NCBI RefSeq assembly: GCF_900113245.1
Contig: NZ_FOOQ01000002.1
Location: 718,881-782,880 of the forward strand
From: Halopelagius inordinatus
GTDB lineage: Archaea; Halobacteriota; Halobacteria; Halobacteriales; Haloferacaceae
DNA length: 64,000 nucleotides
Direction: 5' to 3'
Below the pieces are notes generated by a model, which worked only from the letters and a program-made list of their open reading frames with translations, did no database searches and had not been told where the DNA came from. Positions 1 through 64,000 of the stretch are shown piece after piece (the stretch's first letter is position 1; each line of letters opens with the position of its first letter). The position numbers and the translations under genes were made by a program.

Positions 1-343
1 CGGTGCCCGCGTCGTCGTGCAAGCCGTCGGTGTTCTGCGTCACGACGGCGTCTATGACGCCCCGTTCTTCGAGTCGGACGAGTGCGTCGTGCGCCGCGTT
101 CGGTTCCGGGTCGTCGGCGTACATCCGTTCGTGTAACTGGAGTCGGTCCCGCCAGAAGCCGTCCGGGTCGGCTCTGAATCGGTCGATGCCGACGTCGTCC
201 GGGTCGAACTCGTCGTTCCAGATGCCGTCTTCTCCGCGGAACGAGGGGATGCCAGACGCCGTGCTAACACCCGCACCCGTCATCACGGCCGCACTGTCGG
301 CGGCCGCCAACGCGTCCGCAACCTCGGCTAACTCATCATCCAT
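1..343 (-). CDS. Sir2-family NAD-dependent deacetylase, N-terminal part
   Basis: This is the first 114 residues of a sirtuin; the gene runs off the left edge of the window. Sirtuins remove acyl groups from protein lysines using NAD. The Rossmann-fold NAD-binding motif GAGVSTASGIPSFRG lies at residues 23-37, and the TQNTDGLH motif, which lines the NAD and catalytic pocket, lies at 102-109. The ATG at 343 places the first motif at the usual distance from the N-terminus. The catalytic His and the zinc cysteines would lie beyond the edge. The family call is firm; substrate and subclass cannot be judged. Confidence 0.93.
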   Translation of the reverse strand, partial: MDDELAEVADALAAADSAAVMTGAGVSTASGIPSFRGEDGIWNDEFDPDDVGIDRFRADPDGFWRDRLQLHERMYADDPEPNAAHDALVRLEERGVIDAVVTQNTDGLHDDAGT

Positions 344-492
344 ACTACCCGTAGAGAGTCCTAGATGAAAAACGTCGCGCCGCCCGTTTAACGACCCCAT
401 AACCACGAACGTGCATATAAAATCCATCGTTAACGGGGTTGGTGAGCACGGAAGTGGAAGCTTACTTGTGCGATGGGGAACCACCGACGCGC

Positions 493-1515
493 ATGACCAG
501 CGTGAAGGAGTTCCGAGTCGAGGAGACGCCGACGCCCGACGAACTCGGACGGGGGCGGTTCGTCTTCACCGACCAGTACTCCGTGTTCGACTGGGGAGAG
601 ATGCCCGACCACGTCGGTGGGAAGGGCGCGTCCCTCTGTACGATGGGCGCGCACAACTTCGAACTCCTCGACGTGAACCACGTTCCGACGCACTACGTGG
701 GCGTAATCGAAGACGGCGAGGTGAGAGAACTCGGCGAGTGCAAGCGGCCGCCGACGGAGATGGCTATCGAACTCACGCAGGTGCCCGACCTGCCGTTCCT
801 CGGAGACGGTGCGTACGACTACGACGCCTACCGCGAGGCGGCGGGCGAGAACTACCTGATTCCGCTCGAAATCGTCTTCCGCAACACCGTCCCCGTCGGG
901 TCGAGTCTCCGCACGCGAGGGTCGCCCCGAGAGTACGGCCTCGATTCGACCGAATGGCCCGACGAGGCGGTCGAACTCCCCGAACCGGTCGTCGAGTTCT
1001 CCACCAAGTACGAAGAGAGAGACCGCTATCTGGACCGCGAGGAGGCGGACCGAATCGCCGGTGCCGCCGACGTCGACCGACTCGAAGAACTCGCTCTCGC
1101 CGTCAACCACATCCTCAACGGCCGCGCGGAACGCGGCGGGTTCGTCCACGAAGACGGGAAGATAGAGTGTCTGTACCACGAGGGGACGATCAAAGTCGCG
1201 GACGTGGTCGGAACATTCGACGAGAACCGCTTTTCCTACGACGGTCAGGAGGTGTCGAAAGAGGTCGTCCGCCAGTACTACAAGCGCGCGGACCCCGAGT
1301 GGGTCGAAGCCGTCTCCGAGGCGAAGTCGCGCGCCGACGCCGAGGGCGTCGCCGACTGGCGGTCGCTCTGCGAACGCGACCCCGACCCCTTGCCGGCGGA
1401 CGTCCTCGACGCGGTTTCGGAGATGTACGCCGCCGGGACGAACGCCTACACGGGCGCGGAGTGGTTCGACGCGCCAGACATCGCCGACGCCGTCGAACGC
1501 GTCCGAAGCCTCTGA
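493..1515 (+). CDS. purC: Phosphoribosylaminoimidazole-succinocarboxamide synthase (SAICAR synthetase)
   Basis: Cytosolic enzyme of purine synthesis that joins CAIR and aspartate, using ATP, to give SAICAR. The 340-residue product opens [11 protein letters not shown] and carries the family's early [21 protein letters not shown] block, the GKGASLC segment and a middle [16 protein letters not shown] block, in the order seen in archaeal PurC. I chose the ATG at 493; the frame is open to a TTG at 439 and a GTG at 442, but those residues are not family-like. It is the first of four purine genes in the left 5 kb, though the others are separated by unrelated genes or lie on the other strand, so this is a loose cluster and not an operon. 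Confidence 0.93.
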
Positions 1516-1519
1516 GACG

Positions 1520-1756
1520 CTACTCGACCCACGACTGGACGAGGCGGACCGCTCTCTCGCCCAGTCCGGCGGCACCGACGACGGTGAGAACGCCCGCACC
1601 GGCGAGGGCCGTCCACGGCAGAACGTCGAGTCTGGGGGCGAAACTGGCGTGCGCGCCGACGAGTAGTACGGTGACGAACAGCCATCCGCCGTAGAGGACG
1701 AACGCGAGTCGGCGGAGTCCGGAGTTCACGACAGGGTCTAGCCGTTCGCTCGGCAA
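1520..1756 (-). CDS. Small two-helix membrane protein, unknown function
   Basis: A 78-residue product with two hydrophobic helices (about residues 17-36 and 45-62) and a short polar C-terminus. It is read from a TTG at 1756, or from a GTG about nine codons further in. It converges on purC with only a few bases between the stops. I do not recognise the family. The hydrophobic pattern and open frame support a real membrane protein, but the weak start codons lower confidence. Confidence 0.55.
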   Translation of the reverse strand: MPSERLDPVVNSGLRRLAFVLYGGWLFVTVLLVGAHASFAPRLDVLPWTALAGAGVLTVVGAAGLGERAVRLVQSWVE

Positions 1757-1806
1757 ATGCGTGGCGACGACGTGACAGAAGAGCTTTCACTCCGTTATTC
1801 GAGCGT

Positions 1807-3042
1807 GTGTTCGTGTGTCCGCTATCCCGCCGCCGCGCCCTCGCCGCCGTCGGAAGCGCCGCCGCTTTCGGGACCGCGGGCTGTCTCGGCCTGCGCGACC
1901 GCTACGTCCCACGCACGCACGAACGAGACGCCGACCTGTCGGGCGACGACGGCCCCTGGCCGACGCTGGGTCACGACGCCCGCCGGACAGCGTCGGTCGC
2001 CGGGACCGGACCGGACGCGAACGCGCGAGTGACGCGCCTGACCGAAGCGAATCGGTTCCCCGACCGTCAGGTCGTCGTCGGTTCGGACGTCCTCCTGTTC
2101 GTCGTCCGGCGGTGGCGGGAAAACGACCGAGACGACGAACTGTTCTCGGGCGTCGTCGCGGTGGACCGCGAGGGGTCGGAACGGTGGCGTCTCCGCACCG
2201 AACCGGACGTGGGAGTGCCGACGGCCGTCGGAAACACCGTGTTCGTAGAGGAGAGCAACCTGACTCGCGCCGTCGACGCCGAGACGGGCGTAGTGAACTG
2301 GCGCTACCGGCGCGGCTACGGTTTCCCTCACGTCTCGCCCGCCGTCCGCGACGGGCGCGTCTACGTCGGCGGCCGTCGGTTCCTCGCACTCGACGCCGCG
2401 ACCGGCGAGCGTCTGTGGCGGACGGACGAGGAGATGCCCGCCGTACAGACGTGTTCGGCGACGGCGGGCCGCGTCGTCGCCTCGAACGGGTACGCCGAGA
2501 ACGGCGGCGGCCTGTTTTGTCTCGACGCCGCCGACGGGAGCGTCCGGTGGGAAGCGGACGTAGCCCCGACCCACGACCCCGCGGCGGTAGGGGAGAGACG
2601 GTGTTTCTCGGTGGACGACGAGGGCGCTCTCTCGGCGGTTTCGACGGCCGATGGGAGCGTGCAGTGGACGCGGGCGCGGGCCGCAGACGGCGACCGCTCC
2701 CGGTACGAGCAACCCGTCCTCGCCGACGGAGTCGTCCTCGTCGGTGGGGCGAACGCACCGCTCCGCGCGTTCGACCGCGAGACGGGCGAGACGGCGTGGA
2801 CCGCCGGTCCCGCCGACGAACGCCACTACGCGCCCGTCGTCGCCGCCGACGGTGTCTACGGCGTCACGCGGGAAGGGACCGTCTACGAAGTCGGGGTCGA
2901 AGGGACCGAGCGGTGGCGTCGGTCGCTGGACCGGACGGTGACGAGTGCGCCATCGCTCGCCGAGGGTGCGCTCTACTTCGGAAGTCGAACCGGGGAGCGC
3001 GTCGAAAGGTGGCAGGGCGGATTCGACCGCTTCGGCCCCTGA
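1807..3042 (+). CDS. PQQ-type beta-propeller lipoprotein
   Basis: A 411-residue exported lipoprotein. The N-terminus has a twin-arginine stretch SRRRALAAVGSAAA and a lipobox TAGC with Cys26, so it is probably Tat-exported and lipid-anchored outside the cell, as is common in haloarchaea. The rest is a row of propeller blades of the PQQ/BamB type with recurring motifs such as AVDAETGVVNWRY, ALDAATGERLWRT and CLDAADGSVRWEAD. No enzyme residues are evident, so a binding or scaffold role is as likely as a dehydrogenase. Starts at GTG 1807, with GTG 1813 as an alternative. Confidence 0.85.
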   Translation: MFVCPLSRRRALAAVGSAAAFGTAGCLGLRDRYVPRTHERDADLSGDDGPWPTLGHDARRTASVAGTGPDANARVTRLTEANRFPDRQVVVGSDVLLFVVRRWRENDRDDELFSGVVAVDREGSERWRLRTEPDVGVPTAVGNTVFVEESNLTRAVDAETGVVNWRYRRGYGFPHVSPAVRDGRVYVGGRRFLALDAATGERLWRTDEEMPAVQTCSATAGRVVASNGYAENGGGLFCLDAADGSVRWEADVAPTHDPAAVGERRCFSVDDEGALSAVSTADGSVQWTRARAADGDRSRYEQPVLADGVVLVGGANAPLRAFDRETGETAWTAGPADERHYAPVVAADGVYGVTREGTVYEVGVEGTERWRRSLDRTVTSAPSLAEGALYFGSRTGERVERWQGGFDRFGP

Positions 3043-3045
3043 AAA

Positions 3046-4050
3046 TCAGTCGTCCGAGGGGTCGGGCGTCGCTCCGTCGGCCGCCGTCTCGCCCGCCTCG
3101 GACGCGTCGGCGAGTGCGTCGCCGAGTCCGTCGACGGGTCGGTCCGGGTTCGCCTCGCGGGCTTCCGGCGTCGTCCCGAGTTGGTAGCCCGACGCGTCGG
3201 CCTCCTCGCGGATACTGGTCCGCCCGCGGTGGACGCTGACAGCGTCGTCGAGGTGGAGCCGAACCGCTTCGATGAGCGCGTCCGCTTCCAGCGGTTGGCC
3301 GAGTCGCTTTATCTCCTCGACGCTCGCGTCGTCCGGCACGTCGAACGCCCGTTGGGTGATGATGGGGCCTTGGTCCAAATCCGTCGTCACGTAGTGGGCG
3401 GTGACGCCCGCGATGCGGACGCCCTCCTCTTTGGCCTGCCGGTAGGCGGCCGCGCCGGGGAAGGCGGGCAAAAGCGAGGGGTGGATGTTGATGATGCGGT
3501 CCTCGTAGCGGAACACGACGTTCGGTCCGAGGATTCGCATGTACCGCGCGAGCACTATCAGGTCGACGTCGTACTGTTCGAGGATGTCGAGCAGTTCGTC
3601 CTCGTCGGGCGTTCCCTTCTCGTCGCCGATGTCGTGGAACGGCACGTCGTACTGCGAGGCGAGGGGTTCGAGGGAGTCGCGGTTGCCGACGACGACGGAG
3701 ATGTCCGCGCCGAGTTCGCCGTTCGTCCACGCCTCGAACATGGCTTCGAGACAGTGCGACTCTTTGGTCGTGAGGACGGCGATCTGTTTGGTCTCGCGGT
3801 CCGAGGGAAAGCGCACCTGCACGTCGACGCCGAGTTCGTCGCCGAGTTCCGAGAGCGTCTCGCGGAGCGTCTCTCGCGTGCAGACCATCTCCGAGGTGTC
3901 CGCGTGGAGCGTCATCCGGAAGATGCCGTCTCGCACCGCCTGGTCCAGGTCCTCGACGTTGATTCCGCGCTCGAACAGCAGGGTGGTGACGTTCGCGATG
4001 AGTCCAGTCTTGTCGTCTCCGATGACGGTAATCTCGGTCAGGTCGGTCAT
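3046..4050 (-). CDS. purU: Formyltetrahydrofolate deformylase (PurU type)
   Basis: Hydrolyses 10-formyltetrahydrofolate to formate and tetrahydrofolate, balancing one-carbon units for purine synthesis. The 334-residue product has an N-terminal ACT domain (MTDLTEITVIGDDKTG, about residues 1-85) followed by a formyltransferase-fold domain with the NIHPSLLP motif and LDQGPII, which carry the catalytic Asn, His and Asp of the PurN/PurU fold. An acidic, alanine-rich tail of about 45 residues extends past the usual end. I chose ATG 4050 because the ACT domain begins there; the longer upstream frame is not family-like. Divergent from purS. Confidence 0.92.
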   Translation of the reverse strand: MTDLTEITVIGDDKTGLIANVTTLLFERGINVEDLDQAVRDGIFRMTLHADTSEMVCTRETLRETLSELGDELGVDVQVRFPSDRETKQIAVLTTKESHCLEAMFEAWTNGELGADISVVVGNRDSLEPLASQYDVPFHDIGDEKGTPDEDELLDILEQYDVDLIVLARYMRILGPNVVFRYEDRIINIHPSLLPAFPGAAAYRQAKEEGVRIAGVTAHYVTTDLDQGPIITQRAFDVPDDASVEEIKRLGQPLEADALIEAVRLHLDDAVSVHRGRTSIREEADASGYQLGTTPEAREANPDRPVDGLGDALADASEAGETAADGATPDPSDD

Positions 4051-4212
4051 CGGTCCCACCTCCAACTGCTTTCGAACGGAGTCATCGACGGTTCGAGGGT
4101 GTGCGAACGCAAAAGGGTGTCCATCTCCGCCCGTCTCGCCACCGTACGGCGGACAGTACAGCCCCGCGACACCGAACGAGTGAAAAGCGCGCTTCGAGAC
4201 GAAAACGCACGT

Positions 4213-4222
4213 TCGTGTATAT
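4213..4222 (+). promoter_or_regulatory. Probable TATA element for purS
   Basis: An A/T-rich stretch containing TGTATAT stands out in the G+C-rich gap between divergent purU and purS. It lies about 30-35 bases before an ATG at 4251 and about 55 before the preferred purS start at 4272, suitable for a short-leader archaeal transcript. This is a pattern call only. Confidence 0.4.
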
Positions 4223-4271
4223 CGGAGACGGTCCAAAACGTCTTTTGCCCATGACCGCGCACCACTACTCG

Positions 4272-4523
4272 ATGACGACCTACACCGCGACGGTGACGGT
4301 CCGCCTGAAGCGAGGCGTCCTCGACCCGGAGGCCGAAACCACGAAGCGCGCGCTGGAGCGACTCGGCTTCGAGTTGGAGACGCTCCGTTCGGCGGACCAG
4401 TTCGAAGTCGACCTCGACGCTCCCTCGGCGGACGAGGCGGCCGACCGCGCCGACGAGATGGCGGAGCGACTGCTGGCGAACCCCACGATTCACGACTACG
4501 AGGTCGAGGTGGCGGAAGCGTAG
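4272..4523 (+). CDS. purS: Phosphoribosylformylglycinamidine synthase, PurS subunit
   Basis: Small 83-residue subunit that bridges PurL and PurQ in the FGAM synthase complex, which converts FGAR plus glutamine to FGAM. The sequence MTTYTATVTVRLKRGVLDPE followed by a TKRALERLGF helix and an acidic ADRADEMAERLLANP helix is typical PurS. ATG 4272 gives the standard N-terminus; an in-frame ATG at 4251 would add seven residues. purQ follows on the same strand after a gap of about 110 bases that contains a duplicated purQ start. purL is not in the window. Confidence 0.93.
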   Translation: MTTYTATVTVRLKRGVLDPEAETTKRALERLGFELETLRSADQFEVDLDAPSADEAADRADEMAERLLANPTIHDYEVEVAEA

Positions 4524-4564
4524 ATGTCCGTCAGTATTCCGGTCCGAGCGGTCGAATCTCTCCG

Positions 4565-4647
4565 CGGAGGTGCGTCCCGATGACGGTGGCTTCCTCGACA
4601 GTCACCGTCGAGGCCGCCCACGGAGGTGCGTCCCGATGACGGTGGCT
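4565..4647 (+). repeat. 27-bp direct repeat duplicating the purQ start region
   Basis: Two identical 27-bp copies lie at 4565-4591 and 4621-4647, offset by 56 bases. Each contains GGAGGTG, which resembles a ribosome binding site, then an ATG followed by ACGGTGGCT. The second copy is the real purQ start; the first is an extra start signal in another frame. Both copies were compared base by base. Confidence 0.9.
4580..4639 (+). CDS. Possible 19-codon leader ORF overlapping the purQ start
   Basis: The upstream copy of the duplicated purQ start opens a 19-codon frame, beginning MTVASS, that stops at TGA 4637-4639. This stop overlaps the purQ start as ATGA, a layout suited to translational coupling. 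It could be a real leader peptide or a fossil of the duplication. No function is implied by the peptide sequence. Confidence 0.4.
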   Translation: MTVASSTVTVEAAHGGASR

Positions 4648-5319
4648 GTCGTCCAGTTCGGCGGGTCGAACTGCGACAGAGACGCCGTGGCCGCCCTCTC
4701 GCATCTCGGCATCGACGCCGAACGCGCGTGGCACGAGGACGGCCTCCCGGACGACGTGACCGGTATCGTCCTCCCCGGCGGGTTCTCCTACGGCGACTAC
4801 CTCCGCGCGGGTGCGATGGCGGCGCGGTCGCCGATCATGGAGGAAGTCCGGGCGGCCGCGGACGACGGCGTCCCCGTTCTCGGCGTCTGCAACGGCGCGC
4901 AGATAGGCTCCGAGTCCGGTCTCACCGACGGCGCGTTCACCACGAACGAGAGCGCCCGCTTCCAGTGTGAACCCGTCTTCCTCCGCGTCGAGAACGCCGA
5001 CACGCCGTGGACCGCGGCGTACGAGGAGGGCGACGTGATAGAACTGCCCATCGCGCACGGCGAAGGTCGCTTCGAGACGAGCGACGACCGCTACGAGACG
5101 CTGGAAGCCGACGACCGCGTCCTCTTTCGCTACTGCGACGCCGACGGCAACGTCACCGAAGCGGCGAATCCGAACGGCTCTCGCGGCAACGTGGCGGGCA
5201 TCCTCGGCGAACGCGACACCGTCGCCGTGCTGATGCCGCACCCAGAGCGCGCGTCTCTTCCCGACCTGGGGGGAAGCACCGACGGTCAGGGCGTCCTCCG
5301 CGGTTTCGAAGACGCGTAA
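4636..5319 (+). CDS. purQ: Phosphoribosylformylglycinamidine synthase, glutaminase subunit PurQ
   Basis: Class I glutamine amidotransferase subunit that supplies ammonia to PurL for FGAM synthesis. The 227-residue product begins MTVAVVQFGGSNCDRD, has the nucleophile elbow PVLGVCNGAQIG with Cys85, and a late PHPERAS block carrying the catalytic His and Glu. ATG 4636 has GGAGGTG just upstream, inside the second copy of a 27-bp repeat. The start overlaps the stop of a 19-codon leader frame. Confidence 0.95.
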   Translation: MTVAVVQFGGSNCDRDAVAALSHLGIDAERAWHEDGLPDDVTGIVLPGGFSYGDYLRAGAMAARSPIMEEVRAAADDGVPVLGVCNGAQIGSESGLTDGAFTTNESARFQCEPVFLRVENADTPWTAAYEEGDVIELPIAHGEGRFETSDDRYETLEADDRVLFRYCDADGNVTEAANPNGSRGNVAGILGERDTVAVLMPHPERASLPDLGGSTDGQGVLRGFEDA

Positions 5320-5340
5320 GGCGGACGCCTCGTCCCCTCG

Positions 5341-5451
5341 TCAGGGGGTTATCTCTCGCGGCGAACTGGTTGCGATCCACGCGTCGGCGTTCTCTTCTGC
5401 GGATATCTCGAACCACCCGTCGTCGTAGTAAACCGTGTTGTACGTGTACAT
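5341..5451 (-). CDS. 36-residue small acidic/aromatic protein
   Basis: A short frame from ATG 5451 to TGA 5341-5343 encodes 36 residues beginning MYTYNTVYYDDGWFEIS and ending REITP. The Tyr/Trp-rich start followed by an acidic middle looks like a real haloarchaeal miniprotein and not a frame shadow, and no in-frame start lies further upstream. It lies convergent with purQ and downstream of the RaSEA gene on the same strand, separated by about 140 bases. Function unknown. Confidence 0.55.
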   Translation of the reverse strand: MYTYNTVYYDDGWFEISAEENADAWIATSSPREITP

Positions 5452-5594
5452 CGTTGTGAAAGGGCCGACGACGCATCGTGCGGGGAACGATACGTTGCGT
5501 CGCGCCCGTCGAGACGAACGAGGGGGGAGAACAAGACTACGCGCCGCCTTCGCGCGCGGTAGTGGTCAACTACCGTAATTCGGGGCGGCTTAAC

Positions 5595-6671
5595 TCACCG
5601 CGTCAACGGCATCGAGTAACTCGTCTCCTCTTCGAGGACGACGGCCCACGTGTCCTCGCAGTCGCAGGACACCTGCTCGAACACCGAGGGGTCCTGCCGC
5701 AGGTCGAAGTCCTTGATGGCCTTCTGGACGATATCGTCGCAGTCACCGCAGTTGTGCGGGCCGCGGTCCGACCCGTGGCCGACGGGGTCCGAAACGACGA
5801 TGGCGTCGACGTCGGCGGTCGATTCGAGCACCTCCGCGACCGACCAGAGCCACGGCGGGCGGTAGCCGCCGTTGAAGAAGAGTTCGTCGACCATCGTGTA
5901 ACTCTGGACGTTCGTCGGGTTCATCGAGACGGTGTGGCAGTTCTCCACCGCCGCACAGCGACGGACCGAGGATTTCATGTCTTCGAGAGCTTCCGACTCC
6001 GAGAGGAACGGCGGCTTCATCAGGAGGTACGCCTTCACGCCCGCGGCGGCGGCGGCGGCCTCCTCGCAGGCGTCCTCGAAGTCCGAGAAGTCGAAGTACT
6101 TGTTCACGCAGTCGTGGCGCACTCGGTCCGTCGCCGTCTCCAAACCGACGGCCACGTCCGTCTCCAAGCCGACGCCGGTGAAGTCTTCGAGTTTCTCGCG
6201 TTCGACGAAGTCCGGAAGCGACTCGACGACGATTCGCTCTCTGTCGGCGAACGCCTCGCCGATGGCCGCGCGCGTCTCCGCGCCGACTTCGCGTTCGTCG
6301 AGGAACGACCCCGAGGTGTAGATTTTGATCAGTTCGGACGGCCCCTCGGCGTTCTCCTCCTCGTGGTCGAGACAGACCCGAATCTGGTCCATCAGCGCCT
6401 CGTGGGCGACGCTGCCACCCTCGACGGACTCGGCGACGTACCCGCACATCGTACACCCTCCGGCGCGCGCCCACCGACAGCCGCCGGTGTTGAGGATGAT
6501 AGTGAGCGACTGTTTGACGCCGTCCGGCGTGTTGTCCTCGTCTATCCAGACGCGCGTCGGTTCGTGCGGGTCGTACGTCTTGTCCTTGCGCGACCGTATC
6601 TCGCGCATCACCTGATTGTGGGCGTCCATGCCCTTCCCCCGTTCGTACACTTCGGGGCTCGGCTTACTCAT
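5595..6671 (-). CDS. Archaeosine biosynthesis radical SAM protein RaSEA
   Basis: Radical SAM enzyme that works with ArcS to turn the preQ0-lysine adduct at tRNA position 15 into archaeosine. The 358-residue protein carries an unusual cluster motif GGCRWARAGGCTMCGY with Cys65, Cys73 and Cys76, that is C-x7-C-x2-C instead of the classic CxxxCxxC. A radical-SAM-type LIKIYTSGSFLD strand follows, and the C-terminal region is rich in Cys (CGDCDD and CDCEDTW), possibly a second metal site. Its partners are in the same window: arcS at 20848-22605 and tgtA at 24985-26472. Starts at ATG 6671. Confidence 0.88.
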   Translation of the reverse strand: MSKPSPEVYERGKGMDAHNQVMREIRSRKDKTYDPHEPTRVWIDEDNTPDGVKQSLTIILNTGGCRWARAGGCTMCGYVAESVEGGSVAHEALMDQIRVCLDHEEENAEGPSELIKIYTSGSFLDEREVGAETRAAIGEAFADRERIVVESLPDFVEREKLEDFTGVGLETDVAVGLETATDRVRHDCVNKYFDFSDFEDACEEAAAAAAGVKAYLLMKPPFLSESEALEDMKSSVRRCAAVENCHTVSMNPTNVQSYTMVDELFFNGGYRPPWLWSVAEVLESTADVDAIVVSDPVGHGSDRGPHNCGDCDDIVQKAIKDFDLRQDPSVFEQVSCDCEDTWAVVLEEETSYSMPLTR

Positions 6672-6766
6672 TGTACTCTCGTACCCGGTGAGTCCGTAAA
6701 TCCGCTTCGTCTACGCCCGGGCGATTCGGGGGGTGGATTCACGTCCCTCGGCTTCGAACGACGGCC

Positions 6767-7822
6767 GTGCGAACTCGGCGACGCCTCCTCGCGTCAGTCG
6801 CCGCCGCCGGGAGCCTCTCTGTTTCGGGGTGCGACGCGTTCCGGTCCCGGCCCGACGAGACGGCGGACCGGACGACGGAGACGACCACGACGCGGAGCGG
6901 AGACGCCGGACGCGCGGTAGGCGTGGTGGTCGAGAACGTCTCTCCGTCCGCGCGGTACGTCACCGTCGTCGTCGAAGACGGCGGGGAGGAGTTGTTCGCC
7001 GAGAGCGAGTCGTACGCGCCCGACGGAACCGGACAGACGCGGCGGTACTCGGCCGTAGTTCCCCGATTCGGCGAGTACGACGTGGCCGTCGAGACGGCCG
7101 ACGGGGCGGCGGCGCGCGGGACGGTTCGCGTCGATACCGTTCACGGCGATGCCGAAGTGACCGTCGGCGAGGAGATACGGGTCCGACAGAGCGTGCGGTG
7201 TTCGCCCGAGTGCGGTCCCGTCTCGGTGGACGGCGAGTTCGAGCGGTTCGGCGACTCACCGTGGCCGAGACGGGAGGCATCGACGGGGTATGCGGTGAGT
7301 ATCGCGAACGTCGGCGACGAGGCGCGTCCGGTCGAAGTCGAGTTCGAGGTAGACGGCCGTCGGGTGTTGGACTACCGGTACCGGCCGCACCCGGGAACGG
7401 AACTCCGCCTGCCCGTCGTGCCGCCACTGAGGCGGTTCGCACTCGCGGTCACGGCCGCCGACCGGACGTGGCGCGCGGCGTGGGACGACGCGCGGAGCGC
7501 GGAGATTCCGCTGGCGTTCGACGGGCGGGGGGTCCGCGTCGACGCGTGGCCCGCCGCGGGCGCGGACCTGACGGTTCGGAACGAACGCGGCCGTCGAGAC
7601 GTGACGGTCGAAGCCTACAGAGACGGAGAACGAGTCGCCGCGGAGACGGTCGAGTTGGACCGCGGAGAGACGACGCGGGTGGCTGACTTCCTCTCGGAAC
7701 CCGGCGTCTACGACGTGCGAGTCGTCGGAAACGCCACCGTGACGCGCACGTTCGTCGTCGCGCGGCGGGGCCGACTCCTCGTACGCGCCCGCGACGGCGT
7801 GGACGTGTATCTCGTCCGGTGA
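6767..7822 (+). CDS. Tat lipoprotein, member 1 of a three-gene tandem family
   Basis: A 351-residue exported lipoprotein from GTG 6767. The signal MRTRRRLLASVAAAG leads to a lipobox VSGC with Cys22. A Thr/Arg-rich linker is followed by beta-strand-rich domains. Motifs shared with the next two genes are YVTVVVE, a two-Cys motif VRCSPEC and LDYRYRPHPGTEL. The architecture suggests immunoglobulin-like beta sandwiches on the cell surface. I do not recognise a named family. A 17-bp tandem duplication covers its stop codon and directly precedes the next gene. Confidence 0.8.
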   Translation: MRTRRRLLASVAAAGSLSVSGCDAFRSRPDETADRTTETTTTRSGDAGRAVGVVVENVSPSARYVTVVVEDGGEELFAESESYAPDGTGQTRRYSAVVPRFGEYDVAVETADGAAARGTVRVDTVHGDAEVTVGEEIRVRQSVRCSPECGPVSVDGEFERFGDSPWPRREASTGYAVSIANVGDEARPVEVEFEVDGRRVLDYRYRPHPGTELRLPVVPPLRRFALAVTAADRTWRAAWDDARSAEIPLAFDGRGVRVDAWPAAGADLTVRNERGRRDVTVEAYRDGERVAAETVELDRGETTRVADFLSEPGVYDVRVVGNATVTRTFVVARRGRLLVRARDGVDVYLVR

Positions 7823-7842
7823 CGCATCTCGTCCGGTGACGC
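7809..7842 (+). repeat. 17-bp tandem duplication over a stop codon
   Basis: Two identical, directly adjacent 17-bp copies (7809-7825 and 7826-7842) begin ATCTCGTCCGGTGACGC. The TGA stop of the first lipoprotein lies in copy one, and copy two supplies a GTG that can be read as an extended start of the second lipoprotein. Confidence 0.9.
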
Positions 7843-7895
7843 CCCCGACGAACGCGCCGTGGATATATCCCGACAGAGACCGACTGTGGAGACGG

Positions 7896-9038
7896 ATGCG
7901 ACGAGACGGCGGGCGTCTGCGCCTCACGCGTCGGTCGCTCCTCGCGTCGGTCTCGGGGGTCGGGACTGCGGCCGTGGCCGGATGCAACGAGTCGAGCGAG
8001 GAACGGTCGACGCCGACGACGGGCCGGAGATCCGAGACGACGCTGGTCGAACCGTCCCGAACGACGAACGCGGGCGGGGAGGCCTCGTCCAGACTCGACC
8101 AGCGACTGTCCGTCGGGAATCCGACCCCCGACGAGACGTATCTCACCGTCGTCGTCGAAGCGCCGGGCGGGGCGAGCGACGGACCGGAGACCGGGGAGAC
8201 GCCGTTCGTCCGGAGTTTCGACCTGTTCCCCGGCGAACGGAGGCATTTCGATCTGACTCTCGACTCCGCGGAGGCGTACGGCGTCGTCGTCGAACCCGCC
8301 GAGAGTCCGCGAGAGACGTTCGAGTGGAGCATCGACGAACGACTCGACGGACTGTCGGTGACGCTCGGCCCCGACGGCGCGTCGTTCTGGCGAACTGTTC
8401 GCTGCAGGGCCGACTGCTCGCTCTCGACGTCGGAGACGGCGGCCGACTCGCCTCTCCTGGGCGACGGTCGCGGCCGGTGGTACGCGGCGGCGAGCGTCGC
8501 GGTGCAGAACGCCGCGGCGGCGGCGACGGACGTGGCGGTGAGCGTCTCGCTCGGCGGGGAGACGGTGCTCGACGCATCGTACGAACTGCCCGAACGGACG
8601 CGGGTCGAACTGCCGGTGACGTTCCGTTCCGGGGCGTACTCCGTCGGCGTGGAACACGGCGGCGGGGAGACGGTGACCGACTGGCGCGTGCCGGAACAAC
8701 CGACGCTCGTGGTCACGCTTCCGGCCGCGACGGTGGGGTGCGGTCCGGCCAACAGCGAACTCGTCCTCGTCAACGCGGACGACGTCGACCACGAGATGAA
8801 CGTCGGCGTCTACTCGCCCGACGAGGACGAGCAACTGTTCGACGCTAGCACGACGCTCGAACCGAACGACCGGCGGAGCGTCTCGCCCGTCAGCGCCTCG
8901 GGACAGTACCGCCTGCGAGTGGCGGTGGACGACGGTGACCCCTCTTGGACCGACTGGTGGTCGTGTCCCCCGCACGGACCCCTGACCGTCGTCGTCGACG
9001 CCACGGGCGACGTATCAGTCTCGTCGTCGCGACGCTAA
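7896..9038 (+). CDS. Tat lipoprotein, member 2 of a three-gene tandem family
   Basis: A 380-residue paralogue of its neighbours from ATG 7896; the frame is open to a GTG at 7836 created by the preceding duplication. The twin-arginine signal RLTRRSLLASVSGVGTAAV leads to lipobox VAGC with Cys30. Shared motifs are YLTVVVEAPGG, VRCRADC and LDASYELPERTRVELPV. It has two further Cys sites near the end (TVGCGPANSE and WWSCPPHGP) that member 1 lacks, so it carries an extra C-terminal domain. Unknown function, predicted surface location. Confidence 0.8.
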   Translation: MRRDGGRLRLTRRSLLASVSGVGTAAVAGCNESSEERSTPTTGRRSETTLVEPSRTTNAGGEASSRLDQRLSVGNPTPDETYLTVVVEAPGGASDGPETGETPFVRSFDLFPGERRHFDLTLDSAEAYGVVVEPAESPRETFEWSIDERLDGLSVTLGPDGASFWRTVRCRADCSLSTSETAADSPLLGDGRGRWYAAASVAVQNAAAAATDVAVSVSLGGETVLDASYELPERTRVELPVTFRSGAYSVGVEHGGGETVTDWRVPEQPTLVVTLPAATVGCGPANSELVLVNADDVDHEMNVGVYSPDEDEQLFDASTTLEPNDRRSVSPVSASGQYRLRVAVDDGDPSWTDWWSCPPHGPLTVVVDATGDVSVSSSRR

Positions 9039-9068
9039 CTTTTCCCGCCGACGGCCCGATATCGAGAC

Positions 9069-9952
9069 GTGCGACTCACGCGCAGACGACTCCTCGCGTC
9101 CGTCGTCGGGGAGGTAGCGTCGCCGTCTCGGGGTGCGGAGGCCTCGCGACGCCGGACGACGCGACGACGACGGGGAACGCGGGGCCGAAAGAGGCCGAGT
9201 CGGCCGAGAGAGCGACGGCGGAACCGGAGACTCCGACCGACGGTCCCGTCGAGGACGGCGGCGAGGACGAGGCCCGCGGAGTCCGCGTCTCGAACGAGGG
9301 GCGACCCCGATACGTGACCGTCGTCGTCGAAACGGACGCGGGTGAGACGGTGTTCGCAGAGAGCAGGCGCCTCCCCGCCGACACCGGCAGTCGGTTCCCC
9401 GCGGCGGTCCGACAGTCGGGGCGATACCGCGTCGTCGTCGAGACGGCCGAGGGGGCGCGGACGGCGTTCGAGTGGGACGCGACGGGGCCCGTCGGTGACG
9501 CGGCGGTGAGCGTAACCGACGACGGCGTGACCGCGACGCAACTGGTCAGATGCGCGCCCGACTGCGACCCCCTCTCGCGAGGTGGGACGGCGCGGGGCTA
9601 TCCGAGAGGCGGGTTCGACCCGCGGGGCCGCCGGGCGGACTGCGAGATACGACTCCGAAACGAGACGGACGAGACGCGGTGGTCCTACGTCCGAGTCGGG
9701 CGGACACCGCGGATTCTCGACTACCGGTACCGCATCCCTGCGGCGACGACGATTTCGCTTCCGGTGCCGCAGCACTCGGGCGAGACGCACGTCGTAGTAG
9801 AGACGACAGACGACGAGACGACGTCGCTCGTCTGGCGGATGGAGACCACGCCGCGACTCGTCGTTCGACTCGGCGTCGACGGTCCTTACGGCGTCGACCG
9901 GACGGGCGACTTACGTAACCGCTCGCGGTTACCCCGTCGTAATAACGACTAA
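9069..9952 (+). pseudogene. Tat lipoprotein, member 3, frameshifted in the signal peptide
   Basis: A third paralogue. From GTG 9069 the frame reads MRLTRRRLLASVV, a perfect Tat signal start, then goes out of frame. The continuation, SVAVSGCGG with the lipobox Cys and a Thr-rich linker, is in another frame and runs to TAA 9950-9952. Adding one G to the GGGG run at 9108-9111 restores a continuous signal peptide and lipobox. The mature part is intact and carries RYVTVVVETDAG, VRCAPDC and LDYRYRIPA, like member 1. Either a recent one-base deletion or a sequencing error in a G run. Confidence 0.75.
9915..9932. promoter_or_regulatory. 18-bp inverted repeat upstream of the aldehyde oxidoreductase gene
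   Basis: Arms GTAACCGC and GCGGTTAC flank a two-base centre. The site lies in the last codons of the preceding lipoprotein frame, about 57 bases before the aldehyde oxidoreductase ATG at 9989, where a regulator could bind. No regulator is identified; the site could also be chance within coding sequence. Confidence 0.3.
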
Positions 9953-9988
9953 CAGGGCACAGGTCGTAGTTAACCCTGAATAATAACA

Positions 9989-11929
9989 ATGACAGAATTA
10001 GGTGGATTCCAGGACCACGTGGCGCGAGTGGACCTCTCGACGGGGGACGTGCGCTACGAGGGCATCGACGACGAGGACGCGAAAAAGTACATCGGGGCGC
10101 GAGGGCTCGGCGTCAAGTACGTGTTCGATCAGGGGCCGGAGGTTGACCCGTTGGGGCCGGACAACCTCCTCGCGTTCATGAACGGCCCGCTGACGGGGAC
10201 ACAGGCTCCGATGAGCGGTCGCATCGCCGTCTGTACGAAATCGCCCCTGACGGGGACGGTGACGGACTCGCACCACGGCGGGTGGTCCGGGGCGCGACTC
10301 AAGTGGTCGGGCTTCGACGGCCTCCTGTTCGAGGGGCGGGCGGACGAACCCGTCTACGCCGTCGTCGAAGACGGCGAAGTCGAACTCCACGACGCCTCGC
10401 ATCTGTGGGGGAAAGGCATCCACGAGACGCGAGACCGACTCGAAGAGGACCACGAGGGGTCGTACGGCAAGAACATGAGCATGATGGCCATCGGTCCCGG
10501 CGGCGAGAATCAGGTCCGCTACGCCTGCATCATAAACGAAGACGACAGAGCCTCCGGACGCGGCGGCACGGGCGGCGTCATGGGGTCGAAGAACCTCAAG
10601 GCCATCGTCATCAAGTCGGGAACGAAGATGCCAAAGCCCGCGGACGCCGAGACGTTCACCGAAGGCTACCAGCAGGCGATGCAACTCATCACCGAGTCCG
10701 ACGTCACTGCCCCCAACGAGGGCGGCCTCTCGCTTTACGGTACGAACGTCCTGATGAACCTGACCGAGGAGATGGACGGACTCCCGGTCCGCAACGGGAA
10801 GTTCACCTCCGGTCACAGCGAGGCCGAGGCGATGCCCGACGACGTGAACGTAGACCCGGAGGGCGTCTCCGGGGAGAACGTCCGCGAGAACATCCTCGTT
10901 GACGAACCGACGTGTCACTCCTGTCCGGTCGCCTGTAAGAAAGAGACCGAAGTCACCATCGAACGCAAGGGTGAGGAACTGAACGTCCGCGGCGAGTCCT
11001 ACGAGTACGAGTCGGCGTACGCCCTCGGTCCGAACTCGATGAACGACGACCGCGACAAGATAGCGGTCATGATCGACATGTGCAACGACCTCGGCATCGA
11101 CACCATCGAGGCGGGCAACATGATCGCGATGGCGATGGAGATGACCGAGGAGGGCAAACTCGACGACTTGGGCGAAGGGATAGAGTGGGGCGACGTGGAC
11201 CACATGATGGACGTGATAGAGGACATCGCCCACCGCGAAACCGAACTCGGCGACCTCCTCGCGGAGGGCGCGCGACGCATCGCGGAACGACACGACGCCC
11301 ACGACAACCGGTTGGACGTCAAGGGCCAGACCATCGCCGCCTACGACCCCCGTTGCATGAAGGGGATGGGCATCGGCTACGCCACCTCGAACCGCGGGGC
11401 GTGTCACCTTCGCGGTTACACGCCGTCCGCGGAGATTCTCGGCATCCCGGAGAAAGTCGATCCCTACGAGTGGGAGGGCAAAGGCGAACTGTGCGCCCTC
11501 TTCCAGGACATGCACGCCATCTCCGACAGTTTCGACATCTGCAAGTTCAACGCCTTCGCGGAGGGCATAGAGGAGTACGTCAACCAGTACAACGGCATGA
11601 CCGGCCGTGACGTGACCGAAGACGAACTGATGGAGACGGGCGACCGCATCTACACGCTCGAACGCTACTACAACAACCTCGCGGGCTTCGACGGGTCCGA
11701 CGACTCGCTTCCGAACCGGTTCGTCGAGGGCGACAACGCCATGCCCGGACAGGGGGCCTCCGAGGGCCAACTGTGCGAACTCGACCAGATGAAAGAAGAG
11801 TACTACGAGCGACGCGGGTGGGTCGACGGCGTCGTTCCGGACGAACGCCTCGAAGAACTCGGCATCGACATCGGCCCCGGAACCGGCGTCTCGCGCGGCA
11901 GTGGCGGCGCGACACCCGCGGACGACTGA
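9989..11929 (+). CDS. aor: Aldehyde ferredoxin oxidoreductase (tungsten enzyme)
   Basis: Oxidises aldehydes to carboxylic acids with ferredoxin as electron acceptor, using a tungsten-bispterin centre and one [4Fe-4S] cluster. The 646-residue length is in the family range (about 600). N-terminal pterin-binding blocks include GARGLGVKYVFDQ, PLTGTQAPMSGR and KSPLTGTVTDSHHGG. The cluster ligands fit Cys309, Cys312 and Cys316 (CHSCPVAC) with the late Cys518 (SFDICKF). The sequence does not fix the preferred aldehyde. It lies near a MoaD/SAMP-like gene (13926-14204), which may help make its cofactor. The stop region is duplicated in tandem. Confidence 0.93.
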   Translation: MTELGGFQDHVARVDLSTGDVRYEGIDDEDAKKYIGARGLGVKYVFDQGPEVDPLGPDNLLAFMNGPLTGTQAPMSGRIAVCTKSPLTGTVTDSHHGGWSGARLKWSGFDGLLFEGRADEPVYAVVEDGEVELHDASHLWGKGIHETRDRLEEDHEGSYGKNMSMMAIGPGGENQVRYACIINEDDRASGRGGTGGVMGSKNLKAIVIKSGTKMPKPADAETFTEGYQQAMQLITESDVTAPNEGGLSLYGTNVLMNLTEEMDGLPVRNGKFTSGHSEAEAMPDDVNVDPEGVSGENVRENILVDEPTCHSCPVACKKETEVTIERKGEELNVRGESYEYESAYALGPNSMNDDRDKIAVMIDMCNDLGIDTIEAGNMIAMAMEMTEEGKLDDLGEGIEWGDVDHMMDVIEDIAHRETELGDLLAEGARRIAERHDAHDNRLDVKGQTIAAYDPRCMKGMGIGYATSNRGACHLRGYTPSAEILGIPEKVDPYEWEGKGELCALFQDMHAISDSFDICKFNAFAEGIEEYVNQYNGMTGRDVTEDELMETGDRIYTLERYYNNLAGFDGSDDSLPNRFVEGDNAMPGQGASEGQLCELDQMKEEYYERRGWVDGVVPDERLEELGIDIGPGTGVSRGSGGATPADD

Positions 11930-12036
11930 CCGAGGCGGCGAGGTGGCCGCCACGGACGACTGACCGAGACGGCGGGACGGCCGCCACGGACGACTGACCG
12001 AGACGGCGGGACGGCCGCCACGGACGACTGACCGAC
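11921..12036 (+). repeat. 34-bp tandem repeat over and after the aor stop codon
   Basis: Units start at 11921, 11955, 11989 and 12023. Units two and three are identical, unit one differs at a few bases, and unit four is partial. Each begins GACGACTGACCGA, the last two Asp codons and the TGA of the aldehyde oxidoreductase gene, so the stop context is copied downstream. Full units two and three hold a short inverted repeat, GGCGG and CCGCC around GACGG, that could form a small hairpin in the transcript's 3' end. Confidence 0.92.
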
Positions 12037-12092
12037 TCGCACGGACTTTTTTCGCGCTTTCCCGCTGCTGAGCGTCGCGTCCGGCGACGCCG

Positions 12093-12434
12093 TCAGACGA
12101 CGAACCGCAGAAGCCAAAGCGTCGCCATCCCGACGGAGATGGTGACGAGGATGCTCTCTTTTACGTACCACGTCGCGACGGCGGCGACGACGCCCGCGAC
12201 GAGACGCTCGTTTCCGGGCGTGACGGCGACGGAACCGTCGACGATGACAAGAGAGGGCGCGACGAGGGCGGCGAACACCGCGGGCGGGACATATCGGAGT
12301 GCGCGCATGGCCGGTTCGGGTACCTCGTCGATTCGACCGAACAGGTAGACGAACGACCCCCGGATGGCGAACGTCGCGACGCCGGCGGCGAGGATGACGG
12401 CCCAGATGGAGAGCGGTCCGTACTCCGTCGGCAT
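12093..12434 (-). CDS. azlD: AzlD-type branched-chain amino acid transport subunit
   Basis: A 113-residue protein of about four transmembrane helices matching the AzlD family: AIRGSFVYLFGR early, then a conserved ALRYVPPAVFAALVAP block. AzlD is the small partner of the AzlC permease in branched-chain amino acid export. The azlC gene lies immediately upstream and its stop overlaps this start as ATGA, so the two are co-translated. The substrate is inferred from the bacterial family. Confidence 0.88.
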   Translation of the reverse strand: MPTEYGPLSIWAVILAAGVATFAIRGSFVYLFGRIDEVPEPAMRALRYVPPAVFAALVAPSLVIVDGSVAVTPGNERLVAGVVAAVATWYVKESILVTISVGMATLWLLRFVV

Positions 12435-13168
12435 CAGGACTCCACCTCCGTGGGGTCAGCGTCCGAGACGCCGCCGGTGAGTGTTTCGGTGACCACGCCG
12501 GCGACGACGCCCGCAGCGGCGCCGACCATCAGACCGAGATTGAACGGGAGGGACAGAGCGTCGCCGACGACGGCGACGGACCCTCCGACTGCCGCCGCGG
12601 ACACCGCAGGCGGGTTCGAGACGACGGGAACCAAGAGGCCGAGAAAGACGAGCGGAACGGCGAACTCGAGCCCCCACGAGGCGGGGACGCCCGTCCCGAG
12701 GAGGACGCCCGCGACGGTGCACACCTGCCAGACGCTCCAGATGAAAAACCCCGCGCCGACGAAGTACCGGCGGCGCGCGTCGGAGTCGAGTTCGTCGTTC
12801 GCGTATCGAGCGATAGCGAGAGCGTACGCTTGGTCCGTCAGCACGTACGAACAGAGCGCCTTCCACCGACTGCGGAACGACCGGAAGTACGGGGCGATGG
12901 ACGCCGAGTACATCGACATCCGGAGGTTGATGACGAGTGCCGTGACGAAGACGACGGCGAGTTCGGCGTTTCTGCCGAGGAGGTCGATAGCGGCCAACTG
13001 GGAGGTGCCCGCGAAGACGAAGACGGAGAGTCCCACGGCCTGCGAAAACGTGAGACCGGCCTCGACGGCGGCCACGCCCGAGACGAGACCGAACGGCACG
13101 AGTCCCAACGCTATGGGCGCGGCGTCGCGGACGCCGCGGCGGACCTCCGGCGGGACGGGGAGGGTCAT
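12434..13168 (-). CDS. azlC: AzlC-type branched-chain amino acid permease
   Basis: A 244-residue polytopic membrane protein with the AzlC pattern: VRDAAPIALGLVPFGLVSG at the start, FAGTSQLAAIDLLG in the middle and MYSASIAPYFR after it. It forms the large subunit of an amino acid exporter with the overlapping azlD gene. Starts at ATG 13168. Haloarchaea use such pairs for amino acid efflux, but the substrate here is inferred from the family only. Confidence 0.9.
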   Translation of the reverse strand: MTLPVPPEVRRGVRDAAPIALGLVPFGLVSGVAAVEAGLTFSQAVGLSVFVFAGTSQLAAIDLLGRNAELAVVFVTALVINLRMSMYSASIAPYFRSFRSRWKALCSYVLTDQAYALAIARYANDELDSDARRRYFVGAGFFIWSVWQVCTVAGVLLGTGVPASWGLEFAVPLVFLGLLVPVVSNPPAVSAAAVGGSVAVVGDALSLPFNLGLMVGAAAGVVAGVVTETLTGGVSDADPTEVES

Positions 13169-13255
13169 GGAGTGGTGACTCGACCGCGGTCACACAAACA
13201 GATACCGTTTCGAAGGCGACGCCGCCGCGCCGTCGGGACGTTCTCTCGGCGGGCC

Positions 13256-13645
13256 CTACGTCGAGTCGCGACCGACGACGAGAGCCTCGCGGATTTCGAG
13301 TGCCGTGACGAACTCCTCTCTCCGATCGGTCTTCGACCCGATTCGCCGCAGTTGTTGACCGTGGGCGCGCCTGAGTGCGTCCGCCTCGCGGGACTCCAAG
13401 TCGAGTTCCGCACCCACCTCCGTCCAGAAGTCGGTGGAGACGAGAAAGACGACGCGTTCGCCGTCGTCGTAGACGGTTTCGTAGGCGCGTTCGTACTCGT
13501 CGAGACGAGAAACGAGACGTCGCTGCGCCCGGCGGACGAGTTCGGGGAGTCTGTCGGGAGAGACGCTGGCTTTCGCCCCCGCGAGGACGAGAACGTCGCC
13601 GTCGAGGGGCAGGTCGCCCGACCGCTCTGTGACATCCTCGCTCAC
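13256..13645 (-). CDS. Unknown haloarchaeal protein in the SAMP/MoaD operon
   Basis: A 129-residue acidic/basic mixed soluble protein from GTG 13645. Predicted mostly helical in the middle (residues about 30-60, RLPELVRRAQRRLVSRLDEYERAYE), with a YETVYDDGERVVFLVSTDFW strand pair and a helical C-terminus. No catalytic motif or membrane segment is seen. Its start lies two bases after the stop of the 91-residue gene, so it is the third gene of an operon headed by a MoaD/SAMP-like protein. I do not recognise the family. Confidence 0.75.
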   Translation of the reverse strand: MSEDVTERSGDLPLDGDVLVLAGAKASVSPDRLPELVRRAQRRLVSRLDEYERAYETVYDDGERVVFLVSTDFWTEVGAELDLESREADALRRAHGQQLRRIGSKTDRREEFVTALEIREALVVGRDST

Positions 13646-13647
13646 GA

Positions 13648-13923
13648 TTACCCTCCGGCGCGCATCGCCTTCTGCGAGAAGCGGTCGACGAGTTCGTCCA
13701 GCACCTCGGGGTCGCCCTCGAACGACACTGTCACCTCGGTGAGCGACATCGTCGGTCCGATGGACACCTTCTCGGTGGCGAGCGTCGCCCGCCAGTCGTC
13801 GGCGACGACGGTGTCTTCGTCTGCCTCTCTGCCGCCGAGGTTTCCGAGGTAGTGTCTGGCGAGTCGCTTGGAGATGCCTCGAAACGACTTCTCGCGCGTG
13901 ACCCTCGTCGCGTCGTCGGACAC
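13648..13923 (-). CDS. Small protein with C-terminal diglycine, partner of the MoaD/SAMP gene
   Basis: A 91-residue protein from GTG 13923 that ends ...RAGG, so it has a bare C-terminal Gly-Gly like ubiquitin-fold modifiers and sulfur carriers. The N-terminal half (VTREKSFRGISKRLARHYLGN) is basic and helical; the C-terminal half (MSLTEVTVSFEGDPEVLDELVDRFSQKAM) looks like a strand-helix unit. It lies two bases after the stop of the MoaD-like gene and two before the next start. It is too unlike known beta-grasp proteins to call a modifier on sequence alone. Unknown function. Confidence 0.75.
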   Translation of the reverse strand: MSDDATRVTREKSFRGISKRLARHYLGNLGGREADEDTVVADDWRATLATEKVSIGPTMSLTEVTVSFEGDPEVLDELVDRFSQKAMRAGG

Positions 13924-13925
13924 GG

Positions 13926-14204
13926 CTACCCCCCCGCGACGGGCGGAAACACGCTGAGCGTGTCGCCCGGGTCGAACCGCGTCTCCAACCCGTCTTGGTA
14001 CTCGACGTCTCGTCCGTTCCGGAGCACGTTCACCTGCGAACGGACGCGTCCGTCTTCGAGCAACTGCCCCGAGAGGCCGTCGAACTCCGTTTCGAGAGCG
14101 CGGAGGGCGTCGCCGACGGTGGCGTCCTCGGCGTACTCGCGTTCGATCGTCTTCGACCCGACGGCCTCGCGAAACGTCGCGAAGAACCGTAACTCCACAT
14201 CCAT
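13926..14204 (-). CDS. MoaD/ThiS-family small archaeal modifier protein (SAMP-like)
   Basis: A 92-residue beta-grasp protein from ATG 14204 that ends VFPPVAGG, the diglycine tail activated as a C-terminal adenylate or thiocarboxylate. Family marks are MDVELRFFATFREAVGSKT, DATVGDALRAL and VNVLRNGRDVEY. Such proteins act as MoaD in molybdopterin synthase or as SAMP protein modifiers; from memory the sequence resembles haloarchaeal SAMP3 more than SAMP1 or SAMP2. First gene of a tightly packed three-gene operon. A link to the nearby aldehyde oxidoreductase through the pterin cofactor is plausible but not shown. Confidence 0.88.
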   Translation of the reverse strand: MDVELRFFATFREAVGSKTIEREYAEDATVGDALRALETEFDGLSGQLLEDGRVRSQVNVLRNGRDVEYQDGLETRFDPGDTLSVFPPVAGG

Positions 14205-14252
14205 ACGTGGCGGTATGTCTCTGCGGGCAAAAAGGTGCGCGCCCGCGCGTCG

Positions 14253-14654
14253 TCAGCGCTTTCCGAACCGGATGCCGTCTTCGACGAGGCGGTAGTTTCG
14301 CTCCCGGTCTATGTGTTCTGCCAGCCACTCGTGTTCGTGAATCTGCATGACGAGATCGGCCTGCAGGTTGCGCCACGCGATGGCGTATATCGGCGACTGT
14401 CCCCACGCGCGGAGTTCGGGGACGAACTCGTCGTACGTCTCCATTCGGTCTTCGAGATGTTCGACGAAGTCGACGACGTGACCCGCCGCCTGCGCGTCGC
14501 TTTCGGCGCTCACGAGCAGTTGGTTCAGTCGCGATTCGAGGCCTTCGACTGCTCGCTTCATATCCGCTTTCGCGCTGCCGCCGTCCTCGGGGAGCGAGTC
14601 GAGTATCTGCTGGGGAACGCCCAACGAGAGTTCTCGCTCGGTGTCGTCTACCAT
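14253..14654 (-). CDS. Unknown haloarchaeal helical protein
   Basis: A 133-residue soluble protein from ATG 14654; a longer reading from 14675 uses a weak start. It appears all-helical and acidic, with a region HVVDFVEHLEDRMETYDEF and a Trp/His-rich C-terminal half (AIAWRNLQADLVMQIHEHEWLAEHI). The charged His and Glu positions could bind metal, but no known motif fits. It lies upstream of the MoaD/SAMP operon on the same strand, about 50 bases away. Not recognised. Confidence 0.7.
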   Translation of the reverse strand: MVDDTERELSLGVPQQILDSLPEDGGSAKADMKRAVEGLESRLNQLLVSAESDAQAAGHVVDFVEHLEDRMETYDEFVPELRAWGQSPIYAIAWRNLQADLVMQIHEHEWLAEHIDRERNYRLVEDGIRFGKR

Positions 14655-14811
14655 ATCGGGTAGTCGAACTGCCACCCCAAAAAGTCGCGGGACGACGCCG
14701 TCGCCGCGGCGGCCGAATACGCGTAGCAGATACCGTCAGTAGAGAATCGTCGACGAACCGCGGTGTGGCTGGCGGCGGGCGTCGCAGGCGGACGATGTCG
14801 CCCGACCGAGG

Positions 14812-15108
14812 CTACTCCGTTCGCTCTGTGAGTCGTTCGGCGACGAGTGCGTCGAAGTCGACGCCCTCGGTTCGGTACTTTTCGCGCAGTTCGACCACCG
14901 TTCGGCCCTTCTCGGTTATCTCGTACAGCCCGGAGTTCGGTGCCGGACCGACGCGTTCGACCAGTTCGTAGTCCGCGAGGATCGGGAGGCGCGTGTTGAT
15001 GTACGACCGATTTTTGTCGAGCACGTAAGAGAGGTTGACGGCCGTGTTTCGTCGCCCGTCGGAGAGGGCCTCTAAGATGTCGAAATCCGTAGGCACCGCC
15101 AGCTTCAT
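14812..15108 (-). CDS. Winged-helix DNA-binding protein
   Basis: A 98-residue transcription regulator from ATG 15108. The pattern PTDFDILEALSDGRRNTAVNLSYVL, then NRSYINTRLPILADYELVERVG and a wing GLYEITEKGRTVVEL is the winged-helix fold of haloarchaeal PadR/phage-PhiH1-repressor-like proteins. No sensor domain is present. The gene stands alone between two unknown genes, so its target is unclear. Confidence 0.85.
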   Translation of the reverse strand: MKLAVPTDFDILEALSDGRRNTAVNLSYVLDKNRSYINTRLPILADYELVERVGPAPNSGLYEITEKGRTVVELREKYRTEGVDFDALVAERLTERTE

Positions 15109-15235
15109 ACGGGCAAACAATCCGGGGCCGAGGGTAAATAGACCCTGCTTATCTGAGTGTCATGAACGGCGGTCAAAATCGATGAACGCGGATGAAGGCG
15201 GCCGAAGCGAGAAATTCGAAACGGGTCGAGGACGG

Positions 15236-15514
15236 TCAGTCGACTCGCTCCCGTTCGTCGACGGCGGCGAGTGCGAACTCTAACTCTTCGGCGATGGACT
15301 CGTGTCGGTCGATGGCCTCGCGCAGATGCCGCTTCACCGACGAGAGGTCGGTCGCTCCGTCGTCGCGGTAGTGGACGCGGGCGAGGTACGACTGGAGCGC
15401 TCGGGTCGTCTCCGCGTCCGCCGCCAACAGACTCTGGACTGCGGTCCAATCGAGAGCGTCCACGTCGGGTAGTTCGTCGAGAGCGTCGGAGGAATCGTCC
15501 GAGCGGTCACACAT
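15236..15514 (-). CDS. Small acidic helical protein, unknown function
   Basis: A 92-residue, strongly acidic protein from ATG 15514 with predicted helices over most of its length (AVQSLLAADAETTRALQSYLARV and VKRHLREAIDRHESIAEELEFALAAVDE). It has no membrane segment, Cys or known motif. It lies upstream of the winged-helix gene on the same strand, about 130 bases away. The composition fits a real haloarchaeal protein. Not recognised. Confidence 0.65.
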   Translation of the reverse strand: MCDRSDDSSDALDELPDVDALDWTAVQSLLAADAETTRALQSYLARVHYRDDGATDLSSVKRHLREAIDRHESIAEELEFALAAVDERERVD

Positions 15515-15616
15515 GATGTCATTTCAGAATCTCGTCTGTATTCAACTCGTTGACCTTTCACGCAGAACAGAGTATTTCGAGCGGTAGAACGGCCGGTTTA
15601 ATCTCGAAAACGACCC

Positions 15617-17380
15617 CTAATCGGCGTCGTACGGGTCGTCCGTCCGTTCGACGGTGTCCAACGCGGCGGAGACGAGAGCGTCGCCGTAGTCCGCGCGCGC
15701 CGCCGCCTCTGTCACTTTCCCGAGACGAAGGTCCCGGCCGAGTGCTTCTGGGGTTCTGTCTTCGGGCGCGCCGTATCCGCCTGCGCCCGGCGTTCGGATG
15801 CTAACGACGCTTCCGGACGGGAGCGACCGGGTCGTCTTCGCGGGAAGTCGCTCTCGAACCGCCCCGTCGTCGTCGACGAGAGCGTCCAGACCCGGACTCC
15901 CGTCGTCGCCGCCGTCGAGTCCGTACGGGGCGTTCGTCCGCCGGTCGGCGAGGAGGCTGAACGTCGCCTCGTGGTCGCGAACGCGGATGTCGCGCCGAAG
16001 TCCCAGACCGCCGCGGAACTCGCCCGCGCCGCCGGAGTCAGGGCGGAGTTCGTACCGTTCGATCCGGAGGGGGTACGCCGTCTCCAACACCTCCGCGGGC
16101 GTGTTCATCGTGTTCGACATGTGGACGTGGACGGCGTCGACGCCGTCTCTCCCGGCGCGTCCACCGAACCCGCCGCCCTGCGTCTCGTAGAACGCGTACG
16201 GACTGCCGTCTCGGGGGTCCGTCCCGCCGAAGGTGACGTTGTTCATCGTCCCTTGGGACCCCGCGACCACCCGGTCGGGGACGACGCCGCCGAACGCGCC
16301 GAGGACGGCGTCGGTCACCCGTTGACTCGTCTCTAAGTTCCCGCCGACGACCGCCGCGGGCGGCGTCGGGTTCACGATGGTTCCCTCGGGGGCGTCGACC
16401 GTCACCGGTCGGTAACAGCCGTGATTCGGCGGGATATCCGGGTCGGTCACGCACCGCACGGCGTAGTACGTCGCCGACGCGGTGACGGCGAAGACGGCGT
16501 TTACGGGCCCCTCGGTCTGTGCCGCGGTACCCTCGAAGTCAACGACGACTTCGTCGTCGGAGACGGTGACCGCCACCTCGACGGGTAGGGTCTCGTTTCC
16601 GCGCCCGTCGTCGTCGAGTACGTCGGAGAACTCGTACGTTCCGTCGGGTAACTCCGCTATCTCCGCGCGCATCCGCCGTTCGGAGTAGTCTTTGACGGCG
16701 TCCAGCGTCGCGTCGAGTTCGTCGCCGTGGTCCGCCGCGAGGTCGGAGAACCGCCGCCGCCCGGTGGCGTTTGCGGCCTCTTGGGCCCGCAGGTCGCCGC
16801 GTCGTTCCTCGGGCGTCCGCACGTTCGCGAGGATGATGTCGAGGACGTCCTCGTTCGTCTCGCCGCCCTCGGCGAACTTCACCGGCGGAATCCGAAGCCC
16901 CTCTTGGTATATCTCGGTGGAGTCGGCGGCGACGCTCCCCGCGCGGGCGCCGCCGATATCGGCGTGGTGCGCGCGGTTGGCCGCGTACGCGACGACGTCG
17001 CCGTCGCGGAACACCGGCGAGACGAGGGTCAGGTCCGGGAGATGCGCCCCGCCGCGGAACGGGTCGTTGAGGAGGACGGAGTCGCCCGGGTCCAGCGTCT
17101 CCGGCGGATACCGGTCGATGGCCGCGCGCACGGAGAACGGCATCGCGCCGAGGTGGACGGGCATCGTCTCGGCCTGCGCTATCATCTCCCCGTCGGCGTC
17201 GAACAGAGCGGTCGAACAGTCGCGCCGTTCCTTGATGTTCGGCGAGTAGCCGGTCCGAACGAGGTTCGCGTTCATCTCCTCTGCGATGGCCGTACAGGCG
17301 TTTCTGACGACTTCGAGCGTCACCGGGTCCACGTCGTCCGCCGCGCCGCCGGGCGCGCCGCCCGCCGAGTCGTCGCTCAT
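15617..17380 (-). CDS. hyuB: Hydantoinase/oxoprolinase subunit B
   Basis: A 587-residue subunit of an ATP-dependent N-methylhydantoinase or 5-oxoprolinase type enzyme, which opens a cyclic amide ring. Family marks are an N-terminal DPVTLEVVRNACTAIAEEMNANLVR (part), DPGDSVLLNDPFRGGAHLPD and a late GGFGGRAGRDGVDAVH. ATG 17380 overlaps the stop of hyuA by four bases, so the pair is translationally coupled. Possible substrates are 5-oxoproline or hydantoins; the sequence does not decide, although a gamma-glutamyltransferase in the window makes oxoproline a reasonable guess. Confidence 0.92.
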   Translation of the reverse strand: MSDDSAGGAPGGAADDVDPVTLEVVRNACTAIAEEMNANLVRTGYSPNIKERRDCSTALFDADGEMIAQAETMPVHLGAMPFSVRAAIDRYPPETLDPGDSVLLNDPFRGGAHLPDLTLVSPVFRDGDVVAYAANRAHHADIGGARAGSVAADSTEIYQEGLRIPPVKFAEGGETNEDVLDIILANVRTPEERRGDLRAQEAANATGRRRFSDLAADHGDELDATLDAVKDYSERRMRAEIAELPDGTYEFSDVLDDDGRGNETLPVEVAVTVSDDEVVVDFEGTAAQTEGPVNAVFAVTASATYYAVRCVTDPDIPPNHGCYRPVTVDAPEGTIVNPTPPAAVVGGNLETSQRVTDAVLGAFGGVVPDRVVAGSQGTMNNVTFGGTDPRDGSPYAFYETQGGGFGGRAGRDGVDAVHVHMSNTMNTPAEVLETAYPLRIERYELRPDSGGAGEFRGGLGLRRDIRVRDHEATFSLLADRRTNAPYGLDGGDDGSPGLDALVDDDGAVRERLPAKTTRSLPSGSVVSIRTPGAGGYGAPEDRTPEALGRDLRLGKVTEAAARADYGDALVSAALDTVERTDDPYDAD

Positions 17381-19419
17381 TCGCCCACCTCCACGACGAG
17401 GTTGGCCGCGTCGTCCACGCGCACGGTCTGTCCGGGATGGACGACGGTGGTACTCTCCTCGCCTTCGACGACGGCGGGGCCCTCGAAGGCGGCGTCCGTC
17501 GGGAGTCGCGTCCGGTCGTACACGCGGGCGTCGAACGCCTCGCCGGAGAGGACGACGCGGCGCGTCTCGGTGATAGCATCCTCGACGGACCCCTCCCGCC
17601 TCTCGGGTTCGAGATTCGGCGGCGAGACGAGTCCGCGCGCCCGAAGCCGGAGCGTCACGAGTTCGACCGGTTCCTCGGGGTACGCGTGGCCGTACCGCCG
17701 TTCGTGCGCCTCGTGGAACCGCTCTCGGGCGTCCGCGAGTTCCGCCTCGTCCACCTCGGGGGCCACCGGAACGGAGAGTTCGAACGACTGCCCGGCGTAC
17801 CGCAGGTCGACGGACGCCTCGAACCTCGCCGCGTCACCGGCGAACCCCTCGTCTTCGAGTCGTTCGCGGCCGTCTTCGACGAAGTCGGCGAACGCGTCGC
17901 GAACGTCGCGGGGGTCGACCTCCGCGAGGGGCCGAACCCGAGAGGTGCTGTAGTCGTACAACACGTCGCTTATCAGGAGACCGAGAGCCGAGAGGACGCC
18001 GGCCGTCCGCGGGACGACGACGCGCGGCGCGTCGAGGGCGTCCGCGAGTTCCGCCGCGTGCAGGGGGCCCGCGCCGCCGAAGGCGACGACGGCGAACTCC
18101 CTGGGGTCGTAGCCGCGTTCGACGCTGACGACTCGAAGCGCGCGTTCCATGTTCGCGTTCGCGACGTCGACGACGCCTTGGGCGGCCGCCTCGGGCGTCG
18201 TCCCCGCCTCCTCGGCGAGCGATTCGAACGCCGCCTCGACGGCGTCTCGCGTCCCCGAGAGGTCGTCTGCGAGGAACGCCTCCGGGTCGATACGGCCCAA
18301 GAGGAGGTGCGCGTCCGTGATCGTCGGGTCGGTACCGCCGCGGCCGTAACAGATTGGTCCGGGCTCTGCGCCCGCCGAACGCGGGCCGACGCGGAGTGCG
18401 CCGCCGGTGTCCACCCACGCGATGGACCCGCCGCCCGCGCCGACGGTGTGGACGTCCACCGTCGGGACGGAGACGGGGTAGTCGCCCACCGTCGTCTCCG
18501 TCGTCACGAGTGGGTCGCCGTCGGTGACCACGGACACGTCGCAGGAGGTACCGCCCATATCCATCGTCACGATGTCCTCGAACCCGCACGCCGTCGCGAC
18601 GTGCGTCGCGCCCTGCACCCCCGCCGCCGGGCCCGAGAGGAGCGTGTTGACGGGGCGTTCGCGCGCCGCCTCGGCGGTGATGATGCCGCCGTTCGACTGC
18701 ATTATCTTCAGCGGTGCCTCGACGCCCGCCTCCCGCACGTCCTCGGAGAGGTTTCCCACGTAGCGGTCTATCACGGGTTTCAAAGCGGCGTTCAGCGCCG
18801 TCGTCAGCGTTCGTTCGTACTCGCGAATCTCGGGCAGGACGGTCGAGGAGAGAGAAATCGACGCGTCGATGCCCTCTTCACGGAGAATCTCGCGGACGCG
18901 CCGTTCGTGCGCGTCGTTCTCGAACGGAAAGAGCAGGGAGACGGCGACGCTCTCGACGCCCGACTCGCGAAGTTCGGCGGCGACGGCGCGCGCGTCCGCC
19001 TCCGAGAGCGGTTCTAACTCCTCGCCGCGTTCGTCCACCCGGCCGCGAACCTCGTACCGCCTGTCGCGTTCGACCACCGGGTCGGGCTTCTCCACGTCGA
19101 AGTCGTAGATGTCCGGTCGGTTCTGTCGGCCGATTTCGAGGGCGTCGCGAAAGCCCGCCGTCGTGACGAGTGCGGTGTCGGCCCACTCGCCTTCGAGGAC
19201 GGCGTTCGTCGCCACCGTCGTCCCGTGGCCGAAAAACGACACGGACGACGCCTGTACCCCGTCACGTTCGACGGCGGCGTCCAGCCCGTTCGAGACGCCC
19301 CGTTCGGGTGCGTCCGGCGTGGAGGGGACTTTCGTGACGCTCAATCGGCCGTCGCGGACGGTCACCACGTCGGTGAACGTCCCGCCGACGTCGACGCCGA
19401 CGCGCGTCTCCTCTGTCAC
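17377..19419 (-). CDS. hyuA: Hydantoinase/oxoprolinase subunit A
   Basis: A 680-residue actin-fold ATPase subunit partnering HyuB. The phosphate-binding start VGVDVGGTFTDVV, then FGHGTTVATNAVLEG, the central MDMGGTSCDVSVV and AFGGAGPLHAAELAD are the family blocks in order. I chose GTG 19419, eleven codons before VGVDVGG; the frame continues upstream to 19521 but with no family residues. First gene of the hyuAB operon, divergent from the propeller membrane protein at 19548. Confidence 0.92.
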   Translation of the reverse strand: MTEETRVGVDVGGTFTDVVTVRDGRLSVTKVPSTPDAPERGVSNGLDAAVERDGVQASSVSFFGHGTTVATNAVLEGEWADTALVTTAGFRDALEIGRQNRPDIYDFDVEKPDPVVERDRRYEVRGRVDERGEELEPLSEADARAVAAELRESGVESVAVSLLFPFENDAHERRVREILREEGIDASISLSSTVLPEIREYERTLTTALNAALKPVIDRYVGNLSEDVREAGVEAPLKIMQSNGGIITAEAARERPVNTLLSGPAAGVQGATHVATACGFEDIVTMDMGGTSCDVSVVTDGDPLVTTETTVGDYPVSVPTVDVHTVGAGGGSIAWVDTGGALRVGPRSAGAEPGPICYGRGGTDPTITDAHLLLGRIDPEAFLADDLSGTRDAVEAAFESLAEEAGTTPEAAAQGVVDVANANMERALRVVSVERGYDPREFAVVAFGGAGPLHAAELADALDAPRVVVPRTAGVLSALGLLISDVLYDYSTSRVRPLAEVDPRDVRDAFADFVEDGRERLEDEGFAGDAARFEASVDLRYAGQSFELSVPVAPEVDEAELADARERFHEAHERRYGHAYPEEPVELVTLRLRARGLVSPPNLEPERREGSVEDAITETRRVVLSGEAFDARVYDRTRLPTDAAFEGPAVVEGEESTTVVHPGQTVRVDDAANLVVEVGE

Positions 19420-19547
19420 TCGGGGCCACCTCGCTCGCGCGTGTCGCTCGCTCGCATACGTCCGATGTGTGCGGCGACCCAACTGAACGTTCGCATCCCG
19501 GCGGGCGGCGAAAGCCCTCAAGCGTGCGGAGACACAACTCAGAACAG

Positions 19548-20840
19548 ATGACTCGTCCCGAACGCCGAGAAGACGGCTTCGTCGCGTTCTACCGAGGGTA
19601 CACGAAGACGTGGATTCACGCGCTCGCCACCGTCGCCCTCACCGCGTTCGGGACGCTGACCACCGTTCACCGCTTTTTCGCCGTCGTCGCCATCGTCGCG
19701 TACCTCCTCCCGTTGGTTGTCCAGTACGCGAGGTACGCCTCCGGAGAGACGGACCGGACAGCGGACGGCGCGGGGTCGAACGGTCGGGTGGAGACGGACG
19801 AGCTGTCGGCGTCGGGGACGGACGGTGGGCCGGCGTCGAGGACGGATGCCGCGGACGCGACGCCGTCGGACCCGACGTCGAGAGCGGAGGTGGCGGAGAC
19901 CGAGACGGCGGACTCGGAGACGACCACAGGGACCGACTCGTCGTCCGAACCGCGGTGGACCGCGGTCGATTCGCCGACGGGGGAGACGTTGTTCGACGCC
20001 GCGATAGCGGGCGACGACGCCTACGCCGTCGGGTCCGACGGTGTCGTCGTCGCCGGGGCCGGTACCGATGACTGGCGCGTCGTCCTCTCCGACGGCCCCG
20101 GAGCGGGGGCGAACGCGCTTCGGGGAATCGACGCCGTGCCGGGCGGCGGCGTCTGGGTGGCCGGTGACGGCGGCGCGGTCGGCCGCTTGGACCCCGACAC
20201 CGACAGACACGTCGATTACTCCGCGCCGGACGGCGACACGTCGAACGTCGCGGCCGTCGCCGCGGCCGGAGAACCCGGCGACGAGACGGTGCTTCTGGCC
20301 GACGGGTCCGGGCGAGTTCGTCGGGGGCGATATCGAGACGGTGAGCTCGCATGGGACGACCCGACCAAACCCGGTAGCGGGTCGAGCATCGCGGCTATCT
20401 CGCTCCGCGAGGACGGAAGCGGCTACCTCTGCGACACGAGCGACGGCGTCTACGCGACGAGAGACGGCGGCCGGACGTTCGAGTCGGTCGGTCCGGTCGG
20501 GGCGGACGGAACGCTCACCGACGTGGCGGCGACCGAACCCGAAACGTGCCTCGTCGCCGCCGACGACGGCGTGATTCGGAGGTACGACGGGACGACGTGG
20601 ACACCCCACCGCCTCGGCGACGACCCACTCCGCGCGCTCTCGGCGAGCGGAAATCGGGCCGTCGCGTGCGCCGACGGCGGCACAGTGTACGAGCGGTCCG
20701 ATTCGAGCGACTGGACCCAGGTTTCGACGCCGACGTCGGCGTCGCTCCGCGGCGTGGCGGTCGGCGACGCGAGGGCGGTCGGCGTCGGAGAAGAAGGCAG
20801 TATCGTCGAACGACTCGGCCGAGAGACGGACGCGGCGTGA
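19548..20840 (+). CDS. Membrane-anchored beta-propeller protein
   Basis: A 430-residue protein from ATG 19548. The N-terminus has two hydrophobic helices (about residues 22-60), followed by an acidic Thr/Ser-rich linker of about 80 residues and a propeller domain. Its blades repeat patterns such as DDAYAVGSDGVVVAG, GGGVWVAGDGGAVGRLD and GVYATRDGGRTFESVG, the last being an Asp-box (BNR-like) turn as in photosystem II stability factor Ycf48-like proteins. The propeller probably sits outside the membrane. Binding partner unknown. Confidence 0.75.
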   Translation: MTRPERREDGFVAFYRGYTKTWIHALATVALTAFGTLTTVHRFFAVVAIVAYLLPLVVQYARYASGETDRTADGAGSNGRVETDELSASGTDGGPASRTDAADATPSDPTSRAEVAETETADSETTTGTDSSSEPRWTAVDSPTGETLFDAAIAGDDAYAVGSDGVVVAGAGTDDWRVVLSDGPGAGANALRGIDAVPGGGVWVAGDGGAVGRLDPDTDRHVDYSAPDGDTSNVAAVAAAGEPGDETVLLADGSGRVRRGRYRDGELAWDDPTKPGSGSSIAAISLREDGSGYLCDTSDGVYATRDGGRTFESVGPVGADGTLTDVAATEPETCLVAADDGVIRRYDGTTWTPHRLGDDPLRALSASGNRAVACADGGTVYERSDSSDWTQVSTPTSASLRGVAVGDARAVGVGEEGSIVERLGRETDAA

Positions 20841-20847
20841 GAGCGCG

Positions 20848-22605
20848 TTACTTCTCTTCGACGTGGCGGACTTCGACGGCGACGCCGCGAGTGCTCTCTG
20901 TCATCTCGCGTCCGAACATCTCCGCGCGGCCGATGGCGAACGCCTTCGGCCCCTCGACGACGACTTCGTCGCCGGAGCGGATGTCGTTGTCCGCGTCCAC
21001 GACGCCGGGCGCGAGAACGCTGCCGTGCGGCGCGAAGTTGTCTATCTCCACGCGCTTCGTCGGAGCGTCCGACTCGGCCCACATCCGCGCGCCGCGGAGG
21101 GTGAACGAGAGCACGCCGTACTGCGGCACCATCGTCGCGAGTTGCTCGCCGTCGCCGTCTCTGACCTGCAGTTTGGGGTAGCGACTCGTCATCTGGACGT
21201 CCGCCGCTCCGAACAACTCGTCGCCCGCGCCGGGGCCGAACTGGTAGTCCGCGAGAGCTTTGACCGTGTTGTGCTCTCGCTCTCGTTTCGAGTACTTCAG
21301 TTCGCCGTCCAGCGCCGACATGAGGTTCGAGATGGATTCGGTCGTCGTCGGGTGGTCCGCGACGGTGTACTCGAACGGAACGTCCACCTCGCTCTCGACG
21401 CGTTCGCAGATGTCGCGGTAGCCGTGGTCGGGCACGTGCGCGATGACGCGCGGGTAGTCGTTGCGTTCGAGATACCGCCGGAGAACCCGCGCGACGAACT
21501 GCTTTTCGTCCTCGGACCACCGGCCGGTCACCACCGAATCGTAGTGTTGGGCCGGGTAGGTGAGTTCGAGTTCCTGCGGGACGACGCCGATGGGCGAGGT
21601 CATGGAGGCGAGGTGGCCGCGGAACTGAATCGCGTCGTGGAACTGGCCGTGACTCTGGGACTCGCTGTAGGGCTTTTTCGCCGAACAGGGAACCAAAACG
21701 AGCGGGTTGTCGAACCGGCTCTGGTACCGCGTCGTCACGCGTTCTGCGAACCGCTGAATCTCGACGCGCCGGATGGTGTCGGACGTCGCCGCCGACAGTT
21801 CGGCGTTCCGGAGCAAGGGCGTTCGCTCCTCGACGTAGCCGTACTGCTGGTCGAACTGACGGAACGCCGCGGTCAACCACTGGTCGTGACGCGCCTGCCC
21901 CTCGATGTAGTCGCGGAGGCGTCCGTCGCGGACGCGGCGGCGAACCGTCGCCAGTTCCGTCCGCAGTGCCGTGACGTTGTGGTCGGCGCAGTCGGCGAGA
22001 GTGAACTCCTCGCGGGGCGTCCGACACGCCGCGCAGGAACACGGGAGTTCGTCCAGGTCTTCGAGAAAGTACTCGTTTTCGCTCGTGAGGTACATCCCCT
22101 CTCTGCCCTTCACGCGGGCGAGTTTCGCGTCCAGAAGGTCCACGCCCGCGTAGGCGAGGGTGGCGGCGTTCCGCGGCGTGGCGACGCCCGAGAGGTAGAG
22201 CGCGGTGTCTGCGGGTATCACGTCTTTCACCGCGCGGATCTCGTCTTCGAAGGCGGAGGCGTGGCCGACGAACCCCTGGGCGTCGGCGACGATGTACGCG
22301 TCCGCGCCGTAGTCGGCCGCCGTCTCGGCGGTGACGACGGCGGCGTGCGGGTACTCGACGTCGGGGTACTCGACGACGAAGGAAGACTGCACTCGTTCGT
22401 CGGTCCCGGCCGGGAACGCCCGGTGGGGGAGGACGGTCAACGCGTCTTCGGACCCCTCGGGGACCTCCTGTTCTGCGGCCCAGAGACTGCCCGCGTCTTC
22501 GACCACGTGGTCGACGAGGGCGGGCGTCGTAACGGGGTCCGACAGGCGGAGTTCGCCGATGCGGGCGGCCCCGTCCCGCGAGTGAATCTCGAAATACTCG
22601 GTCAT
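20848..22605 (-). CDS. arcS: Archaeosine synthase ArcS (TgtA2)
   Basis: Acts on preQ0 at tRNA position 15 after ArcTGT, adding lysine as the step before RaSEA cleavage to archaeosine. The 585-residue protein has a TGT-like barrel that lost the transglycosylase active site, zinc ligands CSCAAC at residues 189-194, the ArcS hallmark PCSAKKPY at 306-313 and a C-terminal PUA domain (RVEIDNFAPHGSVLAPGV, GDEVVVEGP, FAIGRAEM). Starts at ATG 22605. Its pathway partners RaSEA and ArcTGT lie on both sides within the window. Confidence 0.93.
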   Translation of the reverse strand: MTEYFEIHSRDGAARIGELRLSDPVTTPALVDHVVEDAGSLWAAEQEVPEGSEDALTVLPHRAFPAGTDERVQSSFVVEYPDVEYPHAAVVTAETAADYGADAYIVADAQGFVGHASAFEDEIRAVKDVIPADTALYLSGVATPRNAATLAYAGVDLLDAKLARVKGREGMYLTSENEYFLEDLDELPCSCAACRTPREEFTLADCADHNVTALRTELATVRRRVRDGRLRDYIEGQARHDQWLTAAFRQFDQQYGYVEERTPLLRNAELSAATSDTIRRVEIQRFAERVTTRYQSRFDNPLVLVPCSAKKPYSESQSHGQFHDAIQFRGHLASMTSPIGVVPQELELTYPAQHYDSVVTGRWSEDEKQFVARVLRRYLERNDYPRVIAHVPDHGYRDICERVESEVDVPFEYTVADHPTTTESISNLMSALDGELKYSKREREHNTVKALADYQFGPGAGDELFGAADVQMTSRYPKLQVRDGDGEQLATMVPQYGVLSFTLRGARMWAESDAPTKRVEIDNFAPHGSVLAPGVVDADNDIRSGDEVVVEGPKAFAIGRAEMFGREMTESTRGVAVEVRHVEEK

Positions 22606-22697
22606 GGCTGCGAGTCGGCCGCGGAGAGTGAACTATCTTCCTTTCTCCGACGGCCCGCGCCTGCGGTTTTTTGCGTCCGCCCTCCGTACCGACGACC

Positions 22698-23192
22698 GTG
22701 AAACGAACCGGACCGTGGTCCGCGTCCGAGACGGCGGCGTACCTCCGCGAGACGACGGTCCCGGTTCGCCTCGCCTGTCGGACGCCCGACGACCACCCGT
22801 GGATGCTCTCGCTTTGGTACGAGTGGACCGAGAACGGCGACGGAACGCCCGAACTGCGCTGTGCGACCGGTGCCGACGCGGACGTGATTCGCTATCTCCG
22901 AGGCGACCCCGAGGTGGCGTTCGAGGTGTCGGAGAACGACCCGCCGTACCGCGGCGTCCGCGGGCGCGGAACGGCGACTATCGAACCCGACGATAGCAAG
23001 ACGCTGCTTCGGTCGCTTCTGGAGCGATATCTCGGCGGCACCGACAACGAACTCGGAAAGAAGCTGTTGTCGGCGGACCGCGAGGAGGTTCGTATTCGCG
23101 TGACCCCCGAACGACTCCACACGTGGGACTTCACGGAGCGAATGCGAGACGTCGGAGAGAGAGACGAGACGGCGACTAGTGAGAAAGACTGA
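22698..23192 (+). CDS. Pyridoxamine 5'-phosphate oxidase-family flavin-binding protein
   Basis: A 164-residue single-domain protein from GTG 22698 with the split-barrel flavin fold: VPVRLACRTPDDHPWMLSLWYEW, RCATGADADVIRYLRGDPEVAFEVS and YRGVRGRGTATIEPD. Relatives include general FMN or F420-binding oxidoreductases of unknown substrate, and pyridoxamine phosphate oxidase itself is unlikely given the short length. Divergent from arcS. The Yip1-like gene follows 27 bases later, perhaps in the same transcript. Confidence 0.8.
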   Translation: MKRTGPWSASETAAYLRETTVPVRLACRTPDDHPWMLSLWYEWTENGDGTPELRCATGADADVIRYLRGDPEVAFEVSENDPPYRGVRGRGTATIEPDDSKTLLRSLLERYLGGTDNELGKKLLSADREEVRIRVTPERLHTWDFTERMRDVGERDETATSEKD

Positions 23193-23219
23193 TAGTACGC
23201 ACGGCTGACGGTTCGGTCG

Positions 23220-24182
23220 ATGTCCGCCCTCCCCGGCCCCCTCGTGCGATTGGTTCTCCCGTTCCGCGCCGACGAACCCGCGAACCCGACGCTCGCCGTC
23301 CTCGTCGTCCTTGCCGTCGCCGCCCTCGTCGCGTGGAGCGTCGCCGCCACCGTCCCTCTCTTCGAGACGAACGTCTCCGGAACGTCGGTCATCGACAACC
23401 CGTCGTACCCCGGGGACGTCCTCTGCGAGAACGACGCCTTCGATCGGACACCGAGCGGTTGTGACGAACCGAAGACGGTCGAGAAGGACCTCGGCGCTCA
23501 CGCCGCGAAGACGGCCTCGAACCTCGTCGTCCCCTTCGGACTCGCGGTCGTATTCGGGTGGCTAGTCGCCGCGGCGGTCGTCTGGTCGTTCACCGGCGCG
23601 TCGCAGGGTGCCGGGACGTTCCGCGACGTTCTCTCGGGGACGGCGTGGGGGTTGGTTCCGTTTCTCCTCCCCGCGGCGGCCCGCCCGTTCCTCGCCGAAT
23701 CCGCCGCGCGGGCGTTCGACTTCCCCGGAACGCTCGACGGCGTCGCCGCGGGCGTCCGAGCGATTCTCGTCGGGTTCGAGAGCGAACCGCTCGCTTTGCT
23801 CTCGTTCGTCGCTCTCGCGTGGTCCGCGTACGTCGTGGCCGGGGGTGCGCTGCGGACGCGGGATGTCACACCCGGACGGGCCGCCCTCGCGGCGTTCGGA
23901 CCCGCAGTACTCCTCGGAATCCTCTCTTCGGTCGGAAACGCGGTCGGACCGGTGCCCGGAGAAGCGGTCGGTTACGGCGTCGTCTTCGCTCTCGTCGGAG
24001 CGCTTCTCGTCGGTGCACCGCGCGGAGTCATCGAACTCAACAAGCAGACGGAACTCATCGGCTTCCGGAACACGCGGCGGGTCGAACCCGAGGAGTGGTA
24101 CGTCGCGCTTCACCGCTTCGGCGGCCTCGCACTCGTCGGACTCGGATACGCTCTCACCGGGAGTCCGTCGCTTTTGGTTTGA
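23220..24182 (+). CDS. Yip1-family integral membrane protein
   Basis: A 320-residue protein from ATG 23220 with about five or six hydrophobic helices, one near residues 24-48, and an external loop between helices one and two containing two Cys (VLCENDAFDRTPSGC) that could form a disulfide. The GAGTFRDVLSGTAWGLVPFLL segment is typical of Yip1-domain proteins in haloarchaea. Function in archaea is unknown. Confidence 0.7.
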   Translation: MSALPGPLVRLVLPFRADEPANPTLAVLVVLAVAALVAWSVAATVPLFETNVSGTSVIDNPSYPGDVLCENDAFDRTPSGCDEPKTVEKDLGAHAAKTASNLVVPFGLAVVFGWLVAAAVVWSFTGASQGAGTFRDVLSGTAWGLVPFLLPAAARPFLAESAARAFDFPGTLDGVAAGVRAILVGFESEPLALLSFVALAWSAYVVAGGALRTRDVTPGRAALAAFGPAVLLGILSSVGNAVGPVPGEAVGYGVVFALVGALLVGAPRGVIELNKQTELIGFRNTRRVEPEEWYVALHRFGGLALVGLGYALTGSPSLLV

Positions 24183-24268
24183 ACACGCCGATCAGAGAGT
24201 CGGCGACTCGGTCACACCGGACGGGAGAAGACGGGCGGCCGAGGGCGACCGACGGACGGCGAGTGCGC

Positions 24269-24574
24269 TCAATCGAACGAGACCCACGCGAGAAACGCCA
24301 GCCCGATGGTCTCGAAGACTGCCAACAGCATCATCAGTCGCCAGACGATGACGGGCACGGCGGTGCTGAACCACGCGGAGAGTTTCGGATCGACGAGGTA
24401 CATGTACAGAGCGAGCGCGTTCTCCGCGAGGAGGAAGACGGCGAAGACGAGGAGTCCGAGCGTGTGCTTCGAACGGAGCGCGAGGTAGTTCCGACTCCAG
24501 AGCGCCACCAACGCGAGCAACAGTAGGACGTTCGCGGCGGACGCGACGCGCGCGACGTCAACCCAGATGCTCAT
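24269..24574 (-). CDS. Small four-helix membrane protein paired with a winged-helix gene
   Basis: A 101-residue membrane protein from ATG 24574 with three to four hydrophobic helices (VASAANVLLLLALVAL, LGLLVFAVFLLAENAL, VPVIVWRLMMLLAVFETIGLAFLAW). It resembles, from memory, the haloarchaeal DUF7521-type proteins that often follow a winged-helix regulator. The regulator gene lies directly upstream on the same strand, 54 bases away, so the two are probably co-transcribed. Function unknown. Confidence 0.7.
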   Translation of the reverse strand: MSIWVDVARVASAANVLLLLALVALWSRNYLALRSKHTLGLLVFAVFLLAENALALYMYLVDPKLSAWFSTAVPVIVWRLMMLLAVFETIGLAFLAWVSFD

Positions 24575-24628
24575 CTGTTCTCCGTTTCCTTCCGTTCGTG
24601 ATATACACTTTCCCAAATCTCGCCATAC

Positions 24629-24904
24629 TCAGTCCACCTTCTCCAGAATCGTCTCCACCGTCTCCCAGTTCGCCCGGGCCACGCCGGACGGGAGATACAC
24701 CGCTCCGTAGTCGTCGCCGCTGTTTTCGACGACGTCGTTGTCCATCAACACGTCGAGGTGGTGACGGACCGTCTTGTAATCTAACTCCAACTCCTCGGCC
24801 AGTTGGTTCGCGTTTCGCGGCTGTTCCTCTATCGTGCGAAGGATGCGCGCGCGGTTCGGCCCGCCGCGCGTCCCGGTCAGCACGTACCAGAGGGCAGCCT
24901 CCAT
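24629..24904 (-). CDS. Winged-helix transcription regulator
   Basis: A 91-residue ArsR-like winged-helix protein from ATG 24904. The segment ARILRTIEEQPRNANQLAEEL leads into the recognition helix LDYKTVRHHLDVLMDNDVVE and a wing with YGAVYLPS. Single domain with no sensor. It lies just upstream of the small membrane protein gene, which it may control or be controlled with. Confidence 0.85.
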   Translation of the reverse strand: MEAALWYVLTGTRGGPNRARILRTIEEQPRNANQLAEELELDYKTVRHHLDVLMDNDVVENSGDDYGAVYLPSGVARANWETVETILEKVD

Positions 24905-24984
24905 CACTCGAAAGAGCTTCCCGAAACCATGTAAGCACACCGGACACGTCGGCAACCGCGGAGATTCGCCCGCGACCGGTCGTC

Positions 24985-26472
24985 TCAGTCGTCGGACGGC
25001 ACGCGCCCGAGCATCTCCACCGTCACGTCGTCCGGAACACGCGCGAGGGCCGTCTCGGGCCACCCGTCGTGTGCGAGGACGAACTCGGAGTCGGGGTTCG
25101 ACTCGGCGAGTCGCGCGACGCCCTCGGCGGCCATCTCGTAGGCCGTGGGGTCGGTTCGCTCGGGCACCTCGGCGGTCAGCGGGTACGTCTCCGAGAGGGC
25201 GCGCGGGAACGGACCGAACGGCGGGACGACGCGCCACGAGGCGTCGAACGCGTCGCCGGACGCTTTGCCGCCCTCCGTGAGGAGGATGCGTCCCTCGGCG
25301 TCGAGTCTGTCGAGTCGGTCGTGGTGACGCACCACCTCGGGACGCCGCGCGCTCTCGGAGGAGAGATAGAAGAACGACCCCTTCGAGGCGGGGTCCTCGC
25401 GTTCGAGTTGGTCGGCGTGGTCCAACAGGGCGCGGTAGCCGTCGAGCATCGCCGGATGCGACCGGGCGCGTTCCTCGACGAGTTCGAGGAGTTCGCCCGC
25501 GCGAATCGCCTGCTTCACGCGGCGTATCTCCGCAAAGGAGACGTGGAGGTTGTGTTCCGCGAGCAGTCGTTCGCGTTCGTCGCTCGGCGTCTCGCGGAGT
25601 TCGTCCGGCGAGTACGCGGAACAGACGGCGCAGGAACACGGGAAGTAGTCGAGGTCTTCGAGATGTTCGGTGCCGTGGGCGGTGAGATAGCGGCCGTCCC
25701 GGGCGTAGAGAGCGTAGGCGGCGGAATCGAACAGGTCACAGCCGAGAGCGACGGCGAGAGCGAACATCATCGGATGGCCCGCGCCGAAGAGATGCACCGG
25801 CGCGTCCGCGCCGAGTCCGCGTTTCGCGGCGGCGACGGCGTCCACCATGTCGTCGTAGCGGTAGGAGTTCATTAGGGGGACGACGGCACCGACCGGGAAC
25901 ACGTCGAGGTCCGTCGCGTCGGCGATACGCCCCGCGCGTTCGCGGAGGTCGGGATACGTCGAGCCCTGTACGGGCGCGTTGACGAGCATATCGCCGGTGT
26001 CCGCCTCTTCTGCGTCGCGGAGGGCTTGCTCGGTCACGTCGAGTTCGCGTTCGGCCTGTTCTCGGGAGACGTCGGGCGGCGTCGGGATGTCCACCGGCGT
26101 GGCGATGTCCGTCCCGATGTCGCGTTGGAACTGCAGAATCTGGTCGGTCGTCACGTCGATGTCGCCGTACTCCGCGAGTTGGAACGACCCCGAGTCGGTC
26201 ATTATCGCGCCGTCGAAGTCGAGCATCTCGTGGAGGCCGACCTCCAGGGCCTCCTCGCGGAGGTGTTCGTTCGTCTTGATGATGTAGGAGTTCGTGATGA
26301 GAATCTCCGCGCCGAACTCAGACTGCAGGCGCGCGGGAGAGACCGTCACGATGTTGGGGTTGACGACGGGAAGGAGCGCCGGCGTCTCCACCGTCACTCC
26401 CGCGCGGGGGACGGCGAGTTCGCCGATTCGCCCGGCGACGTCCCCGTCGCGTATCTCGAAGTGGTCGCGCAT
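24985..26472 (-). CDS. tgtA: Archaeosine tRNA-guanine(15) transglycosylase ArcTGT
   Basis: Swaps guanine-15 of tRNA for preQ0, the first committed step to archaeosine. The 495-residue protein has the TGT barrel with MTDSGSFQ containing the active-site Asp93, [19 protein letters not shown], substrate loop [19 protein letters not shown] and zinc ligands CSCAVC. The C-terminal part after about residue 370 is short, and the PUA domain seen in other archaeal enzymes is absent or on ArcS. ATG 26472 is preceded by three hairpin-forming 40-bp tandem repeats. Confidence 0.94.
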
Positions 26473-26502
26473 GGGTGGGATTTCCCCGGCGCGTTGCTAA
26501 GA

Positions 26503-26616
26503 GTTGCGTTCGGTCGGTCCGGCGGAACTGCCGACCGAAGAGGTTGCGTTCGGTCGGTCCGGCGGAACTGCCGACCGAAGAGGTTGCGTTCGGTCGGTCC
26601 GGCGGAACTGCCGCGG
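26503..26616 (-). repeat. 40-bp hairpin-forming tandem repeat upstream of tgtA
   Basis: Almost three copies of a 40-bp unit (starts at about 26501, 26541 and 26581; the third lacks its end). Each full copy contains inverted arms TTCGGTCGG and CCGACCGAA around a 13-base loop, so transcripts would carry two or three stem-loops. It lies between the amidotransferase stop (26628) and the tgtA ATG (26472), both on the minus strand. There are no spacers between units, so this is not a CRISPR array. Confidence 0.9.
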
Positions 26617-26627
26617 GGAGCGTCAGC

Positions 26628-27281
26628 TTACGCGGTCGAATCTTCGACTATCGACCCGAAGTTCTCGAAGACGCGCGTCGCGTTCGCGTCCTCGAACCGC
26701 AGGTCGGAGTCAGTCCACCCGAAATCAGCCTCCAACCGGCCGCGGAGTCCGGCGGTGAACTCGGGGTGAAACTGGACGGTCCAAAGCGGCGCGTTCCGGT
26801 GTCGCGTCGCGAAAGCGGGGTAGTAGTCCGCCGATGCTATCACCTCCATCCCGTCGCCGACGGCGGTGACGGCGTCGCCGTGGACGGCGGGGACGACGGG
26901 CGAGACGCCGTCGAAAAGCGGGTCGTCTTCGAACTCCGCGGCGACCAACCGAGCGGTCGTCCCGACGTTCTCGACGCTCCCGCCGAGCGCGTCGTTTACG
27001 ACTTGATGGCCGAAGCAGACGCCGAGCGTCGGAATCTCCCGCTCGACCAACTCCTCGACCAATCGCCGTTGGTCGTCTATCCACGGGCGGTCCGAGCGTT
27101 CGTAGACGCCGGCGGTGCTTCCCGTGAGGACGACGCCGTCCACCGCGCCGGGGTCGAGGCGTTCGCCGACCGGGAAGTCGATTTCGCGAGCGTCGGGGAC
27201 GTTCTCGGAGAGGGCATCGCAGTGGTACTCGTACTCCGACTCCACCTCGTTTCGGACGACGGCTATCCGTGGGGAACTCAC
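26628..27281 (-). CDS. Class I glutamine amidotransferase (GMP synthase-like)
   Basis: A 217-residue stand-alone glutaminase-type domain from ATG 27281. The nucleophile elbow IPTLGVCFGHQVVNDALGG carries the catalytic Cys and QFHPEFTAGLRG carries the His-Glu pair. It resembles GMP-synthase-like amidotransferases that lack a synthetase domain and may act on gamma-glutamyl compounds. It is not GuaA1 on this evidence. The gene is followed by the 40-bp repeats. Confidence 0.85.
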   Translation of the reverse strand: MSSPRIAVVRNEVESEYEYHCDALSENVPDAREIDFPVGERLDPGAVDGVVLTGSTAGVYERSDRPWIDDQRRLVEELVEREIPTLGVCFGHQVVNDALGGSVENVGTTARLVAAEFEDDPLFDGVSPVVPAVHGDAVTAVGDGMEVIASADYYPAFATRHRNAPLWTVQFHPEFTAGLRGRLEADFGWTDSDLRFEDANATRVFENFGSIVEDSTA

Positions 27282-27351
27282 GTCGCCCCGAGGTACGAAC
27301 GGCCGAGAGATAACAGTACGGTCCGGGGCGTCCGGCGACGCGACAGGGCGG

Positions 27352-28164
27352 TCAGAAGCCGAGGACGCCCTGCGGCATCGATCCGGAGAGTTTGATGCCG
27401 AGGTAGAGTATCGAAAACAGCGTCGCGTTGTAGAACCCGTGGGTCAACGCCGGGACGACGATGTTGTCGGTCAGTTCGTACACCGTCCCGAACACGAGTG
27501 TCGGAAGGACGAGAACGGAGATGGTGACGAGTCGCGCCGACGGCGCGCCGATGAGCGACGTGTAGTGTATCGCCGCGAAGATGAGGCTCGCGAAGGGGAT
27601 GGCGACGAACGGCGAGAACGACTCTCGGAGGCGGCGTTGGACGACGCCGCGGAACAGCAACTCCTCGCCGGGGCCGATGACGAGAATCGCCGCGGGGATG
27701 AGAAGCAACAGCACCTCGGGGTTCTCGAACCCGGTCTGTGCGGCTTGGTTCTGCGCCGTCTGGACGCCCAGCGTCGTCACGACGTACGACGCGGAGATGG
27801 CGAGGCCGAACGCGCCGATGAACCCGACGGCGACGAAGACCAGGTCGCGGAACGTCGGGACGCGGACGCCGACCCACGACCAGTCGTAGCCGCAGAACCG
27901 GAGGTACGCGGCGGCGACGCCGCCGAATCCGACGCCCGTCGCGAGGACCAACGAGAGGACGATAGCCACGAGCGGCGTTATCTCGACGCCCGCGAGAGAA
28001 AGCGAGACGACGGCGGCGACGACCAGTAGCGAACCGAGGCCGATGCCGACGCCGGCCATGAGGATGGCGACGACGACGGCGCGGAGTGCGCTTCCGGACG
28101 AGTCGGTCGAATCAGGACCGCCGAGGCCGGATTCGGCCGTCTCCGTGGAGGTTTCCGAGGACAC
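27352..28164 (-). CDS. CPBP-family intramembrane metalloprotease
   Basis: A 270-residue membrane protease of the CPBP (CAAX protease/Abi) family from ATG 28164. About seven or eight helices follow an acidic N-terminus of about 25 residues. Motif one is EELLFRG at residues 167-173, motif two is FAAIHYTSL and motif three is THGFYN, which together carry the Glu and His metal ligands. Roles in the family include processing of prenylated proteins and bacteriocin immunity; the target here is unknown. Confidence 0.9.
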   Translation of the reverse strand: MSSETSTETAESGLGGPDSTDSSGSALRAVVVAILMAGVGIGLGSLLVVAAVVSLSLAGVEITPLVAIVLSLVLATGVGFGGVAAAYLRFCGYDWSWVGVRVPTFRDLVFVAVGFIGAFGLAISASYVVTTLGVQTAQNQAAQTGFENPEVLLLLIPAAILVIGPGEELLFRGVVQRRLRESFSPFVAIPFASLIFAAIHYTSLIGAPSARLVTISVLVLPTLVFGTVYELTDNIVVPALTHGFYNATLFSILYLGIKLSGSMPQGVLGF

Positions 28165-28221
28165 ACCCCCACTTCGTTCTCAGCTATCAAAATGGTTCGT
28201 CTTCGCGGACGCGTCTCACGG

Positions 28222-28788
28222 TCACCGCTCTGTCAGTTCGTACCGGGTGAGTCCGACGACGGCGCGGCCGTCGCGGAGGCGGCCGTCTACGGCCGCCGCG
28301 AGAACGTCGTCGTAGTCTTCGACGGTGACGCGGATACTCTCGTTGAAGTCGAGTTCCTGCTCTGCGGTCGGTTCGCAGTCGCGCGCGACGAAGAAGTGGT
28401 GGACGCTGTTCAACAGGCCGTTTGCGGGTTCGACCGTACAGAGGTGCGACACCTCGCCCGCCTCGTACCCCGTCTCCTCGGCCAGTTCGCGCCGCGCCGC
28501 GACGCTCAGGTCCGCGTCGTCGGGTTCGACGGTTCCCGCCGGGAGGCCGCGACTGACTCGGCCGACGGCCTGTCGCCACTCCTCTATCACGACCACGTCG
28601 CCGTCGGGCGTGAAGGGGAGAACGACCACCGCGGGGGGTTCCTCGACGTAGTGAAACTCCGACTCCGTCCCGTCCGGCAACACCACGTCGTCTCTGCGAA
28701 CGTCGAACCCCGGACAGGAGTAATCGACCGCAGAGTCCGCCGTTTCCCACGCCAACTCGTCCGTCTCGGCTCTCGTCTCGTCCGTCAT
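28222..28788 (-). CDS. NUDIX hydrolase (ADP-ribose pyrophosphatase-like)
   Basis: A 188-residue NUDIX enzyme from ATG 28788; the frame is open to 28815. The NUDIX box runs GTVEPDDADLSVAARRELAEETGY (part), with REL-EE-TG intact. At the first acidic position of the G-x5-E motif the residue appears to be Asp, not Glu. N-terminal VRRDDVVLPDGTESEFHYVE and VVVIEEWRQAVG are typical of ADP-ribose pyrophosphatases. Substrate inferred. Confidence 0.87.
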   Translation of the reverse strand: MTDETRAETDELAWETADSAVDYSCPGFDVRRDDVVLPDGTESEFHYVEEPPAVVVLPFTPDGDVVVIEEWRQAVGRVSRGLPAGTVEPDDADLSVAARRELAEETGYEAGEVSHLCTVEPANGLLNSVHHFFVARDCEPTAEQELDFNESIRVTVEDYDDVLAAAVDGRLRDGRAVVGLTRYELTER

Positions 28789-28835
28789 GGCTCCGAGTCG
28801 AACCGTCGCGTGCAAAAAAGCGCGTGGTCGGCGTC

Positions 28836-30119
28836 TCAGTCGCGGACGGTTCCCCAGACGACGAGTCCGCCGCCCGCGAGAACCGACAGAAGCGAGACGA
28901 GAGAGACGGCGACGTGAACCTCCGAGAACCAGAACGGAACTTGGAGGCCCGTCTGGACGACCATGAGGAGGAACGAAAGCACCGGTATCTTCCCCTCGCC
29001 CGTCACCGCCCCGTCTCCGGCGTCACCGTAAGTGGTGCCGCCGACGGTTTCGCCCTCGGGGAGGCGTTCGGCCTCGTAGGGCACCTGCGGTGTCTTGTAA
29101 CTCCAGACCACCTGTCCGGACTCGTTGACCTCGACGACGCGTTGGTTCAGCGAGTCGGTGACGAGGGTGTTCCCGTTCGAGAGGCGGTCGGCGTCGCGCG
29201 GCCAACTGAACGGGACGCCCTCCGCGCCGTAGAGCGACCACGCCTCCTCCCACTCGCCCGTCTCCTCGTTGCGGTGGAGTTCGACGACTCGGTCGTTGTG
29301 ACTGTCCGCGACGAGGACCGACCCGTTATCGAGCCACTGGGGGTTGTGCTGTTGGCGCAGGAGCGTCGGGTCGCCTCTGCCGTTGCCGCTTTCGTCCTCG
29401 TTTATCACCTCGACGACGCCCTCGCCGCGTTCGACGACGACGAGTTGGTGGGCGTTACGGACGGAGACGAGATAGCGGTCCTCGCCGACGACGTCCACGT
29501 CGTTGATGTGGAGCCAATCCTCCCGCGTCGGGTCGTCGGGCGCGTCGTACTGCGAACTCGCGTTCCACTGCCACGTCACCTCGTCGCCTTTCACGGTGAA
29601 GATGCGCTCGTACTCCATGTCCGTCACGAGAAACTCCCCGGAGGAGAGCAGTTCCACGTCGTGGACTTCACTGTTCACGCGCGTCCGCACCGGGAAGGAG
29701 TACTCGTAGACGATTTCGGGGGCGGCGCTCCCGTCGTCGGCGTTCGGGTCGATGACGCGGAACCCGGTCTGCGTACAGGGCGAGTCGTACGGGCCGCAGT
29801 CCTCGTAGCCGGAGTCCATGAACCCCGCGAGGACGCTCCCGTTTTCGAGCATCGTCACGTCGAAGTAGCTGTCCGTGTCGCCCGCGCGCCACGCCGTCTC
29901 CTTGCCTTCGAGCAGGTAGACGGAGCCTTTCTCGTGGAGTCCGGGGCCGCCGCCTTGCGACCCGACGAGCGTCTGCTGGGAGTCGTCGCCGCCCGACGCC
30001 GCGCCGACGTCCGGCGCGAGAACCGCGCCGAGAGCCAACGAGACGAGAAGCAGGGCGACGCCGAAGACGGCCAACGCCGTCCCCGCGCGCCGCGGCGAGT
30101 CGCCGAGAGATGGAGCCAT
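28836..30119 (-). CDS. Arylsulfotransferase-like beta-propeller membrane protein
   Basis: A 427-residue protein from ATG 30119. An N-terminal membrane helix (residues about 12-35) and a C-terminal membrane pair (VLSFLLMVVQTGLQ and VSLVSLLSVLAGGGLVVWG) bracket an extracellular propeller domain of the arylsulfotransferase (ASST) type with DVTMLENGSVLAGF, EFLVTDMEYERIF, HNPQWLDNGSVLVADSHNDRVVE and NTLVTDSLNQRVVEVN. Bacterial ASST moves sulfate between phenols through a catalytic His; I have not located that residue with certainty. NHL-like protein binding is an alternative. Confidence 0.75.
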   Translation of the reverse strand: MAPSLGDSPRRAGTALAVFGVALLLVSLALGAVLAPDVGAASGGDDSQQTLVGSQGGGPGLHEKGSVYLLEGKETAWRAGDTDSYFDVTMLENGSVLAGFMDSGYEDCGPYDSPCTQTGFRVIDPNADDGSAAPEIVYEYSFPVRTRVNSEVHDVELLSSGEFLVTDMEYERIFTVKGDEVTWQWNASSQYDAPDDPTREDWLHINDVDVVGEDRYLVSVRNAHQLVVVERGEGVVEVINEDESGNGRGDPTLLRQQHNPQWLDNGSVLVADSHNDRVVELHRNEETGEWEEAWSLYGAEGVPFSWPRDADRLSNGNTLVTDSLNQRVVEVNESGQVVWSYKTPQVPYEAERLPEGETVGGTTYGDAGDGAVTGEGKIPVLSFLLMVVQTGLQVPFWFSEVHVAVSLVSLLSVLAGGGLVVWGTVRD

Positions 30120-30178
30120 GAGTTGGCTATCCAAACCGGCGGACCGACGAAAAAGCGTTCGGAACGGTCGGCGGGGGC

Positions 30179-30568
30179 TCAGGCGACTTTCAGTTCGAGC
30201 GTGTAGCCGAACGGGTCCGTCACGTAGACGGCGGGGTTCGTCCCCGTCGCGCCCAACGGGTCGAGTTCTCGGTCCACCTCGATTCCGGCCGCGTCGAGTT
30301 CGGCCTTCAGAGACTCCGCGTCGCCCGAGACGGTCACCGCGAGGTGGTCGAAGTTCGACGACGACGGCGGTTCGAACGCCGGGTCCGGTTGGACGTGGAC
30401 GACGTGGGCCGGCGCGAGGCGGACCGAGAAGAACGGTTTCTCGCCCGCCTCGAACAGGTCGAGGTTCTCCAGTTCGAGACCCAACCCGTCGCGGTAGAAC
30501 GCCACCGCCTCGTCGACGCCGTCTTCGGGGATGTGGAGGTTCACGTGGTCGATTGCTTCGACGTCCAT
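30179..30568 (-). CDS. Glyoxalase/dioxygenase (VOC) superfamily protein
   Basis: A 129-residue vicinal-oxygen-chelate protein from ATG 30568. It begins MDVEAIDHVNLHIPEDGVDEA with the early metal-ligand His, has the mid-protein FDHLAVTVSGDAESLKAEL repeat unit, and closes AVYVTDPFGYTLELK with the late Glu. Members include glyoxalase I, extradiol dioxygenases and fosfomycin-resistance-type enzymes; the substrate cannot be assigned here. Confidence 0.88.
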   Translation of the reverse strand: MDVEAIDHVNLHIPEDGVDEAVAFYRDGLGLELENLDLFEAGEKPFFSVRLAPAHVVHVQPDPAFEPPSSSNFDHLAVTVSGDAESLKAELDAAGIEVDRELDPLGATGTNPAVYVTDPFGYTLELKVA

Positions 30569-30634
30569 GCGCGAGTGTTCGGTCGGGGAGGTGAAAACGG
30601 TCCGCCCGCCGTCGGCCCCTCGAAACGGCCGTTC

Positions 30635-31357
30635 CTACGAGAGCGTCGAACTGTCCGGGTTCAGGAGCTTCGACTCCGCCTTCCGGAGATGTTCGAGCAG
30701 CGTCGTCTTCGAGATGTCGAGTTCGTCCGCCAGGTCGCGGGCCGAAATCCCGCGCGGCCAGTCGTAGTAGTCGCGCTTGCGCGCCAACTCGAACACTTCG
30801 CGCTGGCGAGCGGACAGTTCGTCGGCCCGCCACGCCGCGTCGCCCACGCCCGCGTCCGGACGGGTTATCTTCGTCACGGTGATGTCGGCGTTCGTCTCGT
30901 CGCGAACCGCGTCGAGTCGCTTACGGACGCCCTCCCTGTCGTCGTCGACGAAGAGCGACCAGTACTCGCGGCCGTCGAACACGCGGACGGGCGCGGCTTG
31001 GATGAAGTCGTTCGAGACGAGGGCGTCGCTCACGCTGTTTTCGGGGTCGTACTCCACGAACAGTTCCCGCGAGGTGTTCCCGGGCGTCCGGCCCCTGAAG
31101 TCGTGGCGACGCTGCATCTCCGAGACGGCGGAGGTCAGCGCCGACCGTTCGGCGGCGGCGACGAGTTCGTCCACGTCCGCCGTCGTGTCGCCGTACGCCG
31201 TGAAGTGTCCCTTCACTTGCTCGCCGGAGGTGTTGAACACCGTGTGTGCGAGCAGACCCGCGGGCGTCTCGTCTGTCACCTCGAGCGTCCAGCAGTCGGG
31301 ATGCCAGATTTCGAGCGTCAGGCGCGACTGGCCGCTGTGCGAGTCAACATCTGCCAT
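30635..31357 (-). CDS. Bacterio-opsin activator-type HTH regulator
   Basis: A 240-residue transcription regulator from ATG 31357. The N-terminal 150 residues form the GAF-like/HTH-associated sensor region, followed by the HTH_10 domain: SARQREVFELARKRDYYDWPRG (part) then the recognition region ISARDLADELDISKTTLLEHLRKAE. This architecture is haloarchaeal and related to Bat. It lies next to the epimerase/symporter operon on the same strand, which makes that operon a reasonable target, but nothing proves it. Confidence 0.88.
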   Translation of the reverse strand: MADVDSHSGQSRLTLEIWHPDCWTLEVTDETPAGLLAHTVFNTSGEQVKGHFTAYGDTTADVDELVAAAERSALTSAVSEMQRRHDFRGRTPGNTSRELFVEYDPENSVSDALVSNDFIQAAPVRVFDGREYWSLFVDDDREGVRKRLDAVRDETNADITVTKITRPDAGVGDAAWRADELSARQREVFELARKRDYYDWPRGISARDLADELDISKTTLLEHLRKAESKLLNPDSSTLS

Positions 31358-31412
31358 ATACCGTCTCGTCGAGCGACGACGATAACGGTTGTGACTGCGG
31401 AGCGACCGGCGG

Positions 31413-32417
31413 TCAGCGGTCGGCGACGCTGAACCCGCCGAGCGAGTCGTCGGGCCGACTCACGAAGCTGTGCTCGCCGGTGACGTACGCCCGTCCGCTC
31501 ACCTCCGGCGTCGTCACCGTCAGACCGTCGCGCGTCTCGGCGTCCAGCAGTCGGCCGGTAAAGCGCGACCCGACGACGCTCTCGTGCGCGTAGCGTTCGC
31601 CGACGGCGAGTTCGCCCTCCCGGTGGAGGAGCGTCATCTTCGCGCAGGTGCCCGTCCCGCAGGGCGACCGGTCCACGGACCCCTCGCCGAAGACGACGAG
31701 CGTTCGGTCCGCGTCGCGGTCCGACCGGTAGAACTCCGTTATCGACACCTCGCCGGACTCGCCCGTGAGAGGGTTGACGGCGTCTACGGCGTCGTCGACC
31801 GCCGCTCGGATTCCGAGTCCGAGGTCGACGAGTTCGCCCGCGTGGTCCGCGTCCACCGGGGGTTCGACCGCCTCGCCGTCCACCATCGCGAAGAAGTTGC
31901 CCGCGTACACCACGTCTACGTCTACCGTCAGTTCGCCGCCGTCGGCGTCGACGGTGACCGTCGTCTCGTCGACGACGAACGAGCGCACGTTCCGCACGGC
32001 GACGCGTTCGACGCGCCCGTCTTCGACCGTTGGTTTCGCGGTGACGACGCCGGCCGGCGTCTCGACGCGAATCTGCGATTTCGGCTCCAGTTCCCCGCGT
32101 TGGACCAACGCGGTCACGACGCCGATGGTGCCGTGACCGCACATGTCCAGATAGCCGCCGCCGTCCATGAAGAAGAGGCCGACGTCGGCCTCCTCGGCCT
32201 CCGGCGGGACGCGAACCGCGCCGAACATGTCGTCGTGGCCGCGGGGTTCTTTCATCAGCAGTTCACGCACCCGGTCGTGCGTCTCGGCGAACGCGTCTCT
32301 CTGCTCTCGGACGCTCCCGCCTTCGAACTCCGAGCGGTCGAGACCGTCAGTTATCAGCCGCGTCGGTTCGCCGCCGGTGTGCGTGTCGAGCGTCTCGAAG
32401 CGAGTCTCCGCGGTCAT
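31413..32417 (-). CDS. Proline racemase / hydroxyproline 2-epimerase family enzyme
   Basis: A 334-residue enzyme from ATG 32417 with both catalytic cysteines: Cys93 in MCGHGTIG and Cys253 in DRSPCGTGTCAK. Two cysteines mean epimerase or racemase activity; a Thr at the second site would indicate the trans-3-hydroxyproline dehydratase. The N-terminus FETLDTHTGGEPTRLI is typical. The start overlaps the stop of the small membrane protein upstream, forming an operon with a sodium symporter that probably imports the substrate, either proline or 4-hydroxyproline. Confidence 0.9.
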   Translation of the reverse strand: MTAETRFETLDTHTGGEPTRLITDGLDRSEFEGGSVREQRDAFAETHDRVRELLMKEPRGHDDMFGAVRVPPEAEEADVGLFFMDGGGYLDMCGHGTIGVVTALVQRGELEPKSQIRVETPAGVVTAKPTVEDGRVERVAVRNVRSFVVDETTVTVDADGGELTVDVDVVYAGNFFAMVDGEAVEPPVDADHAGELVDLGLGIRAAVDDAVDAVNPLTGESGEVSITEFYRSDRDADRTLVVFGEGSVDRSPCGTGTCAKMTLLHREGELAVGERYAHESVVGSRFTGRLLDAETRDGLTVTTPEVSGRAYVTGEHSFVSRPDDSLGGFSVADR

Positions 32418-32731
32418 AGCTTTTCGAGCGACGCTATCTCCTCGTCGGTCCAGTCGTAGAACGGTTCCTCTACGCTCCGGAGCGACTCCACGCAGTCGTT
32501 GTACCGCCGCACCGCTTCGTCTCTGAGGGGGTCGTCGGGGTTCGACTGTATCCACGACCGGAGTTCCGCCAGTCCGCGCGGCGAGTAGGTGTCGATCCGC
32601 TCTTGCTCTCTCAGCAGTTCGAGCTTCCGGTCCTCGTCTCGGAGCGACTTCGTCAGCGAGACGATGGCGGTTCCGACCAGTACCACTATCGACGCGAGCA
32701 TCACGGTCCACGTTATCGGAGTGAGTGCCAT
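32414..32731 (-). CDS. Small single-helix subunit of the NSS transporter operon
   Basis: A 105-residue protein from ATG 32731 with one N-terminal membrane helix (ITWTVMLASIVVLVGTAIVSL) and a charged cytoplasmic tail ending in a helical, acidic C-terminus. The gene lies two bases after the NSS symporter stop and overlaps the epimerase start. Some bacterial NSS transporters have such small companion subunits (for example MetS), so an accessory role is likely by position. Its long soluble tail is larger than in those. Confidence 0.75.
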   Translation of the reverse strand: MALTPITWTVMLASIVVLVGTAIVSLTKSLRDEDRKLELLREQERIDTYSPRGLAELRSWIQSNPDDPLRDEAVRRYNDCVESLRSVEEPFYDWTDEEIASLEKL

Positions 32732-32733
32732 GT

Positions 32734-34197
32734 TCAGTTCCCTCCGTCCGTCGCTTTCGGTATCGACTCCGTTCGACTGTCGAAGAACTTCATCAGCACA
32801 GTGCTGACCGCGAGAAGCGCGAGCATCAGCGCGATGCCGCCGAACATGAGCAGTTCGTTCTCGGTGCCGAGGCTCGTCACCGCGCCGTACGCCATGATGA
32901 ACACCATCACGACCGGAATCACGTACTTGATGATGCCGTTCCACCACGACCCCACGAACAGGTTCGAGTTGCGGTTGAGTTCGAGGACGCGGATGCGGTC
33001 GGCGCCGAACTTCCATCCGACGAGGACGATGATAGCCAGCGTCGCCAGCGGCAGCCCCCAGTTACCGAACACGAAGTCCATCTGCCCGAGGAACTCCGAG
33101 GAGTAGGCGCTGGGGATGCCCAACAGCCAGATGAGGAACGACACCGCCGCGACGGTCTGTTTTCGGTCCAAGCGCGTCTCCTCGGCCACGGTCGTCACGC
33201 CCACCTCCGTGATACCGAGACCCGAGGTGAACGTCGCAAAGAAGAATCCGAGGAAGAACATCATCGCCCACAGCTGTCCGCCGATGAGTTCGGGGAACAC
33301 CTGCACGAGCGAGATGAACATCAGGTTAGCGCCGGCCGTCGGTTCGAGACCGAACGCGAACACGACGGGGAAGACGGCGAAGATGGCCAGCAGACCGATA
33401 CTCGTGTTGCCGATCGCCGTGAATATGCCGGCACCCAACGGCACGTCGTCGTACTTCCGCAGGTAACTCCCGTACGTGAGCGCGATACCCCACCCGAGAC
33501 CGGTCGAGAAAAGCGCCTGTCCGAGCGCCGCGATCCACGTGTCACCCTGTACGAGGTACTGCCAGTCGGGCGTGAACGCAAACGCCAGTCCGTCCATCCC
33601 GCCGGGGAGAGTGACTCCGCGGACGGCGATGGCGACGAGGGCGACGACCATGAACGGGATCATCCACTTGACGACGCGTTCGATGCCGCGTCGGATGCCG
33701 AACAGGAGGACGCCCGCTATCATCGCCACCGTGATCGTGTGCATCCCGATCATCAAAAGCGGCGACCCGGCGAACGACTCCCAGAACGCCGTGGCGTCGA
33801 ACCCGGGTTGAGAGAACGTCATGAGCACCGAGTGGACCGCGTAGTACAACGCCTGCCCGATGATCGGCGCGTAGTACGACATCAACGCGATGTTGACGAT
33901 GACGACGACCAAGGAGATACCGCGGAATCGGCTGTCGCCCGCGACCTGTTTGAACGACCCGATGACTCCCTTCTGGGTGTAGCGACCGAGTACCGTCTCG
34001 GCCATCAGTCCGGGGACGGCGATGAGGAACAGAAGGAAGATGTAGGCGAGCAAGAACGCGCCGCCGCCGTTCTGTCCGGTCGTGAACGGCATGCGCCAGA
34101 TGTTCCCCGCCCCGACCATCGCTCCGACCATCGCCATCAGAAAGCCGAACCGACTACCCCACTCTTCTCGTGCGGTCCTCGCAGTATCGTTTGCCAT
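32734..34197 (-). CDS. Sodium:neurotransmitter symporter (NSS) family transporter
   Basis: A 487-residue, 12-helix transporter from ATG 34197. TM1 reads GFLMAMVGAMVGAGNIWRMPF, the unwound substrate and sodium site of the family, followed by GGGAFLLAYIFLL (TM2) and the amphipathic repeat layout. It imports a small amino acid with sodium. The downstream small subunit and proline racemase/hydroxyproline epimerase point to a proline or hydroxyproline substrate, or another amino acid metabolised by the same operon. Preceded by a perfect palindrome over its promoter region. Confidence 0.93.
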   Translation of the reverse strand: MANDTARTAREEWGSRFGFLMAMVGAMVGAGNIWRMPFTTGQNGGGAFLLAYIFLLFLIAVPGLMAETVLGRYTQKGVIGSFKQVAGDSRFRGISLVVVIVNIALMSYYAPIIGQALYYAVHSVLMTFSQPGFDATAFWESFAGSPLLMIGMHTITVAMIAGVLLFGIRRGIERVVKWMIPFMVVALVAIAVRGVTLPGGMDGLAFAFTPDWQYLVQGDTWIAALGQALFSTGLGWGIALTYGSYLRKYDDVPLGAGIFTAIGNTSIGLLAIFAVFPVVFAFGLEPTAGANLMFISLVQVFPELIGGQLWAMMFFLGFFFATFTSGLGITEVGVTTVAEETRLDRKQTVAAVSFLIWLLGIPSAYSSEFLGQMDFVFGNWGLPLATLAIIVLVGWKFGADRIRVLELNRNSNLFVGSWWNGIIKYVIPVVMVFIMAYGAVTSLGTENELLMFGGIALMLALLAVSTVLMKFFDSRTESIPKATDGGN

Positions 34198-34228
34198 TAT
34201 ATCACACGCAACTACGACGACCGGAGAA

Positions 34229-34242
34229 ACCTCTATAGAGGT
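34229..34242 (-). promoter_or_regulatory. 14-bp perfect palindrome in the NSS operon promoter
   Basis: ACCTCTATAGAGGT is fully self-complementary and holds a central TATA-like core. Its lower end is 31 bases upstream of the symporter ATG, at the position where an archaeal TATA box would sit in a short-leader transcript. Binding of a repressor here would block the promoter. Confidence 0.55.
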
Positions 34243-34302
34243 ACCCTATCATGGACGGTGATATCTGCGTTTGTGAACGTATCGCTCGGTTTCCCGTGAA
34301 CC

Positions 34303-34325
34303 GCCTCGGGGCTTGACCCCGAGGC
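34303..34325 (-). repeat. Solo palindrome resembling an IS200/IS605-family end
   Basis: Arms GCCTCGGGG and CCCCGAGGC form a perfect 9-bp stem with loop CTTGA. On the minus strand it is preceded by GCGAGA and followed by GGTTCACG, a context I recall from the right ends of haloarchaeal IS200/IS605 (TnpB-type) elements and their short palindrome-associated derivatives. No transposase or TnpB sequence is present around it, so at most this is a remnant. It also sits where a transcription terminator of the 34404-35144 gene could be. Confidence 0.45.
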
Positions 34326-34403
34326 TCTCGCCTTGTTCATCTGTAGAACTGCGACCGCGACTTCGAATCGCCCGCGCGGGTGAGAGAGGCGGCGGGGGCG
34401 ACG

Positions 34404-35144
34404 TTACGAACTCCGTTCGCCGCCGAGTGTCACCGTCGCGAGGTCGGATTCGAGTTCGGCGACGTGGTCGTTGTACGCCTCGACGAACTCCGCGAACTCG
34501 TCTACGAGGCGGCGAACGTCGGGCGCGGAAGGAGGTTCGTACTGCGAGAGGAGGTAGATACCGCCCTCGCCGCCGACGCGGAGGTACGACGCCCGGCCGT
34601 CCTCCCACTTCAGTTCCCACCGCGTCCCCGACACAGTCGTCGCGAACGTCCCGTAGTTCGAGCCTTCGTAGCGGTACAGTTCCGAGGCGATTCTGTCCGC
34701 CACGTCGCGGATTCGCCCGACGATTCTGTCGCGTTGGGCGACGACAGTCTCCGTGGAGACGGCGGCGGGGAACTCCGAAGGCACGTCGTCGAGGACGCCG
34801 TCGAGGGAGTCGATGTGTTCGTTGTACGCCGCGACGAACGCGTCGTAGTCCGTCATCGCGCGCGCCAGTTCTTCGGGGGCGGGCGGGTGTTGCGTCGAGA
34901 CGACGTACGTCTCGCCGCCCCCCCGTCCCTCGAATCGAAGATACTGGAGGTCACCGGCCTCGAACTTCACGGTCCACGTCCCGCTTTCGGTTTTGAACGT
35001 CGATTGTCCGTAATCGCCGCCCTGTAGCAGCGCGAGTTGTCGCGCAATCTGGCCCGCGTGGTCGGTCACCCACGAAACCACCTCGTCCCGGTGCGCGACG
35101 ACATCTTGTGCATCGGTAACGTCGAACGCTGGAGCCTCGCTCAT
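34404..35144 (-). CDS. Internally duplicated protein of unknown function
   Basis: A 246-residue protein from ATG 35144 made of two similar halves. Half one (about residues 13-120) runs VVAHRDEVVSWVTDHAGQI, GGDYGQSTFKTESGTWTVKFE, LQYLRFEGRGG and FVAAYNEHIDSLDGVL; half two (about 134-235) runs VVAQRDRIVGRIRDVADRI, GSNYGTFATTVSGTRWELKWE, ASYLRVGGEGG and FVEAYNDHVAELESDL. Each half looks like a helix, a four-strand sheet and a helix. No membrane segment. Unknown family. Confidence 0.75.
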   Translation of the reverse strand: MSEAPAFDVTDAQDVVAHRDEVVSWVTDHAGQIARQLALLQGGDYGQSTFKTESGTWTVKFEAGDLQYLRFEGRGGGETYVVSTQHPPAPEELARAMTDYDAFVAAYNEHIDSLDGVLDDVPSEFPAAVSTETVVAQRDRIVGRIRDVADRIASELYRYEGSNYGTFATTVSGTRWELKWEDGRASYLRVGGEGGIYLLSQYEPPSAPDVRRLVDEFAEFVEAYNDHVAELESDLATVTLGGERSS

Positions 35145-35382
35145 CTGTCCGCCTCTAGTAACGCGACGGGTATAACCTCTCTGTCGAGGCGCGGTGAGCG
35201 AAGTCGAACCCCGAGTAGTACCGCGATTAGAGAGGTAGACTTCCGAGAGACTCCCGCGAGGGAGAGTAGGCATCTGACGGAACAAAACGCGTCAGTTTAG
35301 TGTATTTCTTGCAACACTCTCTGGTTATCCGCCAACGCGTATTTTACGCCGACAGGAGTAACGACTGCCTGCGAGACTACAC

Positions 35383-36948
35383 ATGTCCCAAACAACCAGA
35401 CGGTCGCTATTGAAGACACTTGGCGTTGGAGGTACAGTGTTCGCTTTCGGTGCAGGTGCGGGCTACGCACAGACGGATACCGAAACTGATTCGGACGGAG
35501 GAGAGGGTGTCACCCTCCCCCCGAGCGGCGATACGGCGCTTCTGCGCGCTCTGCACGCCTCGCCGGACGCACCCGCGGTCGACGTCTACGTCGACGGCGA
35601 GCAGGCGGCCCAGGGCGTGGAGTTCGGAAACATCACGGGCTATCTCGAACTCTCCCCGGGCGCAGTAGACGTGCAGGTCTATCCCTCCGAGGACGGAGGC
35701 GAAGACACGACCGGTACCGAAAACGAGACGACCACTGCCGCCGCCGAAGACGAGACGACGACGGAAGCCGGTACCGCGGCCGAGGACGAGACGACGACGG
35801 AATCCGGCGGTCTCGGCGACGAGACGACGGAGGCCGGTGCCACGGCCGAGAACGAGACGGGCACCGGGACGGAGATGGAGACCGAGACGGAGATGGAGAC
35901 CGAGACCGAGACGGAGTCCACGGGGGAGATGCCCTCGGGCGACCCGGTCATAGACGAGACGGTCACCGTCGAGGGCGGCCAGAGCTACACCGTCGCGGCC
36001 ATCAACCAACTCGACGACATCGAGGCTCTCGTCCTCGAAGACGAACCCGAAGACGACGGAAGCGAGGACGACGAGGGCTCGGACACCGCGATGGTCCGCG
36101 CAGTCCACCTCTCTCCCGACGCGCCGACGGTCAAGGTGCGAGCCGACAGCCACGTCGTCGCCGGTGCCATCGAATACGAGGAAGCGAGCGACTACGCCGA
36201 CGTCCAGACCGGAAACACCCAGGTCGAGGTGCTCCCGACCGGTTCGGCCGACCCCGTCAGCACCGCGGCCTACGAGTTCGAGGCGGGCGAGCGATACAAC
36301 CTCTTCCTCGTCGGAATGGTCGACCCCGAAGCCGCGACGGCGGAGGGCGGCCTCGAAACCGAGACCGACACCGAGAACGAGACGACTACGGAGTCCGGAA
36401 TGGCCGCCGAGAACGAGACGACCACCGAGTCCGGAATGGGTGCCGAAAACGAGACGACCACCGAATCCGGAATGGCCGCCGAGAACGAGACGACTACGGA
36501 GTCCGAAATGGCTGCCGAGACGACCACCGAGTCCGGAATGGCCGCCGAGAACGAGACGACCACCGAGTCCGGAATGGGTGTCGAAAACGAAACGACCACC
36601 GAATCCGGAATGGCCGCCGAGAACGAGACGACCACCGAGTCCGGAATGGCCACCGAGGACTCCGAGGACCAGCCACTGCCGGAAGCGTTCCGCATCGTCG
36701 GAGTCCAAGACAGCACCGGTAGCGTCCTCGAAGAAGCAGAAGAGGAAGGGACGCCCAGCGCCGACGACCTGCTGCCCGTCGACCTCTCGGGCGACGACGG
36801 ATCCGACGAGAACGCGACGACCGAGAACGGCACGACCGCCACGGAAACCGCCGAGAACGGTACGGTCGCCACGGAAACCGCCGAGAACGACACGGCTACT
36901 AACGGCACCACCACCGAAGCGAGCAACGCGACGACGACGAGCGACTGA
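35383..36948 (+). CDS. Tat-secreted DUF4397-type surface protein with NETTTE repeats
   Basis: A 521-residue acidic surface protein from ATG 35383. The Tat signal TTRRSLLKTLGVGGTVFAFG is followed by two DUF4397-like beta domains: the first opens LRALHASPDAPAVDVYVDG (about residues 54-105) and the second opens VRAVHLSPDAPTVKVRADS (about 235-310). Between and after them are low-complexity linkers full of Asn-X-Thr sequons. The largest, about residues 330-425, repeats a 12-residue unit like MAAENETTTESG eight or so times, one copy having lost two codons. Heavy N-glycosylation is likely. Confidence 0.88.
   Translation: MSQTTRRSLLKTLGVGGTVFAFGAGAGYAQTDTETDSDGGEGVTLPPSGDTALLRALHASPDAPAVDVYVDGEQAAQGVEFGNITGYLELSPGAVDVQVYPSEDGGEDTTGTENETTTAAAEDETTTEAGTAAEDETTTESGGLGDETTEAGATAENETGTGTEMETETEMETETETESTGEMPSGDPVIDETVTVEGGQSYTVAAINQLDDIEALVLEDEPEDDGSEDDEGSDTAMVRAVHLSPDAPTVKVRADSHVVAGAIEYEEASDYADVQTGNTQVEVLPTGSADPVSTAAYEFEAGERYNLFLVGMVDPEAATAEGGLETETDTENETTTESGMAAENETTTESGMGAENETTTESGMAAENETTTESEMAAETTTESGMAAENETTTESGMGVENETTTESGMAAENETTTESGMATEDSEDQPLPEAFRIVGVQDSTGSVLEEAEEEGTPSADDLLPVDLSGDDGSDENATTENGTTATETAENGTVATETAENDTATNGTTTEASNATTTSD
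36372..36655 (+). repeat. 36-bp coding repeat array
   Basis: Near-identical 36-bp units inside the DUF4397 gene, encoding variants of AENETTTESGM. One unit is six bases short. The array keeps frame throughout, as expected for a coding repeat that changes number by slippage. Confidence 0.85.
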
Positions 36949-37318
36949 CGACGCGGCGGCGATGGGACTCCGGCGGGGTTCGAACTGCCGGCGTCTCGGA
37001 GGTTGGTGACCTCCGAAAATGGGGCATAGTGGACTCGTCCCGGCGGTGACGGTACGTCGCCGCGCGGGACGGTTCGTCCACGACGGATGTGCGGTTGACG
37101 GATTCTTCTCCTACGGCGCGCGACTCGACACAGACTGACAGAGTGCTGTCGCGCGGCGTTCGGGCGTCACAGCCCGGAGAACGGCGGCGCGCCCATTCGC
37201 CGCGGCGTCGAGTCGGAACCGTTCGAGAGCGACCGCGTCTCGTCGGGGTCGCGTGTGTGATCCAATTGTCAACACGTAGATATTCTAGACGGTAAGGAGT
37301 ATCCCACAAAGAGCCTAT
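36949..37318. other. Intergenic stretch between the DUF4397 gene and the amidase gene
   Basis: No convincing gene. At 36996-37016 there is an 8-bp stem (TCGGAGGT and ACCTCCGA around TGGTG) followed by four A. The last 60 bases turn A+T-rich (ATTGTCAACACGTAGATATTC), marking the probable amidase promoter. Confidence 0.6.
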
Positions 37319-39124
37319 GTGTCTCGTTATCAATCCTCTTCTTGCATGTATGGCGGAGATGTAGACGACGAAACGCAGAAAACGCCCGTAGATAGTGCTC
37401 GATTATCAACTTCTCGCCGCTCGGTTCTGAAGTCTGTCGGGATACTCGGCGGAGCGGGGCTGCTCTCGGGAATCGGCAGCGCCGAATCGTCGGGTGGCAC
37501 CTCCGAGCGAACGTCGAAGTTCGACCCCAGAGAGGCGACGGCGGCCGAGATTCGAGAGCTGTACCGGACGAACCAGACGACCGTCACCGACGTCGTCGAA
37601 CGGTACCTCGAACGGATACGGGCGTACGAGGAGGAACTCGGCGCGATAATCCGGGTGAACCCCCACGTGATGGACCGCGCGGCGGAACTCGACGCGGCGC
37701 TCGAATCGAACGAGCTAGTCGGGCCACTGCACGGGGTTCCGGTCCTTCTGAAAGACAACAACGACACGGCCGACATCCCCACCACGGCCGGTTCGGTGTC
37801 GATGAAAGAATCGACCCCGCCGGACGACGCGACCATCGTCTCGTGGATACGCGATGCCGGGGGGATAGTGCTCGCGAAGACGAACCTCCACGAGTTCGCG
37901 TTCGGCTACGACACGGTCAGTTCGCTCGGCGGCGTGACGCACAACCCGTACGACACTGACAGATACGCGGGCGGGTCGAGCGGTGGGACGGGCGCGGGCA
38001 TCGCGGCGAGTCTCGGCGTCCTCGGGACCGGAACGGACACCGGCGGCTCCGTCCGCGTCCCCGCGGCGGCGACCGGACTCGTCGGGCTTCGCCCTTCGAC
38101 TGGTCTCGTGAGCAGAGACGGCATCGTTCCGCTCGCACTCACCGAAGACACCGCGGGTCCGATGACGAGAACGGTCGCCGACGCGGCGGTTTTCACCGAC
38201 GCGCTGGTCGGCTACGACCCCGCAGACCCCGAGACCGCAGAGAGCGTCGGGCGGACGCCCCACGCCGAGGGCGGGAGTTACACCGACTACCTGAACGAAG
38301 ACGGCCTCGACGGCGCCCGCATCGGCGTCTACCGCGACTACGTCGGCCCGACCGAGGAGGAAGTCGACGAGGCGGACGAAGCCGTGGTCGAGGACGCAAA
38401 GGCGGTCACGGCGGTGTTCGACGACGCACTCGCGGACCTCGAACGCGCGGGCGCGACCGTCGTCGACCCGGTCGAAGCCCCGTCGTGGGAGTTCGTCTAC
38501 GAGGCGAACGTCTCGTCGAGCGACGAGTTCAACCGAGACATCGACGCGTACCTCGAAGGACGGGGCGACGACACGCCCGACTCGCTCGAAGCGATAGTCG
38601 AGTCCGACGAGTACGCGCCCGCCATCTGCGAGTCGATCCGAGAGCGAGAGGAGGTAGACGAGGACGCACTCGACGAGAACGTGGACTACCTGCGCGGACT
38701 GAGCAAGCGCGACGACCTGCAGGAGTTCGTTCTCGGAACGATGGCCGAACACGACTTAGACGCCATCGTCTACCCGGCGTTGCGACACACGCCGCCTCAC
38801 ATCGACAGCGACGAACCGTGGGGGTCGAACGCACAGTTGACGCCCGCGCTGGAGTTCCCCTCGATGACGGTCCCTGCGGGACTCACCGAGGGCAGTTCGA
38901 TGCCGGTCGGAATCGAGTTCGTGGCCCGAGAGTACAGAGAGGAGAGGCTCTTCGAGTTGGGCTACGCGTACGAACAAGAGAGCAACCAGCGGCGTCCCCC
39001 GGAGGGATTCGGGCCGGTCGACGCGTCGGGAGAGGACTGGTCCGCAGAGCGCATCGACTCGTGGAACGAGGCGCAACACGAAGAACAGACGGTGGCGAGA
39101 CTCGGCTGCGGTGACGGTCAGTGA
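37319..39124 (+). CDS. Tat-exported amidase-signature enzyme
   Basis: A 601-residue amidase-signature hydrolase. The N-terminus has a Tat signal, STSRRSVLKSVGILGGAGLL, so the enzyme probably works outside the membrane. The Ser-cisSer-Lys triad is present: Lys in GVPVLLKDNNDTA, the cis-Ser in YAGGSSGGTGAG and the nucleophile Ser in GTGTDTGGSVRVPAA. Read from GTG 37319; an ATG at 37346 would shorten it by nine residues without loss of the signal. Substrate unknown; an extracellular amide or peptide amide is likely. It is not the GatA subunit. Confidence 0.88.
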   Translation: MSRYQSSSCMYGGDVDDETQKTPVDSARLSTSRRSVLKSVGILGGAGLLSGIGSAESSGGTSERTSKFDPREATAAEIRELYRTNQTTVTDVVERYLERIRAYEEELGAIIRVNPHVMDRAAELDAALESNELVGPLHGVPVLLKDNNDTADIPTTAGSVSMKESTPPDDATIVSWIRDAGGIVLAKTNLHEFAFGYDTVSSLGGVTHNPYDTDRYAGGSSGGTGAGIAASLGVLGTGTDTGGSVRVPAAATGLVGLRPSTGLVSRDGIVPLALTEDTAGPMTRTVADAAVFTDALVGYDPADPETAESVGRTPHAEGGSYTDYLNEDGLDGARIGVYRDYVGPTEEEVDEADEAVVEDAKAVTAVFDDALADLERAGATVVDPVEAPSWEFVYEANVSSSDEFNRDIDAYLEGRGDDTPDSLEAIVESDEYAPAICESIREREEVDEDALDENVDYLRGLSKRDDLQEFVLGTMAEHDLDAIVYPALRHTPPHIDSDEPWGSNAQLTPALEFPSMTVPAGLTEGSSMPVGIEFVAREYREERLFELGYAYEQESNQRRPPEGFGPVDASGEDWSAERIDSWNEAQHEEQTVARLGCGDGQ

Positions 39125-39148
39125 GACGACGCGTCCGCCGCGTCTCGG

Positions 39149-39592
39149 TCACTCGTCGTGGTCCGGCAACCGGACGATAGAGAACCAAAACTCCTCTAAC
39201 ACCCGGACGGTATCCATGAACTCGTCCGGGTCGACCGGTTTCGTGAGGTAGGCGTTCGCCGAGAGGTCGTAGGAGTTGACGACGTCCTCGTGCGTCGTCG
39301 AACTCGTGAGGACGATGACCGGGATGCGCTTTAGGTCGGGGTCGTTTCTGATCTCTTCGAGGATTTCGTCGCCGTTCTTCCGCGGGAGGTTCAGGTCGAG
39401 CAACACGATGTCGGGCCGCGGAGCGTCCTCGTGGTCGCCGCGCTGATAGAGGAAATCGAGGGCTTCGACGCCGTCACCCGCGACGTGGAGGGCGTTTTCG
39501 ATACAGCCGTCTTTGAACGCCTCCCGCGTCAGCCGAACGTCACCGGGGTTGTCTTCGACGAGCAGTATCTCTACGGGGGTGGCCTCACTCAT
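39149..39592 (-). CDS. Single-domain response regulator
   Basis: A 147-residue receiver protein from ATG 39592. VEILLVEDNPGDVRLTREAF carries the acidic pocket, PDIVLLDLNLPRKNG the phosphoacceptor Asp, VIVLTSST the switch Ser/Thr and AYLTKPVDPDEF the Lys. No output domain, as in Rcp1-like regulators that act by protein contact. The start overlaps the stop of the histidine kinase, its likely partner. Confidence 0.9.
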   Translation of the reverse strand: MSEATPVEILLVEDNPGDVRLTREAFKDGCIENALHVAGDGVEALDFLYQRGDHEDAPRPDIVLLDLNLPRKNGDEILEEIRNDPDLKRIPVIVLTSSTTHEDVVNSYDLSANAYLTKPVDPDEFMDTVRVLEEFWFSIVRLPDHDE

Positions 39593-41921
39593 CGGACTCA
39601 CCCGCCTCCGGCAGCGTAAACGAGAACGTCGACCACTCGCCGGGTTCCGAATCGGCCCATATCTCCCCGCCGTGGCGTTCGACGATTCGCTCACAGAGCG
39701 CCAGTCCGACCCCGGTGCCCGCGTACTCCTCGCGCCCGTGGAGTCGTTGGAACACCTCGAAGACGGTGTCTGTCTCGTCGGGGTCGATACCGACGCCCTC
39801 GTCGCGAACCGAGACGACCCACGTTCGGCCGCGTCGCTCCGCCGACACCTCGACCGTCGGCGGTTCGTCGCCCGAGTACGTGAGCGCGTTGTCGAGGAGG
39901 TTCTGGAGCAGTTGGCGCAACTGGCTCGCGTCGCCGTTGACGCGGGGGAGAGACCCGACCGTGACGTCGGCACCGGTTTCCTCGATGCGCAGTTGTAGGT
40001 CGGCGAGGACGTCGTCGAGCACCGCATCCAACTCGACCGGTTCGAGGGCGTCGCCCTTCGCTTCGACGCGGGAGTATTTGAGGAGGGCCTCGACCATGTC
40101 GCGCATCCGGTCTGCCCCGTCGACGGCGTACTCGATGAACTCTCGTCCGTCCTCGTCGAGTTCGTCCGCGTACCGACGCTCGACGAGGCGGAGATAGCTC
40201 GATACCATCCGCAACGGTTCTTGGAGGTCGTGAGAGGCGGCGTACGCGAACTGTTCGAGCCGTCTGTTCGACTCCTCGAGGCGTTCGTTCGACTCTTCGA
40301 GTTTGCGCTCGTACTCTTTGCGTTCTGTGATGTCTTGCGCCATCGTCATCCCCGTGGAGACGTCGCCTTTCGTGTCGGTGAGCGGAACGGTGTGGACGAC
40401 CCACTCTCGACCGGCGTAGGTGACTTCGATTCGCCGCTCATCGCCGTCGAGAGTGGCTCGCAATCCGTCTTCGAGTTTCGAGCCCATCTCTTCGCCCCAG
40501 ACCTCTTTCGGCGTCTTGTCTTCGACGTCGTCCTTCGAGACCGGTAGATAGTCGAACGCTCTGCCCTCCGCGAGCGTGTAGCGGAGGGTGTCGTCGAACA
40601 GGGTGACGATACCGTTCGGGAACGACTCCGCGAGCGTCCGGTATCGGTGCTCGCTCTCTTCGAGTCGGCGTTCGTACTGGCGGCGTTCGCTCACGTCGCG
40701 GTCGGAGACGATGACGGACACCACCTCGTCGTCGTCGTTCGTGACCGGTCTGAAGACGCCGTTGAGCGTGTATCGCTCGCCGTCGGGTCGGGTGAGGTCC
40801 GCCTCGAAATCCACGTACTCGCCGGTCGCGGCCCGTTCTGTCCACTCCTTGATGTCGCCGCGTACCTCGTCTCCCGTCCCCCACCACGGCGTGTTCCAGA
40901 ACGGTTTGCCGGTCACATCCTCGATGTCGGCCTCGATGTACTCCATCGCCGTGCGGTTTATGTCTATCACCGTCCCGTCGAGGTCGAGCAGACCGACGAG
41001 GATGTTCGGGTCCTCGAAAATCGCGTCGAACCGCCGTTCCGTCTCTTCGAGTTCCCGTTCTCGCTCCTTGCGCGCCGTGATGTCGCGAAAGTACACGGAC
41101 AGCCCGGTTTCGGAGGGGTACGCTCGCACCTCGAACCACGTGTCGAGGGGGTCGGGATAGTACTCCTCGAACGAGACGGTCTCCTGTTCGTACATCGCGT
41201 CCTCGTACTTCGGCTTGAACTTCCGTTCGGCCCCCTCCGGGAACGCCGCCCAGATGTTCTCTCCGATCAGCGTTCGCTCTTCGGGGTTGATCAGCGCGTG
41301 CGCTTGGTCGTTGAGGTACGTGAACGTCCATTTCGCGTCGAGCGCGAAGAACGCGTCCGAGATGCGGCCGTAAATCTCCTCGAGTTCGCTCTGTGTCCGC
41401 TCGTTTTCGATCGCCGACGCGAGAACGTTCGCGACGCTCTTGACGAAGTGTGCGTCGTGGCTGGTGAACTCGCGTTCCTCCGTCGCGTGCGCGCCGAGGA
41501 CGCCCCACGGGTCCGACACGGAGCCGATGACGACGCTGATTCCGCTGACGACGCCGTGGTCGGTGAGCAGTTCGGGGCCGGAGAACCGCTCTTCTGTGCG
41601 GAGGTCGTCGACGACGACGGGAGTCTGAGAGCGGAGCGTATAGCCCGCCTGCGACGCCCGGTTTACCGGTACGGTCGCCGACCCGGCGAGTCCCTCGCGC
41701 CATCCGACGCCCTGTCGGAGGAACAGTTCGTCACCGTCGGGAAGCAGTTCGAGAACCTTCGCGTACTCGGCGTCGAGCGTTTCGGCGACGGCGACAGACG
41801 CGTCGTGCATCAACTGGTCGAGGTCGTCCGATTCGAGGGCTCGTTGGCCGAGTTCGGAGACGACCTCCTGTTGGCGGATACGCACGTGCGGTTCCGCGTC
41901 TGCCTCGGCGGGGGAATCCAT
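39585..41921 (-). CDS. GAF/multi-PAS sensor histidine kinase
   Basis: A 778-residue soluble kinase from ATG 41921. Order: an N-terminal GAF domain (about 10-175, SELGQRALESDDLDQLM), three PAS domains (about 180-300, 305-425 and 430-545, each ending in an xxDxTxRK/ER linker), a coiled coil, the phosphoacceptor helix AYAASHDLQEPLRMVSSYL with the conserved His, and an ATPase domain with NLLDNALTYS, RDEGVGID and GTGVGLALCERIV. No membrane span, so it senses an internal signal. Transcribed with its response regulator. Confidence 0.9.
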   Translation of the reverse strand: MDSPAEADAEPHVRIRQQEVVSELGQRALESDDLDQLMHDASVAVAETLDAEYAKVLELLPDGDELFLRQGVGWREGLAGSATVPVNRASQAGYTLRSQTPVVVDDLRTEERFSGPELLTDHGVVSGISVVIGSVSDPWGVLGAHATEEREFTSHDAHFVKSVANVLASAIENERTQSELEEIYGRISDAFFALDAKWTFTYLNDQAHALINPEERTLIGENIWAAFPEGAERKFKPKYEDAMYEQETVSFEEYYPDPLDTWFEVRAYPSETGLSVYFRDITARKERERELEETERRFDAIFEDPNILVGLLDLDGTVIDINRTAMEYIEADIEDVTGKPFWNTPWWGTGDEVRGDIKEWTERAATGEYVDFEADLTRPDGERYTLNGVFRPVTNDDDEVVSVIVSDRDVSERRQYERRLEESEHRYRTLAESFPNGIVTLFDDTLRYTLAEGRAFDYLPVSKDDVEDKTPKEVWGEEMGSKLEDGLRATLDGDERRIEVTYAGREWVVHTVPLTDTKGDVSTGMTMAQDITERKEYERKLEESNERLEESNRRLEQFAYAASHDLQEPLRMVSSYLRLVERRYADELDEDGREFIEYAVDGADRMRDMVEALLKYSRVEAKGDALEPVELDAVLDDVLADLQLRIEETGADVTVGSLPRVNGDASQLRQLLQNLLDNALTYSGDEPPTVEVSAERRGRTWVVSVRDEGVGIDPDETDTVFEVFQRLHGREEYAGTGVGLALCERIVERHGGEIWADSEPGEWSTFSFTLPEAGESDE

Positions 41922-42026
41922 CTATCACTCTTATCTGCGGAGCGACCCTAAAACCTTCGCGGGGAGACGAGTCACTCGGAGTCCCCAGAGCGGCGAGACA
42001 CGGCGATATCGCTCCGCTCACGACGA

Positions 42027-42097
42027 CGGCGCAGATTCGAACAAACGCCGCTCGAAGGCGAAGAATGCGGGAGAAGTGGGCCGGCGCAGATTCGAAC
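42027..42097. repeat. 16-bp partial copy of the tRNA-Pro T arm
   Basis: CGGCGCAGATTCGAAC occurs at 42027-42042 and again at 42082-42097, the second inside the tRNA gene (T arm and the first acceptor base, minus strand). The offset is 55 bases. It could be a trace of integration at the tRNA 3' end or a short slippage duplication like others in the window. The copy does not include the tRNA's last bases. Confidence 0.8.
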
Positions 42098-42149
42098 TGC
42101 GGTTACGGCCACCCGAAGGCCGAAGGATACCAAGCTACCCCACCGGCCC
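42078..42149 (-). tRNA. tRNA-Pro (anticodon CGG)
   Basis: A 72-base tRNA on the minus strand. Acceptor arms GGGCCGG and CCGGCCC pair fully. The anticodon stem CGGCC/GGCCG closes loop TTCGGGT with anticodon CGG, reading CCG proline codons. The T stem CGCAG/CTGCG closes TTCGAAT. No intron and no encoded CCA, as is usual in haloarchaea. Confidence 0.95.
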
Positions 42150-42217
42150 GCATGTCTGTTTGAGTCCTGCGCCGCGTTTAACAGTTGTGATTCACGGTCG
42201 AATCACGCCGAAACGCG

Positions 42218-42814
42218 TCAGTAACGGCTGAATCCATCGGTATCGAGATAGTTGTGAGCGACGGTGATGGCGTGGTCGGCGTGCAGGAGTTGCGGCCCGA
42301 GACGGACGCGTCTGTCCGCCGCGTCGGCGAGAAGCGACGCCTCCTCGTCGGTGAAGTCGTGGTGGTCCGAGAGGACGAAAAGGGGGTTCTCGGGAGGTTC
42401 GACGTCCACGACCGGGTCACCGTTTTCGTGGAGTTCGAAGACGGTGGCGTCGCGGGAAATCGCTTCGAGCGTCTCCGAAAACCCCATTCGGCGGATGCTC
42501 ACCCCGGGGGTGCTCTCTGCGGGCATGTGGCCGACGGCCTCGTCGCGTTTCTCCAAGGCCTTCCGAACCAGGGCCGCAGTCGTCCGCTCGTCCGGGTTCA
42601 GGCGACGGAGTTCCGCCCCCTCGAACCGAACGGTGAACTCGTCTCCGAGGACGAGGTGGACGCGAACCGCCTCGCGGATGTCGTGTGAGAGGAAGAACGC
42701 GGAGTTGACACACCGGCAGAGAACGTCGAGTCGCCCGGCGCCACCGGCGATATCGTCGAGGGAGAACTCCGCCGTCGTCGGGGCGTCGTGCCCGCTGATG
42801 AGGAACTGTCGCAT
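42218..42814 (-). CDS. trmY: tRNA (pseudouridine54-N1)-methyltransferase
   Basis: A 198-residue SPOUT methyltransferase from ATG 42814 that makes N1-methylpseudouridine-54 in archaeal tRNA from the pseudouridine set by Pus10, which is also in the window. MRQFLISGHDAPTTAEFSL is the family start; later blocks are DVLCRCVNSAFFLSHDIR and the cofactor knot LFVLSDHHDFTDEEA. It stands next to tRNA-Pro, itself a substrate class. Confidence 0.93.
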   Translation of the reverse strand: MRQFLISGHDAPTTAEFSLDDIAGGAGRLDVLCRCVNSAFFLSHDIREAVRVHLVLGDEFTVRFEGAELRRLNPDERTTAALVRKALEKRDEAVGHMPAESTPGVSIRRMGFSETLEAISRDATVFELHENGDPVVDVEPPENPLFVLSDHHDFTDEEASLLADAADRRVRLGPQLLHADHAITVAHNYLDTDGFSRY

Positions 42815-43193
42815 AGATACGTCGTGGCCCCTCCGGTTCATGTGTCTATCTCATTGTTGCATCCGAAACGTTAACATGGGTCGTTCACTTACGGCGCGTA
42901 ATGTTAATGGAAGTTCGTTTGGATACATAAATCATCAATCGCGTTCTAATATGGGATCTATTTTGCATATTGTCCAAAATATCTCGGATTGTAGTTCCCA
43001 GACAGGAAAAATTATTTACTGCGGTAGAGTTGTTCCGCGGGTTTATTTCTACAATCTATCCACGTAATGTGAAATATTCGGACTTTACAGGTGCTGTGTT
43101 GCATGAATTGCCTGATACCAAGGTTATTCGTCAGTTATTTATTCGGTGGGAGTTTGAATCACGGTATCCCTCAACAAAGGGTGTACTAACCCA
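42815..43193. other. A+T-rich leader upstream of the peptide transporter operon
   Basis: About 340 bases between trmY and the importer genes are far richer in A+T than the rest of the window; I counted 19 G/C of 60 in 42961-43020 and 24 of 60 in 43081-43140. It contains many TTTAT and TAATGTTAATG stretches suited to promoters. An open frame at 42970-43227 exists but begins at TTG, overlaps the next gene and has no recognisable product. It is either an extended regulatory region or a decayed insertion. Confidence 0.6.
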
Positions 43194-44837
43194 ATGTCTG
43201 ACGAGAAAACCTTCCACAGTAAGCTGAACCGTCGTCGGGTCCTGCAGGGACTCGGTGGCGTCGGCCTGGCCGGCATCGCGGGATGTTCGGGACAGGGCGG
43301 TAGCGGCGACCAAACGGGTAACACGACCGGCGACGGTGGGTCGTCGACCAAACTCAAGATCGGTCAGACGAAGAGTCCGATCGAGTTCGACCCCATCGTC
43401 CTGAACGACGTCCCGTCGACCGAAGTCGTCGACCGGGTGGTCGAGGGCCTCTACACCTACGACGAGAGCACGGGCATCGTCCCCGTCCTCGCGACCGGTG
43501 AGCCCGAAGTGTCCCAAGAGGGGACGCGCTACGTCGTCGAAATCGAAGAGGACGCGACGTTCTCTAACGGCGACGCCGTGACCGCGGAGGACGTCAAATA
43601 CTCCTTCGAGGCGCCGGTGAAAGAGGAGACACAGAACGCCTCGGAACTGAACATGGTCGACACGATAGAGGCCGTCGACGAAAAGACCGTTCAGTTCGAC
43701 CTCAAGTACGCTTTCGCGCCGTTCCCGACGACTCTGACGTGGTACGTGATTCCGAAGTCGGTCCGCGAAGAGGACAAAGACGCGTTCAACACGGGCGACG
43801 CCCTCATCGGGTCGGGGCCGTTCACCTTCGAAGGATGGCAGGAAGGGGACTACGCGCGCATCAAAGCGGACCCCGAATACTGGGGCGAACCAAAGCCGAA
43901 GGTCGACGAAGTCGAGTACGTCCCCGTAGAGGAGGCGACGACGCGCGTCACGACCCTCAAGAACGGCGAGAACGACGTCGTAAAAGAGATTCCGCCGAAG
44001 CAGTACTCGACCGTCCGCAACATCGAGGACGCGAGCATCGAGGAAGTCCCCGGCATCGGGTACTTCTACGCCGCGTTCAACTGCAAGGAAGGTCCCACGA
44101 CCGACCCCCTCGTCCGCGAGGGCGTCGACTACGCGTTCAACATGGACCAGGCGGTGTCGAACTACGTCGAACCGACGGGCGTTCGTCAGTACAGCCCGTA
44201 CCCGAAGACCATCGCCGAGGACTGGGGCTTCCCCGTCGACGAGTGGAAGCAGATTCCCCACGACAAGAACGTCGATAAAACGAAGGAACTGTTCGACGAG
44301 GCGGGCGTGCCGGACGACTACTCGTTCCGCATCATCGTCCCCCCGGACGACAAGCGCCAACAGATAGGCACCTCCATCTCCAACGGCCTGAAGGAGGCCG
44401 GATGGGACGCGAGCGTCCAGCGTCTCGACTGGGGCGCGTTCCTCGACCAGTACATCTCCGGGAGCGAGGACGACTACAACATCTACACGCTCGGGTGGTC
44501 CGGAACGCCGGACCCCGACGCGTTCAGTTACTACATGTTCGGGGCGGACGACTCCACGCTCGGCGTCACCGACGGGACGTTCTACCACGACAGCAGCGAC
44601 AAGGCGGCGACGGCGACCGAGAAGTTCCTCCAAGCCCGCGAGTCGAACGACCAAGAAGAGCGCAAACAGCTCTACGTCGAGGGGACCACCACGGTTCTCG
44701 AAGACCGCGCGCACCTGCCCGCGTACAACCTCAAAAACAGCTTCGGTGTGAAGGACTACGTCGATGACTTCGCATCTCACCCGGTGCTCAGCTTCACGCT
44801 GTGTACGGGCCACAACAACGTCTCCGTCAACAAGTAG
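43194..44837 (+). CDS. Peptide/nickel-type ABC transporter, substrate-binding lipoprotein
   Basis: A 547-residue family-5 solute-binding protein from ATG 43194. Signal LNRRRVLQGLGGVGLAGIAGC gives a Tat-type lipoprotein with the lipobox Cys in IAGC. A Gly/Thr linker leads to the binding fold: IEFDPIVLNDVPSTEVVDRVVEGLYTYD, EEDATFSNGDAVTAEDVKYSFE and GSGPFTFEGWQEGDYARIKADPEYW (each in part). Captures oligopeptides outside the membrane and passes them to the two permeases encoded next. First gene of a five-gene operon. Confidence 0.93.
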   Translation: MSDEKTFHSKLNRRRVLQGLGGVGLAGIAGCSGQGGSGDQTGNTTGDGGSSTKLKIGQTKSPIEFDPIVLNDVPSTEVVDRVVEGLYTYDESTGIVPVLATGEPEVSQEGTRYVVEIEEDATFSNGDAVTAEDVKYSFEAPVKEETQNASELNMVDTIEAVDEKTVQFDLKYAFAPFPTTLTWYVIPKSVREEDKDAFNTGDALIGSGPFTFEGWQEGDYARIKADPEYWGEPKPKVDEVEYVPVEEATTRVTTLKNGENDVVKEIPPKQYSTVRNIEDASIEEVPGIGYFYAAFNCKEGPTTDPLVREGVDYAFNMDQAVSNYVEPTGVRQYSPYPKTIAEDWGFPVDEWKQIPHDKNVDKTKELFDEAGVPDDYSFRIIVPPDDKRQQIGTSISNGLKEAGWDASVQRLDWGAFLDQYISGSEDDYNIYTLGWSGTPDPDAFSYYMFGADDSTLGVTDGTFYHDSSDKAATATEKFLQARESNDQEERKQLYVEGTTTVLEDRAHLPAYNLKNSFGVKDYVDDFASHPVLSFTLCTGHNNVSVNK

Positions 44838-44933
44838 ACTGACAGAACGGAGACGGCTACGTCATATTTATGTACAAAACGTCCGCAAAACGGCGAGTAG
44901 AGACATGAACGCCTCACAACGTGTGGTGCAATA

Positions 44934-45932
44934 ATGGGACGTCTTCGGTACACGATCAGCCGACTGCTCCAGGCGATTCCGGTGGTGGTGGGCGTGATTA
45001 CTATCACGTTCTTCCTCACCGACGCCATCCCGGGAGACCCGGTATCGATAATGCTCGGACCGTCGCCGAGCGCACAACAAGCCGACGCCATCCGAGCGAA
45101 GTTCGGACTCGACCAACCGCTGTACGTCCGGTACGTCAACTACCTCGTCGACGTGGTCCAGTTGAATCTGGGGACCAGCATCTACTACCAGGTGCCGGTG
45201 ACGCAGAAGATAGCAGAGCGACTGCCGGTAACGCTCTATCTGCTGCTTTCGAGCTTCACCTTCGCGCTGGTGACGGCGGTACCGCTGGGTATCGTCTCCG
45301 CGAAGCGCCGGAACAAGCCGACCGACCACGTCTCGCGAGTCGTGGCGCTACTCGGCGTGAGCACGCCCTCCTTTTGGATCGGGCTGATGCTCATCATCGT
45401 GTTCTCGTTTTGGCTCGACGTCTTCCCCTCGACGAGCCTCATCCTGCCGTGGGCACCGCCCGCGAGCGTGGACGGCGCGGCGACGCAACTCGGCGTCATC
45501 ACCACGTCGATTCACCACCTCATCCTCCCGACGATAACGTTGGGGACGCTGCAGATGGCGGCGTTCACGCGCATCGAGCGCTCCTCGATGCTCGAAGTGC
45601 TCGGCGAAGAGTACGTGAAGCTCGCTCGCGCCTACGGCGTCAGCGAGGGAAAAATCGTCCGGAAGCACGCCTTCAGAAACGCTCAGCTCCCGCTCATCAC
45701 GCTCGTGGGACTACAGCTCACCTCCGCGCTCGGCGGGGCCGTACTGACGGAGACGGTCTTTTCCATCAACGGGATGGGCCGGCTCATCATCACGGCGATA
45801 CAGAACCAAGACTTCCCGCTCGTCATGGGGACGACGCTCGTGTTCGGTCTCGTGTTCGTCATCGGGGTCATCATCACCGACCTCTCGTACGCGTACGTCG
45901 ATCCGCGGGTCACCTTCGAGGGGGGTGAGTGA
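44934..45932 (+). CDS. dppB: Peptide/nickel-type ABC transporter, permease B
   Basis: A 332-residue inner permease from ATG 44934 with about six helices. The DppB/OppB signature is present: RYTISRLLQAIPVVVGVITI at the start, FLTDAIPGDP, and the coupling loop EYVKLARAYGVSEGKIVRKHAFRNA with the EAA motif. It pairs with permease C, whose start overlaps this stop. Transport follows ATP hydrolysis by the two ATPases downstream. Confidence 0.95.
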   Translation: MGRLRYTISRLLQAIPVVVGVITITFFLTDAIPGDPVSIMLGPSPSAQQADAIRAKFGLDQPLYVRYVNYLVDVVQLNLGTSIYYQVPVTQKIAERLPVTLYLLLSSFTFALVTAVPLGIVSAKRRNKPTDHVSRVVALLGVSTPSFWIGLMLIIVFSFWLDVFPSTSLILPWAPPASVDGAATQLGVITTSIHHLILPTITLGTLQMAAFTRIERSSMLEVLGEEYVKLARAYGVSEGKIVRKHAFRNAQLPLITLVGLQLTSALGGAVLTETVFSINGMGRLIITAIQNQDFPLVMGTTLVFGLVFVIGVIITDLSYAYVDPRVTFEGGE

Positions 45933-45934
45933 CG

Positions 45935-46975
45935 ATGGTAGACGAATCAACGACCGGAATGGACGCGGACGCCGACCGCGACACCGGCGACGGCGTCGCC
46001 GAGGAGCTAGAGTCGCGCGTCGGATGGCGGTACACGCTGTCGCAAGTCAAGCGCGACCCGACGGCGCTGGCCGGACTGTTCATCATCGCGGTCATGGTGC
46101 TCGTCGCCGCCATCGCGTTCGTAGACAGCATCGTCTTCGACGTGCTCTCGGAGGTGCAGTTCCTCGCGGACATGGGCGTTCGCCCGTACTGGTTCGCAGA
46201 GACGTTCTGGGTCAACCCCAACGTCGACCCGAACTCCGCGCAGATTCTCCGCCCGCCGGTGGGACTCACGAACCAACTCTACCCGAACGAGCCGGGGACG
46301 TGGGCGAACCCGCTCGGAACCGACCACCGCGGGCGCGACATCCTCGTGCGCCTGTTCTACGGGACGCGCATCGCCATCACCGTCGGCATCGTCTCGACGG
46401 GTATCGCGATGGCTCTGGGGATGCTCGTCGGTTCCGTCGCCGGCTACTACGGCGGCTGGATAGACGACGCGCTGATGCGCGGGTCCGAGACGCTGTACGC
46501 CATCCCGTTTCTCGTGCTCGTCATCGCGTTCATGACGGCGTTCGGCCGTAACCTGACGTACGCGATGGTGGGCGTCGGCATCGCCACCATACCGACGTTC
46601 GCCCGCCTCATCCGCTCTCGCGTGCTCTCGGTGCGCGAGGAGGACTACGTCGAGGCGGCGCGGGCCGCAGGCGTTCGCGACAGAAACATCATCCTCCGGC
46701 ACGTCATCCCGAACAGTTTCGCACCCGTGCTCGTGCAGGCGACGTTGCAGGTCGGCGTGAACATCCTCATCATCGCCGGCCTCTCGTTTCTCGGGTACGG
46801 AGCACAGCCCCCGACGGCGTCGTGGGGACAGATGCTCGCGAACTCCCGGCAGTATATGCTACCCAACGCGTGGTTCAGCATCTGGCCGGGCATCGCCATC
46901 CTCGTCACCGTCGTCGGCTTCAACCTCATCGGTGACGGGCTGAGAGACGCACTCGACCCCCGGATAAACAACTGA
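45935..46975 (+). CDS. dppC: Peptide/nickel-type ABC transporter, permease C
   Basis: A 346-residue permease from ATG 45935, or 348 from an overlapping GTG at 45929. An acidic N-terminus leads to the membrane core with the DppC pattern TDHRGRDILVRLFYGTRIAITVG (part), and the coupling loop EEDYVEAARAAGVRDRNIILRHV with the EAA motif. A larger loop than usual (about 60 residues) follows the first helix. It ends with the overlapping ATG of the next ATPase gene. Confidence 0.95.
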   Translation: MVDESTTGMDADADRDTGDGVAEELESRVGWRYTLSQVKRDPTALAGLFIIAVMVLVAAIAFVDSIVFDVLSEVQFLADMGVRPYWFAETFWVNPNVDPNSAQILRPPVGLTNQLYPNEPGTWANPLGTDHRGRDILVRLFYGTRIAITVGIVSTGIAMALGMLVGSVAGYYGGWIDDALMRGSETLYAIPFLVLVIAFMTAFGRNLTYAMVGVGIATIPTFARLIRSRVLSVREEDYVEAARAAGVRDRNIILRHVIPNSFAPVLVQATLQVGVNILIIAGLSFLGYGAQPPTASWGQMLANSRQYMLPNAWFSIWPGIAILVTVVGFNLIGDGLRDALDPRINN

Positions 46976-48093
46976 TGAGCGCAGAACCACTACTCAAAGT
47001 AGAGAACCTGAAGACCCAGTTCTTCACCGAAGAGGGAACCGTCCGCGCGGTGGACGGCATCTCCTTCGAGGTGAACGAAGGCGAACTCGTCGGCCTCGTC
47101 GGCGAGTCCGGCGCCGGAAAATCCGTCGCGACGAGTTCCATCATGCGGCTCGTCGAGGATCCCGGCGAAATCGTCGGCGGGACGGTGACGTACAAAGGAA
47201 CGAAGATAGTCGACTTCGAGGAGGGGCCGGACGGCGAACTCCGTCGCTCGCCCGAGATGCTCTCGAACGCCGAGATGCGAAAGCAGATTCGAGGCAAGGA
47301 GATAGCCATCATCTTCCAAGACCCGATGGAGGCTCTGAACCCGGTTTTCAAAGTCGGGGCGCAACTCCGCGAGTTCATCGAGATAAACCGCGGCGTCTCC
47401 GAGAAGAAGGCAAAAGAGATCGCGGTGGACATGCTCCGGGAAGTCGGCATCCCCGAACCGGAGAAACGCTACGACAGTTATCCGCACCAGTTCTCCGGCG
47501 GGATGCGACAACGCGTCCTCATCGCGATGGCGCTGTCGTGTCAACCGGACCTCATCATCGCCGACGAACCGACGACGGCGCTCGACGTCACCGTCGAGGG
47601 CCAGATTATCGACCTGGTGGACGACCTCAGAGAGAAGTACAACACGTCGTTCATCTGGGTGACCCACGACTTAGGCGTCGTCGCGGAGATATGCGACCGA
47701 GTGAACGTGATGTATCTCGGCGAGATAATCGAACAGGCGGACGTAGACGACCTGTTCTACCAGACGCGTCACCCGTACACGGACGCGCTCTTGGATTCTA
47801 TCCCCCGGCCGGACCAGTCGGTGGGGGAACTGACGCCCATCAAAGGCGTGATGCCCGAAGCAATCAATCCGCCCTCGGGGTGTCGCTTTCACACGCGGTG
47901 CCCGGAGGCTCGAACCGTCTGTCCGGAGGTCCGTCCGGAGTACCAAGACGTGAGCGACCCCGGCGAGTCGAGGCACATGGTCTCGTGCGTGAAGTACGAG
48001 AACGTCGGGTACGACGACGCCGAACCGTTAGAGACGGAGGCCACGTCGGCGTTCGGCGGCGGCCTCGTCGAAGCGAGAGGTGACGACGAATGA
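46975..48093 (+). CDS. dppD: Peptide/nickel-type ABC transporter, ATPase D
   Basis: A 372-residue ATPase from ATG 46975. Walker A is [13 protein letters not shown], signature is FSGGMRQRV, Walker B is [12 protein letters not shown], and the switch His is in WVTHDLGV. The C-terminal oligopeptide-transporter domain has paired Cys in [16 protein letters not shown], which in relatives binds an iron-sulfur cluster. It forms a heterodimer with ATPase F. Start and stop overlap both neighbours. Confidence 0.95.
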
Positions 48094-49376
48094 GCAAAGC
48101 CATAGCCAGAGACGAGACGAGTTCGGTCGGATTCGGCGAGACGCTCCTCGAAATCGAGGGGCTGACCAAACACTTCACGCAGGGCGGCGGCCTGCTCTCT
48201 GCGTTCTTCGAGACCGAGACGGTGAAAGCCGTCGACGACGTGACGTTCGACATCGCGAAGGGCGAAACCGTCGGCCTCGTCGGCGAGTCCGGATGCGGCA
48301 AGTCGACGCTCGCTCGGACCATCCTCCGACTGCTCGAACCGACGGACGGGGCCGTCCTGTTCAAGGGCCGGAACCTCGCCGAGATAGACGGCGAGGAACT
48401 GCGCTCGATGCGAAAGGACATGCAGATGATCTTCCAGGACCCCCAGTCGTCGCTGGACCCGCGGATGAAAGTCGGCCCCATCGTCGAGGAACCGATGAAG
48501 GCCCACGGTCTCTACGAGGGCGAACGCGAGAAACGCGCCCGGATGCTGTTGGAGAAGGTCGGTCTGGACCCCCAACACTACAACCGGTACCCTCACCAGT
48601 TCTCCGGCGGACAGCGACAACGCGTCAACCTCGCGCGCGCACTCGCGGTCAACCCCGACTTCATCGTCTGCGACGAACCCACGTCGGCGCTCGACGCCTC
48701 CATCCAAGCGCAGGTGTTGAACACGATGCGGGACCTACAGGAGGAGTTCGGGCTGACGTACCTCTTTATCAGCCACGACCTCTCGGTCATCCGCCACATC
48801 TCGGACCGCGTGGCCGTGATGTACCTCGGCCAGTTGGTCGAACTCGCGGAGACGGACGAACTGTTCGAGAACCCCCAACACCCCTACACGGACGCGTTGC
48901 TCCAGTCGATTCCGGTACCGGACCCGCGGGCGAGGGGCCAACGCGGCGTCCTCGAAGGCGACGTGCCGTCGCCCATCGACCCGCCCTCGGGGTGTCGCTT
49001 CCGGACGCGGTGTCCGAAACTCATCGCACCCGACGAGTACGACATGACCGAAGACGAGTGGGAAGAGGTGCGACGCTTCATGCGCGCCGTCGAACGGAAG
49101 ACGTTCGAGACGGACGGCGAGGCGTCGTTGCGCGCGGAGTTCTTCCCCGACGGGACGCCCGGCGGCGAACCCGGACGCATCGTCGAGACGAGCATCGACG
49201 AGGTTCTCGAAGACGAGTGGGACGCCGCCGCCGAACGGCTCGTCGAGTCGTTCGCAGAGGAGTCCATCTGCGCGAAGGAACTCCCGGTGTACGACGTCGA
49301 GTCCGAAGTCGGGACCGGACGCCACCTCGCGGCGTGTCACCTCCACCGCGACGACGGCGGCCAGACCGCGGACTGA
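48090..49376 (+). CDS. dppF: Peptide/nickel-type ABC transporter, ATPase F
   Basis: A 428-residue ATPase from ATG 48090. Walker A is [12 protein letters not shown], signature [10 protein letters not shown], Walker [13 protein letters not shown] and switch FISHDLSV. It is about 100 residues longer than bacterial DppF because of an acidic insertion between the Cys-rich segment ([12 protein letters not shown]) and the last Cys (HLAACHLH); the insertion contains [18 protein letters not shown]. Last gene of the operon. Confidence 0.95.
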
Positions 49377-49383
49377 CTCCGCG

Positions 49384-49890
49384 CTATCTCTCGATTCGTA
49401 TCTCGACGCTGTCGCTCGGGTTCGCCCCCGGAACGGGGACGAACGCGCCGATTTCGTGGACGCCCGGTTCGGGTTCGACCCACCGCGTCCGGCCGTCGTC
49501 GCCGACTCCCCCGACGCGCTTGAACCGGCCGTCCCACGTCGTAGAGAGGACTTTCCGCTCTTTCGCCCGGAAGGTGAGCGTTCCGGTGGCGTCACCGACG
49601 TAGACGCGTTCGTCGCTTGCGTCGAGTTCGCCGTCCACCGTCCACCCCCAGAGCCGTCGCGTCTCCGTCTCGACTTCGACGGGGAGGGGAAGCGAGTTCG
49701 CGATGGTGACGGTCAGTTCCACGGGGTCGCCCCGTTCGTACGCCTCGCGGTCGGTTTCGACGGTCACGGAGAGACACCGGCGGACGACGGACTGCGGGAC
49801 GAACTTCCCGACGGCGGCGGCGATGGGGCTCTTGGTCTCGTCGAACCCGTGGCGGTTCTGCCGGTCGGTCGGTCCGTTCGAGGGCGGCAT
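49384..49890 (-). CDS. Single beta-sandwich protein of unknown function
   Basis: A 168-residue protein from ATG 49890, convergent with the transporter operon. The middle (CLSVTVETDREAYERGDPVELTVTIANSLPLPVEV in part, then LWGWTVDGEL and GTLTFRAKERKVLSTTWDG) is a strand-rich immunoglobulin-like or BsuPI-like fold. No signal peptide or membrane helix. Function unknown. Confidence 0.7.
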   Translation of the reverse strand: MPPSNGPTDRQNRHGFDETKSPIAAAVGKFVPQSVVRRCLSVTVETDREAYERGDPVELTVTIANSLPLPVEVETETRRLWGWTVDGELDASDERVYVGDATGTLTFRAKERKVLSTTWDGRFKRVGGVGDDGRTRWVEPEPGVHEIGAFVPVPGANPSDSVEIRIER

Positions 49891-50014
49891 CGTATCGCCC
49901 CGACGTACGGCGAGAGCGCGTTTACTTTCGTCGGTCGGCGACCGCTCTCGTTATCTCCGCTCGACGCTTACTCGGGGGGAGCCTCGGTACCGCGACCGGT
50001 AGACGGGACGGGAG

Positions 50015-50247
50015 TTGAGCACTGCGGCGACGAGAGACGGAGACGACGGTGTGGTACCGGCCGCGGACGAATCGCGCGGCGACCCGATGGTCCGACTGTT
50101 TCGGACGGACGGACGCGCGGACGCGCGGACGTCCGGTGGTTCGCCGTCGGCTTGCTCGCGAGCATCTTCGGGCGACTGGTCGGTCTCTTACCGCCCGTCG
50201 TCCTCGGCGTCGCCATCGACGCGACGTTCAACGGCAACACCGCCGAA
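50015..50247 (+). pseudogene. N-terminal fragment of an ABC exporter, frameshifted and truncated
   Basis: From TTG 50015 the frame reads up to DPMVRLFRTDGRAD. Then an 8-bp tandem duplication (GCGCGGAC at 50115-50122 and 50123-50130) shifts frame. Removing one copy gives a smooth continuation VRWFAVGLLASIFGRLVGLLPPVVLGVAIDATFNG, which is the first membrane helices of a haloarchaeal ABC exporter with fused membrane and ATPase parts. The match ends at about 50235-50247. The remaining roughly 500 residues, including all ATPase motifs, are absent. Confidence 0.7.
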
Positions 50248-50259
50248 CGCCGTTCGACG

Positions 50260-50373
50260 GCCCCTCGGGCCGCGTTCGGCGAGGACACTCGAACTCGCCG
50301 CGGAGAGGCCGAGCGAAGTCGCTCCGAGGCGTGCGAGAAAGTTACGCCGGTCTCCCTCGGTCATTGTCCTCAC
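50260..50373 (-). pseudogene. Possible remnant of a Tat-exported protein, signal peptide only
   Basis: From ATG 50373, with a second ATG three codons on, the minus strand reads MTEGDRRNFLARLGATSLGLSAASS, with twin arginines and a hydrophobic stretch like a Tat signal. It runs into the ABC exporter fragment, which is coded on the other strand, and no mature protein follows. It may be a truncated gene end to end with the exporter debris. The resemblance could be chance. Confidence 0.4.
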
Positions 50374-50427
50374 GTGACGAGTCTGAGGACTCGATTGTTT
50401 CCGTGGGGAACTCGATATGGCCCCCTG

Positions 50428-52059
50428 TCAGTAGCCCTGCGCGTTCCCGTCCTTCCGGGGTTCCGTGGCGGCCGAGAGCGTTCCGCCGTCGTTGCGCGCT
50501 ATCTGCGCGCCGCCGAACAGACTCGGGTAGAGCAGACAGACGTCGTGTCCCTTGCGGACGAGTTTCGTCCCGAGACTGTCGCTCAGGCGTTCCTCTACGG
50601 CGAGGGTGTCGTCCTCGCGGTACCGCCACCGGGGGTAGTCGAGCGCCGCCTGAAGCGGCATCTCGTAGTCGACGATGTTCGAGACGAGTTGGACGTGACC
50701 CTGCGGTTGCATATAGCCGCCCATGACGCCGAAGGCCGCCCAGTCGTCCTCGTCGAACTTCGCGAGTGCGGGGATGAGAGTGTGGAACGGTCGTTTCCCC
50801 GGTTCGATGCGGTTCGGGTGGTCGGGGTCGAGAGAGAAGGAACTCCCGCGGTTCTGGAGTGCGATACCGGTGTCGCCGGCGACGAGTCCCGACCCGAACC
50901 CGGCGAACCGGGAGTTGATGTAGGAGACGACGTTTCCCTCGTCGTCGGCGACGGTGAGAAGAACCGTATCCGCGTCTTCGGCGTTGGCGTCGGGGACGCC
51001 GAACGACACGTCGCGGTTCGCCTCTTCTCTCACCTCTTCGGCCCGCTTTTGCGCCCACGCCTCCGACGCGAGGGGCGGAATCTCCTCGTACTCGGGGTCC
51101 GTGACGTACCGGTGGCCGTCGCGGAAGGCGAGTTTCGTCGCCTCCGCGAAGTAGTGGACGCGTTCCGGCGAGTCGAGCGGGTAGTCGCCCGCGCCGAGTT
51201 CTTCCGCGATGTTCAACGCTTCGAGAGCGACGAGGCCCTGGTTGTTCGGCGGGAGTTCGAATATCTCCGCGCCGTTGTACGTCGTCGAGACGGGGTTGGG
51301 AAACTCCGGTTCGAAGGCCGCGAGGTCCGCGACGGTCAGAAAGCCGCCCGCCTCCTGTACTTCCGCGGCGATCTGTTCTGCGATATCGCCCTCGTACACC
51401 ACGTCCGCGCCCTCCTCTGCGATTCGCTCCATCGTCGCGCCGAGTTTCGGTAACGTGACGGTCTGGCCCACCTCGGGCGCGGCACCGTCGAACAGGTACG
51501 CCTCGCGGGCGTTGTCGGTCTCGAACAGGTCTTCTCCGTGTCGCCACGCGTCGGCGATTATCTCCGAGACGGGGTAGCCGTCGGTAGCGTAGCGAATCGC
51601 CGGGTCAAGAACGTCCGCGAGGGAGAGTCGCCCGAGTTCGTCGACGGTCGCTTCCCACCCGCGGGCGGTGCCGGGCACCGTCACCGTCTGTGCGCCCGTG
51701 TCGGGCATCTCCGCGTCCTCGGGGTCCACGCCGTCCGCCTCTGCGACGGCCTCTCGGACGTTCTCTCTCGTCGCGTCGGCGGGCGCGCCGCCGCAACTCC
51801 GCATCGCGCCCACTTCGCCCTCTGCGGTCCGATAGAGGGCGAACACGTCGCCGCCGAGTCCAGTCGAGGTGGGTTCGACGACGTTGAGGGCCGCCGCGGT
51901 GGCGACGGCGGCGTCGAACGCGTTGCCGCCCTCCCGAAGCGTCTCGATGCCCGCCTCCGCCGCGAGCGGTTGACTCGTCGCCACGACGCCCCGTTTTCCG
52001 TACACCGTCGACCGCCGCGACCCGAACCGGTCTAAGTCGGCGTTCCCGTCGATATCCAT
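50428..52059 (-). CDS. ggt: Gamma-glutamyltransferase family protein
   Basis: A 543-residue N-terminal-nucleophile hydrolase from ATG 52059; the open frame to 52086 adds no family residues. Blocks are YGKRGVVATSQPLAAEAG, GGNAFDAAVATAAALNVVEP, STGLGGDVFALYRT, and the self-cleavage site ADTVLLTVADDEGNVVSYINS, where the Thr becomes the nucleophile of the small subunit. No signal peptide, so probably cytosolic, like YwrD-type members. It acts on gamma-glutamyl compounds; hyuAB, which may handle 5-oxoproline, is elsewhere in the window. Confidence 0.9.
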   Translation of the reverse strand: MDIDGNADLDRFGSRRSTVYGKRGVVATSQPLAAEAGIETLREGGNAFDAAVATAAALNVVEPTSTGLGGDVFALYRTAEGEVGAMRSCGGAPADATRENVREAVAEADGVDPEDAEMPDTGAQTVTVPGTARGWEATVDELGRLSLADVLDPAIRYATDGYPVSEIIADAWRHGEDLFETDNAREAYLFDGAAPEVGQTVTLPKLGATMERIAEEGADVVYEGDIAEQIAAEVQEAGGFLTVADLAAFEPEFPNPVSTTYNGAEIFELPPNNQGLVALEALNIAEELGAGDYPLDSPERVHYFAEATKLAFRDGHRYVTDPEYEEIPPLASEAWAQKRAEEVREEANRDVSFGVPDANAEDADTVLLTVADDEGNVVSYINSRFAGFGSGLVAGDTGIALQNRGSSFSLDPDHPNRIEPGKRPFHTLIPALAKFDEDDWAAFGVMGGYMQPQGHVQLVSNIVDYEMPLQAALDYPRWRYREDDTLAVEERLSDSLGTKLVRKGHDVCLLYPSLFGGAQIARNDGGTLSAATEPRKDGNAQGY

Positions 52060-52261
52060 GCTCGCACGTTCGAAAACGGCGGCCAAAAGTCCACCCGAAG
52101 GGGAACGAGAGGGCGGGTATCGGTCGGCCCGCGACGCGCCGCCTCCGACCGACCGACGCCGACGGACCGCGGCACCGACCGGGGTCGTAAATGCGCATCC
52201 TGCGCCCCGCTATCCGAGAATCACCGGCACAGGTACCCTCGTCAGAGGCGTACTCTCGAGT

Positions 52262-52459
52262 ATGGCTCTCCGAACGATACTGCTGCTACTGGGCGTCGTG
52301 GAACTGCTCGCGCCGAAACAGATCGTGGACTTCTGGATGGACGTCGCAACCGAGTCGGGGTCGGACGTCGAACTCCGGCCGTGGGTGTACACGGCCGCGC
52401 GAGTCGAAGGGGTAGCCTTCGTCGTCTGGGCGCTTCGACGCGGGAAAAAGGAGTCCTAA
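52262..52459 (+). CDS. Small membrane protein, unknown
   Basis: A 65-residue protein from ATG 52262 with an N-terminal hydrophobic stretch (MALRTILLLLGVVELLAP) and a second one at residues about 48-58. It ends RGKKES. The composition and clean start support a real small haloarchaeal protein; no function is known. Convergent with the ABC permease at 52493. Confidence 0.7.
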   Translation: MALRTILLLLGVVELLAPKQIVDFWMDVATESGSDVELRPWVYTAARVEGVAFVVWALRRGKKES

Positions 52460-52487
52460 ATCGGCTCTCGGCGGCGAGGTAATACTC

Positions 52488-52503
52488 GTCAGTCAGTCAG
52501 TCA
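52488..52503 (-). repeat. Four-fold TGAC tandem repeat over a stop codon
   Basis: Four consecutive GTCA units (plus strand) span the last codon and TGA stop of the ABC-2 permease gene. On the gene's strand the sequence reads TGAC repeated, so each unit offers a stop codon. Confidence 0.85.
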
Positions 52504-53263
52504 GTCCGTACCCGCGACGGAACAGTGCGATGTTGAGTGCGGTGACGACGGCGGTGAGGACGACGAGGACGGCGAGCGACGCGTTCGGGTCTACCTCGCT
52601 GACGCCGAGGAAACCGTATCTGACGCCGTTGACCATGTAGACCATCGGATTCACGAGCGACACCTGTTGGAGCGTCTGCGGTAACTCCGCGATGGAGTAG
52701 AAGACGCCGCCGAAGAACACCAGCGGTCTGAGGATAAACTGGTTCAGCATCGTCAGGTCGTCGAAGTCCTCGGCCCACAGGCCGCCGAGAACGCCGAGAC
52801 TCGCGAAAAGCAGGGTGATGACGAGCATGAACGCGACCAGATAGAACGGATGGGTGACGCCCACCGTCGTGAAGAACGCGCCGATGAGAGCGACGAGGGT
52901 GCCGACGATGACGCCACGGAGCGCAGACGAGAGGATGTACGCCCACACCATAGCGGAGTACGAGAGCGGCGAGGTGAGCGCTTCCTCTATGTACCGATTC
53001 CACCGGCCGTGGAAGATGGAAAAGGAGGCGTTCTCGAAGGCGTTCGAGATGGCTCCGAGGACGATGAGACCCGGCAGGATAAACAGGATGTAGGGGACGC
53101 CCGCGATTTCGTTGATTCGCTCGCCGAGGATGACGCCGAAGACCGAGAAGTACAGCACGTTCGTGATGAACGGCGGGACGAACGTGTTTCGGGGGCGGCG
53201 GACGAACCGGAGGATTTCGCGGCGCAGGAGGGAGACGAACCCGGTCATATCGACGCTCGACAT
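52493..53263 (-). CDS. ABC-2 type transporter permease
   Basis: A 256-residue export permease from ATG 53263 with six helices. It begins FVSLLRREILRFVRRPRNTFVPPF and has the family's YILFILPGLIVLGAISNAFENASFS and ILRPLVFFGGVFYSIAELPQTLQQVSLVNP blocks (each in part), as in drug and polysaccharide exporters. The start overlaps the ATPase stop, and the pair forms one transporter of unknown substrate. Confidence 0.93.
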   Translation of the reverse strand: MSSVDMTGFVSLLRREILRFVRRPRNTFVPPFITNVLYFSVFGVILGERINEIAGVPYILFILPGLIVLGAISNAFENASFSIFHGRWNRYIEEALTSPLSYSAMVWAYILSSALRGVIVGTLVALIGAFFTTVGVTHPFYLVAFMLVITLLFASLGVLGGLWAEDFDDLTMLNQFILRPLVFFGGVFYSIAELPQTLQQVSLVNPMVYMVNGVRYGFLGVSEVDPNASLAVLVVLTAVVTALNIALFRRGYGLTD

Positions 53264-54213
53264 CAGTTCGACACCTCCATCTCCTCTCTGTCGTCCTGTC
53301 TCGTCATCTCGACGAACACCTCTTCGAGGGAGGTGCGCGTGATTTCGAGGTCCACTATCTCGTGGCCCGCCCTGTCGAGGGCGCGAACGAGGTCCGGGGC
53401 GACTAATCCTCCCTGCTGGGCCGTGACGGCCAGACCCGCCTCCGTGAGTTCCGCGGCCTCGTACTGCCCGTCGAGAGCCGAGAGGTCCGGCACCGAAGAC
53501 GGCGGGTCGCGAAGCGAGACGGCGATGCGGTCGGTGCCGCGGTCCATGAGTTCGTCCGGACTCGCCACGTCCACGATTCGACCGGAGTCCAAGATAGCCA
53601 CCTCGTCACAGAGGCGTTCGGCCTCCTCTATGTAGTGTGTCGTCAGGAGGATGGTCGTCCCGTGGTCGTTGAGGTCGACGATGGTCTCCCAGAGGTCGTG
53701 TCGGAGTTGCACGTCCACGCCCGCCGTCGGTTCGTCGAGGATGAGCAGGTCCGGTTCGGTGATGAGGGCGCGCGCGAGCATGAATCGGCGCTTCATCCCG
53801 CCCGAGAGCCAATCGAACCGCGTGTCGCGTTTGTCGTAGATGCCGACGCGTTTGAGCACCTCGTCGGCGCGTTCGCGGGCCACGTCCCGAGGGACGCCGT
53901 GGTAGCCTGCTTTCGTCGCCAACACCTCTCGAATCGGGAAGAAGCGGTCGACGTTGAACTCCTGCGGCGCGAGTCCGATTCTGTCTCGCGCCTCGCGGTA
54001 GTCGTCCTCTACGTCGTGTCCGAAGACGCGCGCGGACCCGCCGGACTTCCGGACCAGTCCGACGAGGATGTTGATGAACGTCGTCTTCCCCGCGCCGTTC
54101 GGTCCCAGTAAGCCGAAGAAAGAGCCCTCGGGAACGTCGAGGTTCACGCCCGCGAGAGCGTGGACGTCGCCGTACGACTTCTCTAAATCGCGTATCTCTA
54201 TCGCAGGAGGCAC
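53263..54213 (-). CDS. ABC transporter ATP-binding protein
   Basis: A 316-residue ATPase from GTG 54213. Walker A is GPNGAGKTTFINI, signature WLSGGMKRRFMLARAL, Walker B LLILDEPTAGVD and switch LLTTHYIEEAE, the pattern of DrrA-type exporters. The C-terminal regulatory part (about residues 215-316) is family-typical. I chose GTG 54213 because the family start AIEIRDLEKSYGDV follows at once; the frame is open to 54399. Coupled with the ABC-2 permease downstream. Confidence 0.93.
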   Translation of the reverse strand: MPPAIEIRDLEKSYGDVHALAGVNLDVPEGSFFGLLGPNGAGKTTFINILVGLVRKSGGSARVFGHDVEDDYREARDRIGLAPQEFNVDRFFPIREVLATKAGYHGVPRDVARERADEVLKRVGIYDKRDTRFDWLSGGMKRRFMLARALITEPDLLILDEPTAGVDVQLRHDLWETIVDLNDHGTTILLTTHYIEEAERLCDEVAILDSGRIVDVASPDELMDRGTDRIAVSLRDPPSSVPDLSALDGQYEAAELTEAGLAVTAQQGGLVAPDLVRALDRAGHEIVDLEITRTSLEEVFVEMTRQDDREEMEVSN

Positions 54214-54404
54214 TACCGTCAGTCGGCGACGGACGGGATTAAGCGCACCGACCCCGGAAGCGGGTGGTATCCCGTAGCAAGCCCCACTGCGCGCGGTCTG
54301 CGGCCGATAGGCGACGCGGCCGTGCGACACCGTCTCACTGAAACCCCCTTGAAGCCGCCCCCCGCCATTAAGGCCATTAAACAATATTATCACTATCAAT
54401 CATT

Positions 54405-54830
54405 ATGTTTATTCGTGTGATGGTCTTCACTGAGAGTGAGGCGACGACGAATGCACGTACGCACCACAGTATCCCACGCAGGCGCGCACAAACGGACGAA
54501 CGCGACGACACCGACGACAGACCGACCCGACCGACCGATACGCGACATCACATGACCCGACGAACCACCCAGACTCGACCCGGCGAACAGGCCCGACGAC
54601 CGACCGACGAAGAAGAGATGGAAGCGCCATTGGTTCCCCTTATCGACACGCCCACCCGACAGTTCGACCGAACCGAACGGACCCGACGACCGACCGACGA
54701 AGAGGACGCGGAAGCGCCGTTGGTCCCCGTCATCGACACCGGTGAGAGGTCCCCCGACGTCCGAAGAGAGATAGCCGACCTGAAGTCGCAGTTGAACCGC
54801 ATCGAAGCGACGCTGGGAGGGACGCGATGA
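54405..54830 (+). CDS. Small repeat protein translationally coupled to isocitrate lyase
   Basis: An acidic protein of 92 residues from ATG 54552, or 141 from ATG 54405. Two 30-residue units share the pattern RRPTDEExxEAPLVPxIDT, and the C-terminus ([20 protein letters not shown]) is a short coiled coil. The TGA overlaps the aceA start as ATGA, so both are translated together. An A+T-rich promoter-like stretch lies at 54366-54400; its position fits a start after 54405. Unknown function; a regulator or partner of isocitrate lyase is a guess from position only. Confidence 0.7.
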
Positions 54831-55879
54831 GCGACGACGGCACCATCGGCGGCGAGTCGATGGGCGCAGAGGAGACGTTCACCCGCGACGTCGACAACCC
54901 CGCCGGACGGGAGTTCCGCCGCCTTCTGGACGAGCAGAACTTCACCTTCGCGCCGGGCATCTACCACGCTCTGGACGCCCGCCTCGCGGAACTGGCCGGA
55001 CTCGACGCGGCGTACATGAGCGGCTATTCGACCGTCCTCGGTCAGTTCGGCTTCCCCGACCTGGAGATGGTCACGATGACCGAGATGGTCGAGAACGCAA
55101 AGCGGATGGTCGAGGCGACGAACCTGCCCGTCGTCGCCGACTGCGACACGGGCTACGGCGGCATCCACAACGTCCGCCGCGCCGTCCGCGAGTACGAGAA
55201 GGCCGGTGTCGCCGCCATCCACATCGAAGACCAGACGACGCCGAAGCGGTGCGGCCACATCGCGGGCAAGCAGATAGTCTCTCGCGACAAGGCCCGCGCC
55301 CGGTTCGAGGCGGCCGTGGACGCAAAGCAGTCCGAGGACACGGTCATCATCGCGCGGACCGACGCGTACGGCTCTGCCAACGGCGACTGGGAGGAACACC
55401 TCGAACGCGGCCGCATCTACGCCGACGCCGGGGTCGACTTGGTCTGGCCGGAGATGCCGGACCCCTCCCGAGAGGACGCGACGGAGTACGCCGAAACCAT
55501 CCACGAGACGCATCCGGACCTCTCGCTCGCGTTCAACTACTCGTCGTCGTTCGCGTGGTCCGAAGAGGACGACCCGCTGACGTTCGAGGAACTCGGTGAT
55601 CTGGGCTACGACTACATCTTCATCACCCTCTACGGCCTCCACTCGGGCGCACACGCCGTCTACGAGGACCTCAGCAACATCGCCGAATCCGACGAACAGG
55701 CGCAGTTCGACCTCGAAGACCGCTACATCGGCCACCCGACGGAGTCCCACCACGAACTCTCGTTCGTCCAAGACTACCAAGAGACGGAGATGCGGTTCGA
55801 CAGAGAGGCCCAAGAGCGCATCGAGAACTCCGAGGGCTTCTCCGAGGAGGAGTCCTCGCCGATAGAGAGCGACGACTGA
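54827..55879 (+). CDS. aceA: Isocitrate lyase
   Basis: A 350-residue enzyme of the isocitrate/methylisocitrate lyase family from ATG 54827; splits isocitrate to succinate and glyoxylate. Blocks are [48 protein letters not shown] and the active-site motif [12 protein letters not shown]. The motif has KRCGH, typical of short archaeal and methylisocitrate-type members, where bacterial AceA has KKCGH, so methylisocitrate activity is possible. From memory it resembles the haloarchaeal AceA. No malate synthase gene is adjacent. Confidence 0.87.
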
Positions 55880-56346
55880 GGCGGGCGCGGCGACGAGCCG
55901 ACCGTCCCTCCCTACCGTGGCACGAAGTATCACGCCCGGACAATCGTTAAGTACCGACCGGGTGACGCATCGACCGAGTCCCGCGACCTTGCGGGCGGAA
56001 CATCCGATGACCGACCACACCACCACTCGTCGCACACCTCTCGCGGCACCCGCGTCCCGCGCGGCGTCCGCATCCAGCGACGACTCTCGGTGCCCGGTCG
56101 TCGGCTACGCCGGTGTACTCGGTGCAGGGAGAGTCACCGTATCCGGCGTCCTCCGCGTCCGGTCCGCGTTCGGCGCGTAACGTCGCGCCGCGCGGGCGGG
56201 GTCGGGGAACCCGATTCCACCCACACGGCACGGAATCGGCCCTCGCTCTTCTCGCGTGTCGCCACGCCGCGCCGCCGCGGAGCGACCGGACCGCTCCCGT
56301 GTCGGCAGTCGCCTTCGACGCGCGTTCGACTCGCGCCGGGAGCTTC
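55880..56346. other. Intergenic stretch after aceA
   Basis: No convincing gene. A frame of 57 codons from ATG 56007 to TAA 56180 reads MTDHTTTRRTPLAAPAS but shows no domain, repeat or hydrophobic pattern, so I leave it uncalled. No strong hairpin was found. Confidence 0.5.
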
Positions 56347-56667
56347 ATGGCAGTTTACCAGCCAGATCAGACCGAATCCGAACCCGACCGTCCGGCCGCC
56401 GTCCGCGCGTCGCTGACGGTTCTCGTCACGCGCGACGTCGACGGCGACCTGTCCGACGGCGTCCGAGAGCGTCTCGCGGCCATAGACAGCGTTGACGCCG
56501 TCGAGTCGGTCGAAATCTGCGGCCTCCGCCCCGCGTTGAACGACCTGCGCGTCGACGTCGACGCGGAACTCCTCGTCGACGTGCCGCCGGACGACGCCGA
56601 ACGAGCGTCGGCGTCGCTCTCTGACGGGTTCGGCGTGAAAACCGTCGAGAGCGTCCGACTGCGGTAG
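56347..56667 (+). CDS. Small acidic protein, unknown function
   Basis: A 106-residue protein from ATG 56347. A polar N-terminus is followed by an alternating strand-helix layout (RASLTVLVTRDVDGDLSDGV, RERLAAIDSVDAVESVEI, LRVDVDAELLVDVPPDDAERA) that could be a small ferredoxin-like alpha/beta fold. No known motif. The frame is open upstream to 56113 without protein-like sequence. About 90 bases upstream of pus10 on the same strand. Confidence 0.65.
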   Translation: MAVYQPDQTESEPDRPAAVRASLTVLVTRDVDGDLSDGVRERLAAIDSVDAVESVEICGLRPALNDLRVDVDAELLVDVPPDDAERASASLSDGFGVKTVESVRLR

Positions 56668-56756
56668 CGCCGGGGCGGCGGGCGTCGCCGCCGAGCGTGG
56701 CGGCGGAACTGTTCTGAAAAGGCAAGACAGAAACCCAGTCCGCGCCACGAGGGGGT

Positions 56757-58040
56757 ATGAGCATCCTCGAGGACGCCCGAGCGTTGGCGGAGAGCGGCCC
56801 CGTCTGCGACTCCTGTCTGGGTCGCGTCTTCGCCGACCGGAGTTTCGGACTGACGAACGCAGAGCGAGGGCGGAGCCTCCGCGTCGCCGCCGCACTCGAC
56901 GACGACGAGGCGTTCGAGGCGACGGACGCCGACGACTGTTGGGTCTGCGAAGGCGAAATCGCCCGCTTCGACGAGTGGGCCGAACGCTGCGCCGACGCCG
57001 TCGAAGGCGTGGAGTTCGACACCTACCAGGTCGGAACCCGCGCGCCGCCTCTCGTCGAGGAGAACGAGGTTCTCCTCCGCGAGGGGGCCGGACTCCCCGA
57101 GGACGCCGGAGAGCTGTTCAAATCGGAGTTCAACCGCGAAGTCGGAAAGCGGTTCGGTCGGCTGACCGAGACGGACGTCGACTTCGGGAGACCGGACGTG
57201 ATGTTCCTCCTCGACATCGAGGACGACAGCGTCGAGGTGGACGTTCACTCGGCGTTCGTCTACGGGCGCTACCGGAAACTCGAACGCGACATCCCCCAGA
57301 CCGAGTGGCCCTGCAACAGGTGCGACGGGTCGGGCTACGTCGGCAAACAGACCTGCGACAAATGCGGCGGGTCGGGCTACCTCTACGAGGAGAGCGTCGA
57401 GGGACTCACCGCGCCCGTCGTCCGCGACGTGATGGACGGCACGGGCGCGAAGTTCCACGGCGCGGGCCGCGAAGACGTCGACGCGTTGATGCTCGGGACG
57501 GGTCGCCCGTTCGTCATCGAGATAGTCGAACCGCGCCGCCGGGACGTGGATACCGACCGACTGGAGGGCGACATCAACGCCTTCGCCGACGGGAAAGTCG
57601 AAGTCGAGGGCCTCCACCTCGCGGACTACGAGATGGTCGAACGCGTGAAGAAACTCGACGCGAGCAAGCGGTACCGCGCCGCGGTGGAGTTCGACGCCGA
57701 CGTGACCGAGGCGGAACTCGACGCCGCACTCGACGAACTCGAAGGCGCGACGATAGAGCAGTACACGCCCCACCGGGTCGACCACCGACGGGCGAATCTC
57801 ACGCGTACTCGCGACGTGTACGAGGCGACGGGCGAACTCGACGACGCGCGCCACGCCACCGTCGAGGTTCACGGCGCGGGCGGACTGTACATCAAGGAAC
57901 TCGTCTCCGGCGACGAGGGGCGGACGGAACCGAGTCTGGCCGGGTTGCTCGACGTCGGCGCGGAGGTGACTGCCCTCGACGTCGTCGCCGTCGAAGGCGT
58001 CGAGGAACCGTTCGAGGACGACGACTACTTCCGCGAGTAA
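56757..58040 (+). CDS. pus10: tRNA pseudouridine synthase Pus10
   Basis: A 427-residue enzyme from ATG 56757 that makes pseudouridine-54 and possibly -55 in tRNA. The N-terminus has two CxxC pairs (CDSC at 17-20 and CWVC), then a THUMP-like region, and the catalytic block KFHGAGREDVDALMLGTGRPFVIE with the Asp. Between them a zinc segment CNRCDGSGYVG / CDKCGGSGYL resembles DnaJ-type repeats. TrmY, which methylates the same nucleotide, lies elsewhere in the window. Confidence 0.93.
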   Translation: MSILEDARALAESGPVCDSCLGRVFADRSFGLTNAERGRSLRVAAALDDDEAFEATDADDCWVCEGEIARFDEWAERCADAVEGVEFDTYQVGTRAPPLVEENEVLLREGAGLPEDAGELFKSEFNREVGKRFGRLTETDVDFGRPDVMFLLDIEDDSVEVDVHSAFVYGRYRKLERDIPQTEWPCNRCDGSGYVGKQTCDKCGGSGYLYEESVEGLTAPVVRDVMDGTGAKFHGAGREDVDALMLGTGRPFVIEIVEPRRRDVDTDRLEGDINAFADGKVEVEGLHLADYEMVERVKKLDASKRYRAAVEFDADVTEAELDAALDELEGATIEQYTPHRVDHRRANLTRTRDVYEATGELDDARHATVEVHGAGGLYIKELVSGDEGRTEPSLAGLLDVGAEVTALDVVAVEGVEEPFEDDDYFRE

Positions 58041-58152
58041 CGCCCCGCCGTCTCTCCTGCGTTCGCACAACGTTTTTGCAACCGCGACCGCAATTCGTCC
58101 ACGAGGAGAGGTACCATGTGGTCACCACTACGAATCGACGGGCGAGTGGGAG

Positions 58153-58257
58153 ATGCTCGTCCGGAAGGCGCACAACGCGCGCCGCGAGGAGACCGGAGAC
58201 GAAGAGGAACCTCGGACAGATCAGACCGACCCCGACGCGCCGCCCGCGGACGACTGA
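58153..58257 (+). CDS. Possible small acidic protein or gene remnant
   Basis: From ATG 58153 to TGA 58255-58257 a 34-codon frame reads MLVRKAHNARREE and an acidic tail ending PADD, in clear haloarchaeal protein style. The coding look continues upstream of the ATG in the same frame (HHYESTGEWE) with no proper start, so the true N-terminus may be lost or frameshifted near 58110-58130. It lies between pus10 and a kinase gene on the other strand. Confidence 0.4.
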   Translation: MLVRKAHNARREETGDEEEPRTDQTDPDAPPADD

Positions 58258-58322
58258 ACCGGGAGGTTGGTGTCGGAGACGTACTCCGAACCGGTGCGTC
58301 GAGAGAGGAGTCCACGGCGGCG

Positions 58323-60029
58323 TCAGGAGGGCGGCGTCTCGCCGGTGGTCCGGTCCGACGGGGAGAGTCTGGGCACGCGGACGGAGACCACCGACCCCGT
58401 GGGGTCGTTCGTCTCGAACGACACCCGTCCGCCCGCGATACCGGTCGCCCACGTGACCAACCAGAGACCGAGTCCGCTCCCGTGCATCAACGGGGACTCC
58501 GCGCCCCGTTCTAACACCGAACGCTCGTACTCGTCGATTCCGGGGCCGTCGTCCGCGACTGCGACGCGAACCCAATCGTCGTTCGTCTCGACCGTGACCC
58601 GGACGTGCGGGTGGTCGCCGGGGTTGTGTTCGGCGGCGTTCTCGACGAGATTCGAGAAGACGGGGTCGAGGACGGTGGCGACGTAGACGCCTTCGGGAAT
58701 CGGCTCACACTCGATAACGGCGTCGGGGTGCGCCTCCCTGACGGCCGCTACGCTCTCGCGGAGGAGAGCCGACAGCAACGTCCCCTCGGTCGGTTCGCGC
58801 CCCCGTTCGAAGATGTTCGAAATCTCCCGCGCCTTCTCGCCCATCTCGGCGATGTTGGCCGCGTGTTCTTTGACCGTCGTGGCGCGGGGGTCGTTGTCGT
58901 CTCCCTCCATGAGGTCCGCGTACCCGGCGATGAGGTTCGTCTCCGTGCGGATGTTGTGTCTGAGGACCCGGTTCAGCACTTCGAGACGCTGCTGTTGTCG
59001 GATGTGTTCGCTGATGTCGTGGAGCGTGATGACCCGGCCGATGACCCGACCGCGGAAGTCGTTGATCTGAGTCACCGTGGCGTCGTACCGCGACTCCCTG
59101 TTCGTCCCGTCGAGGGTGATCTGACTCGACGCCGACCCGTCCTCCGGGAGGTCGTCGTACCCCGGTACGAACGTCTGCGCCGGCGACCCGAGAATCTCGC
59201 GCGGCGTCACGCCGAGCGTTTCGGCGGCGCTCTCGTTTACGTCCACGACGTAGTCGTGGCTATCGACCACGATGGCGGCTTCCTGCATCCGTTGAAACAC
59301 GAGGCGGCGCGCCCGCCGGTTCGGAGAGGGGTTCGTCCCGAGGAGCCGAAACCGCGTGAGAGCGCCGAGGTAGGCGACGCCGGAGACGGCGAACGAGATA
59401 GGCGTCGGGTCGAGCCCCTTGAGGGGGACGATGCCGACGAGAAACAGGGCGTTGCTCGCCCACGGCGCCAAGGTGCCGACGAGGAGGGCGATGCTCTGGC
59501 CGCGGAACGGGAGCGAGTCGCTCCGGACGAGGCCCAACAGCGGAACCGACCCGAACAGACCGAGCAGATAGGTGTACCCCGTGATGACCCAGAACCACGA
59601 ACCGACGCCCTGAACGAGCCGTAGATTTCCGTTCTGGAGGACGAGCGTCGACTCCGTGTACAACAGGTCGTGGGACTGACTCGTCAGCGCGATGACGACG
59701 GTGGCGACCGGAATCAAAGAGAGAAGCGCCACGTACCGCGGGCGGACGTACTGGTCGCGTCCCGTGTACTGCAGGGCGAACAGCAACCACGCGACGGGGA
59801 TGACGACGACGCCGATCCACGAGAGGTTCACCCAGAACACCTTCGATTCGAGCGTCGTCGCCTGCACTTGGAATATCAGACACGCAGACCACCAACACTG
59901 GCCCGCCAGCATCGCCACCAGAGGGACGACGCCCGGTTCCGGGCGTTCACGCCAGGCGAGAAACGCCGCCGTCGTCCCGACGGCGACTGTCACCAGCAAC
60001 ACCGGCGGAAGGAGTGTGACTGAGAGCAC
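58323..60029 (-). CDS. 7TM sensor histidine kinase with PAS domain
   Basis: A 568-residue kinase from ATG 60029. Seven N-terminal helices (about residues 1-225; for example VKFWVN-like SKVFWVNLSWIGVVVIPVAWLLF) form a HisKA-7TM-type sensor. A PAS domain (about 240-350, IVVDSHDYVVDVNESAAETLG), the phosphoacceptor helix LNRVLRHNIRTETNLIAGYADL with the conserved His, and an ATPase domain with NLVENAAEHN, ADDGPGID and GSGLGLWLVTW follow. No response regulator is adjacent. Confidence 0.9.
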   Translation of the reverse strand: MLSVTLLPPVLLVTVAVGTTAAFLAWRERPEPGVVPLVAMLAGQCWWSACLIFQVQATTLESKVFWVNLSWIGVVVIPVAWLLFALQYTGRDQYVRPRYVALLSLIPVATVVIALTSQSHDLLYTESTLVLQNGNLRLVQGVGSWFWVITGYTYLLGLFGSVPLLGLVRSDSLPFRGQSIALLVGTLAPWASNALFLVGIVPLKGLDPTPISFAVSGVAYLGALTRFRLLGTNPSPNRRARRLVFQRMQEAAIVVDSHDYVVDVNESAAETLGVTPREILGSPAQTFVPGYDDLPEDGSASSQITLDGTNRESRYDATVTQINDFRGRVIGRVITLHDISEHIRQQQRLEVLNRVLRHNIRTETNLIAGYADLMEGDDNDPRATTVKEHAANIAEMGEKAREISNIFERGREPTEGTLLSALLRESVAAVREAHPDAVIECEPIPEGVYVATVLDPVFSNLVENAAEHNPGDHPHVRVTVETNDDWVRVAVADDGPGIDEYERSVLERGAESPLMHGSGLGLWLVTWATGIAGGRVSFETNDPTGSVVSVRVPRLSPSDRTTGETPPS

Positions 60030-60114
60030 CGATACTGGTCAGAATGTGCGGCATCGCATATTAACTGACCGGTGAAAGTACGATAAAAGAGAACGAACGG
60101 CGCAGTCGGGAGTT

Positions 60115-61056
60115 TCAGAGAACCGCGGAAGAGAGGGCCAAGACGAGAGCGACGACGAGGAATCCGTACTCGGCGGCCAACACGAGTCGCGTCTGGTCTT
60201 CGACCCGGCCGACGAACGACGTGACGCCCACCGAGTAGCCGAGACCCGCGAGGAGGGCGACCGTCGCCGCGGCGGAGACGAGTCCTGCGACCGCCGCGTA
60301 TCCGATGAGGGCCGCCGCCAGAAGGTTCACCCCGTACAGGGCGTGACGCGTCCGTCGAACGCCGAAGACGACGGGAAGCGTCGAGACGCCGATCGCCTGG
60401 TCACCCTCGACGTCGCGTACGTTCGGAATCTCGGTGTTGACGAACGTCGCGAGAAAGAAGTACGCGAAGACGACGCCCGCGGTCGGCGTCAACGCCGCGT
60501 CCGCGAAGGCCAAAGGGAGGAACGTCACCGTCACCGCCCACGCGAACGCGACGACGGCGGAGTTGACGACGAGAATCTCTTTGAGACGCTGGAATCGGAG
60601 GCCGACGTCCGGCACCCAATCGGAGGCGTAGAGGACCCAAAAGGCCCCGGGGAGGACGGTAATCGTGAGTGCGACCGGACCACCGAGCATCGAAAGCGCG
60701 ACGGCGAGGCCGTATCCGAGGGACGCGAGCAGATAGAGAACGTCGCGGTGGCGGCGGGCGAACGCCGCTTGCTTCGGATTCGACACCGCGTCGGTGTCGG
60801 CGTCGGCGAGGCGGTCGTTCACGTAGACGGCGAAGGTGACGAGGCCGACGACGACCGGTGCGGCGTTCGGCGGAATCGACAGGATGACCATCGCGATGGC
60901 CACCTCCGCCACCGCGATGAGAGCGAGGTACGCCGAACTGTAGACGAGCGTGTTTCGCCCCCGTTCGCCGACGCTTCTCGCCCACGCGTTCAGTCTGCTG
61001 TACGTCGAGACGGTTCTGTCGGAATCGTTCGACAGATTCTGGGTATCGTGTACCAT
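60115..61056 (-). CDS. UbiA-family prenyltransferase
   Basis: A 313-residue polytopic enzyme from ATG 61056. Acidic motif one is YVNDRLADADTDAVS and motif two is IPNVRDVEGDQAIG, the magnesium-diphosphate binding sites, within eight or nine helices. The family includes lycopene elongase of haloarchaeal bacterioruberin synthesis and enzymes of lipid or quinone synthesis; no carotenoid genes are next to it, so the acceptor is open. The Lys-rich region between motifs is unremarkable. Confidence 0.9.
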   Translation of the reverse strand: MVHDTQNLSNDSDRTVSTYSRLNAWARSVGERGRNTLVYSSAYLALIAVAEVAIAMVILSIPPNAAPVVVGLVTFAVYVNDRLADADTDAVSNPKQAAFARRHRDVLYLLASLGYGLAVALSMLGGPVALTITVLPGAFWVLYASDWVPDVGLRFQRLKEILVVNSAVVAFAWAVTVTFLPLAFADAALTPTAGVVFAYFFLATFVNTEIPNVRDVEGDQAIGVSTLPVVFGVRRTRHALYGVNLLAAALIGYAAVAGLVSAAATVALLAGLGYSVGVTSFVGRVEDQTRLVLAAEYGFLVVALVLALSSAVL

Positions 61057-61267
61057 CGGTTAGGTTCTCGACAGAGACGGCGACCGGACCGGGTCACCGT
61101 CTGTATCGATATCTGATAGTTCATTCTAGACTGAATTAAGAATGAGTCTCATATAGGGCGTTAACTACGAGTTTATCCCGTCACGAGGGGCGTTTAGCGG
61201 CGTCTGAGTGCAGACCGAGACGCGGTACACCGCAACCGATTAGTCCTCGCCGCGTCCTGCGCCGTAC

Positions 61268-61963
61268 ATGAGAGAGGGTCACGGCGGAGAACGCGACGAG
61301 GAGACGTTCCGCGTGGGATGCGACGAGGCGGGGAAGGGACCTGTTCTGGGGCCGATGGTCGCCGCCGCGGTGCGCGCAGAACCCGACGCTCTCCCCGACG
61401 ACGTCGACGATTCGAAGCGTATCGCCCCCGAGAGACGGGCGGAAATCGCCGCGTTCCTCCGCGAGGACGGGGCGGTGACCGTCGGCGTCGCCGTCGTCTC
61501 GCCGTCTCGAATCGACGACCCGGAGACGGACATGAACTCTCTGACCGTCGCCGCACAGGCGGAGGCGGTCGCCGCCGCGGCGCGAGACGGCGACGCCGTC
61601 GTCGCGGACGCGGGCGACGTGAACGAAGCGCGGTTCGGACGTCGCGTGGCGTCGAGCGTCGGCACCGACGGCGTCGAGGTGCGCGTCCACGCCGAACACG
61701 GCGGCGACGAGTCGTACGCACTCGTCGGCGCGGCGAGCATCGTCGCGAAGGTGGAACGCGACGCGCGCGTCGATGCTATCGACGCGGAGTACGCGGAGTA
61801 CGGACCCGTCGGAAGCGGATATCCGAGCGACGGGACGACGCGCGAGTTCCTCCGCGAGTACGTCGACCGGACGGGCGAACTCCCCGAGTGCGCGCGCGCC
61901 TCGTGGTCGACGTGCGACGACGTTCTCGCGGCGGCGGCGCAGTCGTCACTCGACCAGTTCTGA
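61268..61963 (+). CDS. rnhB: Ribonuclease HII
   Basis: A 231-residue enzyme from ATG 61268 that cuts RNA in RNA-DNA hybrids and removes misincorporated ribonucleotides. The start VGCDEAGKGPVLGPMVAAAV carries Asp19-Glu20 of the metal site, DDSKRIAPERRAEIA follows, and VVADAGDVNEARF and YALVGAASIVAKVERDARV carry the remaining acidic residue and the conserved tail. Within family length (about 210-230). Confidence 0.93.
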   Translation: MREGHGGERDEETFRVGCDEAGKGPVLGPMVAAAVRAEPDALPDDVDDSKRIAPERRAEIAAFLREDGAVTVGVAVVSPSRIDDPETDMNSLTVAAQAEAVAAAARDGDAVVADAGDVNEARFGRRVASSVGTDGVEVRVHAEHGGDESYALVGAASIVAKVERDARVDAIDAEYAEYGPVGSGYPSDGTTREFLREYVDRTGELPECARASWSTCDDVLAAAAQSSLDQF

Positions 61964-62023
61964 CCGAGACGCCCATCCCAGCCCGAACCGGAGCCCCGAC
62001 GGGCAGTCGAACGGGGGCCCGAA

Positions 62024-62278
62024 TCAGCGCGCGTCGGCGAGAGAGACGTACGAACCCGACTTCGCGGATATCCACGTCGTCACCAACTCGTCTTCGGTGG
62101 CGTCCGCGGGGTAGATTGTGCACTCGTCGGGTTCGTCGTCGTACGAGACGACGGTGGCTTCGTAGTCTGGCGGCGACACCGGGCCCCCGATTCGAGAGTC
62201 GGGACGGGCCGGTGCCGCGAACGCGGCGTCGTTCGTCGCGTCGATGATGTCAGCCGTGAGATGCCGATTTGTATCCAT
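62024..62278 (-). CDS. DUF7511-like small protein
   Basis: An 84-residue protein from ATG 62278. A polar N-terminus is followed by a compact core YEATVVSYDDEPDECTIYPADATEDELVTTWISA (in part) that I recognise, from memory, as a haloarchaeal DUF7511-type domain. The core has one Cys and no catalytic motif. Function unknown; the frame is open to 62491 but the family-like part begins well inside the short version. Confidence 0.75.
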   Translation of the reverse strand: MDTNRHLTADIIDATNDAAFAAPARPDSRIGGPVSPPDYEATVVSYDDEPDECTIYPADATEDELVTTWISAKSGSYVSLADAR

Positions 62279-62539
62279 CGTTGTATCTTTGGCCCCCGTG
62301 CGGAACCGACGAGGGGCGGCTTTGGTCGTCTCGCGGTGCGGTCGATAGTATCCCGTCGAGGACCTATTTATGTGGCGGCCGATTCCACGATTTCGGGAAC
62401 GCCCCCCTGGCCGGACGAAACGGACGGAGATAGCTCGAAACACGGAGAGAAGCGTCGAAAACGGGCGTGACGGTCCGTCGAATCTGGACACGAATCGATA
62501 TGTAACCGGCAGGTGTAACAGGCCCGAAAGTCGGGGGTC

Positions 62540-64000
62540 TCAGCGGTCCTTCGTCGTGAGAGCGCGCAGGATGTCGCCGTACGCCGGGCGCGTCACCAAG
62601 ACGCCGACGAGGACGCCGAGGATGGTGAAGATGGCAAAGCCCTGGAGGTCACCGAGCGACAACACCGCGAGCGGTGACATGGCGATTATCGTCGTCGCGG
62701 CGGCGGCACCGATGACCCAGAACGCCTTCTTGAATCGCGACTGGAAGACGCGCCGAGAGTCTATCTGGCCCTCGGCCATCACCTCGTCGGCGATGATTAT
62801 CAGGTCGTCCACCCCCGTCCCGATGACAGCGATGAAGCCGGCGATGACAGACAGGTCGAGCGGATAGCCGATACCGGCGGCGAATCCGAGGAGGATGACC
62901 ACCTCCGAAAGCGCCGTGACGATCATCGGCGCGGCGACGCGAGCCTTCTTGTAGCGGAGGAACACCACGCCCGCGACGGCGAAGACGGCGACGAGGCCGG
63001 TCAGAAGCGAGTTCGACTTGAAGTCAGCGCCCTGACTCGGTGAGACGTACGACGAGGTCCCTCCGTCCGGACCCGTGAGGTCGAGTTTCGCCGGAAGCGC
63101 GCCGGCGCGGAGGTTGATGGCGACGTCTTGGGCCTCAGAGAGGTTTCGCGTCTGGAGTTGGAACTCCGGCGCGTTCGCCCACTCGCCCGAACGCATCCCC
63201 TGTGCGAGGCCGGGACTCATCCCGAACGCGTTGACGACTTCGCCGTTGACGACGAGGAGCAGACACGGTTCGGTGCCGTTCGGGTTCTCCCTGTACGTAC
63301 AGGTCGTGCCGCCGGGTTGGGAGATGCCCGTCTCGACCGTCGCCTGTTGGAACCCGCCGGCCGCGGACTCTTTGACGGTCACCGGGACGAACGCTCCCCC
63401 GGAGGTCTGACTCTCGGAGGCGGTCCCGATGCTCTGGAAGTCGTCCTGTTGGAGAATCTCGCGCGATTCGTACCCGCTTCCGTTCTCGGCGGCGTAGTAC
63501 GCTTGGATGGTGACCGTCCCGCGTTCGCTCACGAGGTCGAGGACTTCCGAGCGGTCGCGGTTCGGCACTTCGATGAGGATGAAATGCTCGCCCGTCGCCG
63601 TCCGCACCTGTTGGACGGTACCGCCCGAGAGACCGGCCTCGTTGATCTTGTTTTCGAGGACGGAGACGGCGTCCCCTCGCGTCGTCTCGGTGACGCCGTC
63701 GCGGACGGTTCCGTATCCGTAACCCGCGTCGCCGAGTGCGGCTTCGAGTTCGGTCTGGGAGGTGTTCTCGACGGTCACCTCGACCGTACCGACGTTCTCG
63801 CCGGTCGGTCGCGCGATGACGTCCGACGGTGTCGCGTTCGACAGGCCGGAGGCGACGTTCCGTTCGACCGCCCGCGGTTGGTCGCTGCCGAACTGCACCT
63901 CCTCTGCGGTGATTCCGACGAGGGGCGCGCGCACGCGCGTCCCGCCGGAGAGTTGCAGGCCGTACTGGAGGTTCGTCATCCCGCCCTCGCCGGCCACGGC
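62540..64000 (-). CDS. secD: Protein translocase subunit SecD, C-terminal part
   Basis: At least 487 residues of a SecD protein; the start lies beyond the right edge. A large external region begins near GLQLSGGTRVRAPLVG, holds a long P1-like domain, and is followed by the membrane half with AVFAVAGVVFLRYKKARVAAPMIVTALSEVVILLGFAAGIGYPLDLSVIAGFIAVIGTGVDDLIIIADEV (in part) and RRVFQSRFKKAFWVIGAAAATTIIAM (in part), the SecD/SecF signatures. It helps drive export through the SecYE channel. secF is expected upstream, outside the window. Confidence 0.93.
   Translation of the reverse strand, partial: AVAGEGGMTNLQYGLQLSGGTRVRAPLVGITAEEVQFGSDQPRAVERNVASGLSNATPSDVIARPTGENVGTVEVTVENTSQTELEAALGDAGYGYGTVRDGVTETTRGDAVSVLENKINEAGLSGGTVQQVRTATGEHFILIEVPNRDRSEVLDLVSERGTVTIQAYYAAENGSGYESREILQQDDFQSIGTASESQTSGGAFVPVTVKESAAGGFQQATVETGISQPGGTTCTYRENPNGTEPCLLLVVNGEVVNAFGMSPGLAQGMRSGEWANAPEFQLQTRNLSEAQDVAINLRAGALPAKLDLTGPDGGTSSYVSPSQGADFKSNSLLTGLVAVFAVAGVVFLRYKKARVAAPMIVTALSEVVILLGFAAGIGYPLDLSVIAGFIAVIGTGVDDLIIIADEVMAEGQIDSRRVFQSRFKKAFWVIGAAAATTIIAMSPLAVLSLGDLQGFAIFTILGVLVGVLVTRPAYGDILRALTTKDR

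Follow-up and report, generated by a model that had tools for sequence, protein, structure and literature searches.

A gene cluster with two Gly-Gly-ended proteins

The window, by which we mean the whole stretch of 64,000 nucleotides analysed here (Halopelagius inordinatus, NCBI RefSeq assembly GCF_900113245.1, contig NZ_FOOQ01000002.1, positions 718,881 to 782,880 of the forward strand), contains a small gene packed between a MoaD-type carrier gene and a third small gene. We refer to the small gene and its product as the middle gene and the middle protein. The features are as follows.

14654-14253, minus strand: conserved small protein encoded upstream of the SAMP3 gene, recurring in other loci; probably one of arCOG06307 and arCOG06309
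14204-13926, minus strand: SAMP3, a MoaD-type beta-grasp carrier (HVO_2177 orthologue), 92 aa, ends FPPVAGG and stop
13923-13648, minus strand: middle gene, TBP-like/DUF1952-like protein (probable arCOG06308), GTG start, 91 aa, ends FSQKAMRAGG and stop
13651..13671, minus strand: conserved tail codons of the middle gene, K85-A-M-R-A-G-G91, then a TAA stop; K85, A86, R88, G90 and G91 are invariant
13645-13256, minus strand: third gene, conserved small protein, 129 aa, ends GRDST and stop; probably the other of arCOG06307 and arCOG06309
12434-13168, minus strand: AzlC-family transporter subunit (family match), between the cluster and AOR
12093-12434, minus strand: AzlD-family transporter subunit (family match)
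9989-11929, plus strand: aldehyde ferredoxin oxidoreductase (AOR) with AFOR_N and AFOR_C (family match); co-occurs with the middle gene

The SAMP3 gene and the middle gene are separated by 2 bp, as are the middle gene and the third gene, and SAMP3 and the middle protein each end in Gly-Gly followed by a stop. An earlier note on this DNA had described a gene of 91 residues, two bases from both neighbours and ending in a bare Gly-Gly; the coordinates and the stop codon confirm this description. In most loci, the SAMP3/middle pair is flanked by two conserved small genes (13256-13645 and 14253-14654 in the window). The protein encoded at 14253-14654 gave no family match over its cut-off. The third gene (13256-13645) gave no family match either; its model (pLDDT 83) had a best fold match of Z 5.5, which is unconvincing, and the C-terminal end is not fixed among its homologues. 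The azlC gene is present in many SAMP3/middle loci and absent from some. The genome that contains the window encodes one UbaA, one MoaE and two JAMM proteins.

The MoaD-like neighbour is closest to PDB entry 2m19 (E 2.9e-34, 58 of 92 residues identical), which we take to be HVO_2177 of Haloferax volcanii, and it also matches ThiS (E 3.7e-16). HVO_2178 adjoins HVO_2177 and is among the listed Hfx. volcanii Ubl candidates. HVO_2177 is SAMP3 (PMC4500146). In one locus (L096), the SAMP is identical to 2m19 at 91 of 92 residues, and a Haloferax-type middle gene lies beside this SAMP3 gene. It was ruled out that the neighbour is SAMP1: the SAMP1 orthologue of this genome is encoded elsewhere (L002; match to 3po0, E 1.5e-28). 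The SAMP1 equivalog model of NCBIfam scores both SAMP1 and SAMP3 orthologues, including the gene at 13926-14204. Therefore, a SAMP1 label is not decisive, and public annotation labels SAMP3 as SAMP1. Close to one SAMP3 cluster, a gene with a weak MoaD-like match (L070:4011-4277:+, E 0.01) ends in Cys-Cys (MFPFIFCC), which recalls the CC-ended beta-grasp group arCOG00539 (PMC2948915).

A family of this kind has been described. Makarova and Koonin (2010) screened for C-terminal GG and reported arCOG06308, a Halobacteria-only family with a TBP-like fold, encoded beside the MoaD-like Ubl arCOG00536 and two uncharacterized small proteins, arCOG06307 and arCOG06309; they put it forward as a putative counterpart of Ubl proteins in function (PMC2948915). 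Like the middle protein, arCOG06308 is found in Halobacteria only, is shorter than 200 aa, and has a TBP-like fold, a C-terminal GG and a MoaD neighbour. Judged by this description, the middle protein very probably belongs to arCOG06308 (family reference GI 76801892). In the literature searched, no further mention of an arCOG06308-type family was found. The 2010 text differs from the present account in that it does not link the family to AOR, assign the carrier to SAMP3, or mention SAMP3 fusions or a Thermus homologue. What is new here is the co-occurrence with AOR, the identity of the carrier as SAMP3, the homology to the Thermus protein and DUF1952, the haloarchaeal fusions, the Pro-Gly paralogues, and the finding that the GG of SAMP3 is often buried whereas that of its partner never is. 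According to Makarova and Koonin (PMC2948915), fusion of TBP-like GG domains to E1 is frequent; inspected by eye, the UbaA of the window genome had no such TBP-like extension at its end.

Conservation of the C-terminal end

Of 148 genomes from the same family, 125 encode a homologue of the middle protein; for the same order (Halobacteriales), the figure is 132 of 195. Nearly all of these homologues align through the final residue. In the phylum samples drawn, no homologue outside Halobacteriales was found at E 1e-3, and the marginal matches had E 0.03. Single and profile searches of the middle protein against Pfam, NCBIfam and PDB sequences gave no match.

The earlier note had asked whether homologues keep the C-terminal Gly-Gly or extend past it; within Halobacteria, the SAMP-linked group keeps it without extension. 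The non-redundant homologues of the GG group were gathered as GG-ending sequences; with the stop codon read, all 74 end in K-A-[MIV]-R-[AS]-G-G-stop and none is extended. At both tail glycine positions GGA, GGC, GGG and GGT are all used, and the stop that follows may be TAA, TAG or TGA. Because all glycine codons and all three stops are in use, selection acts on both the tail residues and the position of the end. A chance Gly-Gly end is ruled out by the complete conservation together with the use of all codons. The homologues without a GG end in the same set of loci (12 sequences) comprise a distinct group of paralogues that have no SAMP neighbour, and fragments. In an alignment of 51 middle proteins, only R15, Y25, L26, W44, K85, A86, R88, G90 and G91 are invariant, so the last seven residues hold five of the nine invariant columns. 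By these comparisons, the Gly-Gly of the middle protein is conserved and functional-looking.

The paralogue group (L080-L084, L086, L089-L091 and L105; for example, L080:3028-3297:-) has no adjoining SAMP gene. Its members are about 115 aa long with an N-terminal extension, and end in KAFRAPG, KTFRAPG or KTFRASG before the stop. Thus, the first tail glycine is replaced by proline, and once by serine (Arg-Ala-Ser-Gly). One further paralogue (L085) runs on beyond the tail. A search for conserved neighbours of the Pro-Gly paralogues found none. Because these paralogues keep the tail with a single change, the precise end matters in both groups, and the Gly-Gly itself is specific to the group linked to SAMP3 and AOR. 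In one genus (g24), there are extra stand-alone copies of the middle gene that end in KAMRAGG (L135:6937-7209, L136:7098-7370 and L137:7166-7438), with no SAMP3 or AOR gene within about 7 kb.

The end of SAMP3 behaves differently. In 49 of 86 loci, the GG of SAMP3 is followed by 1-47 residues or runs into the middle protein; orthologues with 1-47 additional residues are found in L006-L008, L011-L014, L040 and others. Such a GG would need trimming before activation. In contrast, the middle protein never continues beyond its GG. The terminus of SAMP3 is thus movable and that of its partner fixed, a contrast that is described here for the first time.

Predicted fold and fusion with SAMP3

An AlphaFold2 model of the middle protein, based on the protein of the window together with seven relatives, reached pLDDT 88. 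Its elements follow the order beta-alpha-beta-beta-beta-alpha, and the last helix comprises residues 72-90. The top match of the model among solved structures is the C-terminal DUF1952 domain of a MoaD related protein from Thermus thermophilus, 1v8c (residues 85-165; Z 12.2, with 81 residues superposed at an rmsd of 1.8 A). Matches to unrelated helix-grip and TBP-like folds, such as START/Bet v1 and KA1, had Z 8.5 and below. In hhalign, the middle protein and the C-terminal domain of 1v8c were aligned with a probability of 88 and P 3e-6. There was no match to the ThiS family. The modelled fold is therefore not beta-grasp. The earlier note's impression that the protein does not look like a beta-grasp protein is thus upheld by structure prediction, both in the topology of the model and in its best match to a non-beta-grasp domain. 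The Pfam model of DUF1952 (PF09189) did not match the middle protein, nor anything at its genome position at E 10. This was counted against the DUF1952 reading. Because PF09189 misses the haloarchaeal proteins, the relationship is one of distant homology and not of Pfam membership.

The other domain of 1v8c, at the N-terminus, gives a match to the SAMP3/MoaD-like protein of the window (E 1.7e-13). Thus, 1v8c is a fusion of the two proteins that are encoded side by side in the window: a MoaD domain that ends in GG is followed by a TBP-like domain with another GG near the C-terminus (residues 166-167), after which there is one more residue (168). The Thermus protein differs from the haloarchaeal pair in that it is one polypeptide, shows only about 20% identity, carries this additional residue after its last GG and belongs to a domain family whose Pfam model misses the haloarchaeal protein. 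Among bacterial relatives, plasmid records gave no match that covers the C-terminal domain of 1v8c.

Fusion also occurs in haloarchaea. In at least 16 genomes of this group, one open frame encodes both SAMP3 and the middle protein (L044, L048, L051, L055, L077, L095, L099, L101 and L126-L133). These genomes belong to several families and genera, and the linkers after the internal VAGG range from a few to about 45 residues. Every fusion ends in K-A-x-R-A-G-G-stop, and one can be aligned with 1v8c over its whole length (residues 6-179 to 4-167). That the pair is fused both in Thermus and in several lineages of haloarchaea points more strongly than any other finding to joint action of the two proteins. 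The earlier note had suggested that the middle protein is a partner of its MoaD/SAMP neighbour; the 16 in-frame fusions, the two-domain Thermus homologue and strict co-occurrence support this partnership well.

Co-occurrence with AOR and a putative role of the middle protein

We compared the gene content of 195 Halobacteriales genomes. An AOR of the window type (at least 72% identity) is encoded in 128 of them, and all 128 possess the middle gene. In other words, the AOR accompanies the middle gene in 128 of 132 genomes and is found in 0 of the 63 that lack this gene (Fisher p 7e-47, a value that ignores relatedness and overstates independence). Four genomes have the middle gene and lack this AOR; they are 59-89% complete. 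The SAMP3-type carrier also tracks the middle gene: where the middle gene is present, the best E value for the carrier is 3.4e-23 or better, and where it is absent, 6.6e-20 or worse. Because Halobacteriales without the AOR are also without SAMP3, the AOR link and the SAMP3 link are inseparable, and co-occurrence with AOR does not fix the step served. MoaE is encoded in 190 of the 195 genomes, with or without the middle gene; it is therefore unlikely that the middle protein replaces MoaE.

From these results, we favour, with some confidence, the reading that the middle gene encodes a predicted stand-alone DUF1952-type domain, which would be a dedicated partner of SAMP3 in a haloarchaeal module serving one AOR, a Mo/W-bis-pterin enzyme. 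The middle protein is probably a dedicated helper in the assembly of the AOR cofactor rather than a new ubiquitin. In this scheme, UbaA would activate SAMP3 at SAMP3's own GG. The middle protein would bind SAMP3, as the fused domain would in Thermus and in the 16 haloarchaeal genomes, and we infer a comparable contact in genomes where the two are unfused. While the AOR cofactor is sulfurated or inserted, the K-A-x-R-A-G-G tip of the last helix might dock into SAMP3, UbaA, MoaE or AOR, or bind pterin or another anion. Where the GG of SAMP3 is buried by an extension or a fusion, a JAMM protease would free it.

Several known systems resemble parts of this scheme. In MoaD-MoaE fusions that are cleaved by JAMM proteases (DR2607 by DRJAMM, SAMP1-MoaE by HvJAMM1), the GG of MoaD is likewise buried by a downstream partner domain; here, however, the downstream domain is not MoaE and has its own terminal GG. 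DRJAMM cleaves MoaD-MoaE (PMC8832034), and HvJAMM1 frees linear SAMP1-MoaE fusions (PMC4443979). Thermococcus has MoaD genes linked to AOR (TK1065 beside an AOR gene, and TK2118 for the tungsten cofactor), so that a MoaD-type Ubl is tied to a tungsten oxidoreductase there too, although no such partner of the DUF1952 type is described for Thermococcus. That an archaeal MoaD-type Ubl serves the tungsten cofactor has been reported for Thermococcus (PMC11323500). SAMP3 cannot replace SAMP1 for DMSO reductase (PMC4443979). Because SAMP3 is not needed for this enzyme, it fits a carrier with a different client. In contrast, the stand-alone copies in genus g24, away from any SAMP3 gene, count against a dedicated partnership with SAMP3.

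Other explanations place the function in the Gly-Gly itself. MoaD and ThiS make their contacts with E1 through the beta-grasp fold. According to the earlier note's lead and the proposal of Makarova and Koonin (2010), the middle protein could be a non-beta-grasp modifier or sulfur carrier: UbaA would adenylate its C-terminal glycine, and a thiocarboxylate or a conjugate to lysine would then be formed. The invariant bare GG agrees with this idea, which was put forward for what appears to be the same family (PMC2948915). Moreover, in the 49 of 86 operons in which the GG of SAMP3 is extended or fused, the GG of the middle protein is the only free GG end. However, the predicted C-terminal helix reaches residue 90 and would leave a very short tail for the E1 active site, and a protein without the beta-grasp fold would not make E1 contacts of the MoaD/ThiS kind. 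Paralogues that end in Ala-Pro-Gly keep K-x-x-R-A-x-G with Pro-Gly or Ser-Gly for Gly-Gly, the Thermus homologue has a residue past its GG, and the middle gene follows AOR and not MoaE. We regard this explanation as rather unlikely. Quite unlikely is a version in which UbaA activates the C-terminus of the middle protein, which would then work in tandem with SAMP3 as a second sulfur carrier or modifier, structurally unrelated to SAMP3 and dedicated to one AOR, the fusions then being polyproteins with only the non-beta-grasp tail free; the helix at the end, the paralogues with Pro-Gly and the additional Thermus residue make activation of this glycine by UbaA less likely. SAMP3 and SAMP1 of Haloferax volcanii (HVO_2177, 2m19, for SAMP3) are also small proteins with a C-terminal GG, but they are beta-grasp proteins with demonstrated conjugation, whereas the middle protein has another fold and is known here from its sequence and a model.

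The same residues can be explained without chemistry at the glycine. K85, R88 and the terminal carboxylate may form a predicted site for pterin or another anion, with the GG only ending the helix. The invariant polar and aromatic residues R15, Y25, W44, K85 and R88 resemble a binding site, and paralogues without SAMP3 or AOR neighbours keep K-A/T-F-R-A-x-G-stop, with proline (once serine) for the first glycine. Such a site leaves unexplained why every member linked to SAMP3 and AOR has the exact GG whereas the other group has lost it, and we consider this explanation unlikely. Alternatively, the middle protein might be a dedicated target of SAMP3, which would be attached to the invariant K85 and turn the module on or off. 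A parallel is MoaE, whose active-site lysine is a site of SAMP1 and SAMP3 attachment. MoaE is a conjugation target of SAMP3, at K240 when demand is low (PMC4443979), and the fused forms place both proteins in one chain. Nevertheless, attachment at K85 leaves the conserved GG unexplained, and no sampylation of the middle protein was found in the literature searched. This last explanation seems very improbable.

If the reading of the cluster as an AOR-serving module is true, SAMP3 gains a primary job, in which it tracks one AOR together with the middle gene. The 2010 prediction of archaeal non-beta-grasp analogues of Ubl proteins becomes testable in a genetically tractable organism, and a purpose is suggested for the second, orphan domain of the MoaD-related protein from Thermus.

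As a separate observation, on three Haladaptatus plasmids (NZ_CP119783.1, NZ_CP119792.1 and NZ_CP120472.1) a match annotated as SAMP1 overlaps the feature of the AOR C-terminal domain, which may represent an AOR-MoaD arrangement.
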